From the NCBI GenBank assembly GCA_009869945.1, contig WIXG01000298.1, positions 1 to 64,000 on the forward strand: a stretch of 64,000 nt of DNA, written 5' to 3'. The position numbers and the translations under genes were made by a program. Positions 1 to 64,000 of the stretch are shown one piece after another (the stretch's first letter is position 1; each line of letters starts with the position of its first letter). The notes beneath the pieces are model-generated. The model saw nothing but the letters and a program-made list of their open reading frames with translations. It was not told the DNA's origin and did not search any database. This DNA comes from Mesaphorura yosii. Lineage: Eukaryota; Arthropoda; Collembola; Poduromorpha; Tullbergiidae.

Positions 1-46
1 ATCCGACCCAACCCGAATCCGCAATTTAAATATGTTTCATTATCCA

Positions 47-78
47 TCCGACCCGTATCCAATTGGATACGGGTCGGA
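47..78. repeat. Perfect 32-bp palindrome in TATCCGACCC-like repeats
   Basis: The 16-base half-site TCCGACCCGTATCCAA is followed directly by its exact reverse complement, with no spacer. Related ATCCGACCC and TATCCGATCC words recur through positions 1-107. This looks like the end of a repeat or transposable-element family truncated by the window edge; no coding part is visible. Confidence 0.7.
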
Positions 79-107
79 CACGGTTTATCCGAAATTATCC
101 GATCCAC

Positions 108-606
108 GCCTCATCTCTAGCACACAGCACAGCACGAGTCATCGTTTCGCAACATCGCAACCTATACCGATTTGGTGATTTGGCAGTGAAAATGTAAAAG
201 TTGGATTGCCCACTTGTAACTTGGTTCTTGGTTTAGAGGTCACATTTACTACACGCCTCGCTTGCTGATAAGGATGCTTGTACTTTTAATTGCAATTCTT
301 TCCGAAGCAGTGAAGTCATCCTTTGTCAGCGTCAGTCTTTGCCTTTGCCATGCCGAGGGAGTGTGGCTTACGCTGTTTTGTGAATTAGCAGTGACTGATT
401 TACGACTACGACTGGGCACAACAACACACGTCGTGTCGTGAGCATGACATGACCAAATGGTGATCAAAGCCAACTCGATACCCCGCAATGAGCAATCAGC
501 ACTTCTGCGGCAGAATAATGGGAATAATTCCTTGTTTACGTAACTGAAAGCCGAAGAGAATAAAATTCAATGTCAGGCATGGAAAATTGTGTTAGTCTGA
601 TTAGTC
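108..606. other. Intergenic, upstream of GH1 gene 1
   Basis: About 500 bases without a convincing coding frame. It probably holds the promoter and 5' leader of the GH1 gene that starts at 607. I see no clear TATA element at a convincing distance. Confidence 0.5.
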
Positions 607-2470
607 ATGAAAGCTGCTATACTTCTCGTCGGAATTTTAGGCTTCGTCGCCCACGCGCACTGCGCCGACGACGGAAGCCCATTCCTGTACGGTCGATTCC
701 CGGAAAACTTCCTGTGGGGCTTCGCCACAGCCGCGTACCAGATCGAAGGAGGCTGGAACGCGAGCGGGAAGGGTGAGAACATATGGGACAACTTCACGCA
801 CAGAAGAAAAGATGATGGAACCTGTTTCATTGAGAATTGCGACACGGGCGACGTGGCCTGTGACTCCTACCACAAATACAAGGACGATGTGCAGCTCCTG
901 AAGAATATCGGGGTACTTTTACACAGAACAACTAGAAAGGGCTCAGCAGCCAGCTGTCGGCTCGACAGATTACTAATTGGCCCATTGTTAATTGCTAATT
1001 CTTGTTTGCAGGCTGATTACTATCGTTTTTCGCTCTCCTGGTCGCGAATTTTCCCAACCGGTCGCAACGACTCCATCAACCAGGCAGGCGTGGACTACTA
1101 CAGCAATCTGATCAACGAACTAGTCCGCAACGACATAATCCCCATGATCACACTCTACCATTGGGACCTGCCACAGCCCCTCCAGGACCTCGGTGGCTGG
1201 CCCAACGAAACGATGGTCGACTATTTCTCGGACTTTGCCCGCTTCGCCTACCGTCAGTACGGAGACCGAGTCAAGTACTGGATCACATTCAACGAGGCTT
1301 ACGTCGTCTGCCAGATGGGCTACGGGGAAGAAGGAGTCCACGCGCCTGGGATTCACGAGCCTGAGACGGCGCCTTACAAGTGCGCCCACACCGTTCTCAT
1401 GTCGCATGCGAACGCGTACCGAATCTACGACCAAGAATTCAAGCCTACGCAAGGAGGAGTATGTGGAATCACGATCGATACGGACTGGTTTGAACCGTGG
1501 ACGAACAGCACAGAAGACGAGGAGGCGGCGGAGGACGCGAGACGCTTCAAAGTGAGATTAACCTGGATTTCTTTCCATTGGCCATCAAATGCAGGCGTCA
1601 ATCCGGGGATTTTTATATTTTTAGCACGGCTGGTACGCATGGCCCATTTTCTTTGGCGAATATCCTCCAGTCATGCGGGAGAAGATTGACGCCAAGAGCG
1701 AAGCGGAAGGCTTGCCCGAGTCTCGACTTCCTCGCTTCACTCCAGAGTGGACAGAAAAAGTCAATGGCTCCTGGGACTTTCTTGGTCTCAACCACTACAC
1801 GACGTTTCTCACCAAACGTGGCGAGGACGAGCGGGTCGGTTTCCATCGGGATCAGGACACGATTCGAGAGCACCATCCCGACTGGCCGCAGACGGGCAGC
1901 AGCTGGCTCCGCGTCGTTCCGTGGGGCCTCCGCAACCTGCTGCAATGGATCAAGAAAACGTACGGGAATCCTCCAGTGTATGTGACTGAGAACGGGTGCA
2001 GCGACGTCGACGAGGACGTCGGCCTCAATGACGTCGGGCGCATCGACTACTACCGGAGCTACATCAACCAGATGCTCAAGGCCGTGCAGGAGGACGACTG
2101 CGACGTGCGTTCCTACACCGCTTGGAGCCTGATGGATAACTTCGAGTGGGCGAGAGGATACGCGTGAGTAGACTACCTTACGATACATTTTTTAACTGCC
2201 TTATCAGCTATCGTTTTAAATCAATTATCAATGGGTACTTGCAGGGAACGATTTGGTGTTCATCGCGTCGACTACTCCAGCCCTGATCGGACTCGAACCC
2301 CGAAACAGTCTGCGACCTTCCTGAAACAAGTTTTCGCGGATAACGGGTTTCTTGACCCGGCAGCGACAACGACAACGACACCGACACCGACACCGACACC
2401 GACAACAACTCAGTCCACGGAAACCACTACGAGCAGTGCAGCAAGGCTGAAGCCGATGTGGGCATGGTAG
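607..2470 (+). CDS. Glycoside hydrolase family 1 beta-glucosidase (myrosinase/lactase-like), copy 1
   Basis: Predicted secreted GH1 enzyme of 536 residues in four exons: 607-912, 1012-1551, 1625-2163 and 2245-2470, all GT-AG. An N-terminal signal peptide (hydrophobic residues about 4-19) precedes the TIM-barrel. The N-terminal block FLWGFATAAYQIEGGWNASG and the nucleophile block YVTENG (Glu404) are intact. The acid/base block reads TFNEA rather than the usual TFNEP (Glu197 kept, following Pro replaced by Ala). The C-terminus carries a Thr/Pro tail encoded by a microsatellite (about 2364-2410) absent from the other two GH1 copies here. The start is the first ATG before the signal peptide. Family role: hydrolysis of beta-glucosides, probably digestive or in glycoside detoxification; the substrate cannot be read from sequence. 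It is 29 kb from the other two copies and clearly more diverged. Confidence 0.9.
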
Positions 2471-3126
2471 ATTAAAATTAGTCACTTGCCCAAGCCAGGC
2501 GTACTTGCTAGTTAAGATTCCTTTACGAATGTGATTTTATTCATTTTATAGTTATTATACCTTATTAAAATTGTGTAATCAATGCGTTCATTATTATTTC
2601 ATGCCAGCGTGTCAGCGTACGTGTCATCTGTCGTGTCTCGCGACTTGCGTCGCGTCGAATTCTATAATAAAGACTGAGACTGGGTTTGATCAATAAACTG
2701 CATCTTTCCGTTCTTTCCGTTCGTAATCGTTGCTGGATCGGAAGTCGAATTACCGAAAGCCAAAGTGCGAGTTGCACTGCACTTCTCCGTGATTTTAATG
2801 CTGTCTTGGAGACGAGTTGGCCGGTTGGTGGTGCCTGGTTTTGTGGTGTTGGCCAAAATGAGCCAGAAATTGGCTCCAGCGCAGCTCCGGTAAAGATGGC
2901 TCTCCATTCCAACTTCGTTGGACGTGAGGATTCGAGTTCGAGTTCGTTAGCTGACAGCTGAACTTTACATATAAAACGACAAGTAAAGTAGTTATCTTTT
3001 CCATTGAGCGTTAGAAGCCAAGGATGAATTGCGTCTAATTCAGTACTAAAATCAAATACCGAATACCAAACCACAAGCACAAGCTTATCAGTGACAGAAA
3101 GTGACAGTGACCGACACCGAGAGGAA
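2471..3126. other. Intergenic between GH1 copy 1 and dynein
   Basis: Holds the 3' end of GH1 copy 1 and the promoter and 5' leader of the dynein gene. ORFs here are short and show no recognisable domain. Confidence 0.5.
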
Positions 3127-6100
3127 ATGAACCGGAGCAAGTCAACAGCAGGAAGCCAGCGTAGTGGAGGTCCAGGCGGGTTCAGTTCTGGCCCAGGTCC
3201 TTCCACATCTTTCATCAGTGGCAAGGAGATCGCGCAGAAGAAACTAGCGCTGAAGAGGCAATCGAAGCTGAATCGACCGTTTAGGCTACAGGTAACTTGT
3301 GGCTTTAACTGCCGAGGAAGAGGTTAAGTAACGGGTCATAATTTTGTGTACAGGACATTTTAAATGACAAAGGGCTCGACGATGACGAGAATCCAATGGA
3401 GCTCGACCATGCACAGCCACAAACGTCAAAGCCACGTACCTTCCTCAACAATATTTTTGGTGACGGGTCCGCCAAACCCATGCCAGCGACTGAGCAAGCC
3501 AAACTTTCAAGGATCACTCCAGCCCCAACACTTTTCCTTCGCTCTACGGATCAAGGACCCGAAATTGTCCACAGTGGCCTGTACAAGATTCCAGGCCTGG
3601 AAAAGGGCAAACGAAGGCCAGATTTTTCAGTGGACATGGTCCATCGAGAGGCAAGGAAAAAGAAGAAACCGATGGTAAGCCAAAGTAAAGCTCCAAGAAG
3701 ACCTTGAATAAGCAATTTAAGAGATCCTTCCTCGTTCGACTTTACAGATGAAAGCGAAGGAGTGGGCAGCGGCTCAACAAAAACGAGAAGAATTTCGTAA
3801 GGCACTAGTCAAACTCATTCATCGAATGTACCCAGAAGAAGAGGAGGCGCCGGAGGCCGAATTGCTGGAACGAAGCATGTGTGGTCCTGGCTCATCGACG
3901 TCGTGTGACAGCAGCGTGCAGATCACAACCGAGATGATTGACAAGGAGCTGGGCTATCATTTAACACGGAAAGACTTGACCGACCTCCAGTACCATTTCT
4001 ACGTGCACAACGGGCTCGATGCCCTCAACATCGCTCCGATGGAGCAGTCTTGGCTTGACCACGTCTGGTCACTCATTCCAAAGCGGTTGAAGGTCGACAA
4101 CTATCAAACCGCACTGGAATTGTCGGACGAAGTGTGCGACGAGTATCGCGTGGCCGTCAAGAAGGCGATGGTCAACTTTGTCCTGCAGGACCCTGACCAA
4201 ATTCACCCGCCCAATCTGGACTCGGGCATCCGCAACGACCCCGAACTAGGTCTCGTCCCTCGCCCGTGGCACTCGCGATTTCTTCGCAACAGACAACGAC
4301 TCCTGAAGAATCTGCATTCGTACAACGGAGTCCTTGCCTACATCAACGGTATCTGGGTTTCTGTCTTCAGCAATCTGCGGTACATCGACAGTCACATGCT
4401 CGGCGATCGAAAGCAAGCACTCACGCACCGCCAATTTCGAGATAGTACGAAACGGATGCAAGACGACACGCGCGGACTGCTGATTAGGAAATGGGTGAAT
4501 GGGATCCAGCACTCACTTGTCGCGGTGAGTTTTGCAACCGGGAATGCAATTGAATACTGGTGACTTGGCTTACGTTTGACCTTCTCTTGACTGACACTGA
4601 CACTAGTTCTGCAGGCAGCTAAACGTGGCATGATCCCAAAGGCGAACGACGAGCCCCGAATGAAGGCTTTCTTTAATTGTGTCGCGACTCTCATGCAGTT
4701 TGGCCTGGAGAAAATGTTCCATGTTAGCGCCAATGAATACAAGGATTTTATATGCTGTAATCTCGTAAGCACTTGTAAAGTTGAGATGAAAGAATCATTT
4801 ATTTGTAATGAGTTTGCCTGCCTGTTGTTGTTCTAGGAACCAAAATACCGTCCGCGATTCCTGGTTCGCATCATCACGGTGAAAAACAATCTGGTCGCTC
4901 TGCCCACCTTCGAGGACTGGGAAAGCACCATCTTGAGTGTGATTGACACCATGGTCGAGATTTCAAACAGCTTCCCTCGCCTGGAGATGCGAATCTTTGG
5001 CGAAAATATGGGCCTATCGCCTTACGCCAATCTTCGGGTAAGAATTAAAACACGCACCTTCAAATTCAACAATTTTACGTACGTTGATCTTTAAAATGTG
5101 TCCTTACTTTGTAATTTAGCCGAACATCATGCCGGACGATGTCGAAAAACTCAAGTCTGAAATCCGCAAAGCATACCGTGAACAAACTCGAGCACCACAG
5201 ATGCTTCTTAGCAGCTACAACAAGTACGACTTTCTATTTCACAACGAAGACGACGACGATATCGAGACGTACATTAACATGGAGCGGACTTGGGACCAGC
5301 TTATGGAGGAAGTCAAGACATTTCAGCAGCTGTCTCAGGACATTCAAGTCTCTCACGACTCCAAAATTCAAATCGGGATCTTTGACATCTTCTGTGACGA
5401 GCTCGTGAAAACGCTGAGCGATCGCGCGGCGAGCATCCGCGACAAAGTCATCGAGAAAATGGTTCACGAACTGCACAGTTTACTGAAAGCGCTCACGGAC
5501 GAGTACAAGTCAATCAGCGAAAAGGCTCTGAGCACGCCGACGAGCACCGAACAACTATTTCAGCTGAAGGAAGAGATTGCCAAGATTCGTGAGAAGGTGC
5601 TACCCGTTCTGGACCACGACGTATTCCAGTGCCTGAAGAAGTACATGTTTGTGTCCGACTACTCGCAAATCTCGCCCATCGTGTCCAAGCTAATGACACA
5701 ATCGATTCAGTGGTGTAAGCGAATGCCGGCCGTGCTCGACGAGCATTTGGTCATCACTGGAAAGAAGTCGCTCGAGTACCAAGAAGCTTTGAAGGTAAGC
5801 AGACAGCAGACAGCTAGCATAAATTAATTAAGTCCGCATAATTTAAATCTCTTGTATCTTTGACCAATTTTAGTTGAAACGAATCAGATTCCAAGAAGAT
5901 CTCGAATCGTACGCCGTCCAAGTGGAGGAGTTTAAGAATTTTGGCGATCTGCACGACATTTGTACGAAATACCTCAAGCGAGCGCAAATGCTGGACGCAA
6001 AATTGCAGGCTGCGTCGGACAAGGCGGATAAATTCAACAAGGAAGAGGAAATGTTCGAGTGGGAAACGACAAACTACCCTCTTCGGAAGCAGATTTCAGA

Positions 6101-9100
6101 CAAATTGGCTCCATACCTCCGCCTCTACGAAAGCGCGTGTGAATTCCTCGAGAAGCGTGACCTTTGGCTCAAGTCGCAGGTGGGGACGCACGACACGAAC
6201 GTCATCGAGGCGGATGTCAGCAATCTCTGGCGCACGGTGTACAAACTGGAGAAGACATTCAACGATGAGCCGGTCGTGAAGGATCTCGTGCTCGAAGTCA
6301 AAGGACTGATTGACGAATTCAAGGAGAAGCTGCCAATCATCCAAGTGCTTGGCAACCCCGGCCTTCGCGAGCGGCATTGGGAGAAAATTTCAGAGATCGT
6401 CGGCTTCCCAATCCGGCCGGATCCTTCGCTTACGCTGGAGCGAGTCATCGGCATGAATCTGGAGGAGTACATTCCTAAATTCGAGCTGATTAGCGAGGCC
6501 GCATCGAAGGAGCACAGCCTCGAGAAGAATCTGGAGAAGATGAAGTCGGAATGGAGCGACATGCAGTTCCAGATTGCACCGTACAGGGAGACTGGCACGT
6601 ACGTCATCTCTTCGGTGGACGAAATTCAGGTGCTGCTCGACGATCACATCATCAAGACGCAGACAATGCTTGGCTCTCCGTTCGTGAAGCCGTTCCAGGA
6701 GGAAATGAGCGCGTGGGAGCACGACCTCGTCCTGCTCCAGGAGATTCTTGATGAGTGGCTCAAAGTTCAGACGACATGGCTTTACTTGGAACCTATCTTC
6801 AGCAGTCCCGACATCATGATTCAGATGCCTGAGGAGGTAAAACCTCAAAGCCAAAAAGGCGACTGCGATTTCTTGCCCTTTCCTTAATTAATTAATTAAT
6901 TTTCATTCACTTCGGCATTTTTCTCCGTTTCAGGGCCGACGCTTCATGAACGTAGACAAAATCTACCGACAGATTATGAAACAGACGTTCAACGATACCA
7001 AAGTCCTAAACATTATCAAGATCGATAAGATTATCGACAAGCTGAAGAAAGCCAACGACCTGCTCGACCTCATCCAGAAGGGATTGAACGGCTACCTCGA
7101 ACGCAAGCGACTTTACTTCCCACGTTTCTTCTTCCTGTCCAACGACGAGTTGCTGGAGATTCTCGCCGAGACCAACGACCCAAAACGAGTTCAGCCTCAC
7201 CTCAAAAAGTGCTTCGAGGGCATCGCAAAGCTGACGTTCACGGAGGATCTCGAAGTCACGCACATGAAGTCCAGTGATGGCGAGGTGATCAAGCTGCAGG
7301 GCATCATCAACACGGAGGCGGCGCGAGGCGCCGTCGAGAAATGGCTCGTGGAGTTGGAGGATCTGATGAAAAAGAGCATTCACACTGTAAGAAGCACCAA
7401 GCACGAAACAGTTGACATTTTTGTATTTTTGTCATTGAATCTTATTTTAATCGATGGTTTACACTTTACATTCACGGTTTAGGAAATCGAGATGGCCCTT
7501 GACGATTACAACAAGAGTCCTCGAAGAGAATGGGTGCTGAGCTGGCCGGGTCAGGCCGTCTTGTGCGTGGCGAGCACGTACTGGACGTCGCTCATTCACG
7601 AAGCCTTCGCCAAGGGAGGGTTGGCCCTCAAGGATTACCTGAAAGTGAACAACGAGCAAATCAACGACATTGTGGAGTTGGTGAGAGGAACGCTGAGCAA
7701 ACAGAATCGTGTCACGCTGGGTAAGACTAATGCAAAACTTGAAATTTGTAATGTTTATGTAATGCAATTCTCATACTTTATCTAAAGGCGCTTTGGTTGT
7801 GCTCGACGTCCACGCTCGCGACGTGCTCTTCAATCTCGTCGAAAAGTCAATTTCCAGCGATAAGGACTTCCAGTGGCTCGCCCAATTGAGGTACTACTGG
7901 GAAGAGAATAAGTCCATCACGCGAATGATCAACTCCGCACTGCCTTACGGGTACGAATATTTGGGCAACACGCCGCGCCTCGTCATCACTCCACTCACTG
8001 ATCGCTGCTACCGGACGCTGTTTGGAGCCCTGCACTTGCATCTCGGAGGCGCACCAGAAGGCCCGGCCGGGACCGGCAAGACTGAAACCACGAAGGACTT
8101 GGCCAAGGCGGTCGCGAAGCAGTGCGTCGTCTTCAACTGCTCCGATGGGCTCGACTGGTTAGTGCACGTCTTCCTTTATTTGACTTCCACACGGAACGAA
8201 TTGAACATCAATTATAACATAGGTAGAACATTGTTAAGTTGTGATAAGAGTAAGTAGTGATCAAATAATTAATACTAGAGTATTGACCATTGGGTGATTA
8301 TCATTACATTGAGTACATTACTGTGCCATTTGGGTGATAGGCGAACTAATACAAGAAAGTGTTTGAACAAAGAATTTACTACAAACAATCAAACTTACCC
8401 AATATACCCTGTTTTCAGGATCGCCCTCGGGAAATTCTTCAAGGGACTCGCGTCCTGCGGCGCGTGGAGCTGCTTCGACGAGTTCAACCGTATCGATTTG
8501 GAAGTCTTGTCCGTCGTCGCTCAACAAATCCTGACAATTCAGCGAGGTATCAATAGCGGAGCCCGAAATCTGTTCTTCGAAGGCACCGACCTCATCCTCG
8601 ACCCGACCTGCGCCGTGTTCATTACGATGAACCCTGGCTACGCAGGCCGAAGTGAGCTGCCAGACAATCTGAAGGCGCTCTTCCGCTCCGTGGCCATGAT
8701 GGTCCCCGATTACGCGATGATCTCTGAGATTTCCTTGTACTCGTGTGGGTTCGTGAATGCCAGACCGCTGGCAATTAAAATCGTGGCCACGTACCGCCTC
8801 TGCTCGGAGCAGCTCTCATCCCAATCTCATTACGATTACGGAATGCGAGCCGTGAAGTCCGTGCTGCTTGCTGCTGGTAACCTGAAACTCAAGTACCCAG
8901 ACGAGTCAGAGGACATTCTCATTCTTCGCAGTATCAAAGACATCAACCTGGCCAAGTTCCTGAGTGTAGACTTGCCTTTGTTCCATGTAAGTCCCAAAAA
9001 ACATAAAGCGTGCATAATTCAAGAGGCTTTTGGTTTCGTTGATCGTTGAATTAATTTCTGGTCCGATGATTGACAGGGAATCACGTCGGATTTGTTCCCT

Positions 9101-12100
9101 GGCATCAAACTACCCGAGCCTGATTACGAACTCTTCAACATTGCAATGGAGAGCGCCTGCAAGAAGCTCAACCTGCAATGCACGCCGTTCTTCCTCGAGA
9201 AAATCCAGCAGATTTACGAAATGATGCTCGTGCGACACGGATTCATGATTGTCGGCTACCCATTCGGAGGCAAGACGTCCGCGTACAGGGCGCTGGCTAG
9301 CGGGCTCGGCGAACTCTGTGAGCGAGGTGAAATGGAAGAGAACAAGGTGCAGATTTGCGTCATCAACCCGAAGGCCATCACCATGGGTCAACTGTACGGT
9401 CGCTTCGATCCTGCGTCCCACGAATGGAGCGACGGGGTTCTGGCGATAAACTACCGCACCTTCGCGCAGTCGCCGTTGCCAGATCGTAAATGGCTGATAT
9501 CCGACGGGCCTGTGGACGCCATTTGGATTGAGAACATGAACACCGTGCTCGACGACAACAAGAAGCTATGTCTCATGTCTGGTGAAATTATTCAACTCTC
9601 AAATTCGTGTTCCCTCATTTTCGAGCCGATGGACTTGGAAGCTGCGTCGCCTGCGACAGTTTCCCGCTGCGGCATGATTTACATGGAGCCGGAGACGCTG
9701 GGTTGGGAGCCGCTACTCATCTCCTGGCTTGCCACCCTGCCCGAATTCACACCAGACTATATCAAAGACTACCTGAAGGAGCTCTTCCTCCGTTTTTGCC
9801 CCACGCTGCTGCATTTGGTGAGGAAAGGCGGACTGAAAGAGCATTCTCCAACCACAAATTCGGGCCTCATCTGGTCGGCCATGAATTTGATCGAGAGCAT
9901 GATGGACGAGTACAATGAAGAGAAGTATATCCGCACATTCACACCGCCCACGCAGCTCTCTCGAATCGAGGGCATCTTCGTGTTTGGCATCACGTGGTCG
10001 CTGGGCGGGTCGAGCGACGAGGACGGTCGGACGAAGTTTGACTCACTCTTCAAGATGCTCATCAAGAAAAAGGCGGAGGAGGACGAGAAGGAAGGCAAAG
10101 AGCGGCACGAAAAGATCAACCACCCGGCAGAGAGGAGTGTGTACAATTACTTGTTCATCAAGGAAGGAGTCGGAGTTTGGGAGCCGTGGGAGAACCAACT
10201 CAAGTCGATGCCCACCATCCCGCGAGAGATGCAAATGAACCAGATCATCGTGCCCACCATCGACACGATTCGCTATTCGACGCTCATGAAGATTCTCATC
10301 ACGCACGACAAACAGCTGCTTTTCTGCGGACCGACGGGCACGGGCAAATCTGTGTACATAACCGATTTCCTGCTTCACAAGCTGGACAAAAACGTGTACC
10401 GCCCGATGCTGCTTTCGTTCTCGGCGCAGACGTCGGCCAATATGACACAGGACATCATCATGAACAAGCTGGATAAGCGGAAGAAGGGAACATACGGGCC
10501 GCCGATGGGGAAGAAGTGCATCATCTTCGTTGATGACTTGAACATGCCTGTCCGGGAGACGTACGGCGCACAGCCTCCGATCGAACTATTGCGACAAGCA
10601 ATTGACCACAAACTCTGGTACGACAAAACCGACGCGTCGCCGATCAACCTGCAGGACGTGCAAATCATGGCTGCGATGGGACCACCGGGCGGTGGACGGA
10701 ATCCAATCACGCCGAGATACTTGCGGCATTTTAATACGATTACTATCAACGAGTTTAACGATGATGAGATGATTACCATCTTCAGCCGGATCATGATGTG
10801 GCATCTCGATGCAAAGTAAGCCAAACAAATCCACGCTTGCGATACGAATTATTATGCCTGTGCGTATGCCGTACTATATTACTTTACTCGATTACTCAAC
10901 GAACAGGGGTTTCAGCAAGGAGTTTGATCCGTGCGTCGATCAAATCGTTATGGCCACTCTACAAATGTACAAGGCGGCGATGCGAAATTTGCTCCCGACT
11001 CCGGCTAAATCACATTATCTCTTCAATTTGCGTGATTTCGCACGTGTTATTCAAGTAAGCGTCTTGCGACATGGCGAATTTTCCTGTTTTATTTAGTTTG
11101 CTGTATTAATTTTGGCAGGGCGTCCTCTTGTCGATGCCGGAAACAATTCTCGACGTGCAGGCGCTGAAGCGGCTGTGGATTCACGAAGTATTCCGCGTGT
11201 ACTACGATCGACTCATCGACGAGAAAGACCGGAATTGGTTGTACGAGACGGTCCAAGAAATCACGAGCAGCCTACTCCAAGAAGACTTCCATCAGCTGCT
11301 GACTCGGCTGGACTCGAACGAGGACGGGATTGTCACGGAGCACGAACTCCGAAGTTTCGTTTACTGCGACTTTGCCGACCCAAAATCTGACCACCGCCAC
11401 TACAACGAAGTCAAAAGCATGGAGGAGCTTCGTGTGATCACCGAAGGCTTCCTGGAAGAGTACAACAGCATGAGCAAGAAGCAGATGAATCTCGTCCTTT
11501 TCCGATTCGCCATCGAGCATTTGACCCGCATCACGCGAATCCTGAAGCAACCACGCGGTCACGCGTTGCTTGTCGGCGTTGGCGGCTCCGGCCGGCAGTC
11601 TTTGACCCGACTCGCAGCCCACATCATGGAGAACGAACTGTTCCAGGTAGAAATTCACAGGAGTTACGGGCCGAACGAATTCCACGAGGATCTCAAGCAG
11701 TTTCTGAAGAAATCGACGTTCACCGACGGCAATGGCGTGTTTCTCTTCACCGACATGCAAATCAAGGAGGAGTCTTTCCTTGAAGACATCAACAACCTGC
11801 TCAACTCTGGCGAGGTCCCGAATCTGTTCCCAAATGACGAGAAGGCGGAGATCTGCGAGAGGATGCGAGCCATCGACAGGCAGAAAGATCGCAGTCTGCA
11901 GACGGACGGGTCACCCGTGGCGCTCTTTAATCTCTTCGTCGAGAGGGCAAGACATCAGCTCCATATCGTGCTGGCAATGAGTCCAATTGGAGACAACTTC
12001 CGGAATAGGTTGAGAAAATTCCCGAGTTTGGTGAACTGCTGCACGATTAATTGGTTTGAGGTGAGCTTAAACTTCGTCCTCTAATTCAGTGCCATAATTA

Positions 12101-15100
12101 GTTAATTATCATGATTTATAATACGATTGGTGACTGGCTGCAGAACTGGCCCGAAGATGCGCTGGTTGGCGTCGCCGTCCGATTCCTTGCCGACGTGAAC
12201 CTCACTAACCAAGAGCGAGAAGGCTGCACATATATGTGTCGATACTTTCATCAGTCAACGGAACGATTATCTGTTCAGTTCAAGGCAGAGCTGGACCGGT
12301 ACAACTACGTGACTCCGACTTCGTACTTGGAAATGATTTCCACATTCAAGAATTTATTGGACACCAAGAGAAAGAACAACTTGAATCTCAAATCACGCTA
12401 CGAGACGGGTCTCGACAAGCTGGACAACGCTGCGTCGCAGGTCAGCGTCATGCAGGAGGAACTGACGAGATTGCAGCCGGATCTGATCAAGGCGTCGAAG
12501 GAGGTCGAAGAAATCGTGCTCCAAGTTGAGAAGGAGTCACTCGAAGCGGCCGAAGTGGAGAAGGTTGTCCGGGAAGACGAACAGACTGCCAATGAACAGG
12601 CCTCGGAAGCCATGGCCATCAAAGCCGAGTGCGACGCTGATTTGGCTGAAGCGCTTCCACTTCTCGACGCTGCCAACGCCGCGCTGAAGACTCTGACGAC
12701 GACGGACATCGCCGAAGTGAAGACGATGAAGAATCCACCGATGCCTGTGAGATTGGTCATGGAAGCCGTTTGCATTTTGAAGGTAAAATTCTCATATTTC
12801 TCACGCCTTTTAGGTACTTAACGCATTACCTTTCGCAGGGCGTGAAACCGGACATGGTCCCGGATCCAGCGACGGGGCAAAAGGTCGAAGACTACTGGAG
12901 CCAATCAAAGCGACTGCTTGGTGACATGAAATTCCTCGACAGCCTGCAGAACTTTGACAAAGACAACATTCCAACAAAATACATCGCCGTCATCCGCCAA
13001 AAGTTTGTAGGGAACCCCGACTTTGACCCCGAGAAGATCGGGAAGGCCTCCACGGCGTGCAAGGGTCTTTGCTATTGGGTGCTCGCGATCGAGAAGTATG
13101 ACATCGTCGCGACGGTCGTCCGACCGAAGAAGGAAGCGCTGGCAAGAGCCGAAGGGACTGCGGCGAAGGCGAATGCGATGCTCGAGAAGAAACGTGCACA
13201 GCTGACGGAGGTGCAGGCGAAGCTCGCCATTCTGGAAGAACTCATGAACGAAACCAAGGCGAGGAAGGCCAAGCTCGAAAACGACGTGCTGTTGTGCTCG
13301 AAGAAGCTCGAGCGAGCGGAGCAAATTATTGGCGGACTCGGCGGCGAGAAGGGGCGCTGGAAGCAGATCGCGATTGACCTTGGGGTCGCGTATCCGTACT
13401 TGACTGGCGACGTGCTCATTTCGTCAGGCGTCATCGCGTATTTGGGCGCGTTCACGCAGAATTACCGAGACATCCAAATGCAGGACTGGTACGAGAAAGT
13501 TGTGGACCTGAAAATCCCGATTTCCAAGAAGTACAGCTTCAATGCGACGTTGGGCGACCCGATCGCGATTCGTGCGTGGAACATCGCAGGCCTCCCGTCC
13601 GACAACTTGTCCATCGACAACGGTATCATCGTGAGCAACGCGCGTCGCTGGCCGCTTATGATCGATCCACAGGGTCAGGCGTCCAAGTGGATCAAAAACA
13701 TGGAGCGCAAGAATAATCTCACCGTTGTGAAACCGGCTGACGGGGATTTTGTGCGGAGGCTGGAGACATGCATTCAATTTGGTGTTCCGGTAAGTATAAA
13801 CTTTCTTCGCCATCATCTACGCAAATGAATAATTCTTATTCGTACTCTTTCCGGTAGTTTTTGATTGAGAACGTAATGGAAGAGCTCGACCCACTCCTTG
13901 AGCCTGTCCTGCAGAAACAAACTTTTAAGCAGTCGGGGACTTTGTGCATCAAGATTGGAGACTCCATTCTGGAGTATAATCCACATTTCAGGTACTTTTC
14001 TACATTCCAGCCGTTAAGCTTGTCTCCATAAATAAATTACCTGTGCTCTGAGTCTTGTTTCATGCTTTTATTTCAGATTTTACATCACAACAAAACTGCG
14101 TAACCCGCACTACCTGCCCGAAGTCGCCGTGAAGGTCACGTTGCTGAATTTCATGATCACGCCACTCGGACTCCAAGACCAGCTGTTAGGCATCGTCGTC
14201 GCACGCGAAAATCCCGAGCTCGAAGAAGAACGAATCACAATCACCGTCCAGAGCGCAGAAAACAAACGTCAGCTGAAGGAGATTGAAGACAAGATCCTCG
14301 AAGTGCTGTCGTCGTCAAAGGGCAACATTCTGGAGGACGAGACAGCCGTCAACGTGCTAAGCAGCTCCAAGTCGCTTGCCAACGAGATTCTGATTAAGCA
14401 AACTGGCGCAGAGGAGATGGAGAAGAAACTTAACACGAAGCGGGCCGAGTACAAACCCACGGCCGAGTACTCGTCGATTCTCTTCTTCTGCATCGCTGAC
14501 CTCACCGGCATCGACCCGATGTACCAGTACAGCCTGCAGTGGTTCGTGAAGCTCTTCGTCAACAGCATTGACCAGGCGGAGAAGTCGGAGACGCTCGAGG
14601 AGCGCCTGGAGAACCTCAAGAAACACTTTACTTACTCGCTCTACTTGAATGTTTGCCGGAGCCTCTTCGAGAAGGACAAACTGCTCTTCAGCTTCCTCCT
14701 GAACGTCAACATCATGAAGGCCGAAGGGAAAATCGATGCTGCTGAGTGGCTGTTCTTGCTGACGGGAGGCGTTGGACTGGACAACCAAAATCCAAACCCC
14801 GCGTCGACCTGGCTTCCAGCCAAGTCGTGGGACGAACTCTGCCGGCTACAGGACCTCGAAGCGTTTCACGGCCTGGCTAGGAACTTCACGCAGGACGCGA
14901 AGCACTGGCAATCCATCTACGACAGCACGACACCGATGAATATGGCTCTTCCTCAACCGTGGGAGTCGAAACTTACTGCTTTCCAGAAACTCGCCGTCAT
15001 GCGTTGTTTGCGACCAGACAAAATGGTGCCTGCGATCCAGAATTTTGTGACCAAGCATTTGGGGAGAAAATTCATCGAACCGCCACCTTTCGACTTGAGG

Positions 15101-17395
15101 TAAAACACGAGGGTCGTTTAAAGTATGATTAACCGGAAGTATAAATTGTTCTCTTTTGCTTCTTTCAGCAAATCGTATATGGATTCTCAATGCCACATTC
15201 CACTCATATTCGTCCTTACGCCCGGAGCTGACCCGACGGCCGTTCTCCTCAAGTTTGCCGAGGACATGGGTTTCGGAGGCTACAAACTGCAGTCCCTGTC
15301 ACTAGGTCAAGGCCAAGGACCTTTCGCGATCAAGATGATCAACGCTGCTGTTAAAAACGGATCTTGGGTCGTCCTGCAAAATTGTCATCTTGCAAGGAGT
15401 TTTATGCCAACGCTCGAAAAGGTGAGCGCATCCGCTAAAACAAGCACTCTTCGTCCTCGACTCTTTATGATCAATTTAATTAATATTGCAGATTTGTGAA
15501 GAACTGACGCCCGAAACGACGCATCCCGACTTCCGAATGTGGCTCACGTCGTACCCGTCGGACGACTTCCCAGTCGCTGTCCTCGAGTCTGGAATTAAAA
15601 TGACAAACGAACCGCCAAAGGGACTGAGAGCAAACGTGCTGCGCTCGTACCTGAACGATCCAATTAGCGATATGGACTTTTTCGACGGATGTAAGAATGC
15701 ACCCGTGTTCAAGAAACTTCTATTTTCGCTCTGCTTCTTCCACGCTCTGATTCAAGAACGGAGGAAATTCGGCCCGCTTGGCTGGAACATTCCGTACGAG
15801 TTCAATGAAACTGATTTGCGCATCAGCGCCGTGCAGCTCCGCATGTTTTTGGATGATTACGAAGTAAGGCAACCTCGAATTGTCGCCTCCTGGTTTGATT
15901 GCGTCACAAAAGTTGTTATTTTGCACTTCTCAGGATGTTCAGTTCGACGCGATTCGATACCTGACTGGCGAGTGCAACTACGGCGGACGAGTCACTGACG
16001 ACTGGGATCGGAGGACGCTGACCACGATTCTTAAGAAGTTTTACTGCCGCGAAGTGATTGACCTCGATTCGTACCAGCTGGACCCGTCCGGAATTTATTA
16101 CATCCCGCCCGTGAGCGGACACGAAGAGTTCGTTGAGTACGCCCAAAAGCTCCCACTGACACAAAGTCCGGAAGTCTTCGGAATGAACGAGAATGCTGAC
16201 ATCACCAAGGAACAGCAGGAGACAAACCTGATGTTCAACTCCATTCTTCTGACCCAAGTAAGAGAATCTTATCAATGGCTTCTAGTAATAATGCAGTCCA
16301 CAGTCCCAATGCGCTAATCTGAACTGATTTGGTCGATCTATTTTGCTGTAGAGTAAAATAGTGACTGGCGGTGGTGGCAAAACATCGGACCAACTCGTGA
16401 TGGAGGTTGCGTCCGACATTCTGACGAAACTACCAAACGATTTCGATATTGATGCCTCACTGAAAAAGTATCCAACACTGTACAATCAATCCATGAACAC
16501 GGTTTTGGTCCAGGAGATGGGGCGATTCAATATCCTGCTGATAACGATCCGAACCAGTCTGATTAACGTCCAGAAGGCGATTCGAGGCCTCGTCGTGATG
16601 TCCATGGAGCTGGAGGAAGTCACGAAAAGTATCCTCACATCCAAAATCCCGCCGCTGTGGATGAAAAAGTCGTACCCGAGCCTGAAGCCGTTGGGAAGTT
16701 ACATAAATGACTTTCTTGCGAGATTACAGTTCTTACAGGTAAAATAAAGAAAATAATTTAAGAAAACAAATATCTCTAGTACTAAAGTGCATCGGTTTAT
16801 CGTCTTTTTCAGGACTGGTACCAAAATGGCCCACCAGGCACTGTCTGGATCTCGGGTTTCTACTTCACACAAGCCTTCCTCACCGGAGCCCAGCAGAACT
16901 ACGCACGAAAGTACACCATTCCGATCGATCTCCTCGCTTTCGACTTTGAAGTGCTGGAAGATAAGGACTACGAAAAGCCGCCGGAGGACGGCGTGTTTGT
17001 GAAGGGACTGTTTCTCGATGGCGCACGCTGGGACCGGTCCATCCGCCAGCTAAACGAGTCGGAACCCAAAGTTTTGTACGACACTCTGCCTACTGTAAGT
17101 CAAATAATCAAATTAACTGAGCAATTCAGCTTCGGTCGTTTTATTTGTCTTGATTTCTAATTTATTAACTTGCCGTTATCTGGCATAGATGTGGTTCAAG
17201 CCTCAGCTCAAATCCAAGATTGAAGAGCGTCCGTCGTACGTTTGCCCAGTCTACAAGACGTCAGAACGTCGTGGGATCCTCTCGACGACTGGTCACTCAA
17301 CCAACTTTGTCGTTTGGGTCACGCTGCCGACAAATCGTCCGTCTGAACACTGGATCATGCGTGGTGTCGCCCTGCTTTGTCAACTGTCACAATAA
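3127..17395 (+). CDS. DNAH7: Axonemal dynein heavy chain, inner-arm DNAH3/7/12 type (DNAH7-like)
   Basis: Complete motor subunit of about 4093 residues in 24 exons: 3127-3291, 3354-3674, 3748-4524, 4615-4764, 4837-5037, 5120-5794, 5874-6836, 6934-7386, 7483-7720, 7788-8157, 8419-8986, 9077-10815, 10907-11054, 11119-12060, 12144-12782, 12839-13789, 13858-13991, 14077-15099, 15169-15421, 15492-15863, 15934-16257, 16352-16738, 16813-17094, 17189-17395. Every junction keeps frame. Tail and linker occupy roughly residues 1-1300. AAA1 has [13 protein letters not shown] (about residue 1405), AAA2 GYPFGGKTS (about 1686), AAA3 GPTGTGKS (about 2045), AAA4 GVGGSGRQS (about 2408). A coiled-coil stalk with the microtubule-binding domain follows (about 2600-3000), then AAA5-6 and a long C-terminal domain. 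A perfect EF-hand loop, [12 protein letters not shown], lies just before AAA4. Length and the EF-hand favour DNAH7 over DNAH3 or DNAH12, but orthology needs a tree. In an arthropod it should act in sperm flagella or sensory cilia. The upstream GTG at 3091 is not needed; the ATG at 3127 is used. Confidence 0.95.
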
Positions 17396-17396
17396 A
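17391..17396 (+). promoter_or_regulatory. AATAAA polyadenylation hexamer overlapping the dynein stop codon
   Basis: The hexamer AATAAA contains the dynein TAA stop (17393-17395), so the 3' UTR may be very short. GH1 copy 2 has the same arrangement (33159-33164). Confidence 0.5.
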
Positions 17397-17621
17397 TTAG
17401 TGGTAGTCTTAAGTCTGTTAGTACAATGCAAATGCAATGGCTAGAAGGAATTTGTACTCGAGCTAGAATCTTAATACACGTAAATTCAAGTTCATTGCTT
17501 GTGACTGACGTGCTCGCGTAATTGTTGGAATGGAATGCTCGATTTATTCAATAGATTTGGCAATTCAGAATTTTGGGAAGTGTAATTTTGATTGGCAATT
17601 TTAATTTAGAATTTTGTATAA

Positions 17622-18129
17622 TTAATTAATTCTGCAGCCCGAGTCGAGATTGATTTCATTTGACGATCCACGCTCTACACGGACGGAATTTTGGGCATGG
17701 AAGTGAGTCGGTCGACCATGTCCATCCAGCAGCGCCAGCACGTACCTCTGCCCAAAGGTGTACACGTCGTATTGGTTGATTGGATCATGTCTCACGTGTT
17801 GGAGAAAATAAACTGGGAGTTTTTGCTCACTCCACCATTGGCCATTATTGTGCTGCAATGAAAGTCGTCAGTCAAGCTCACGTGCAGGAAAATTGACTGA
17901 TGAGCACAAGGGTAGAGTTCGGGCAAATTACTTGAATGGTTGGGTGCTGAAAAGCATCCTGGACATCTGCTGGGGTGACCGTGATCACACTATTCTTGTC
18001 TTTACCATACTCTCTTCCCAACCGCCTGCGGAGCCAGTCGTTCCATCGCGCTCGGTTCCAGTTCGCGTAGCTGGTGTCCTCCTGAGGATTCAGGACATGC
18101 TTACGCTGGAAGTCTTCCCAGGTTGGCAT
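17622..18129 (-). CDS. Putative cysteine-free RNase A (pancreatic-type ribonuclease) homologue
   Basis: Two exons, 18129-17932 and 17852-17622, joined by a phase-0 GT-AG intron of 79 nt, give a 142-residue basic protein. It matches the RNase A catalytic signature block by block: FQRKH near the N-terminus (the FxxxH of His12), KDKNSVI (Lys41-x-x-Asn44-Thr/Ser45), then ADVQ eleven residues after the lysine exactly as in bovine RNase A, NNGQ fourteen residues after that Asp, and PTHFHA near the end (His119-Phe120). The cysteines expected at 26, 40, 58, 84, 95 and 110 are all replaced; the only Cys is four residues from the C-terminus. No signal peptide follows the ATG at 18129; the frame stays open upstream only to an in-frame TAG near 18228. 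It converges on dynein. Seen: motifs and spacing. Inferred: RNA cleavage, perhaps intracellular. Alternative: a bacterial-toxin-type RNase A fold acquired by transfer, or chance. Confidence 0.6.
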
Positions 18130-18533
18130 TTGGGCTCGGCTGGTGATTGGTAACGGGGTGGTTATCCGCAGATGAGCTGGCTCGGCGTCGGTGGTGGCCC
18201 AGGCAGCCGATAGTGATGGTGGATGCTACATGCTAGCCTTCTGGGAATCGACGCAGGTGAAGAAGCCACCCTGCAGTGCTCCAGCCTGTCTAAACCCCAT
18301 AGCCTGGTGCCGAGGTTTAGTTGACATCGTCGAAGTCACGGAACGCATGTCCATTTCCATGACATTAACAATCAGTTCGATGTCGTATGTAAGGATTAAT
18401 GTGATCTAGTGCGTGGACGTGGGTAAAAGGTGAATGGCAGTCGCAAGTATTTTGAAGTCGGCTGGCTTAACCGGATCACTAATTAGACTGATCGAGTCTT
18501 GACTTGACGACTTGACAGGTCTCAACAATTGAG
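18130..18533. other. Possible 5' region of the RNase A-like gene
   Basis: The minus-strand frame continues upstream of the ATG at 18129 for about 33 codons to a TAG near 18228, and is open again beyond it to ATGs near 18360. No hydrophobic leader is seen, and I could not place a convincing upstream splice junction. Confidence 0.35.
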
Positions 18534-18620
18534 ATTCAGCTCAGATGGTAGAGGTAGAGCGATCGCTTAACACGCGAGAGAGATAATAAATTTTGCATAC
18601 TTGCAAGGTTCAAGGTCGAG
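18534..18620 (+). pseudogene. tRNA-like sequence or SINE head
   Basis: AGCTCAGATGGTAGAG matches a tRNA D-arm/A-box, followed by the anticodon-arm-like CGCTTAACACGCGA (anticodon AAC, Val type) and a B-box-like GGTTCAAGGTC. GTAGAG is duplicated within the D-arm, and an AT-rich insert separates the anticodon and T regions, so a functional cloverleaf is unlikely. It is probably a tRNA pseudogene or the head of a tRNA-derived SINE. Confidence 0.35.
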
Positions 18621-18834
18621 GCGTCAATGTCAACACTTCAGTCTAAGCATCGCTCTTGAGTACGTACATCGACAGCCAACTTCATGCGTGTATTTTTCCT
18701 TCCTCGTTAGAAACTGAGACTCATCGACTTTTTATTTCGCTAAAATGCAGCAAGATGAGATACTTCCTTCGAATTACATGATTTGATAAGAAGTTTATTT
18801 TAGGATCGCTCGCGGGAGGCTAAGGAGCTGGAGT

Positions 18835-19159
18835 TTAGCAAGAAGCGTGGTTCTTGCGCAGTCTAAAACGCAATACTGCTGCAGCTATAAAACCGAGTCG
18901 TGTTTCTCCCACCAGCCTCTCGGCGATCTCTAAGTGCCGCTCCAGGCAGGGGCTGTAGAATCTGTGATGACAGACTTGCTCAAGGTCTGAGTTCAGGAAC
19001 TGCGACGAAATCTTCTAGCTGCTCCATGCAAACTGGGCAGTCCATGATGAGGCGCCGCTCTTCTTCACTCGTGACTATTTGGTCAATGCCGATTGATTGA
19101 ATGATTGGTAAACGAAGAATGCGAAAGTTATTGGCTAAATCGCTCCTTTTTATACTCAT
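18835..19159 (-). pseudogene. Frameshifted RING-finger-like gene remnant
   Basis: From the ATG at 19159 the minus strand encodes 59 codons ending in CPVCMEQLEDF (first RING Cys pair), then stops at 18980-18982. One base out of frame, at 18981-18835, the coding continues as VCHHRFYSPCLERHLE, the expected second half of a RING (Cys-x-His-x-Phe-x3-Cys). The last Cys-x2-Cys pair is missing. This suggests a degenerate E3 ligase fragment with a one-base lesion. A short unrecognised intron is possible, but no GT-AG pair fits. Confidence 0.45.
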
Positions 19160-20058
19160 GTTGGGAGTAGTCGGCTGGGCAAAGTCAAATTTACGTACAA
19201 GGAAATGAAAGAAATTGAGGTTAATACTAGTACTGAACCTGTCTGAAACATCACCGAATCGAGTTCACAACTCAGTTTGTGCACTATTTGTGAGCATATG
19301 AGTGACCTTTTGTTCAGTGAAAGTGAAAGACAGTAAAGTTTTATTACAAGGCAAAGGTCAAGAGTTGACTGAGTGTCAAGGCTCGACTGACTTGCTGACT
19401 GGCAGCTCGCGCGTCTATTACTTAGCCAAAATTCCACCTAGAACTGGATTTGGCTAATAGAAAAATTCCTAATTCAGAAAGATGAAAAACATGTCCAGCT
19501 CTGTACACAAGATAGTTGCTGGAAAAAATAATTCTAAGAAAACTGAAAAGTTTATGCTCAAAGGTCAACGTGCAGCATGACGCGATGACCGATAAAACAA
19601 TAATCTGATTAATGTAAACATTGATCAAAAAGTAAACGAGCTAATCTAGTCGCGCATGCATGTTCAGGTCAGGGTTGCTGCATCTCTGTTTCTCACACTA
19701 TTTAAACACGTTTCATGATGCACGAACTGGATTCGAAAAAAGTACGAAATGGAATGCATACGCACTCACAGCAATAAGCAAATTATGTCTTGACAAATCC
19801 TCATTTCAATTCTCATTGATGAAAACCTGTATGTATGTAATATGGAAATGCAGATCAAGAAGTAGAAAATTCACACGCGCGCAGGCGCTAGGCCCAGCCT
19901 CTAGTCCTACTATAAACTCGTAAATAGTGCCTTTTTAGTCATATCGCATTTCATCAATTCCATCTTTTGCACACACTGAAATTAAGAACTGTCGCACGTC
20001 CACTAAGTCATCAAACATTCATCACTACAACCGAAAAACCTGCTGTCTGCTATTAAAG
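19160..20058. other. Intergenic, AT-rich
   Basis: About 900 bases. I see no coding frame with protein-like composition, no RNA gene and no clear repeat. Confidence 0.5.
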
Positions 20059-20349
20059 ATGGAGAAAATGAACAAATTTCCACTGGCCCAGGAGGAGCCT
20101 ATGGACGAAGAGAAGGATCCCGTTCACTCCCGTTCGTTTATGTCACTCACAACAGCAGAACCCATCGTTCCCTCAGTTCCAGCTCCTGATGGAAGTCTCT
20201 CAAACGCCAACGGCCGTCCAGAACAACAAAATAGCCTGTCAGCTGATATTCTGAGTGGTGACCCAGCACCGGAGTTATCCGGATGCCGAATAATAATTAT
20301 AGGCTGGTTACTTGTGTCGGGTTCTTGTTGCCCTTGGCAATTGGTTTAA
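20059..20349 (+). CDS. Uncharacterised small ORF, acidic N-terminus and hydrophobic C-terminus
   Basis: A 96-codon ORF from a good ATG. Residues 1-75 are polar, Pro/Ser-rich and protein-like. The last 20 form a hydrophobic stretch (CRIIIIGWLLVSGSCCPW). It could be a complete tail-anchored peptide or the first exon of a membrane transporter whose later exons are lost. I recognise no family. Confidence 0.3.
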   Translation: MEKMNKFPLAQEEPMDEEKDPVHSRSFMSLTTAEPIVPSVPAPDGSLSNANGRPEQQNSLSADILSGDPAPELSGCRIIIIGWLLVSGSCCPWQLV

Positions 20350-20963
20350 AATAGAAAGGCAGCATGACTCGTCATAATTTTCAGTTGAAGCTTAAGCCCA
20401 GATGTAATATTAAGTTATATTACTTTTAATATTTGAGGAAGGACACATTGGTTAAACTTGCCATTAGTTTATTAACATTAAGCCGTGTTACAGAGAGCGA
20501 CCGTTTTGGGTTGCAACCCAACCCAACATTCATTGCAGATAGTGAAAATTAAAGATATGATAACATTAAGACTAAGCTTGTAAAACTTAACTTAAATCAA
20601 TGTATCGTCAATTTTGTGATTCGAGATTAGAGTTTGAGTTAAGTTCTTTATGAATATGAATTCAAGAATTCGTGAGAATTCCATCACTTTCATCCTTTTA
20701 CAAATATTACCAGTTAACACACTGCTGATTTATCATAGATCAATCCATTCAAAACTCAATAAACAGGAAATCTTATCAACAGCAAATATATTATTTTCTT
20801 CTGATAAGATAACCAGATTCACCTATCTCGGTTGGGAATATTGTAAACTGTACTCTAAGGCGGAATGTGTGCACAGTATAAGAACACGGTCTGTGCTGCT
20901 GCATGTTAAAATAATTTGCTTGATTGATACAAGATAAATCATTCACTTTTGACTGTGAACAAA
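20350..20963. other. AT-rich intergenic, lipase promoter side
   Basis: About 600 bases of AT-rich sequence immediately upstream of the lipase gene; nothing recognisable in it. Confidence 0.5.
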
Positions 20964-22118
20964 ATGGCATTCTTAATTCCTAAATTAACATTAGCAGTTT
21001 TGTCGTCTTCGTTCCTGCTATCAGTGGTCATAGTCATGGCTACAGATTGTGATTTAGGTTCCTATCTGACAGGTTTCCATCTTTACAAAAGAAGTGATAG
21101 AGCTGCAGTACGATACGACCCATGTGACATAGTGTGTTCTAAAGTAAAATCAACTATGGTTATCATCCATGGTTACGACACCAAACAGAAAGCTGCCGAA
21201 CCAATTTGGGATCTTAAACATGACGTACTTAACAAGTTCCAACATGTCGACAATGTCGTTGAAGTTCATTGGGAACGTGCTTCTGACGGTGGATTTCTTA
21301 AGATTGAATTTTATGATCATGTTGTTGAAAATGTTGTTCCAAAAGTGGCGGTTGACGTCTTTAAATTGTTAGAATTCTTAAAGACCCGTGGTTGCCGTAG
21401 TCGTAACATTGGAATGATAGGACATAGTTTAGGTGCACATATCGCTGGAATGGCTGGAAGAATTTTTAAACAGGTCGGCAAGTCTTCTGTAAACATAATT
21501 GTCGGTGAGAACAAGAAAAAATAAAACCACAAAATTCTGTTTCGTAAGGAAACTAAGCACATATTTTGTTATAATTTTATAGGACTGGATCCAGCTGGTC
21601 CGAAGTTTGAAAAGAGTTCCCACAGCAGCAGCGGTACATCTAAATCTCAAGGAAAATCTCCGAATCAGAATGACTCGGAGAACGCCAATGGATCATACAC
21701 TTCACTCATAATAGGAGGCACAAAATATTACAATGGATTACAGCGTGGTGATGCAGATCGTGTTCTCATCTTTCATACAGATATTAATTGTTTAGGTATA
21801 AACAGAGACATTGGTGATGTTGACATTTATGTTAATGATGGTTATGGCCAACCTGGGTGCTGCTCCCCGTTACCATTTTGTCCAAACGTTGGTATGGTTT
21901 CATGTTGGGGACTGTTGAAACTTGGTTGTTCTCATCGATATGCTGTAGTGAATTTCGCACACCACGAAATTGTAGGTACAATACTTGAAACCTACCCTGA
22001 TTGGGGGTTCAGTGAAGTTTTGCCTTCTGATCACGACAACGACATGGCTTCTTCTTCTGGTATTCTGAAGTCTCTTAAGCCAATATTTGTATTAATAATT
22101 TCTAGTATTTGTATTTGA
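20964..22118 (+). CDS. Secreted pancreatic-lipase-family protein (phospholipase A1/lipase), possibly GPI-anchored
   Basis: Two exons, 20964-21504 and 21583-22118, give 358 residues. A signal peptide (hydrophobic about residues 5-27) is followed by an alpha/beta-hydrolase of the PF00151 type. The nucleophile elbow GHSLG has Ser155, the GLDPAGPKF block supplies Asp183, and LGCSHRY supplies His298, so the catalytic triad is complete. A Ser/Asn/Gly-rich insert (about residues 190-216) interrupts the region after the Asp block. The C-terminus ends in a hydrophobic tail (IFVLIISSICI), a possible GPI-attachment signal unusual for this family. The ATG at 20964 is preferred over the upstream TTG because it starts the signal peptide. 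Codon third positions are strongly A/T, unlike the dynein, GH1 and GST genes nearby. Expected activity: ester hydrolysis of triglyceride or phospholipid outside the cell. Confidence 0.9.
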
Positions 22119-22765
22119 AATTGTATATTATACTTATTTATCAACAGTGCGAAGCAAAATAATTTAGTAACAAAAATATGAAATTTTGGGAATCGAAATG
22201 GACTAAAGCTAAAGCGACATTTTGACATTTTATTTCTTAATTTTCAAAGCAACCAAATTCTGAAGGAGAAAGAAACAAAAATTGCGTTATATATATTCCA
22301 AAAAACGAATCCAAACATTGTAAATAAAAGTTGATTTTCTTTGTTTATGAAAATTCGAAATTCGAAATTCGTGTCTACTTGACCGTGTCATTTGGATCCA
22401 CATACTTACCAACAAAATCAAATAACTTTCGCATTTGGATACTTTACTCTCCTGCATTTCCACACATTTTGTCACTGATGATATTCAATTGCAGTTCATC
22501 AACCCTCACTTGCTGCTGCTCTTGTTCTGTTTAGGAATTTGGTGGGGAAGATGAAGTAGCGGAATTGAGTGCAGAGGAGAATGTCCAAGAGAAAACTGCA
22601 CATTTAACGAAGGAATTTATTTTATTTTATTTTAGTTAACCGGCCGCGCCTACAGTGCGAAGAGCAGTGCTGATGGATTGTCTTACGGCACTAGAAGACG
22701 ACGCACTACACTTCAGGCTTGCTCATCAGTTAATAATAAAGGTATCTCATCACTCTTCAATTAAA
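22119..22765. other. AT-rich intergenic
   Basis: 3' region of the lipase and AT-rich spacer. The short ORFs look random. Confidence 0.5.
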
Positions 22766-24040
22766 TTAACTCAATAATTTAATTCTGTGATCAACAAAGT
22801 TGAACCCTTGACCAAGAAGTGTTCCAAGCAAATCTTGCATACAGCGGAGGAATACCAACAAATCGACTGTCATGCGTAGATGGAAATATTTGTAAGCTGC
22901 AGTGAGAGAAATGATAGTGAGCAATGTGAAGACCCAAGTGGATGCGTTCATGGAGGTGAGCAACGATTTGATATTGGTGTTAGCGATTAATTTTTTGTCC
23001 AGTACAACCAAGAGCCGCCATGGGTTTACTTCAACAAAGAGAACATTAGTGAATCGCGTTATAGATCCGTGCTCGAGTCTATCGACTGAAATCGTGTCGG
23101 AAAAGAAACCTGAAAAAGAAATTCTTCCTTGGAACCGATCGGGTGAAAAGTAAGATTTCTCTTCTGAGCCAATTCCAGATATAGACACTCTTCATCCTTC
23201 GGGATAGGTTTCCCAACTCTCTGCAAAGTGAACCTGCCACATTCCCCCCCCCCCCCTCGACGGATGCTAGTTTCTGGTAATCGGACTCAGATTAAAAGTG
23301 GCATGTTGCCTCGACGTTTGAACATTTCCTTCCAGGACTGCTGTAAGTAGATAAGATTTTTCCATGTTGCTCTACTCACGTCTTGAAGACTTGCTTCCAA
23401 TTTGTCATTACAGGGTGCGCAAACGAGGCTGAGGTCGGTTCCATTGTTGCTAATCTCCAAAACCGCTTCTCGGTAACCCATACCAAACATACTCAGTTCT
23501 AACGCATGACTCCGCAGGTACGAAGAAATTTGATATTTGCCGAAATTGGTTACAATCGCGACGAAATCTTTCACCTCGTTTTCCAAATTGTTTAACCGCA
23601 GTATTAGGGCGAGACTCATGACGGCTGGCCCACCGGGGTACGCCATTATCATAACGAATTGAGCTTTACACTGCAAATGTTTCAGCGGAGTCCCGCGAGG
23701 CAGGACGCTGTTATCTATGTAATCTGTATTTCTGTATCTATCGTCGAATTTTCTGAATCAGTCTTTCCTGTGAAAAGGGCAGGACGCATGGTATTTGCTG
23801 CTGAAGTAGATGCGCGTACGATTCGACCTCTTCCCTCCACAGTGTCGAATCATCATGTGCGCACACTACGAGTGCGAAGACGCAATCCTTAAATGTGTGG
23901 CTGATTAGTTGATTGACTTTAGGCGGGACTTCCTGTGATAAAATGAATTCGGCAGATACAATTGACTCGGATATGAATATAAGTGCTGTATGCTTTATAA
24001 ATACTGGTCTGACTGTATTTGCCTTCCTCGCTGTCTGCAC
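22766..24040 (-). pseudogene. Divergent receptor-like gene or remnant (possible ionotropic-receptor family)
   Basis: Three consecutive minus-strand open blocks (24040-23738, 23676-23287, 23188-22766) have protein-like composition. The first holds CVFALVVCAHDDSTLW, the second YLRSHALELSMFGMGYREAV, the third a membrane segment STWVFTLLTIISLTAAY followed 25-35 residues later by DLLGTLLGQG. The last two resemble the M1 and M2/pore order of arthropod ionotropic receptors (Trp before M1, LLGQ later). Stops and frame changes separate the blocks, and a 13-C homopolymer (23244-23256) sits between blocks two and three. Either the introns are unresolved or the gene is decayed. The family call is tentative. 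Confidence 0.3.
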
Positions 24041-24079
24041 ACGAACCGACGACGAGACCGTGCTTTACTGATAAATTAA

Positions 24080-24263
24080 TGAATTAACCCCTGCACTTTG
24101 CCGTCAAGGAATTGATGATGTTGAAACCGGTGACCTACATCTGTGGTACTTCAGGGATGATCCGACGTTGCTCCGTCTTAAGATGCCGAGCAGGTTCTCA
24201 TCGGGGAATGAACACTACGCCTGGGTCCAATACGAGCCGCACTCTACATTTGGCGTCGCTTGA
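24080..24263 (+). other. Unrecognised protein-like coding fragment
   Basis: One plus-strand frame, open from about 24070 and ending at a TGA near 24263, has protein-like composition (for example GDLHLWYFRDDPTLLRLKMP). It has no ATG or signal peptide and may be a 3' exon of a gene I cannot assemble. Confidence 0.25.
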
Positions 24264-24579
24264 ATTAGGAATTGGTATTGCACTTGTAGAAGCGGTGCAA
24301 GGGTAGTCGAGTGCTGTGCACACGACTACCCTTCGCTTGCGTTCTGTGGTTTCTCGGGTTTGCAAGGCATCAGCCAAATGTCAGATTTCCAGCCCAGCAA
24401 GAGTGCTTCAACAAATATTTCGTACGTACATGGTCACAAAATAACTGCTTTCACTGTAAACTGTTCACACAGATGATGCTTTAAATACGAATTCATTTCA
24501 GACCTGGTACCCTTCAAAGTCTCCTTCGGATTCAGACAAGAACAAGCACATTAACTTTCGGTTTCACCAAACCACGTCA

Positions 24580-25078
24580 AGAATCAGGCACTTTGCTCGG
24601 CAGCTATACTGGTCTTGATTTGTGCAGATCTGTGTAACGGGCTCGGGCGTGATACCCAAGAGCTGGTCAATATGCAGGCCGTGATCGAGAATGCGTTGCT
24701 CTCGTGCAAGCAAAGTGTCCCGGAGTGTGACTCACACGCACTTGGACGAGAGGGACGAAAGTGAAGGACAACTGCAGCTCCATTCGGCAGTACACGGTCA
24801 TCGCCACATTCGAGGGTCCCAACAACATGTACAACACGCTTCGCAAAACAACATGCAGCGATCTTCCTATCCTGCGACTCGACTGGAATCACAGTCTACG
24901 ACCAGTTTCGCGGCAGTGGCGGTGTGAAGACATGAGTCCTGCGTTACGGCATCGGCTCTCCCGTGACGGACGGGAACTTGTACTATACCATTCAATAAGG
25001 ATGGGGTTCGTAATGTACCATGCTTTATTCTTGAATAAAACAAAGGAACGCTTGTTTAGCACACTATCATCAGTATAA
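24580..25078 (+). CDS. Putative small secreted cysteine-containing protein, structure uncertain
   Basis: A hydrophobic leader-like stretch (CSAAILVLICADLCNG) begins near 24592 and reads to about 24760. A second block at 24761-25078 (VKDNCSSIRQYTVIATFEG...) lies one frame away. A 47-nt GT-AG segment, 24714-24760, would join them in frame; otherwise a frameshift separates them. Several cysteines are present but I recognise no family. No ATG is clear at the 5' end, so an upstream exon may exist. Confidence 0.28.
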
Positions 25079-25576
25079 ATTAAAGCTCAAGTGATTTTTC
25101 GCTGCCCGCACGCTCAGAATGGCTCCGATCGAGTAGAAAATTGCGAATATGAAGTGTGTCAGATTCTCAGCTGATTCTTTCTTCGCCGCCGTGGCAGCCG
25201 AAGAAGACGTAGAAGATAAGGATGCTGACGCTGAAGCGCCGTCCGAATTTGAAAGCTTGCCCTTCATTAGCAGCACGAGCGTCAGCCACAAGTACAACGT
25301 GTACAGCACGGAGCTGGCTGTGCCCGTGTACACGACGCAAAGGCTCCAGCCGCGGACAGCCTCGCAGCGGTGAGTGCCAGAGTCCCATGAGACCGGGGAA
25401 AGATGAAGATGTGACAGGTGGTCGAGGTACAGGTGATAGAGGGCAAGGGCTCGGTCGTGGAGCGAGCGGATGAAGTGAAAATTCAGCTTCATGATCTTCG
25501 TGGTCGGTGGTCGATGGTCGATGATCGTAGCGTTCTTGGCACTATCAAGCAACCACTGCGATTTGAACACTTGCAT
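25070..25576 (-). CDS. Uncharacterised small membrane protein
   Basis: A 168-codon ORF from ATG 25576, with an alternative ATG at 25492 (140 aa). Two hydrophobic segments (SSVLYTLYLWLTLVLLM and THFIFAIFYSIGAILSV) flank a Ser/Ala-rich acidic linker, consistent with a two-pass membrane protein or the last part of a four-pass one. No family is recognised. It overlaps the end of the preceding plus-strand candidate by nine bases, so at least one of the two boundaries may be wrong. Confidence 0.35.
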   Translation of the reverse strand: MQVFKSQWLLDSAKNATIIDHRPPTTKIMKLNFHFIRSLHDRALALYHLYLDHLSHLHLSPVSWDSGTHRCEAVRGWSLCVVYTGTASSVLYTLYLWLTLVLLMKGKLSNSDGASASASLSSTSSSAATAAKKESAENLTHFIFAIFYSIGAILSVRAAKNHLSFNLY

Positions 25577-26468
25577 ACGTGCAGAGCCGTGAAAAATTTA
25601 ATTACTCGTGTTGCCGATAAACATCTTTATGGCCGCCTGGCATTATGTGCCTGCAAAACGCGGCAAATATTTGATTAATTAATTGCTGCCAAGCTTGGAA
25701 ATTTTTCTAACTGTTGGTCAACCCGAGGCGATTGTCATTAATTTTGCAGGACGACCTTGTGCCAATGCAAATGGCCGACTTGGCGCACACCAAACCAACA
25801 GAATCGACATGAAAAAAGCAAAGTTTAATAAATTAATGCTTTTTTTTTCTCAGAAATACATGCCTAAAAGTGAATTCGATGATTAAGGCCGGCACTTTCG
25901 CGGCTGCAAATGGCAACTGGATTCTTCAAACGCTAGAGCACTTATTTCAAACGAACGAGTCGAAATTCTTGTTTCGCGCAAATGACAAATAAAAAGTGCA
26001 TGGCCCTCTTTTCAAATTTATACTGCTTTCGCAGCGAGTGAGTGTTTTATATGACATTTACTTCGCATTGGCACATTTCTAGAAATATTTAATGCCAATT
26101 GATCCTTTGAGCTTGCGTTTCCGCGTAATTCTTTAGTTGTTCAGTTCGCTGCTGAGCTGAGCAATAAAACGGACAATGAGTCACGATTTCGAGATAGGGT
26201 TCGACATTGAACTAAATTTTAGTGTCGCCTTCACGAATAAAAAGCGAAAAAGTAGACGGCGACGGCGACGGAGAAAATGCACACGAAAATGAGACGGATC
26301 TAAAAATGAAACCTGTTTTTTGGCATAATGACACTTGCTATAGTCGTAATTGACAATTGATGGAAGATTGACGCTGCGCGCTGGTCATGTGAGGCTTGAG
26401 AGATTGTGCAAGGAATTTGCGTGACATTCACTAGTGTGGCACTTATTTTGCAGTTGCAGCTGGCTCGT
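25577..26468. other. Intergenic
   Basis: Gene-poor, AT-rich. No coding, RNA or element signature is recognised. Confidence 0.5.
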
Positions 26469-26670
26469 GACCACTTTACGCTTACCATGTATAGAAAAGC
26501 AAGTGCCGTTTTTCATCCAAGTTTACCACACTCGAAAGTAGCCGATGAATCCTTTTGACAAGTAAATAGAAAAGCAAGTTCCATTTTCCAAGCTTTGTAA
26601 GCCCTAGCCGGGAGTGGTCACTTTACCTGACAAGTAAATAGAGAAGCAAGTACCATTTTAAAAGCTTTTA
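26469..26670. repeat. Three imperfect direct repeats
   Basis: The core AAATAGAAAAGCAAGTTCCA recurs as three diverged copies at about 26469-26512, 26555-26600 and 26618-26670. The last two also share GACAAGTAAATAG and AAGCTTT. Unit spacing is about 70-85 bases. Function unknown. Confidence 0.55.
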
Positions 26671-27587
26671 GGAGAACAAAGCGCAAAAATGGTCGCCAGT
26701 TTAATAAAATCAGCTTTTAGTAACATGAGCGACATGACCTGTCAGTAGATTGGATCGTCCCTGCTTGAGAGGTTCGAAAGTGCAGTGTGCACTAATCAAC
26801 AAATTCGCTAAATATTCACATTAGGCTAGGGAATGGTTGGGAAATCAGCGTGCTGACTCCTGAAGTGGCTTCACACCAACGACAACTGTGCTAAAGTATT
26901 TTTAGCACAGTAAATATTTCCATCCAGAATTAAACTGACTGAGATTCAACCAGTTGTGGACGGAATTTGTGCGTTTTCACGTGGCGATGTTGTGAAGTCT
27001 GTTTTCGTGTTGCCTGTTGAATTTAATTTAATTATGACTCGTACCTCCATGCTTGAGTGTGCAAGAACCGCACCCGACTTTCATGTCGCACGACCGACCG
27101 ATGGTCACAGTGCACGCATGCAATGCGTGGCTGGGCAAAACAACATGGCACGACAGGGATTTTTAGCCGAACTCAAGTGTAATCAATTCCTGTTCTGGAC
27201 CTCGCTATTTTTAGGCACACGACTCGCAGGTCAAAAGTGAACAACAGATGTAATCTCAATTGTACATACCTATCAATCAAATCAGCCTGTCAAATGAACC
27301 AATCACCAATTTTTGGAACCGGTTCGCGAGTCTGAGAAATATTTTCGCATGACGCGCGTATTTTCGCGTTTCGCTTGAATGAGAAGCTTTATGATTTACG
27401 TGGCGAGTGACCAACGGACTTATGGCCTTCTGGCCAACAGTGATGCGATGCGGCAGAGGCTGAGGTTGGGCTTATTTATAAACACCTGGCCAGGGGCTCT
27501 GAGAATTAGTTGACGCCTGAACTGACCTCCAGCTTGAACTCCACCGCCGCAGCAGCAGAAGCAGAGACCAGCCTAGAAATAGCAACA
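26671..27587. other. Intergenic, promoter side of the transporter gene
   Basis: No supported gene; the ORF at 26956-27240 looks random. A TTTATA-like stretch at 27473-27480 lies about 110 bases before the ATG at 27588. Confidence 0.4.
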
Positions 27588-29013
27588 ATGGCCACCACGA
27601 CACCAGGAATCATCGAAATCAACAACAATGACAATGGCAGAAGCGAGAAGCAGCTCGAAGCATACGCAATCGATGTCCCGACGTCACAGAATCCGAGCGA
27701 TCCCGCCGAAGAAACTAAGAAACCGCCTCGGACCGGCTGGCGTCGTTACATAGGCATGATCATGGCGTTCTCCGCATCGCTCAACTTCTCCTTCGGCGTG
27801 CTCTTCGCAAAACTCCTGCAGGACTACGGCTACACAGGAAACTGCAACAGTTTCTGGCGCTACCTCGGCGTTTCCGTCCCTGCCGTCCCGCTCCTGCTTT
27901 ACTACGAGCTTGGATGCAATTCCCCAAAGAAGCCGAAAGCGAAGGCCGTATCGCAGGCCAGAATGTCCATCGCACTCAGCCCGAGTCAAATCTCAATAAT
28001 CAGTAAGAATTCAGAAGCATCAGCGGATGTCCAGCAGCCTCCGCCAAGCCATCGAAAGTCGACGTTCGACACAATCTGGCCGCTTTCCGACCCCGCAAAG
28101 CGAAAACTCGCATTCTTCGTTTTTGTAAGTTCCCAAATTCCCTGCATTTTTCTTTTTACTTGGCATGGCATGGCGTACGATCAGGTTTTAATTTGGCCTA
28201 TTTTCACAGCTCCGAGGCTTTTTCGCAGCTACTGCTGTCGTTCTTCGCTACTACGCGCTTGACTACCTGCCAATCGGCGACACGTCTGTCATTACGTACT
28301 CCACGCCCGTTCTAGTCACAATCCTCGCCCACTTTTTCCTTCGCGAACGCGCTGGATTGATTTCCTTCATCATCGCCTTTACGACGCTCGTCGGCGTCGT
28401 CATCGTGAGCAAGCCGCCCGTTCTGACGGGCTCGGACTCGTTTACGTCTGATTCAATGGTAAGTCGACCCAGAAGCCTTAAAGAATTAGTTGAAGTAAGA
28501 ATTCGCCTAAATTCATGTTGCTTATTGTCATTTCCCTTCCAGAAAGGAACTGCCTTCGCTGTCGCTTCGCTCACGTGCGCCTCCATCCAAATCGTCCTCA
28601 CTCGCACCGTTCGCTCCGTCCACTTTGCCCTTCTCACCGTGACGGTGGGCTACATCGGCCTCTCGATCGCTGGGATGCTGCTCATCACCCTCCAGGACTT
28701 CGAATACCCACACGAGTGGCCAAGGGAGGGTCTGTTCGTGCTCGGGCTGACAGGAACGTCCTTCCTCGGGCAGATGTCCATCATCCTCGGTCTCAAATTC
28801 GAGCAGGCGGGCCCCGTCGCGCTCATCCGCACGTCGGACTGCGTCATTGGCTTCCTCCTACAGTACATCTTCATGAACGTCGTGCCAGAGTGGACGAGCG
28901 CCGTTGGAGGCGCCATCGTCATTGCTGGCGTGCTTGTGACGGCCGGCAGGAAGTACCTGCAGGAGCTGCCAGAAGACAACGCGACACGAAAGCGGTTTAG
29001 ATGGCTCATTTAA
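27588..29013 (+). CDS. EamA/DMT-superfamily transporter (SLC35G/TMEM20-like)
   Basis: Three exons, 27588-28124, 28210-28458 and 28543-29013, encode 418 residues. A polar, acidic N-terminus (about 50 residues) precedes the first membrane segment. Hydrophobic helices follow in two EamA-type halves, separated after helix 2 by a Ser/Pro-rich cytoplasmic loop (about residues 110-165). The second half contains GTAFAVASLTCASIQIV and the family-typical late block IRTSDCVIGFLLQYIF. The protein has about ten predicted helices and ends in a basic tail. SLC35G members are membrane transporters whose substrates are poorly defined; none can be inferred here. The ATG at 27588 is preferred to an upstream in-frame TTG. 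Confidence 0.85.
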
Positions 29014-29844
29014 CTTAAGAGCTGGAGACTAGAGACTCGTTTCATATAGATTTAAGTTGGCTTTCTTTCGGCGGTCCGGCTTTAGGTTAATTCCTTAATT
29101 AGTTAACTTTTGTATTGCATTGCATTGCAAATTGCTCGGTGTTAATGTATTAAAGTAAAAGTTCTATATTTAGAGTGCTGCGTTGGTGCATTTGCACTTG
29201 CATTGCAGACAACAGCAGTTAGAAGCTATGGCTGTGGACTCGTGCTCACGTGGACGTTTTTGGGTTAATGTGACCATGAATTAATGAGTCTGCACACAAA
29301 TTGCAACATTGTGCATAAATATTCAATATCCATTACATGGCCGCAGCAGCCACAACTCTTCAAGTCATGATCCTTTCACTTCTTTGCTACTGCTCTGTGC
29401 ATGCAGAATCTCTTCAATTGCCTTCACCTATCCTGCCCCTTCTTTGATCATCGATCAGGACCGGCCAGGCAGGTCAGGCACTCAGCCAGGCAGCAATCTC
29501 GCATCGCAGCCCGCAGTGCAGCAGTCGATTCGCCGATTCGACCAATGGAAGACTACTTGTATTTGTTATACCTCGTCAGCAGTGGAAGTGGCAGCGAGCG
29601 CGATCAGCACCAGAATCGGAGTAGGCACACGAACGCAACAGGGACGAAGACAAAAAAACACTGCCACGACTACGGCCAAGATTTCCAGTTTCGATACTCA
29701 CTCCCGTACGTCGAAGCCCAGTCGCCGTTCACGCCCAGACAAGTGCTTTGCTATCAGTTGCCAAGTCGGGAAGCGATTTCGGCGGTAGTTGAACGATTCA
29801 GGCGATAGACTTCTACAAAGAAAGAATTGGTGACCTTTCTAGTA
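29014..29844. other. Intergenic or 5' UTR of the Kazal gene
   Basis: Contains the 3' end of the transporter gene and the probable leader of the Kazal gene. The ORFs at 29309-29808 have atypical composition and no domain. Confidence 0.45.
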
Positions 29845-30473
29845 ATGTCGTGCATCTCTGTCCATTTTCTTCGCACCTTGCCCGTCGTGATTCTGCTGCT
29901 GCTACCAAGCAGCTTGGGCCAAAGTGGAATAAAAACCTCGTACAAGTACAGTAAGTCATTCGTTTGCATTCCTACAAAAGCCCCGTCAAAATAGTTTTGC
30001 TTGTGCAATTAATTGGCCTCCTTTTGCCTCCAGCCGACTGCTCCGACTGTGGAGTCTGTCAAGAACGGCCGAGACCCATCTGTGGCACGGACGGCGTCAC
30101 CTACTTCAATCCGTGTCATCTGGGCTGTGAGAAATCGTGCAATGCAAGGAGCAGGAGCCATGGTAAGCCTAATATAGCTTAGCCAATTAGTTAATGGCGC
30201 AGTGCAGGTGGCTGCCGCCGTAGCACCTGGCACTACTTCTGCTCGCCTGCCTAGCCTTGCCTGATTGATTCATGTGCTCTTGCTATTACTGCCTTTGTTA
30301 TTGCAGGACTGCGCCCAGCATACGAGGGACCGTGCTATCGGGAGCCTGAACCGCAAGCCGCAGCTCCAGCCGTGCCAGAGCCAGAATACCAGTACACCCG
30401 AGAACAAGAACCACCACAGCAACCGCAGATACAGCGACAGCCCAACAACAGGTTTCACGTCTTCAGACCTTAA
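29845..30473 (+). CDS. Secreted Kazal-type serine protease inhibitor
   Basis: Three small exons, 29845-29950, 30034-30162 and 30307-30473, encode 133 residues. A signal peptide (hydrophobic VVILLLLPSSLG) precedes one Kazal domain in exon 2 with the signature CGTDGVTYFNPCHLGC and an N-terminal CSDCGVC pair. The inhibitory P1 region lies in QERPRPICG. Exon 3 adds GPCY and a Pro/Gln/Glu-rich tail with no recognisable fold. Single-domain Kazal proteins inhibit trypsin- or subtilisin-like proteases outside the cell; a gut or hemolymph role is inference. Confidence 0.85.
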
Positions 30474-31215
30474 TTCGACTTCTATTTAACACGTCAGGCG
30501 AGTACGACCTTAAGTTAGTATAGTACTAATTCAGTTATTTATACTTTTTCATTCTCTTTTTTTTTACATTTATACATTAATTTTGTAATTTCGTGACACT
30601 ATCCATTGAATTCTGGATCACATACTAATGAATAACTACGCTGTCATTTTCATTGTCAGCAGTCCAATTTGCTCGACTCAACTCACCCGAGCAAGGTCAG
30701 CGAGTGTAGTTGAAGGTGAAGTTAATCCGCCCACGCACATGCAAATAGCAAATTGCAGAGTAAATTGCGTACTGAATTCGCAATTACTCAATGATCTCAT
30801 CCATGTCGCAGTCGTGTCTCGCAGTGCAGGGGAGATTTCCACAAATTCTCATTGTCTTGTCGTGTCTGATCTGATCAGCGTGGCGGCACGTGAAGTGAGG
30901 AAACAAGTTTCGCTGGAAATTGAGTTCGGATTTCGTATCGTTGCGGCTGTGGCTTCTACGACTGCAATTTGTCATCTTTCGTGCTAATCCAATCTGTCAG
31001 CTTCAGCTTCGGCGTGAGATCAAGTACGAGCGCGAATTTGAGTTGGAGCTGGACTCCGTTATCAATTATCTCTTCTGCAAAATACTTGAGTGTTGATTGA
31101 GAAATCGGCTGTTGCTGTCGGATTCAGGGTGTGGCGTGTGTGAGATTAAAACAGCATGTCAATCTGTCCTGCGCTGCTATTCGCCCTGGGATTTTTCACT
31201 TGAATTGACGCAGCC
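30474..31215. other. Intergenic, upstream of GH1 copy 2
   Basis: About 740 bases. The long open frame at 30628-30987 lacks coding character. The promoter and leader of GH1 copy 2 are expected here. Confidence 0.5.
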
Positions 31216-33163
31216 ATGGCTTCTCCACGCCAAATCCTCTTGCTTCTGCTCGTGGCCTTCACACTGGTGCTCGTCGACGCCTCGCGTTCGCCTGCCCGTG
31301 AGCCGAGATCCGTTAGGGTCCAGGCGCATTCTGGTTCCCCGCGCCTCGCGGAGGATGACGAGTTCTATTATGGGACTTTTCCCGACGATTTCCTTTGGGG
31401 ACTCGCGACGAGCGCGTACCAAATCGAAGGAGCGTGGAATATTTCAGGTAAATTCGCGCATTCGCAAGCACAAGCCTGATTCTTTCACCATTAAATGGCT
31501 TATAAACACTTTCACTTTTCAGACAAGGGCGAAAGCATTTGGGACCGGTTCGCCCACACTCCTGGCCACGTTGATGGTGGGTCGACGGGCGACGTGGCCT
31601 GCGACTCGTACCACAAATACGAAGACGATGTGACTGCCTTGAAGAACATGGGCGCTGATTTTTACCGCTTCTCCATCGCCTGGACTCGCATTATGCCGGA
31701 CGGCACAACGCGCAGCATCAGCCAGGACGGCATCGACTACTACAACCGACTCATCGACGCACTCGTCCGTGAGGGTATCATCCCGATGGTGACGCTCTTC
31801 CACTGGGACCTGCCGCAGTCGCTGCAGGAGACCGTTGGTGGTTGGCCGAGCCACGCTATCGCTTCACACTTTGGTGACTACGCCCGCATCTGCTTTCGGG
31901 AGTTCGGAGATCGAGTCAAGCACTGGATCACGTTCAACGAGCCGTGGGTCTTCTGCAATCTCGGCTACGCCTTCGGGTCGCACGCTCCGGGCATCCGAGA
32001 ACCGGCTGAGCTGCCGTACCAGTGCGGCCATACGGTGATCATGTCGCATGGCTACGCGTACAGGATTTACGATCAGGAATTCAGACGGCTCCAAGGCGGA
32101 GACGTCGGAATCACGATCGATTCGCGCTGGGCGGAGCCAAGAGACCTGAACAACCCAGAGGACGTCGCCGCGGCGGAGAGGAACATGCAATTCGGGGTAA
32201 AAATCCAAAACAACACTCGCTCTTTGCCCAGACATAACTCGGAATCCAAGAATACCTTGTCAGTTTCAGTGCAACTGTTATAATTATTTGTCCTTATCAC
32301 TAGTACGGCTGGTACGCCTACACGCTGGAGCACGGCGAGTATCCGCCAATCATGCGGCAGCTGGTCGATGAGAAATCCGCTGCTGAAGGCCGAAATCAGT
32401 CGAGGCTCCCGCACTTCGATGCTTTTTGGACACAAATCATCAACGGTAATTTTAAGCTCAGTAGCGTGACTATTCTATAAGTCATTGAACCCACAACACT
32501 TTGTGTTTCTGCTGCGCTGCAGGCACTCTGGACTTTTATGGCGTGAACCACTACACCACCGCATACGTATTCAATGCTAATCGGACGGATCCCGGCCACG
32601 GTGGCGACCAGAACAACGACTCTTACCAGGACTCCTCCTGGCCAGGTTCATCAGCAGACTGGCTGAAGGTCGTTCCGTGGGGCATTCGCAAGCTGCTCAC
32701 ATGGATTGATCGCGAATACAACTCGGGACCAGTCAAGAAGCCGATCTACGTCACAGAAAACGGATTTGCGGACTACGAGCGTTCTGGACTCAGCGACCCG
32801 GATCGCGTAGACTACTACAGGCTGTATATTAACGAGATGCTGAAGGCAATTCGGCTGGACGGAGCGTACGTGAAGGGATACACGGCCTGGAGTCTGATTG
32901 ACAACATGGAGTGGGCGGCAGGCTACTCGTAAGTTCACTTCCTGGCTTTTGGACCCAACTTTCTGGAACTTGATTGTTGAAATTGCTTCTGATGCTAATT
33001 TGGCCTTAAATCTTGGCTATTTTGGTGCAGGCAACGATTTGGCGTGCACTGGATCAACTGGACAGACCCGCACCTGACTCGCTTTCCGAAGGAGTCGGCA
33101 ATCTACCTGACGCAATTGTTTGCAGATAATGGATTCCCGGAGCCGAAGACAAAATCCCAATAA
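31216..33163 (+). CDS. GH1 beta-glucosidase, copy 2
   Basis: Five exons, 31216-31447, 31523-32196, 32304-32445, 32523-32928 and 33031-33163, encode 528 residues. A strong Leu-rich signal peptide and a basic propeptide-like stretch (residues about 24-45) precede the GH1 barrel. Acid/base Glu217 sits in TFNEPW and the nucleophile Glu428 in YVTENG, so both catalytic residues and the following Pro are intact. Its last intron, just before the QRFGVHW block, is at the same place in all three GH1 genes. The intron before the YGWYAY block is shared with copy 1 but absent from copy 3. Stop and AATAAA overlap. It is a tandem neighbour of copy 3 and shares a near-identical tract with it. Confidence 0.93.
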
Positions 33164-33802
33164 ATTGTTCCATGTCGTTTTGTTAAGCTTAGCTGGCTTT
33201 TCATCTGCTTCTTTCTTGAAGGGCGAAGAAGCCGCTACGATAATAAAAAGTTCCTCCATATATGTAAACCGTAATTCAGATGTTGGAAGTGGCTTGCATG
33301 GAGTCAAAGTTGGGCTCTCATTTAGCATAACCAACAGCAGCGTATAAAATTACATTACATGTAGCATTGAAAATTACGTGAAGTAAAATTGACAATGACA
33401 TTCGTTATGTGCCACGCATCATCTTGCTGGTCGCTTCCTGGTATCAGAATCGAAGTGGGTTTGGCCTGGATTTCTGTTGCTAATCTGCTGTCAAGTCCAG
33501 TCTCCTGGAGTGCTTTGTTTACTGGGAGCATGGGCCATTACTTGTACGACAATTAAACATGTCGTCATCAAACGTGCTGCGGCTTAGGTTGATTTATGGG
33601 CTGAGACGGCCCTGACAGGTTGCGGTGATCAATTACAGGCTTCAATTTTTAGTTTTGTTAGCCTCTACGACGTGCGAGGACGAGGATTTAAATTCCATTT
33701 TTGGTACTGAATCAAGAGCAGAGTCCAAGTCCAATCAGCGATCAGCAAATTGTAGATGCAAATTAGTTCCATGACGGCTGCATTTCGGAGAAATTTTAAA
33801 AA
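33164..33802. other. Intergenic between GH1 copies 2 and 3
   Basis: About 640 bases, probably the copy 3 promoter. No supported gene or repeat. Confidence 0.5.
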
Positions 33803-35466
33803 ATGAAGCGGTCCATGTATCTTTGCCTGCTTCTGTCGGCTTTGGCGTGCTGCGTGCTACAAGCAAGCGCTCGCTTCCCGACACTTCCACAGTCTCCACC
33901 GCCCGGCCACGGCCATTCCGCCGCCAACCACGATCACGTCCAGCAAGACGAGGAATTTTACCACGGTTTCTTCCCCGACGACTTTCTGTGGGGGCTGGCT
34001 ACAAGTTCCTACCAAATCGAAGGCGGCTGGGATGCGCCAGGCAAGGGAGAAAACGTTTGGGATCGATTCGCCCACGAGCCCGGACATATCGCCGACGGGT
34101 CGACGGGCGACGTGGCCTGCGACTCATTTCATCGTTACGAGCAGGACGTCGAGGCGCTGAAAAACATTGGCGCAGACTTCTACCGGTTCTCAATTTCGTG
34201 GACTCGCATTATGCCGGACGGCACAACTCGCAATGTGAGCCAGGAGGGCATCGACTACTACAATCGTCTCATCGACGCACTCGTCCGTGAGGGTATCATT
34301 CCGATGGTGACGCTCTTCCACTGGGACCTGCCACAGTCGCTGCAGGAGGCCGTTGGTGGTTGGCCGAGCCACGCTATCGCTTCACACTTTGGTGACTACG
34401 CCCGCATCTGCTTTCGGGAGTTCGGAGATCGAGTCAAGCACTGGATCACGTTCAACGAACCTAAGGTCTTCTGCCAGCTCGGCTACGCGTACGGTTCACA
34501 CGCGCCTGGGATCCGTTCTCCAGCTGAACAGCCTTACCAGTGCGTGCACACAATCCTAATGTCGCACGGCTACGCGTACCGAATCTACGATCAAGAATTC
34601 CGGAGGAGTCAAGGCGGAGTCGTGGGCTTGACACAGGACTGCGGCTGGTCGGAGCCGTCGAACCCCGATAGTCAAGAAGATCACGAAGCGAGTGAGCGCG
34701 CGCTACAGTTCCAACACGGCTGGTTTGCATATCCACTGACTTACGGAGAGTATCCGCCGATCATGAGGCAGATTGTTGATGAGAAAAGCGCGGCGGAGGG
34801 GCTCGACCATAGCCGGCTGCCGCAATTTGATGCGTTTTGGACGCAGATGATCAACGGCACACTCGACTTTTACGGGCTCAACCACTACTCGACGGGCTAC
34901 GTGTACCCGACGACTGGCGGGGCGCCAGGGCACGATGGCGACCAGAACGTTGGCAGTTACACGGATCCAAACTGGCCTCCTTCAGCCGCGCCATGGCTTT
35001 GGGTCGTTCCATGGGGCTTTCGCAAGATTCTCACGTGGATTGACCGCACGTACAACATTGGACCGGTGAAGAAACCGATTTACGTCACCGAAAACGGATT
35101 TGCGGACCACTGGTACGATGGGCTGGACGATGCGGGGCGTGTCAACTATTACAACCTGTACATTAACGAGATGCTCAAGGCCATTGCGCTGGACGGGGCG
35201 AACGTGAAGGGATACACGGCCTGGAGTCTGATTGACAACTTTGAGTGGGCAGAAGGATACACGTAAGTCGTCACACCACACATTTAAATTCTCTCAGGGA
35301 CATGGCTAACGATTCACGGGACGGGTGGGTGTTTAATTTCAGGCAACGATTTGGTGTTCACTGGATTAACTGGACTGATCCGGAGCTGACTCGTGTTCCA
35401 AAGGATTCAGCACACTTTCTGAAGGAGTTATTTGAGGTCAATGGATTTCCTGAACCTAGAAAATAG
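33803..35466 (+). CDS. GH1 beta-glucosidase, copy 3
   Basis: Two exons only, 33803-35262 and 35343-35466, encode 527 residues. The protein has a signal peptide (LCLLLSALACCVLQASA), a Pro/His-rich stretch, then the GH1 barrel with acid/base Glu219 in TFNEPK and nucleophile Glu430 in YVTENG. It retains only the conserved last intron and lacks the three upstream introns of copy 2, which points to intron loss through recombination with a cDNA or processed copy. Substrate unknown. Expected secreted, gut or salivary. Confidence 0.94.
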
Positions 35467-35892
35467 AAATCATGTGGCTTTGCTTGAGCTTCGACCTTGA
35501 ATGCAAATTAAATATTAAATTCCTCAAATTAATCAGTAGTACGTAATGCTTAGCTCCTAATCAATTTTCTTGGGTTCAGTCACCAATTGACGCCAATTGA
35601 AATTGTGCTGGAAAAGCAAAGTAGGAAACCCTTAAAAGTAGAGAAAATGATGTTTGTGTTGCGTTAGCGAGTTTCATGAATAAACTGCTTGTGTTTGAAG
35701 TGTTTGTTTCTCTTTCCTGTCTTGGAAGATGGTCTTGGGATCCATTCTTGACCGAGTCTTAGTCTTTGCTGTTTCTTTACTGCCAGTTCTATACACCACT
35801 TCGACATTGTCACTCGACTTTCTGGCTACAAAATTCAACCTCGCCTTACGAAAGTGACTGCAATCCTCAACAAAATTTCAAGTTCCTTTGAG
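35467..35892. other. Intergenic between GH1 copy 3 and GST
   Basis: About 430 bases holding the GH1 3' end and GST leader; nothing else recognised. Confidence 0.5.
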
Positions 35893-36732
35893 ATGGGTGC
35901 TGCCGTCGCCGCCATTGCCTCTAGAGCACCGACACCAGCAGATGCTCCTACATCGCCATACAAATACAGACTGACTTACTTCAACTACCCCGGCATCGCC
36001 GAACCAATTCGCTACATTCTCGCCTACATCGGAGAGCCATTCGAAGACGTCCGCCTGGAGTGGAATGAAAAGTGGGAGAAGGAACTCAAGCCGAAGTACC
36101 CGTGGGGCAAGCTGCCTGTCCTCACCACCAGCGACGGATTCCAACTCAGCCAGTCGCTCACCATTTGCCGTTATCTCGCTCGCAAGCATGGGCTGGCTGG
36201 GAAGGACGAAATCGAAGCGGCGCGGTGCGACGAGCTCGTCGATGCGATCCGTGACATTCACGACGGTAATTCGACGAATTTGACTGTCAAGTAACATATG
36301 TGCTTGAAACCCAAGCAATATTTTCTCATGTTCGATGCTCCTTTTGTGTTTTGTCCAGTTTGGGTCAGAATGTTTGTCGAAACGGACAAGCGCCAGAAGA
36401 CGGCACATATGGACGAGTTGATGATGAAGCAGGCTGACTACTACCTCAAGCTGAGCAAGATTCTTAACGAAAACGGGAAGCGACGGGGCAAATCCAGCGT
36501 CAGCGGCGGCAGCAGCAGCAACAACAGGGATGATCCGGTCTATCTCGTCGGAAATCAGCTGTCTTGGGCCGATCTCTATCTCTGCTTCTATCTCCAGTTC
36601 TTCGAAATCGACTTGAGAGGAACGCTCCCGTCTTTCCCACTCCTGGAGAAGTTTAAGGCCCGGATTGAAGCCTTGCCAGCCATCAAGAACTACATGCAGC
36701 GTCGTCCGAGACCACCGATGGGGCCAGCCTAA
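35893..36732 (+). CDS. Sigma-class glutathione S-transferase
   Basis: Two exons, 35893-36265 and 36359-36732, give 248 residues. An Ala/Pro-rich N-terminal extension of about 22 residues precedes the thioredoxin-like domain YRLTYFNYPGIAEPIRYI (catalytic Tyr about 29). The GSH-binding blocks WGKLPVL and QLSQSLTICRYLARK follow, matching sigma-class GST and prostaglandin D synthase relatives; arthropod GSTS proteins often carry such an extension. The C-terminal all-helical domain contains a Ser/Gly/Asn-rich insert (about residues 165-182) before LVGNQLSWADLYL. Role: glutathione conjugation or peroxidase activity on lipid aldehydes, cytosolic. Confidence 0.92.
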
Positions 36733-36848
36733 TTTACCAGAACACTAAATTACTAATAGCGTGAAATTATTCCGAAACCGATGAACCGTCAAAGTTCTAA
36801 TTTATTCCCCAATTTTTACTACTACTTTTACTTCTTTTCTTGATTTGC

Positions 36849-37199
36849 TCACTGGGACCACGAAATAAAAGACGAAACCACTGAACTGATGACGGCTGAA
36901 GCTGATTTGATGCGTTGTGTTGCATTTGACGATTTGACGTTTCTTTCGTAGCTTCGACAACACTTCGTCTTTTGTAAAAGTTTGCTTATACACGGACTCG
37001 TACAGAGTTTGTGGACATTTATGCGAGAGGTTCTGGTAATTGCATTCAATTCTATGAATTTATTGGAATGCAGGATCCTATGCCATTCGGCACCGCACAG
37101 CTGTTGTGACCTTGTGACAACAAGATTCAGGTCTTGACGCGAAATCATGGCCAAGAGGCCGACCAGAGTGACTATGAACGTTGGTCTTCCGCGCTTCAT
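36849..37199 (-). CDS. Putative small secreted cysteine-containing peptide
   Basis: A 116-codon ORF whose N-terminus has a basic then hydrophobic leader (KRGRPTFIVTLVGLLAMIS). Cysteines follow in QLCGAEW, LCTSPC and KCC. The spacing does not fit the insulin/relaxin, defensin or Kazal patterns I know. It could be a lineage-specific secreted peptide or chance. Distances to the neighbouring genes allow an independent gene. Confidence 0.28.
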   Translation of the reverse strand: MKRGRPTFIVTLVGLLAMISRQDLNLVVTRSQQLCGAEWHRILHSNKFIELNAITRTSRINVHKLCTSPCISKLLQKTKCCRSYERNVKSSNATQRIKSASAVISSVVSSFISWSQ

Positions 37200-37599
37200 T
37201 TTGCCAATTATTTCTAAATTCAACGTCAGTTGTCTAATTTCTGGGCGTTCAGATGTGATTCAACTTGTGCGCATGTGATCGATGATAAGACCATGTATGT
37301 CACTTCAACTTTGAACGAAATTGACTAACGGTTTGTGCCATGTCGCTGTTTTCACAATTCGTCGAACGTACTCATGCTCGCAGTTTTCTCATGTATGTTT
37401 TGCATGACCTAATCTTAATTGGTATTGGCATTCGTGCGTTGACAATGTGCAGGCAGATTGACTTCGCTGGAATTGGAATCAACATCGGCTCGAGTGGTAG
37501 TCGGCATCCTTGACCCTTGAATCTAGTAATTAACTCTGCAGGGAAAAGTGCCAGCAATTCCATGGTTCTCGTGATTCGTGGTTGTGAGTGGAGCACCAC

Positions 37600-38943
37600 A
37601 TGCACAAGCTGATGAGCTTTTCGTGTGTCTCAGCCGTGAGTGTGTCCGCGTTCGCAGGGTTCCTTGCCCTCGTGCAGGCGGCACAAGGCCTGGAATGGGT
37701 TGTGGCCGATTCAAGGCTCCCTGTGGCCATATACGGGCATTCGGCGGTGTACGACGGTGCAGATTCCATTTATATCATCGGCGGGTATAACCACGCTCAC
37801 TTGTATCAGACTCAGGTGGTCAAGTACTCCATCGCCAGCGGGGACATTGAAGATCTTGGGACGTTCATTCCGAAGGCATTCGGGGCAGCCGTCATGGACT
37901 CCGACAGTGGTGATATTTACTACTTTGGCGGCTTGAACGATACATCGTTCAGCGCGGACGTGCACAAATTTTCGACGCGCACACCCAGCTACCAAATCGT
38001 GAATCACCTCCCCGTCGCCGTGGAGGAGTTTGGACTGGCCTTCGACTCCCGCCAGGGCAGGAAGACGGCATACATTCTTGGCGGCGGGGGTGAGGAGCCG
38101 TACGTCGACAATATCGTGGCCTACGACGTGTCCAGCAACACAGTTGGCCAAGGTGGGCGACTGCAGACCGGTCGATGGGGGTTGACCGCTGTGTGGGCAC
38201 CTCGCAGAGACACTGGAACCGATGCAGGTCTTGTCTACATATTCGGGGGTTATAACGGGGTTCCTTTGTCGGGGCAAGACATACTGCAGTACAACCCCGC
38301 AAATGGGTTCGTCGCCAAGCTAGCTGCAACACTCCCTCATACCTCGCAGTGGGGCTGTGCCGTTCTGGTCGACAAGGACGATGATGAACAGGTCTACCTG
38401 CTCGGAAGTGAACGCCTCATCAAATTCGACCCGACGAGCGGACGGGCCACCGCCGTCGAGGTTGAGGGGTATCAGGAACTTCTCTACCCTGCCTGTGTGT
38501 ACGTGCCGGACCTAGAAAGGATCTACGTGTTCGGTGGTTATCCTTACGGCTCCGGCTTGACCGATGTCACACTGCCATTGAATAAGACGGGCGTGGACGG
38601 GCGTGGACGCCGCTGGCCACTGCCGATTGCCATGCAAACCGACCAAATTGCGTACATTGACCTGAGCAGCCGCAGCGAGACGACAACAAGCACCGAGCGG
38701 CCACCTCCTGCAGACTGTGCTGACGGCGCAACGCGTGTCATCCCAAACCCGTTTTGCTGTGAGAGTTTTTATTTTTGTCACGGAGGAGTTGGGACAAAGG
38801 TTGAATGCGAAGGTGGTCACCACTTCAACCCTGGCACGCTGCAATGCGAAGACGCCGGCGTGGTTCAATGTGGGCTAACCTACGGGCATGTTGGGCGACA
38901 AATCCTGGCAGTATTGGGGAAAATATTCTCCGTATTTTACTAA
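37600..38943 (+). CDS. Secreted kelch-repeat protein with C-terminal chitin-binding (peritrophin-A) domain
   Basis: Single-exon ORF of 447 residues from ATG 37600. A signal peptide (residues about 1-29) is followed by five or six kelch-like blades: YIIGGYN, IYYFGGLN, YILGGGGEE, VYIFGGYNG, VYLLGS and IYVFGGYPY. A Ser/Thr-rich linker (SRSETTTSTERPPP) leads to a six-Cys ChtBD2 module, CADG...CCESFYFCHGG...CEGGHHFNPGTLQC...C. Secreted kelch propellers joined to chitin-binding domains suggest a cuticle or peritrophic-matrix protein; the propeller ligand is unknown. A decayed copy lies immediately downstream. An AATAAA lies at 38962-38967. Confidence 0.82.
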   Translation: MHKLMSFSCVSAVSVSAFAGFLALVQAAQGLEWVVADSRLPVAIYGHSAVYDGADSIYIIGGYNHAHLYQTQVVKYSIASGDIEDLGTFIPKAFGAAVMDSDSGDIYYFGGLNDTSFSADVHKFSTRTPSYQIVNHLPVAVEEFGLAFDSRQGRKTAYILGGGGEEPYVDNIVAYDVSSNTVGQGGRLQTGRWGLTAVWAPRRDTGTDAGLVYIFGGYNGVPLSGQDILQYNPANGFVAKLAATLPHTSQWGCAVLVDKDDDEQVYLLGSERLIKFDPTSGRATAVEVEGYQELLYPACVYVPDLERIYVFGGYPYGSGLTDVTLPLNKTGVDGRGRRWPLPIAMQTDQIAYIDLSSRSETTTSTERPPPADCADGATRVIPNPFCCESFYFCHGGVGTKVECEGGHHFNPGTLQCEDAGVVQCGLTYGHVGRQILAVLGKIFSVFY

Positions 38944-39249
38944 ACTACAAATGTCTCCATCAATAAAATTTGAGCGTTGCTGTTATTTACATCGTTTGAA
39001 CCTTTGATCTCCTTCAACCATTTGAAGTGTTGCAAGCTACCATTAAAATTCCAACACGCCACTCGTGAACATGCGTGGCTGAAAAATTAATTAAATTTTG
39101 AATTGTTAATTGTCAGAAATTAAAGCGGTATCAGTCTGTCCACGCTTGTAATTAGCATTGCTAATTGTTTATCAGCATATCAAATCAAACGCAGGGTGGG
39201 AACACAAAAATCTGTACCCGAGCACGGGTTCAACTAGCGGTGCACAGAA
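38944..39249. other. Intergenic between kelch gene and its decayed copy
   Basis: AT-rich spacer including the kelch gene polyadenylation signal; nothing else is seen. Confidence 0.5.
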
Positions 39250-39545
39250 TTTCGTTCCAGTTCTGAATCACTACGCAGCTATTAAGTATATTCTAGTGGC
39301 TCAAATTAAAAAGGGGCGATTATGGCTGTGCATACGTCTCGAAGTTGAACCGGTTTTACATTTTCGGTGGTCGGGGGCACCACAGCGGGGGACCCGCTTA
39401 TTACCTCGACAAAACTGCATAAATGAACTCGGAACGGGGGTTCCAACTGAACCTCCAACGACGACGACCACGGAGCGCCCTTCTTTCCCCCGCAACCAAC
39501 CAATTGACCAACTGTCGAATTCCAGAATGATTGATTGCCTGGAAC
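39250..39545 (+). pseudogene. Decayed partial copy of the kelch/chitin-binding gene
   Basis: One frame reads CAYVSKLNRFYIFGGRGHH, matching the last kelch blade of the upstream gene (CVYVPDLERIYVFGGYPYG). After a stop, the neighbouring frame reads TEPPTTTTTERPSFPR, the counterpart of its TTTSTERPPP linker. Earlier blades and the chitin-binding module are not recognisable. This is best read as a tandem-duplication remnant with frameshifts. Confidence 0.48.
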
Positions 39546-39868
39546 TCTCAGAACCGGACTGATATTTTGTGAACTGGCTCTGAACATTCCCTGCACTTAT
39601 TGGATCCGAACCAATTTAATTTTGCACTCGTCCTCACGAAATCATTCAACTTTTGGTGAAGAGTCGAGTATTGACCATGATTTGAACATGAATCATGATA
39701 AAGAAGATACGCGGAGGAAAGGTACAAAAGTCTACATTTCAGCATGGTGCCGGCGAAATACACACAAAATAACATAACATTTAAGCGTATGTTAAATAGC
39801 AAAGAGTCTGTTGTTCAAAAAGTGTCTTAAATAATTATGTATTTCGCCAAAATTACTATTATGTACAA
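39546..39868. other. Intergenic
   Basis: 3' flank of the minus-strand protease gene. No supported feature. Confidence 0.5.
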
Positions 39869-41321
39869 CTAATCGGTAAGGAGTGTGTCCTCGATCCAAC
39901 TCTTGAACGCACCCACACGCGTAAAAATTGCGTACTTCTTTGAGTCGCACAGCGCCCGATTGTCCGGATCCAGCGGACCATGGCTGACGATGCCCTGCAA
40001 GTAGTGCAGGCCTCCGGGCCCATCGTCCTCAAAGATAAGCCCCGCCCCCGAATCCCCATTGCACACGGCGATGCCCGTAGTGTGCCCCGCGCAGATCTGA
40101 TTGGTGGACGGAACGAAGCCCAGCACGCGCTTGCATTCGCGGGCGGAGAGGACGGGTAGCGTGGCCCGCTTCAGAGTGGGGGACACGGCCCCTGTCTCGT
40201 CGACCCCGAAGCCGACGACGGACCCGACGGAGCCCGCGCTGAGCTGGATGCGTTCGCGCACTTCGTGCTCGCGCCCGTACAAAGGGAAGCAGACGGGGTA
40301 CACGTAGTCTGAGATCGGTGCGGGGACGAGCAGGCGGATGAGGGCGATGTCCGCCTCGTACGAGCCCGGGTTGTAGTCCTCGTGCACCACGATAGACTTG
40401 ATTGGCACCAAGACGTTCGTTTGCACGTGGGCGCGCCGCGAGCCGACCTGCAAGTCCAGCGTCGAGCTCGTTGCCGACAGAACGACGCGGAGCGCTGAGG
40501 TTCGTAGGGGCCCGCCGCGCCCGCTCGACACGCAATGCGCAGCGGTAAGGAGCGCGTCGGCGCTGATGAGCGTTGTCCCACAAATGTAGTGGGCCTCATC
40601 CCCAGACGGGCTCACGGCGAAGAGGGCGGCATTCCACGGATACTCGAGCGAATTCGCCGCGCTTCCATTGAGGATGTAGTACGAGAGCTCGGGAACCTTC
40701 GGAATTCCGCATTCTGCCGTGAAACCAATAATTTTTAATTATTTAGTCAAATACCGGTGCGTACTTCAATTCTTAATATTTTACCCAGTGTGCACACAAA
40801 ACTCCGTTTGCTCTTCCTCCAGGCTCCCGCCGCCGTGCAGAGAACGAGATAGGACGCCGATCCGCTTCCGGCAGCTTTGTAGCGGGACATGCAGGTCACT
40901 TTCAGCTTCGTTCCTGGCATGGCAGGTCTGTCCTGCCAGCAAAGTTTGGGCACTCCACCCTCGACCCCAGGAGCCACACATTCGTAGGTGGTGCCCTCTT
41001 CCGGCGGCAGCGGCGGGCAAAGGCGCACTTCCCCGCCTGCGGATGCGGGCCCTGCCATCTTCGTTGTCGTCGTGGGGAAGTCGAGGGCAGCCGCGATGGC
41101 GTGGTCGCCACCGTCCCAGGTTTGGGCGGCGCTATTGAAGTCGGCGCGGGGTCAGGGAAGGGCCTGGGCATAGGAGGGGGTGAGGGGGCAAGCGCGGTGG
41201 GGGGTTTCCTGAAAGCCCCACAGTACGCGAGATCCTCATCTGAACCGTCCGCGCAGTCTTTTCGGGAGTCGCAGAGCTGCCCACTACGGAATCCTTGCCC
41301 AAGCCCGTTCACGCAGACGTA
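39869..41321 (-). CDS. LDLa-CCP-serine protease (modular serine protease-like), chymotrypsin fold
   Basis: Three exons, 41321-41112, 41058-40785 and 40713-39869, give 442 codons with no own ATG or signal peptide. An LDL-receptor class A module (CDSRKDCADGSDEDLAYC) comes first. A Pro-rich linker follows, then a Cys-rich region with a CCP/sushi module (CWQDRPAMPG...VTC...VLC...GAW...FVC), then a trypsin-fold domain. His is in LLTAAHC, Asp in DIALIRL and Ser in CNGDSGAG, so the triad is complete. The residue six before the Ser is Ala rather than Asp, arguing against trypsin-like specificity. The first intron (41111-41059, 53 nt) has weak sites but restores frame exactly. The order recalls insect modular serine proteases that start proteolytic immune cascades. 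It lies in frame behind the upstream protease homologue, separated only by one TAG, so the two may be one gene. Confidence 0.72.
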
Positions 41322-42477
41322 CTACCCTTGCGCGGTTGCAATATTCGCGTTCATCCAGGGCAGGTTTTCTGCGACGGTGACAAGACTCACGAAATGCTCC
41401 ATGCCCGACTGCGCGTCAGCGCAGGAGCTGTAAGATTTCGTGATCATCCCAGCCAGGTACCAGCGCCCGGAGTACCACGTCGCGAGCGGAGTTCCGTCGA
41501 TGAATCGGTCGCCGACGTGGGGCTGGCTTTTAGTTTTATGTTGGTTTGTGGTTCTGTCACAGGGCAGCGCCCTCTGGCATTCTGGCCCACAAAGATCCGC
41601 CTCCGTGAGATTGTAGTACACGTTGTTCAGGGCCAGACCTCCGCTCCGCCTGAACCCCGACAATCTCATCGGTCCAACCAGAAAAGGCTGATTTACCGCG
41701 GTCGTCTTGAAAACCGCGGTCTCCGCTGGCGCTTCGACGCAAATTGGGCGGACGACGGCGGAGACATTCATCGGCTCCCGTAAACGGATGATGGCAAAGT
41801 CGTGCATGGAATGCCCGTACATGGAGCGGGGATGCGGGCGAACATGGTCGATTTCGAGCACCTGTGAGTACGAATCCATGACGAGGTCCTTCCGGTCCTT
41901 CACCCCGACCGCGACGACGATGCGCGAAGCAGCCTGTGCGACGAGAGAATTCATCCGCAGCTCGGCGCCGGAATTCGGCACTGCCTCCCAAAATTGTCGT
42001 CCTCCTGAATAAGAAATATAAAAATACAAAAATCTTACAGAAATTCGTGGATGGTCCAAAATAATTTTGCATCGAAACCACAAAATTTTAATGCAGTCAT
42101 AAAAATTTGTGGGAATTACTAGTAATGAGTGTGGAGCGGCCAATGATAATTGCGGACATTCCATTGTCGATAAACGACGCTGTCCGAGAGCCTGACTGGT
42201 CCTCTGGTGGACCTTTCACGAGAATGAGCGCCGTCCAGGGCGCCTTGAGCCGGACGTCTTGCCCGCCCCCGTCCACGCGTACGGTCGTTTTTCCGCAGTG
42301 GGAACTCGCCATTAATTGTCCGGCGACGGTGTGTCCTTGTAATTGAAATAGCATCAGGGTCAGGAGCGGAATCGAGACCAAGAGTATCCGAGAGCATGCT
42401 AGCACCGGCACCCGAGGTCCGAGACTGGGACACGGAAACCTTGCTGACGACGGTCGCTGTGGCGATGACGATGACAT
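41322..42477 (-). CDS. Non-catalytic serine protease homologue (SPH)
   Basis: Exons 42477-42120 and 42004-41322 encode 346 residues. A hydrophobic signal or signal-anchor (RILLVSIPLLTLMLFQLQG, about residues 28-46) precedes a chymotrypsin-fold domain. DFAIIRLREP keeps the Asp region. The His block after STLIT is replaced by a short unrelated stretch, and the GDSGGP block reads VGDRFIDGTPLATW with no Ser, so the domain should be inactive. SPHs act as cofactors or regulators in clip-protease cascades. The C-terminal helix ENLPWMNANI is present. A 69-nt segment at 41390-41322, starting GTGAGT and ending TAG, could be spliced out in phase 0 to join the LDLa-CCP-protease part. Confidence 0.75.
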
Positions 42478-42574
42478 GATGGAATTTGAAGATAGAAGTT
42501 GCCGGCGTTCATGTCCTTGCAGAATTTTGTGAGGCGCCTCCGTCGGATGCTCGGTTTGATGTACGTCAGATTGA

Positions 42575-43129
42575 TTACGGCATCGTCGCCTGCATGACCG
42601 GATCGCATTTGTAATCTTCGCCTTCCCCTGCGTAGCCTGCGATGGAGTGTGCCAGCCCGTTTCCCGACCCACCAGGAATAATTCCAAGTGCCAGGCCCGT
42701 CAACTCCTTTGCATCGCTCCGAAGGCGAATTCCGTTGATTACCTCGTTGTTCAGTCTATCACCACCGAACACAATTATACCGTGTAAATCTCCCAGACCA
42801 TCGGCCGCCTGCAGCATGGATTTGGCGTGGCTCGCAAACCCGTGATGAAGACGCTCGGGTAAATTCCGGCAGAGTCAAGATGTCCAGATACAACATTCTT
42901 GAAGATGGACAAAGTTTTTCCCTTCCCGCTCTTGGGATTGACTATGACGAGCATCTTACGCCGAAGGAAGTGGTGGGATTGAATTGCCAGGCGGAGACCG
43001 TCGGACGGCGGCGCAGTGTCGGGCTCGCGTTCGGGTCCCTTTGAAGTTCCTGGTCGGATGTCGCGAATCATCGATGGCTTCGATGGGCTTGGCAGTGGTA
43101 ATGGATTTGAATTCGGAAAGAGTACCCAT
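42575..43129 (-). pseudogene. Truncated, frameshifted sphingosine kinase-like (DAGK catalytic domain) pseudogene
   Basis: The reading begins at ATG 43129 (MGTLSEFKSITTAKP) and changes frame near 43050. It resumes with the kinase-type block KMLVIVNPKSGKGKTLSIF, changes frame again near 42840, and continues as HGIIVFGGDRLNNEVINGI and IIPGGSGNGLAHSI. These are the nucleotide-binding motifs of sphingosine/diacylglycerol/ceramide kinases, but the glycine of GGDG is Arg here. Only the first part of the catalytic domain remains before a stop at 42575. At least two frame changes, a mutated motif and missing C-terminal half make it a pseudogene. Confidence 0.65.
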
Positions 43130-44022
43130 GTCGACTTTTAATCACTACCAACGAATCTTGAACAATTTTGGACTTCGACTGCACCGAACTGAGTGAGTCG
43201 AGCCAGGATTAACACATGAGCACTGAACTGAACCCAATGACTCGGCTGGTGAGCGCCTTCGCTCTCTGAACAATCGCAAGTCGTAAACCCGCAAGCGGAA
43301 GACTTTGGTAAAATGCGTTTCTTACCAGTACATGTTCGTTCGATTATGTTGATGATTGATCACGGATTGAGTTGAAACCGCGCTGAACAATGCGATATTA
43401 AATTTTAACGACTTTGGCCTAGAATTGATCGAAAACGACTATAAATTGCCCAGAATTCAAAAGCCGGTCAAGTGAGTCAAGTGAACTTTATTGCTATTTC
43501 AAGGCAGTGATTAGGTTTCTGTTTCGAGTCAGTGGACATTTTCTGTATAAAATTACTTATTGACAATACTCAACAGCTAAGAAAGTATTTTTGACAATTA
43601 TTAATTGGGTTACTTAAATGTAAATGAGGTTCATGATTCATGATGGCAGTTTTCAATAATTAGATTAATGGGTCGACTTGAATAAATAATAATTAAAACA
43701 GGAATAAGTGCAAAATAATGCAGTAAAATCAACAGTAAAATGAAAACAACAGTCTAAAGAGGCCAAATACTGGGTGCGCATCTAAAAGACTAAAATGAGT
43801 CACTAAATGCAATAAAGTTACCTTAATTAAATAGTCAGACCAAATAGGCTACGATCTCTCAAATCTGAACAAACTTCATAGGCTTTCTACTTTCTACTGC
43901 TTCTACGACAAAATCGAAGGGCGGCCTTCAGTATTCAGCCTTCAGCGAAGTTTTCTTCATCATTTAGTCTCAATTCTGTTGAAATTGACGAATTCACCTT
44001 AGTTCTCTTTTAGCAGATTAGC
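43130..44022. other. Intergenic, AT-rich
   Basis: About 890 bases between the kinase remnant and the 3' end of the CBX gene; it includes the CBX 3' UTR. No other feature recognised. Confidence 0.5.
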
Positions 44023-45468
44023 TCAGTGCTTCGCATCATTAGTTTGCTTGTGTTGTGTCTGTGGTTTCGAGTCATCAGTCGCTGCCGTGACGCCGATGCC
44101 GGCGCCCTTGAAAAATTCGTCCTGCGTCTTGCATTCCCGCACCGTCACAGTCGTCAGATTCACGGTTACGTCCGTGAGCACAATTTGGTCCGCAAGTGGC
44201 TGCTTTGTCATCCAGTACTCGGCAGGTAAGGCGTCCGGCTCGGAATTGGCGTGCTGATGCTGCTGAGTCCCATGGCCATGGTTGGTTCCGTTCTGCATTT
44301 TCGTGCCGTTGGACCCATTTGCAGAAGCGGCAGCGGCCGCAGCCGCGGCGGCTGCTGCACGATTTGGACGGCCGACCTTCCCAGTGCCGCTCGCGCCACT
44401 GCCGGCGCTGGCGTTGCTTGCAGTGCGAGCAACTTTCGCTGCGGGCAGAGCATGATGGGCATTTATCGGTGTCCCATGCTTCAATGACAGCAGATTCGAA
44501 GCCGCCTCGACCGCGTCTTGCCCAAATGCGGCGAGCGACGATCCATTTCCAGCTGTCGGGCTGGTTTTCGGTGTTGTAGTGATCGTGACGCCGATTTTGC
44601 CCGATTCCTGAATAACTTCGGCCTTTCTCTTCAACGATTCTCGAATGGGGCTCTTTTCTTTCAGCGGTGAGTTGGTTGCACGTGCTCCGGATGAACTTAA
44701 GCCTGCAGCGCTTAAGCTGGCTGATTTCCTCGCCGGCGGTTCCTGCTTAGGCTTCCCCCGTGCTTTGACTTCCTTCTTAGGCTTCTCCTCCTCGGATTCG
44801 TCGTCGTCTTCTTCGCTGGAGCTGGACGAACTCGAATTGTCCGAAGAGGCAGACATCGATCTGTTGTCTCGGGTCGAATCCTCGTTATTGTCGGCTTCAT
44901 CGCTGGAACACGAGGATGATGACGAAGAGCTTGACACCACACGATTGTGGGTGTGACCGCCTCTCTGTAGTAAAGAAAATTCTTAGTGTTAATCAGTTTA
45001 GTTAATTTTTCAGCTTAACCATGGGTTAATGCACTTACGAAAGGCAAAACTTGGCGTTCTGTGTGGCTCTGCTGTTGGACGACCTGTTTCGGCTTCCTAC
45101 CTCGCTTGACGGGCGACCTTTGCTGCAATTGCTCGAAGGCGGTGATCAGTCTCTTGTCGAATATGTTCTTGGCAGGCTCCCAAGTGTTTTCCCTGCAACA
45201 AAGCGACAATCATCATTAATTCACAACTTGAACCAGCAAAGCAAACGTTGACATTAATCTCCGATCATTACGATTACGTACTCTGGAGGACAGCCGACCC
45301 ATTTTACAAGATACAACTTCTTGCCCTGTGGAGACAAAGATAAATATCAGCATCTATTTTAATCAAATACTCGAGGCATTGACCAACATTAACATTCTTT
45401 TAAATTACCTTTGTAATTTTCTGCTGGACTATCTTCTCGGCGGCGAAAACACCTTCTTCGAGTTCCAT
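44023..45468 (-). CDS. Polycomb-group chromobox protein (CBX/Pc)
   Basis: Four exons, 45468-45409, 45325-45282, 45192-45039 and 44964-44023, give 399 residues. The chromodomain is N-terminal (about residues 7-58): VFAAEKIVQQKITKGKK, LYLVKWVGCPPE and NTWEPAKNIFDKRLI. An AT-hook-like KRGRKPKQ follows. The middle is disordered: a long Ser/Asp/Glu run, a basic Ser/Pro-rich part and a poly-Ala tract (44334-44367). The C-terminus carries the Pc/CBX repressor box IVLTDVTVNLTTVTVREC that contacts RING1. Together these place it in canonical PRC1, reading H3K27me3 and silencing genes. The third aromatic-cage position (KWKGW in Pc) is Cys here. The first ATG gives MELEEGVFAAE, the usual CBX start. Confidence 0.9.
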
Positions 45469-46173
45469 GATCGTGGGCTGACCTGGCTTATCTGTCGGAT
45501 GAACTGTTGTATGTGTTCGGATTCCACAAATTGTTAACGGGGGGTGGTTGAAAGCAAAGAACTTCAACCAAAACGTCAGAAGCCGTTTACACTTTCAATT
45601 TTTCCGTATCTTGAATTTATGAGCCAAAAGGTACAAGTTTCTAACCTACGAGCTAGCAATCTGTGTTAAAAATGTACCTCAAGCAGATTGCAGAAAGTAG
45701 ACAACAGGAAATGAAATGAAAACTGTATTCCCCAGAAAATTTATCACTTTATAAATCTCTCCACACACCCTTGCCCGGTGGTAGCTCAGCGACTATAGCA
45801 CTGCACTGCAAGCATTCAATAAGAGTTCGGCTACCCTTTTCTCACAACCAAAACAAAAACACAGCAGACGAGGAAGGCTGGCCAGGCATGAGAAAAGAGT
45901 GCAGGAATCTGCGAAAGCGAGATCCGCATCTGCCAGTCGATCTGTCTGCGATCTGCATTAGACCGGTTTCATTTCATCTCTCGTTCGCCTCACCTCTTGG
46001 TATGAAATTTCCTTGCGCTGATTCATCATCAAGAATGCCATGCTTAGTAGCTGAGTTAAATACCCAGCAGCAGAAAACGGATTACTGAAGATGCGATTTA
46101 TTGCGATGCGATGTGGTAATGTAAAATCATAAAATGTGCCAGATGCAAGAGCACAGCACGAATTAAGACAAGA
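45469..46173. other. Intergenic between CBX and CCDC130
   Basis: Holds the CBX promoter/leader and CCDC130 3' flank. A tRNA-like stretch lies inside it; no gene otherwise. Confidence 0.5.
45774..45838 (+). pseudogene. tRNA-like sequence, possibly SINE-derived
   Basis: GGTGGTAGCTCAGCGAC resembles a tRNA acceptor/D-arm with A-box, followed by CACTGCACTGCAAGC in the anticodon position (GCA, Cys type) and a degenerate B-box AGAGTTCGGCTACC. Acceptor-stem pairing is poor. Probably a tRNA-derived repeat rather than a working tRNA. Confidence 0.3.
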
Positions 46174-47518
46174 TTAAGGAGAGGACGAAGATGAAGATGA
46201 ATCATAGTCGCCCGAGATCAGAGCCAGGCCTGTCGACGTGGAAGTGGAAGGAATCTTCGAACTTGACGGGTTTTCTTCTGAATTTGCTGAATTAGCATGG
46301 GAGATGGAGGCTGCTGACATCAAAGGTGAGCCTGAGTCGACTGAGCTTGTGCCCTGGCCATGATCCTGGTCTCGGTCTCTTTTCAACGCGATTCCCAAAC
46401 TCGACCTCTGCTGGCTAATTTTCGTCAATGGAGGAGCAGTAGAATTCTGGTTCGAACTTGAGCTTGAACCAGCAGCTCCAGTTGAGGCTGAGAGCACAGG
46501 AAATTGAGACCGCTTGTCAATCGTCTCTCGCAGTTCCTTCTGCCTGTCTTCTGGGCTCTGATACGGCTGCAGCCTCACGAGTGACGCGACGTACTGATCA
46601 TCTTCGCTTTCTTTCAGTAATGGAATTCCCGCATCGGCTAAGGAGTGTTTCTTCAGAAAAATACTGTCCTTATCATCGCTAGCCTTTCGTTCTTTCTTCT
46701 CCGCCCGGAATTTATCCCGCAGCAATTTGTTGGCCATGTAATCGTCTCGCCATCGGTCTTGCAGCTCCTCCAGCTTGTTTATTGTCGGCGTGACGTCCAT
46801 CATCTTCGATTTGTCTTTGACACCGTGCTCGAGCTTGAACATCGGGTCCGAAGCGAGCTGTCTGATTACTCGCTTGTCGTCTGGAACAACCTGGCCGTTC
46901 TCCGTCGGGTCCCAGCGATTCTCTTGCCGCCTCGCCCCACTCACGATCACGTAATCCAGGTTCCCAGGATCCGTCTTCATCTCGATGTGATTGTCGCAGA
47001 GGTGGCATTTCATCCGGAATTGGTAGACCGGCGTGGAGTAGTACATGCCCACCTTCGTCTTCTCAGCATTGTACCTGCACCAGGCAAAAACGCAAAGCAA
47101 AGCAGTTAGTTTGAACGGGAAAATGTGAATCCTCGAAACCTTGAAAGCCTTTATGCGTTTATCAGCTTACCGAACTCCCATGCCGATGTGGTTTCCGCAG
47201 CCATCGCACCAAATGTTGTAGGGCATCTCAAATCGTATGATGAGGATGCCCAGATGGAGTTTTCGGGCTCGTTCGCGGAGGGCATGAGTGCCCAGGAATT
47301 TATTGAGCCCTCCTTTGGACGGGTCATAGTCGGGCGGGTAGTACTTATTGGTTCCTTTGCGTTCACCCTACAATAAGTCGATAATAATGGTTAATCTTGT
47401 CATAACTGGCAGGCTGGCCTAGCCAATTATAATCATAATTAAGACAGTTCAGTCACAATAAAAGAAGCAAAAGCACTATTTCTCATTGACTACGCTAAGC
47501 TGGATATTTCCTTACCAT
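46174..47518 (-). CDS. CCDC130: Splicing-associated CWC16-family protein CCDC130 (YJU2B)
   Basis: Three exons, 47518-47516, 47367-47171 and 47074-46174, encode 366 residues. The first coding exon holds only the ATG. Exon 2 gives the family start GERKGTNKYYPPDYDP, then LNKFLGTHALRERARKL and GILIIRFEMPYNIWCDGC. Zinc-binding Cys pairs (CDGC and CHLC) and YNAEKTKVGMYYSTPVYQF are near identical to animal CCDC130. The C-terminal third is Ser-rich and disordered. CWC16 proteins associate with the spliceosome around the first catalytic step; CCDC130 is the less studied paralogue of YJU2. Nuclear. Confidence 0.93.
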
Positions 47519-48146
47519 TGTTTAACTGTAGGACTGTGCTGTCTGGTCGCCTGGTCGTCAACTGAATAAGGAGCTGTGATTTCAGACTGACTAAATACGG
47601 ATGTATCTTAATTAATTCGTGATTCGTGAAGGCGATTACACGATCCAGATTCTGCACTTTCGACCTGATGAATGTCTTCAAATATTTCGCTCTCCTCGCT
47701 TCGACACTTCGTACTTTGTTTCAGTAACGTTACCGCAAAATAACGATTCGTCCGCAGATACTTTTGCTCTTTTGGTATTAACTGATGCAGGAACCAGCAG
47801 ATCCCAAAGTGCGACGAAGATGCAAAAAAATGTATGTCCTTTATTGAAATATGAGCAAGTCAATTATATTGTAAAATCGATTCCATCATTCATTCTCAAA
47901 ACGTAAACTCTCAAAACCAATACCATGAAAAGGTCAGGAACGATGAAATAAGTTCAATGCTTATGGCAAGCATTCAGCAAACTTAACCTAAATTAACTGG
48001 TATCACTGACTTTTGTAAGGTACTAAGGTATCACTTTAAGTACTAAGGACTTTTGACTAAGGTAACTCTTTTACAGTTTTTATCAATTTTCCATAAAAAA
48101 TATCATGTAAGGCTCAGTAAACTGGAATCTTTCTTCATTAACAGAG
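47519..48146. other. Intergenic; short repeat near 48000
   Basis: CCDC130 leader and the 3' end of the next minus-strand gene. At 47998-48063 the words GTATCACT and GTACTAAGG recur two or three times. No gene. Confidence 0.5.
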
Positions 48147-50780
48147 TTACAAAGTTGGATTGGGGCTCTTCACAAAGCCAAAATTTGCCGAACTGGCTCC
48201 ACCCCGTCCTAATTTTAAAGACAACCAATCCAAGCCCTGTGTAGAGTGAAATGAATCTTCCCCCAGGCCGCAACTACAGTTACAATCTTCATTGTCCTGC
48301 TTTACTTCGGATTTGGGCTTCTGGGAGTCCATATTTTCCAGAATACGGTTACGGTTCTCTTTGTCTTTTTGCTCTTCGTCATCATCATCGGCTTCATCTG
48401 CGACGACCGCATGAAGTTCTACGTCTGCGTCTGCCTCCACCTCAGGAAGAAGTCTGGCCTTTTTCGGTGGGGTGAGAAGCCTGAAATCAGCGCCAGCGCA
48501 AGCCTCAGTCAGACCATCAAACATTTTTCGCTTTCTGTTCTCCACGTCTGGGGATTTGGCTTGCTCGATCTGGAAATCTGGCATTGGGGATGGTGTCTGG
48601 CAGTTTTCAGTTTCGTTGAATAGTTCCACTTCCGACTGAGGAGCTTGTTCTTCGGACAAAGACAAGGCTGGAACTGAAGAAACTGTTTCTGTTTCCAGTT
48701 CTGCACGTTCTTCTAGGAAATCTGGAGAATAAAACGGGTTAAAAATGGGAAGATTCGGCGATTCTGCTGCAAAGAAACCCGTTCCGTTTCTTGTCCTCAC
48801 CGAGTATATCTGACAAATCGAAATCCGCGGAAACGGACGCAGTGTCCGCGAATCCGAGGTTGGGCTGACCACACCATGTCTCTCGCGCCAGGAATTCGAG
48901 GAGCTCCGCTTCAATTTCAGGGCCCAGAGTCAGGCTGGTGTTTATGAAGTTGCCCTCCAGTCCCGTGTCTACTTCAGATGGAATGCATGTCGTACCTACT
49001 TCTGTCGTATTTTCATTTTGCACTGGAACAGCAAAATTATCATTGGCTTCGGATTCTGTGCTTGAATTCTTCGAGTTCATTCCAAAATCCAAATTTTGTA
49101 CTGTCGCTTCAGAAGTTGTCGCCTTCGCTTCATTAACTTCAGAATCGCCGGAGACGGAATTCACATTCGCATAAATTTCACTTTCACGTTCATTTTCATG
49201 TTCATCAGGCGCCTCTGCCTTTGTCCCTGATGTCTCCATTTCCGTCTGTAAGTCCGCGTCCGTCGGGAAACTGTCCTCCTCGGGCTTGGCTTCAGCTTCC
49301 GTCGCAGCAGCTGCAGGGGCCGTTTTGATACAAACGTCGTCAGTTAACTCAAGCTTACGAGGTACAGGCGTAGTCACCTTTGGCTTAGCAGAGGCAATGG
49401 CATTCGCTTCCTGTTCTTTTGCTTCCAAACGCCTGGCGTAGCGCGAATCACGCGTCTTGGTGGTCGCTGATCTTGACCTCAAAGCCGAAGAGGAGGAGAA
49501 GCTGCTGCTGGAGGATGACGAAGACGAAGAACTGCCTACGATTATTCGTCTGGTTGTCTGTACTGCTGGAGTGCTGGCGTTGGTGCTGAGGACTGCGAAA
49601 GGAGTCCGTGGGGAACGGAAGGGCCGAGACGCGGGGGTGAGCCCAGCAGGAGTTGTGAAACCAGCAAAAGCGCCAGGATTCTCTGCGGCAGCAGCATTAT
49701 CGGATTTCGCCCTTCCATTCTTCAGTTTTAGCTTGCCCAGTACCGCCGGAGAGTCCAGTTTAACTTCCCAGTCAGCTACGCTTGTGTCTAATGGAGTAGC
49801 GGTAGCCGTGAATGAATGTAAAGAATCTGTTTCTGCGTCCGTGACCGCCCCGGGAGTTGTGCACTCAAATGTATTTTCGTTAACAGGTGCAGCTGCTGGC
49901 TTGTGAGCCTTTGCCTTTGGCTTTGGCTTGGTCTGTGCACGAATGCTACCCCATTTACGACGTCGGCGCCGACGTTTCGTCACGGCACGCGCGCACTTTG
50001 GTCTCGAAGAATTCGGAGTTGGAGTGTTTGTGGGTTGCTCATTTTCGTTGTCGAGTACGGAGACGGTCGTGGCAACAGGAACTCCAACTCCTTCTTCATC
50101 AGCGATGAGGTCAACAGTGGTGGGTTCTTTAGCTTCAGACTTAAACTCGGCCTGTGACTGTGACTGCGACTGTGGTTCGAGTTCCCTTTCTGTTTCTGAT
50201 TCGATCTTGGCAGTCTTCGTCTTCGGTTTCGGCGTCAGAAAATTCAGAATGCTCTGACTCTGGCATTGACTTTGACTTTGACCAACTTTAGTTACAGTCT
50301 GGCGCTGCTGGCGTGGACGTCCTCTTCGCTTGCCGGCGCCTACAAAGGCATCTGCAACAGATGCAGCAGCAGGGTTTGATTTTGAGTTTGAAGCCGTAGC
50401 AGAAGCAGTAGCAACAGCAGAAGCTTTTGCCACGGTCAGGGCAGGGCAGCTGATTCGAGGCTCCGCACCGTCTGAAGAAGAAATTAATTTTGACTTGACT
50501 TAGACTGAGTAAGTGAATAGCAGGACAAGACTAAGCAAATGGAAAGATATGCCTTACCCTCGCCACATTTGACGACCACGCACCCATGCTTCTTAAGATA
50601 ATGCTGCTCGATCCTTGGAAACACACGGAACTTTTGTCCACATACATGGCAGTCGAATATGTTTACGGCGGATGACGTGTCTGAGTCGTCAGTAGGGTAG
50701 TAGTACATCACGACCCAGACGTTCCCGTCGGCGTCAACCACGTCAGGACCAGCGCCTGAAGTCACGGCACTATTTGCCAT
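48147..50780 (-). CDS. Large disordered nuclear protein with one N-terminal C2H2-like finger
   Basis: Three exons, 50780-50558, 50471-48801 and 48721-48147, encode 822 residues. Residues about 42-66 form a single zinc finger (FDCHVCGQKF...HYLKKHGC). The rest is low-complexity: Ala/Ser-rich, a glutamine/serine block, basic patches such as KRRRRRRK, a long Ser run, acidic stretches and a conserved-looking C-terminus (GLDWLSLKLGRG). No family recognised. Multiple basic clusters suggest nuclear localisation and DNA or chromatin binding, which is inference. It is divergently arranged with MED30 across a 470-base gap. Confidence 0.75.
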
Positions 50781-51250
50781 CTTCGAACAACTGATTTATG
50801 AATGATGAATGATGATCGGACAAAAGGAACCAATGTTTAGCGACAGTGCATCCTTTGCACACAGAATGATGAACAACCACAACCAAGAACTACCGATTAC
50901 AAACGCCGTTCTGGAGCAGTGCAGCACAACTGAGCATTCGGTTTGACTGATCTGCATAAATCCTGATATCGTTCCGTTGTATCGAGAACCGAATTAATGT
51001 CATGATTCATACAGCCAACGGTCCTTCCTATAAACTACGGAAAGCTCTTGGCATATTTTGTCTCTTCCTTGAATTTGTTTTCGGCTCTCAGCCTTTGCGT
51101 TCATTTTTCAAACTCAAAAGCCGTCATTTCTGACTTGACCAACTTAATTGACAGTTTCGCTCATTAGCACGGTAAACATTATTTACTTTATCAGAAAGAG
51201 AAGAAAATATAATAGTTTAAACGTTCCACGTTCACTAAATCAGAGTGGTC
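50781..51250. promoter_or_regulatory. Putative bidirectional promoter (one-finger protein / MED30)
   Basis: 470 bases separate two start codons pointing away from each other (50780 minus, 51251 plus), so both promoters must lie here or in leaders. I see no clear TATA elements at suitable positions. Confidence 0.45.
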
Positions 51251-52389
51251 ATGTCCAACTCCGGAAACCAGCAACAGCCGGGATTTTATGGTAATACCGG
51301 TAAGCTGACTTCAATTACACGAGTTTAACTGCGTAATTTAATTAAATTCGCGCTAGAAATATAGAAATGCAGGATTCGCGAGATCAGGCACTAATTAAAC
51401 TAATGACGGTCCTCCTTTGTCCTTTGTCCTAGGATTTAATGCTCCTTCCAACGGAGCCGGTAATCCACCCCCTCAACAGCAAGGCGCGGCCCAGCAACAG
51501 AATCAGAATAATGGAGCGACTCCGCCATCCACAAATGCCAACACTGGCGGCTCAGGAGGAGGAGGGTCCGGTTCTGCGTTTGGTGTACCACCTTTTAACA
51601 TTAATGCAAATGTAAGAACTTATTTTGTTATCGACTGGTATACTAATCACGAATTTTAATGCTTGTGATTAACTCGTCGTAATTTGGCATTGCAAATGGC
51701 AGGTCCCCACTCCTGGCGGCAATGGAACACAAGTCACACCGCCAACGACATCACAGGCCGGTGGTGCTAACAGTAATAATACAACCACGAATGCAGGGGC
51801 GTTAGTCCCAGCCACAACAGCGGTAGCTGGAACGACTGCGGATGGCTTAAGCAATTCTACGATACAGACTCAGGCGTCTTCTGCCACCACAACTGCGATG
51901 AACCCCCAACAGCAGCAGCAAGCCAAAGAACTGAACGCTGCCTCGTTATGTCGCTACGGGCAGGAAACAGTTCAGGAAATCGTGTCCCGCACTCAAGAAC
52001 TTTACCAGACGCTGCGAGGAGCCCAGCCACCCGACGGGAAAGCGCAAACGCAGGCAATGGACCGGAAACCCAAGTTTCAGGAGACTCTGCGCAACATTCG
52101 AGGTCTTTACAAGCGGTTGAGGGTGATTTACGACAAGATTGAAGAGAGTTTCCCGGCCTCCAGCGACCTCCCGCTTGAAGAAAGAATACCGTACAGCGAC
52201 AGCGATCAGGACCACTGGGAGCCTATGAACGAGAAACGGGACACTGAAGCGTATCGCCAGGCAATGGAAGAGTACGAGGAAGTGAAGGAGATGGTGATAT
52301 TCAAAAACAGACACCTGCGGGAGACGATGGACCTCATGCGCAACATAATTTGGGATATCAACACCATGCTGGCCATGAGAAAAGAGTAA
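51251..52389 (+). CDS. MED30: Mediator complex subunit 30
   Basis: Three exons, 51251-51299, 51433-51611 and 51703-52389, encode 304 residues. An extended Gln/Asn/Gly/Thr-rich N-terminus (residues 1-about 145) precedes the conserved helical domain: LNAASLCRYGQETVQEIVSR, then KFQETLRNIRGLYKRLRVIY, and near the end MVIFKNRHLRETMDLMRNII, all hallmark MED30 segments. The N-terminal low-complexity extension makes it longer than the vertebrate protein. MED30 is a metazoan Mediator head subunit that helps couple activators to RNA polymerase II. Confidence 0.93.
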
Positions 52390-52477
52390 CGACAGATTAG
52401 AAAATTAGATTAACAATTTTACATAAAGTTTTTAATTAAATACTCAATTTTACAAAATACAATGATTAAACAAAGCG

Positions 52478-53992
52478 TTAATAATTTCCGGTTTCAAGAT
52501 CCACGATGACAGGCTGATCTTCCTCGTCTTCCTCTTCATCGGCGTCTCCTCCGCCGGTTGTGCTCGTCGCTCCGCTGTCGTTTTCATCAGTCAGCCGAGC
52601 TCGCGATCCTGCAAATTCCCAGCCGAATTTGGCGAGCAGGAAGTTGGAGAAGCGCTCGGCCTTGCCTTTCAGCCGTGTCTCGCCGTGTTCGGAGTCGCGA
52701 ATGTTTTCAAAGAGCCGCTTCAGGCACGTGTAAATGAAATTGTTCTGTGTCACGATATCCGTGAAGAGGTCAGTGGCGACGTGCCCGAGCTCAAAGTAGA
52801 GGTCGGAGAGGAATTCGACGTAAAAGCCCGGGTATTTGGCGATGGCCGAGTCGGAGTAGCAAATCAGCTGGATGAGGTCTTTCCAGTGTTCGAATGACGT
52901 GTAATTTTGCCCGACGAGGAAGCAAATGAATGTAAATTCCAGCTCGGAAAGCAGCTGCAGCGGTCCCACAGCGCCTGAGACCCCACCTCCACTGGTTTCC
53001 AGCACAAGATCGAGCTTGCCAGTCCAGTCGAGACTGTGGCGAGTTATTTCCGCTGGGCTCGCCACTTTGGGGTCGTAGCACAGCTTTGGAATGGGTGTGT
53101 AGCGAATTCGGGACTCGACTGACTCACTCATCTTTGGCAGCATCGACTCGGCAATTTCCAGTTTCGTCAGTCGCTTCGAAGAGGAAGGGCCAGCGCCGTC
53201 CCCGTCGCTGGAGCCGGCGACAGCGACATTCTTCTGGTCTTTGTCCAGCAGTAATTCAGGTGCGGAACAAATTCGCCCGCTAGGCGGTGATAAATCCCTG
53301 ATTGTCTTCTCTGTAGTCGGAAAAGCATGCAAACCATTGTGATAAGTTAGTAGAAACGACTTAAACTTAAATCAGCCAAGTAAAAAGTTCCTTAGTCTTT
53401 ACCATTTAATTTACTGGACAAGGAAACCCACTGCCTCCACAGGTCGTATGGATAAGGTCCGAGGAATTTGTCCAGCTCCCGGAGGTTCTGCTTGATTAAA
53501 TCCATGTCTTCTGTAGGCCGATCTGCAAATGGAATGAGAGTTCATTATGTCAGTTATCACTGACTATAATTCAACTGATGGTAAAAATAAGGCAAAACAC
53601 CTCACCTGTCGTGACGAGGTCTTCAGTCTTCTTATCATATTTCTTGAGGAGGAGTTCTTTCTTCTGAAAATTGTGGAAAAATCCAATTCGGGGCGACTGC
53701 GAGTGTCCATCGGCGCTCACGGTGCTGTATTCATACACAGAATAAAGCACTTTTAACATATTTCAAATTGGCTGACTGCTGGAAGGGTGTAATCAAAGTA
53801 AACTAATAAGCTTGCCTACCTGAAGTGTACGAAATGAATGCCGGGCGGTATCATTTTTATGCCTTTAAACTTCTCACCCGCATTCCACGTGCTCATGTCT
53901 ATCCCGACTTCTGTGCCGACGGGGACGTCGAGAAACACGAGCGTGGCTCCTTCCTCGAAGAGCCGAAGGCTGGTTTCTGGTGTCAGGTCCAT
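52478..53992 (-). CDS. AAR2: AAR2 splicing factor homologue (U5 snRNP assembly)
   Basis: Four exons, 53992-53820, 53724-53606, 53522-53403 and 53310-52478, encode 414 residues. The N-terminus has GATLVFLDVPVGTEVGIDMS and KFKGIKMIPPGIHFVHFS, then GFFHNF, NLRELDKFLGPYPYDLW, and C-terminally LSELEFTFICFLVGQNYTSF and FVEFLSDLYFELGH-type helices. All match animal AAR2. The acidic tail (DADEEEDEEDQP) is typical. AAR2 binds PRP8 during U5 snRNP maturation and is displaced by BRR2. The first ATG (MDLTPETSLRLFEEGATL) aligns with the family start. Confidence 0.93.
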
Positions 53993-54268
53993 CGAAGACA
54001 AGCGATAAGGCCAACCAAACCTGAACAAAACGACACTGTTTCACGACCCTTTTTAAAAAATTGGATTGGCTCCAAAGCACAAGCCGAAATTTGCAAGAAA
54101 GGTTTTCTCGTCTCATTTTAGCAACAAGCGTGTCGACTTTTCGCAGAATTTCGTTTTGATTTGATTAAATCTTAGCCATTTGGTCATTTATTTTCTAAAT
54201 CCTTAGATTACATTACAAAATGCGTAAAAATCCACAACAGCAACAGTAATGTAACTGGCAGTTGTAAC

Positions 54269-55212
54269 TCAAGACAAGTCAGTTTTCTCCAGCGCGTACA
54301 TGAAATCCTCAATTTCCATGTGGAGCTCGTCAATCAGGAGCCGTGGCTCCGTGGCCGTCTCGGCAGCCCGCAAGTATTCTTCCCACTGCTGGCGCGTGCG
54401 GTCCATAAAATGGACGATCCAGTAGCACTGCGAATCGTAGACCGTGATTGGTTTCCCGGTCGCTTCAGCGAGAAACACTTCGCGAAACAGGCGCTTGACC
54501 TCCCGCGTGTCGTAGACGGTGCCGTTGACGTTATTGTTCCACCTTTGCTCGGTGAAAGAACGCCCAAACTTGAGGTACGTCACAAAGTGCTCGCAGTTGA
54601 ACAGATTAGAGCAGTATTGCAGTCTTCCAGGCGGCAGTTCGACGAAAGTTGTGACAAGCGACCGGATTTCGTCCATTTTGTGTGGCAGCTCGCGGAGGGC
54701 AGGCTTATTGTTGATTCGGACTTTGTTTATCTTGTCTGTGGTACCTGGCATTCCTGGAGAAGATAAAATTCATAAAGTATCTGCATAATTTGTCGGACTT
54801 AGGGCAATTATGACGGAATTTATGTAATCATTCGTTCTTTAATCAGTAACTTACTTGCAATGTCCTCCAGCTCTCCAATTGACACGTGCCCAGGCACGAA
54901 TTTATTGACTGCGAGGTGCTCCTGGCGTTCTCGAGCAAATACGTCGATGTCGATGTCTCCTTCACTCTGGACACTTTGACTCCGTCTGCAGTTTGCTCCA
55001 TGTGGGCCAGCCGACTCCAAATCTGAGCACGCGTTGAAGTGAACCACCTTTCCATTGCCCAAGTACAGGCCCCAGTGGCTGTATTCCTGACTGCGATAGA
55101 ATTCCAGCAAATCTCCTTGGTGTGGATCCAACCGTTTCATGTCTCGCGACCATTTCGACACGAAGCGGCGCTCGCCAGGCGGTTTCGGGTCGTAGGAGAT
55201 TGAAGCTCCCAT
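54269..55212 (-). CDS. LRAT-domain protein (HRASLS/PLAAT-like thiol acyltransferase/phospholipase)
   Basis: Two exons, 55212-54855 and 54753-54269, encode 280 residues. The NlpC/P60-type LRAT domain has DPHQGDLLEFYR, then YSHWGLYLGNGKVVHF (His46 and His58), and the catalytic Cys173 in NCEHFVTYLKFG, so the His-His-Cys set is complete. About 100 residues separate the His and Cys blocks, longer than in small PLAAT enzymes. The N-terminus MGASIS fits an N-myristoylation signal and there is no C-terminal membrane helix, unlike vertebrate PLAATs, so membrane attachment may be lipid-mediated (inference). Expected chemistry: thioester transfer of fatty acyl groups or phospholipase A1/2 activity. Confidence 0.88.
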
Positions 55213-55996
55213 TTCAGTGTGTTCAGTGAGCCAGATTAATTTTACCAGTTTAAGTTATTCAAGAAGAGATACGTGAGATATTATTGAGAATCTTATCAGA
55301 ATGCAGGTTTGCAAAGAAATGATGCAAAAGGCAGAGAAGACGGTCGAGGTTAAGCAAAATTCGCGGAGGAACTTCCTTGAGGATGAAGACGACGACTGAA
55401 TAACAAGAAATTGGCTATTTTTAGAATTTGGCAACTCCGTAACAAAAATTGGCCGATCTCCCATCCACAGCCACATCGAGAGCCTGATAAGTCTGGAATC
55501 ATGTAATTGTCGTATAAAGGAGGTGTGTTCTGCCATGTGATCAGTGGCTGACTCGACTCGTCACCCGCTATCATTTCACTGCATTGCAGAATGCAAATCA
55601 TTCGCCTGGTGCATGATTGCATTCATTCGCCGCGCCCGTTTTCTGGAGACGTGCATCCTATTCCCGACTGATTTCGCATTCGCTTTTCGCTCACATTTTG
55701 GCTTCCCTGCCAGAATTCGACTATTTCTATTTCAGACTCCATTGACGTAAATCAGGGAAATTAATATGAATTATGAGCGTGAGAGTTTCCAGAGCGCGCG
55801 GAGATGCAGGAGCCTTGAATTCTAAAATTAAGTCACGGAGACAAAGACGAAGACGAAAGACGAGGAAAGACGAAGAACAAAAACGTAAAGCATCGAAAAT
55901 GCGAAGTAGCTAAAAATGGTCAGTTTGACTAAAATGAAGTTAAATATTAATTTAAAGGCAAGTGATTTCGATAAGGACAAAGTGAAGGCCAGTCAA
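55213..55996. other. Intergenic
   Basis: LRAT leader and 3' flank of the zinc-finger gene. ORFs here have no coding character. Confidence 0.5.
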
Positions 55997-58081
55997 TCAG
56001 TCGGGGGCCCGATTCTGATCAAGTCTGCCACAGCTGCTTTGGCTTTGGCATTCGTCTTCGCGTTCCAACTTCACTTGCAAATAATCTTCTGACGATGCAA
56101 ACCCAAATTCGCCGCATTCTTCAGTGATTTGGCCTCCACCACAATAGGAATTGAAGTCATCGATCTCAAAATCTTTCCTGTCAAGCTCCGAGTCGGAGTC
56201 TGAATCTGAATCCAGGTTCCACTTCAAACGTTTCTTCTTTGCACCGAACACTGCGCATATTTCGATACTTTTCGCTGATTCGCCGGCTCTGACGGTGGCG
56301 TTCGGGATCCGGGCGAATGCGACTGCGTGCCGGTGCCCGATCGTGCTTAGAGTTTGTCACAGTCGTGCTCGAAGTGTGGAATCTTTCCTTGTGATATTCG
56401 AGCGCCCGTTTCTCCGTGAAGGTCGCGTGCGTGACTATGGGCAGATTTCGCACCTGAACTTGCGTGGGTGACGCGTTGGCCTCCGAATATTCGGGACCTC
56501 CGCTTGTGGGTGCTCGCTTGCATAATGCTTCTCGAGATCCCGCTTTCTGTCAAACTCGCGCGGCGCGTCGAGCGGGCAGTCGATGCACCGCAGTAAAAAT
56601 CGTTTGGAGGGGCTCGGATTGTGAGTCAGTTCATGTTTCTTTCGCTGTTGATTGTCGACGCACGGCCGCCCGCAAATTGTACACGAGACTGGGCGCAGTT
56701 TCTTGTGGAAACCTCGCACATGCACTCCGAGCCGGTACCTCGAATTGAATTCGCGGCCGCAGAGTTCGCACTGACAGCGAACTTTGTCGTGGTCGACGAG
56801 CGTCGTCGTCCCACACGCTGGACTGTAGCGCGTGTGCTTGTACAACCCCTTTTGGAGGTGGTACTTCCGTCCGCACTTGGAGCACGAGAATTTGGGCTCG
56901 CCCTGCAGTCGGGACTTGTCGTGTGTCTTCTCGTGCATTTTCTTGTAGTTGGCGTTGGCGAAAGACTTGTCACACATGGAGCATTTGTACGGCCGTAAGT
57001 CAGAATGAGTCTGCATGTGGTTCTTGCGCAAATAGTCGTTGGTCAACATTTTCCCGCAGATGAAACACTGCTCCAAATCACCACCACCGCCTATGTCGTC
57101 GGTCTCTCGCTTGCCCTTCGACTCGCTTGTCTTCTTCCACCGCTTAGTGGTCTTCGACGGTGTGACAGCGTAAAGCTTGTCTCCGTTGCCATCGTCAAAG
57201 TCGCTAACACTTCGCGATTGTGATTTTTGTGACTCCGAAAGGGAAAAAATCGAATTATGTTCATCGTCGAATGCACCTCGCTCTGGAGTTGAAGGATATG
57301 TTAGATGTTGGTAGGTGCTCTGGTGGTGGTTCTGCGGCGTCGGTCCGGAAACATTCGAATTCGGGGGCGGCCGCGGCTGAGGTTGAGAATGCTAGTACTG
57401 CTGATCAGGACAATGAAGGCTCGGGTTACGTTCGCCATTGTTTATATCACCCGACCGCTGAGGTAAATATTTGAAGGGCCACTCTAAAAATCAAGCACAG
57501 TGAGTCGACACGCACGTAATCGTGACATCAAGTAAGGGTACGTGTTTGTGCTTACTTTGGAAAACTTTTAGCTTGAGTGCGTAGTTTGGATCCGCGAGAT
57601 TGGCAGCTGAAAATGCGCTGACTAGGCGGTAGCCCATTTCGTCCCGAATTTCCAAGGTTTGAGCTTGAATCAGTTCGCACTGCTTTTGCAGTTGCTGCAG
57701 ATTTCGGACTTTCAGGGAACAAGAGTGGCAAAAAGGATCCGAAGCTGAGGCAGGCTCCTCTCCCGGTCTCGACTCCCGCTCAGGGTCACCATCGCCGTTG
57801 TTTCGGGCTCGGGTGGTCGTTACCGTCGGGGCCTCATCGTCAATTTGAAATAACTTGCAGAATGCCTGCGTGGGCGAGGGCCATTTGTCAATGTGAGCCT
57901 GTTGTTCTTGTGATCTGGAGTCTGAGGCTGAATGCGCGTGCGCACGAGACTGTGACAGGTTGCGGTTGCAGAAGTAGGGCACATTACAAACCAGACAGGA
58001 TCGTTGCTCGTAGTTAAGACCAAACCCCACTGCTCCTGCTCCCAAAGGATTGTAACAACCGGTGCCGGTCCGGAATTCCAT
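55997..58081 (-). CDS. ZAD-like/C2H2 zinc-finger protein with an in-frame TAG and a one-base lesion
   Basis: Exon 1 (58081-57556) encodes an N-terminal Cys-x2-Cys...Cys-x2-Cys region (CLVCNVPYF, FCHSCSLKVRNL) like a zinc-finger associated domain. Exon 2 starts at 57483 after a phase-1 intron. Its frame is open to 56435 except for one TAG at 57394-57392 (between CPDQQY and HSQPQP). It carries six C2H2 fingers: CFICGKML, CSMCDKSF, CSKCGRKY, CELCGREF, CTICGRPC and CIDCPLDAP types. Finger 7 starts CEICP then hits a stop; one frame over it continues TFTEKRALEYHKERFH with the same C-to-H spacing as finger 6. A downstream acidic C-terminus (SDSDSDSELDRKDFEIDDF to 55997) is probably a last exon, with its junction unresolved. 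Expected role: sequence-specific nuclear transcription factor. It may be a recent pseudogene, or contain a readthrough stop plus an assembly error. Confidence 0.7.
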
Positions 58082-58608
58082 TCCTCAGAGCCGCCAGCTG
58101 CAGCTGAAGCTCCATTGTCGCAGAGTCTCCATTTACTGTGCAGTGTCAAGCACTTATCAAATCGTGAATCACTACAATAATGAATGAGACGATGTTCCAA
58201 AACAACAATTCGAAAAAAATTCTCTGATTCCACTCAAAATCTTGCTTCTCCCTCAAATTTTACAACAGCAAGGAAGAAGTTACGTTTGGTTTTCATGGTC
58301 GTAAATACCAGTAATTATTAATTAATTCAACTTCCTGAACTTTATTCTCAACTCAATACACAAATACACAAATGCACCGATGCATCAAGACAGATAGAAT
58401 TAAATCAAGTCAGTATTTTAATACTTGCAGAGTCAGAGAGCTCAAAAAGGAATACTTTTAGAATCAGAATGCACGATCCGAGAAAAAAGATAAAGATACA
58501 TGTTTATGCTTTGGCTACGATAAATTGACTACTATAATTATGATTTAGTGACTCTTATCACAAATTCAGGTGCCTTGGCTAAATCCATCAGCCTGAGCTC
58601 CGCCCTCT
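58082..58608. other. Intergenic between zinc-finger gene and PI4KA
   Basis: Zinc-finger gene leader and PI4KA 3' UTR; nothing else recognised. Confidence 0.5.
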
Positions 58609-61600
58609 TTAGTAAGGAATCTGGTTCTGATAAAACTGAATCATGTCGTAGGTCCTCGTCCGCAGGGAGAGGCAGCAGCTGTTGATGACGCTGATCATGT
58701 AATTGGCCGCTTCACGCTCACTCGACTGGGGGCAAAACCTTGCGCGGAGGAGCCGAATCGTCTGACCGCGAAAGCATGGGAGTCCCGTGTCAAGCATGAG
58801 CGAGACGAGCGAGATGACGGCCTCGCAGTACGGGCGGACTGCGAGGAATCCCTGCACGCAGAGATGCATGAACCACTTGAAGGTCGGAGCCGTCGTGCCT
58901 CCCATGACCATCACCATCTCCTCCGTGAGCTTAATGTCCGGCTCGAAACCGAGGTTCCCTCCGGGTGAGCTCTCAAACATGAACCCAAAGTCAATGTGGA
59001 TGATGTGACCCTCCGAGTCGAGCATAATGTTCCCGTTGTGCCGGTCTTTGATCTGGAGCAAGAAACCGAAGACGGAGTACGCGGCCATCGATTTGACAAA
59101 GTTGCGCCGTGCGTCCTGGAACGCCTTCGTGTCCTCGTCGCCGTACTGCTTGATGAAATACTCGTACAGGCCCACGTCCGTGGAACGACCGAGCTGGTCG
59201 CGGGATTTGGCGTTGGGCACACACTCAATCACGCCGCAGCCGGGAGACGTTGCGACGACACGGTACGGGAAGAGAAACAGGTCTAGGTCGACCTGCTCGA
59301 ATATGTTTTTGAAGAGTGAGATGACTTGAAGGGCGAGCATATCCTGCCGCACGTCGTCGCCAACTTTGAAGATGGCGGCCTGCCACACTTCTGCGCCCAT
59401 CGAAGCCGGGCCTGCGCCCGAAGTCGGCGAGAGCTCCGTTTCCCCGAGGCCCTCCCGTTCGACCTGATGTATGCCGCAGCGTTTGACGCGGAAGCGGGCC
59501 AGGAAGGGCGCCTTCGCTGCGCTCTGCATCGGAGTCCCGCTTTTGATGTCAATGTCGAGGACGAGCGACTCAGGGTTCGAAGGCAGATAGCAGCCCTGCT
59601 CCACTTTGATAAGCGCGAGTTCCCGGAGGCACGCCTCCTTCCGCTCGGGCCCTTTCGGGTATTTTCGGATGGCACCCGAGATGCCAGTGACCTTCTGGAA
59701 GAAGGAAAACTCTTTCTCGTAAAAATTCTTCGCGTGTCCCGACAGAGAGTTGACGATCAAAGAAATGAGGTTCTCGAGCGTATCGCCAATCTGCGGGTCT
59801 TTCTGGTGGGCTTCTTCGTCCATGTACACATTCGTCTGCATGTTCCAAATGAGTTGATGGGCGACAAGCTGCGATTTTTTCGCGAGGCTTTTGATGAGCT
59901 CCACGACGTAGCCCATCGTGTCATGGCGGACAGACTGCACGAGCTGCGGAATGTAAAAGAGGACCGCGTCGGCGGGGTAGGACTGCATCGAGCGGACGGC
60001 GTACTGCGCCGTGATCGGGTGCGGCGGATACTGCCGGCTGAAGAAGGAGAGCGCCTTGCTCGGAGTGCAGTACGCCCAAGTCAGAATGCTGTTCAGCTCC
60101 AGCGAATCGTTTAGCACGACATCGGGCGTGGCGAGATAGTGCGCCGCTTCGGACACGTGCATGACGGCTTCGGGGTAGAGCCGCACGAGCGCTGAGACTT
60201 CTTCTGCGACGGCGTTCATGTCGCTGGACTTGAGTCGGCGTGGCAGATACACGGCGAGCACGGGGCTAAGGTCCCACGCCAGCCGGACAGACTCCCGCCA
60301 CGTCTTGTCGGAGCTCTTCATCTGCCTCCACGTGCTGATGGTCGACTCCGTGGGCAGCGCGAGCTCCGGAGTGCCGAGCGTGTTGAGCCACGTCGCGAAG
60401 ATATCGACTTCCTGCGCGAGGAGCTCGAGAATAAGATTCCGTTTGCGGATGTACTCTTTCACGGTGTCCTTCTCGTACTTTTCCTTCCGCTTCTTGAGCA
60501 GGGGCAGCGTGTTGGACTGCTGCTGCTTGTAGTGCATCGTGTTGATCCAGCCGTCGGACGGGCCGGCGAACCGAATTTCGTTCGCTGTGGCGGTCGGGAC
60601 GTTCTCCTTCAACAGGCTGGGATTGACTCGCGAGCCACGCGAGAGCGACATCGATTTAGCTACTGCGTTGCTGCTGCTGTCGACGACGACTTCCGCGTTG
60701 AACGGTCGAATGTATTTCTTGTCATTGTGCAAAATCTGCCAGAATTTAAGTATCATCTGAATATCGATGCGGAGCTTGTTTGGGTCCTGCGTCGGGCACG
60801 TGTAACCCTGGCAGAAGTAATCCAGACACGCACAGTAAATCCTCTCACGGAGGACGGCCTTCTTCAACGGCGAGTGGCGAGGCGAATCGTTTTGGAGGAG
60901 AGTCAACGCGCAGCTCAGTAGCCGGAAGCGGGGCCGCACGCCGTGCACGTGCCGCGTGATGAAGCTTCGTTCTCCGATGCTTAACGGGAGCGTACGATGA
61001 ATCAGGTAGAAGAACATTTCAATCACGTCGTCATTGCAGGATTTTGAGTTCTCGACGAGTTCGCATATGAAATTAATCCAGACTTCGTGCGGGGCGACGT
61101 TCGGCACGTCCTGCTTCAGGCTGCAGCCTTCGAACGCGGCGAGTGGGGAGTCGGGGACTTTCGGCACGGCAAAGATGCCCATGCGACGCTCGACGGTGTA
61201 CTGCCACGCTCCAAGCATTTCTTGGGTAAAATGCAGGACGAGGTCCTTGCGCGCCGACAGAATCCACTGCCAACACTCGCAAGCAGCGCTCACCGTCTGC
61301 TTGTTGAAGCGCGGGACGGGCGACCAGCAAATGGCGTGGAGGAGCTTGCGAACGTACTCGCGAGGGACATCGTTCGAGACGAGCAGCGCAGTACACGTCC
61401 AAATTGCGTTCTCGTATGTGTCTTGTGAAGTCTGCATCACTGCGACGGGCAGTGGGCCGCTTCCGTTCCAGGCTCCGTTTATTGCGTCTTTGATCTTGAG
61501 CACGCTAAGCATTCGTGAAATGATGCTTTCGACTCCTTCACATTTACGCAGTCCCTCCACTTCACCGATCGATTTGCTCCGAATTGTGAGCGAGGACACG

Positions 61601-64000
61601 AAACGAGAGAGAGCTGACTTGGTGCAGTCGGGTCGCTTTTCAAGCCGGCCTTCAGCCAGCGAATTCGATTGTGAATTGAGCCCAGAATGGCGGAGGAGGA
61701 TTTCGCTGGCCATCGCCACTCCTGCATGGTGCTCGTAGCCGTCTTCGGTACCATGCCGGCCCAAATATTCTTGGAGATGGGACCGAGTCGCACCAGGCGC
61801 CCACTTAAGGGCTTCCTGCAGGAAACTGGAGCACCGATCGGCAAAGTCACGGACGATCGTCTCCCTCGCTTCCATGTTGTCCATCAGCTGAATTGTGTAC
61901 GGCGTGTTTGGGACGCTGAGTGAGTAATCAGAAACATTAGGATCGAACGCCAGGCTTGAAGATAGGACTTGGAGCACATCGAGCATTGTGTGAAGCACCG
62001 TCTTACTCCAGAGCAAATGTGGAAACCTGAGAGAACAGACAAAAATAAAATACAACGAAAGACGAAAGTACTGAAAACGAAAATTATCTTGACTTACCTT
62101 TCGATAAGCCCCGAAAGGAATTTGTCAGCTACTTTCCGTATCTGTCGATGAATATGATTGAACCGCACAATCAGAAACTGGGCGTGGTGCTCCAGCGACT
62201 CTTCGCGATCCATCTTCTGATCCTTGCTACTCATCGCTTCGAGGTACCTCAAGAAAACTTTGTCGGCCACACTCGCGATGCATGTCCACAGCCCGAGCTT
62301 GTCCTTCTCAATCGGCGGGTCACAAAGGTACTCGAAGATCGGGACCAGGCTCGGTTCTGCCATGTGACTGACTCGAAGCGACTCGAGCCAGTAAATTTGG
62401 AGAATGTACGCACACTGCGGGAAGGGCAGATTCTTGACGATGCTCACGAGCTCCGGAGGGTTTTCCAAATGTGTCAGAATCTTGTTCTTGAATTCCTGCA
62501 TTTCGACGGGAGTCACGTCTTCGCTTCGGAGCGCCGACGTGAACTGCAGTTCGCGAAACTCCGAGCGCAGGGTTTTGCAGGTGAGAAGCGGGCTTTTGGA
62601 TGCAATTTCGCGTACGCCGGCGTACCACTCCGGGGGCCAGAGGTTGTTGTTTTGCTCGGGTGATGTAAAACTCATGATAATGCAGTACAGCCAAAAGTCC
62701 CGCATGAGTTTGTGGAGACGCTGCTTGATTTCTGTGATTTGAGGAATGCGGCCCATGACTATTGCGATGATCGGGATCAGAGTGCCCAGATTTCCAGCCG
62801 ACGCAGATGCCTGATTTAGCCAAAGGAAAACAAAGTATTCATTTAAAACCATGTGTCAGCGGGCTTAGAATATAAAGCATGCAGAAAACAAAAAAAACTG
62901 GAACAAAAAGAAGAAAAAGGAGGACGAAGTAGAAAGTGCACCTGCAGCTGAAGTGATACACAAAAGCCCAGAAAAGAGAGCATGTAAATTACCAACACCA
63001 GTTTAGTGTCATCCTCAAGTTTATCACTCAAGAATAGTTGTCCGCCTGGATACGTCACGAAATCTTACCTTCATCGTGCCCGGCAGCTTTTCCGCCGCGC
63101 GTTTGCCTTCGAGCCCCAGCTGCACGAAAAGTTCCAGCAGGCGAAGGAGGAGGTCGTTCATCAACGCCTCGCCCTCCAAATTCAGAGCGATATTCCCGAG
63201 GCCATTCATGACGGCGCCGCTCACGTGTCGGAATTTGCGTTCGCCTTCAGAGTACACGCTGGAGCTGGCCTCCATCGTAAACATGGTGAACATCTTCATG
63301 ACTTGCTCGTAGACGGTGTGCTAAAAGATGAAATAAAGACGCCATTATCATTAGAATGAAGACTCCTTGTGTACGGTGGCTCGGCTCATTTCGACTTACT
63401 TCGCATTTGGCGATGACGATACACGCGAGCTGATCAACAATAAGAATATCCAGACTCGGAGGCATTTTGCCGACACGCTGCTGTAGGAAATGGAGAACAG
63501 ACTCCGTCGTTCGTGGCGTCGCCCGCAGTGCAATGGCAACATGGCCCAGCATGACGATCGTGTTTGTCAGGAGCAGCATTGAATCCGATGCGCTGGGATC
63601 GTTTTCAAGCTTCGACGGCATATCCGTACAGTCCTTCTCCGCCGTGAAGACCCGATTCGATACCGAAGCCAAGAACGCCTGCACGCAATTCGGATCGTGC
63701 GTCAGCCCAGCTTTTAACGCTTCGCACAGATTTTCAATCGCAAGGTCGCGCAGTTTCTGGAACGCCGCCGAGGCGGATTCTTCCTTCCGTTTCTTGTCGT
63801 CGGTTTCTGTCGGGCGTAGGGATTTGTTGGTTGTGTTCTTGTCGTAGAGCTTCGAGAGGATTGGTGAGGGATTGATAAGGAATTCCTTCAAATACAGGAT
63901 GCTGGAGGAAGCGATTGTAGGAAATTTCGTGGCCAGAGCTCCGAGTCCCTGCGAGACGCCGGAAGATATGTTCGAATTAAGCCATATAAAAATTTGTACT
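58609..64000 (-). CDS. PI4KA: Phosphatidylinositol 4-kinase alpha, C-terminal 1660 residues (5' end beyond the window)
   Basis: Four exons visible: 64000-63400 (partial), 63320-63069, 62810-62098 and 62026-58609. All junctions keep frame. The helical solenoid region includes GVSQGLGALATKFP and FLINPSPILSKL. The accessory (PIK) helical domain and a lipid-kinase catalytic domain occupy the end: FKVGDDVRQDMLALQVISLF, the catalytic loop KDRHNGNIMLD and the metal-binding HIDFGFMFE are intact. The C-terminal helix ends TRTYDMIQFYQNQIPY as in animal PI4KA. The enzyme makes PI4P at the plasma membrane together with TTC7 and FAM126 partners. The last exon is unusually long (3.4 kb) against the short-exon pattern of dynein. 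About 440 N-terminal residues, judged by the human length, lie off the edge. Confidence 0.95.

Follow-up and report, generated by a model that had tools for sequence, protein, structure and literature searches.

Two reviews describe the RNase A superfamily as vertebrate-specific (PMC5964141, PMC3845642); one of them, in view of the lack of a known invertebrate intermediate, takes the likeness to a bacterial toxin to suggest convergence and considers the superfamily to be of unknown origin. In a search of the open-access literature, which is covered in part, none of the matches listed reported an RNase A from an invertebrate. The window analyzed here (the whole stretch of 64,000 nucleotides from the springtail Mesaphorura yosii) carries a small minus-strand gene that the initial annotation described as a cysteine-free RNase A homologue. 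The questions raised by this locus are whether the gene is a genuine relative of RNase A, whether it could still encode a working enzyme, and where such a gene might have come from. The gene structure and the catalytic positions were examined, further copies were searched for in the genome, the resulting family was compared by profile, shuffling and structure-based approaches with vertebrate RNases, and relatives were sought among prokaryotes, viral contigs, plasmids and phages.

Gene structure and catalytic residues

The gene consists of two minus-strand exons, the first at 17932..18129 (residues 1-66, aligned to both paralogues described below) and the second at 17622..17852 (residues 67-142 and the stop codon), which the predicted splicing joins across a 79-nt, phase 0, GT-AG intron read from the sequence (17853..17931, minus strand) to give a protein of 142 amino acids. 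A possible polyadenylation signal (AATAAA, 17543..17548, minus strand) was read 74 nt past the stop, and upstream of the ATG the frame stays open over 18130..18225 (minus strand), a segment with four AG dinucleotides that are potential acceptors for an unseen leader exon. The equivalents of bovine His12, Lys41 and His119 are His11 (codon 18099-18097) and Lys43 (codon 18003-18001) in exon 1 and His116 (codon 17705-17703) in exon 2, all on the minus strand; the Asn44 equivalent is kept and the Thr45 equivalent is Ser. The distances from the Lys to ADVQ (11 residues) and from ADVQ to the NGQ tetrapeptide, NNGQ (14 residues), in the window protein are identical to those in bovine RNase A, the spacing between the first His and the Lys is 32 vs. 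29 residues, and that between the Lys and the second His is 73 vs. 78. The coordinates, reading frames, intron, motifs, both bovine-like spacings and the three catalytic residues of the initial annotation were all reproduced at this level. The ADVQ and NNGQ strings are present as described but are absent from both paralogues and from two non-mammalian RNase fragments, so the exact match is partly luck. The term cysteine-free was accurate for the eight cysteines of bovine RNase A, none of which has an aligned counterpart in any of the three genomic copies, but the window protein does have one Cys, at residue 139 in exon 2.

Paralogues and constraint on the window copy

A protein search of the genome (93 Mb in 1127 contigs) recovered two further copies, on contigs C385 (39% identity to the window protein) and C463 (42%), and searches with each paralogue as the query gave no additional strong copy; a weak match on C445 (E 2.57) was dismissed as chance after inspection of its open frames. 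In both paralogues a short first exon encodes a typical signal peptide according to a hydrophobicity scan, and a predicted intron in phase 1 (78 or 112 nt) comes after it, while the cores are open and have no intron at the position interrupted in the window gene. The catalytic equivalents are kept in both, and FQxxH, KxxNS, Leu-Ala (Leu105-Ala106) and PxHF are common to all three copies. Each paralogue has two cysteines, one at a Cys-Gly motif and one near the C terminus, of which the window copy has lost the former and carries the latter displaced by one residue. A leader-exon scan that also recovered the signal-peptide exons of both paralogues found no convincing exon of this type within 1.1 kb upstream of the window gene. 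The nearest candidate, at 19251 (1122 nt upstream), was rejected, as it falls within the 5' portion of a different open frame and comparable candidates occur in 33 of 126 one-kb stretches.

Such differences would be expected if the window copy were a decaying duplicate without a working protein, a disulfide cysteine having been lost along with the leader exon, and the two paralogues were the real enzymes: no convincing leader was located, one family Cys is gone and the last one has shifted, and the window intron has no counterpart in the paralogue cores. However, both exons are open with all catalytic residues kept, and dN between the window copy and the paralogues (0.58 and 0.60) equals that between the paralogues themselves (0.57), which gives no indication that constraint on this copy has been relaxed, and we regard its decay as unlikely. 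The dS value is 1.59 for the paralogue pair and saturated (not computable) for both pairs that include the window copy; the reading frames have been under constraint.

A candidate distant relative was found on C45 (L018:1366-2556, plus strand) as an open frame of 398 aa with a leader-like hydrophobic N terminus. Its first domain scored 22.3 bits against the family profile (maximum 10.0 among 1000 shuffles), the genome searches returned the frame with weak E-values of 0.029 and 0.143, Pfam was silent on it, and a clear equivalent of Lys41 or His119 was not seen in the first domain. The encoded protein may be a larger, catalytically dead family member.

Homology to RNase A

Members of the RNase A superfamily have three or four conserved disulfides. 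The genomic copies resemble the vertebrate superfamily (PF00074, with pancreatic RNase A, angiogenins and fish RNases) in size and in the catalytic His-Lys-His set, a leader peptide of the kind found there is predicted in two of the three, and the vertebrate PVHF motif is present as PVHF in the paralogues and as PTHF in the window copy. They differ from it by about 20 extra residues after the last catalytic His and by predicted introns in the coding region. The superfamily signature, given as CKxxNTF in a passage of PMC5964141, reads GKDKNSV, TKNVNSF and RKQLNSV in these copies, i.e., K and N are kept in 3/3, C in none, F in one, and T is replaced by S in all. Unlike the vertebrate proteins, all three are below Pfam detection (0/3 with a match at E up to 10, the PF00074 gathering score not being reached), NCBIfam gave no match for the window protein, and the PF00074 profile run against the genome found nothing, as was also the case in control genomes. 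We do not class the gene as an ordinary RNase A family member, since its product lacks both the conserved cysteines and the literal signature and falls below the Pfam cut-off.

More sensitive comparisons nevertheless point to RNase A. In a phmmer search of the PDB with the window protein, angiogenin (4per) ranked third (E 0.23) after two rows of an unrelated protein. A profile built from the three sequences retrieved RNase A superfamily entries as 59 of the best 60 of 73 matches, the exception being a RES-domain protein, and with the leaders removed RNase A proteins still made up 59 of the best 60 of 68 matches, so the leaders are not the cause of this result. The PDB rows are highly redundant, with many bovine RNase A variants, and hence 59 rows are not 59 independent successes; likewise, the best E-value (2e-6) belongs to tandem constructs that score twice, the best single-chain values being 5.5e-4 (profile with leader) and 0.0098 (core profile). 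The profile-profile comparison, a more independent test than these counts, aligned the three cores with a profile of four vertebrate RNases, of which two are partial, in hhalign with a score of 39.0 over 116-117 columns and a probability of 87-89, while 200 column shuffles had a mean of 11.0 and a maximum of 17.6 and the reversed profile scored 9.45. In this alignment KxxNS is paired with KxxNT and PxHF with PVHF, and the Leu-Ala of the family falls on a Val-Ala in the late strand of RNase A. In the opposite direction, bovine RNase A scored 16.2 bits against the family profile, and the maximum among 1000 shuffled versions was 8.1. A chance motif match was rejected on the basis of these two sets of shuffles.

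The structure models gave a divided result. The low-confidence model of paralogue 1 (mean pLDDT 54.8) had RNase A entries as all of its best 50 structural matches, and its predicted order of helices and strands matched that of the vertebrate superfamily; the model of paralogue 2 (pLDDT 48.3) had no relevant structural match. A missing PF00074 match together with a different predicted fold had been named beforehand as the outcome that would speak against homology, of which the former was observed and the latter was not, the one usable model pointing to RNase A. The EndoU family is said to have an ancient link to the RNase A-like superfamily (PMC11275989); no EndoU protein was present among the PDB profile matches and structural matches listed, and Pfam was silent here too.

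One could still suppose an unrelated family of secreted proteins that came to look like RNase A in a few motifs by convergence or chance, given an overall identity to bovine RNase A of only 18%, the lack of disulfides, the silence of Pfam and the paralogue 2 model without a relevant match. We consider this very improbable, as the likeness is collinear over the 116-117 aligned columns, well beyond the motifs, none of the 200 column shuffles or 1000 sequence shuffles reached the observed scores, and the paralogue 1 model, low in confidence as it is, retrieved only RNase A among its best 50 matches. The original reading of the gene, as a homologue of RNase A that keeps all three catalytic residues but none of the enzyme's cysteines, is supported by the three-sequence profile, the profile-profile alignment and the one usable model, even though Pfam did not detect it. 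The copies form a divergent homologous branch that very likely works like RNase A.

Genomic setting and origin of the family

Contamination by vertebrate DNA was rejected, as the three copies are about 40% identical to each other, are located on three contigs and have the low identity to bovine RNase A given above. Upstream of the RNase A-like gene, pieces of a dynein heavy chain gene (AAA_9 and Dynein_C domains) lie on the plus strand and run towards it, and a lipase gene is found on its other side; with these flanks on a contig of 97 kb, the gene is part of an animal genome. Cuticle domains of the PF00379 type and TTAGG arrays mark arthropods. The 66 PF00379 matches in the genome, all above the cut-off, and the 16 overlapping matches of a seven-unit TTAGG pattern on four contigs (reversed pattern, 0) fit an arthropod genome; a search of the genome for COX1 gave no match. 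Numerous PF00379 matches, some with internal stops, are located on a single contig (C314).

The RNase A fold is also found in bacterial toxin domains, which are not known to have disulfides. Among these, CdiA-CT of Yersinia kristensenii and MafB2-CT lie at the C-terminal end of large polymorphic toxins, whereas the window gene, in its two-exon model, encodes a free-standing protein of 142 aa. The initial annotation had offered a bacterial toxin as a possible source, and acquisition of such a domain by the family, with introns and leaders gained later, would be conceivable given that bacterial proteins with this fold exist (passages of PMC9970974 and PMC5964141), for CdiA-CT and MafB2-CT with RNase function as well (PMC9970974). 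Against it, two short family patterns screened against 84,980 prokaryote species, a search that reaches close relatives only, matched 170 times without any relative being confirmed, and searches of viral contigs, plasmids and phages, with the same reach, found none either. Moreover, no bacterial toxin was present among the PDB profile matches listed, where the RNase matches were vertebrate, and the PxHF and KxxNS motifs are of the vertebrate type: at the position of the acid His the Yersinia kristensenii toxin has Thr276 and Tyr278 according to a passage of PMC9970974, and the window protein has the vertebrate-type His. As no relative was found by these searches for close relatives and the acid His is as in vertebrates, a bacterial toxin origin is not supported, and we regard it as quite improbable.

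Proposed mechanism, location and significance

The best reading of the sequences is that the family represents a divergent, cysteine-poor branch of the RNase A superfamily that was originally secreted. We consider the whole explanation probable, in which the window gene would be one of three catalytic-looking copies of this branch, with an RNase A-like fold and chemistry and with secretion as the default. RNase A cleaves RNA by His-His acid-base transphosphorylation without a metal, with the Lys aiding the transition state. If the genes are expressed and spliced as predicted, their products would carry the base His on the first helix, the Lys and Asn-Ser on a strand, and Pro-x-His-Phe, as the acid, on a late strand; metal-free cleavage would be carried over from RNase A, with the Lys stabilizing the transition state and Ser replacing Thr45 in the base pocket. 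The vertebrate disulfides are dispensed with, and the two cysteines of each paralogue could form a single new one.

The signal-peptide exon in both paralogues makes the family look secreted; the window copy has no convincing leader nearby, which would permit the cytosolic location proposed for its protein. Translation of the window protein may begin at the ATG that directly precedes the conserved Thr-Trp, and the protein could then be leaderless and possibly cytosolic; alternatively, a leader exon may have been missed or the copy may be a young pseudogene. With secretion as the default of the branch, the window copy would have lost its leader or would have it in an unrecognized exon, and, one of the two family cysteines being lost as well, it may act inside the cell.

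Disulfide-coupled folding was worked out on RNase A. We tentatively suggest, at slightly less than an even chance, that the superfamily predates vertebrates and was present in early animals as a disulfide-poor secreted RNase, that the disulfides were gained in vertebrates, and that one copy became intracellular here after the loss of its leader and disulfide. If true, the family would be the missing invertebrate intermediate of the RNase A superfamily. A family in arthropods that keeps the complete catalytic set would make the question of the origin of the superfamily directly testable, and would show that this model protein of disulfide-coupled folding has relatives in nature that dispense with its disulfides.

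Other features of the window

Scanning the window for Rfam families and tRNAs gave no match. Open frames resembling a RING finger were noted at 18838-19264 (minus strand), with the Cys pairs divided between two overlapping frames (CPVC in one, the C-x-H part in the other); they scored 16.7 bits against zf-C3HC4, below the cut-off of 21, and could stem from an error in the sequence, a short intron or the decay of a gene. The GC content rises to 0.614 at 40001-42000, compared with 0.496 and 0.455 in the flanking 2-kb stretches.
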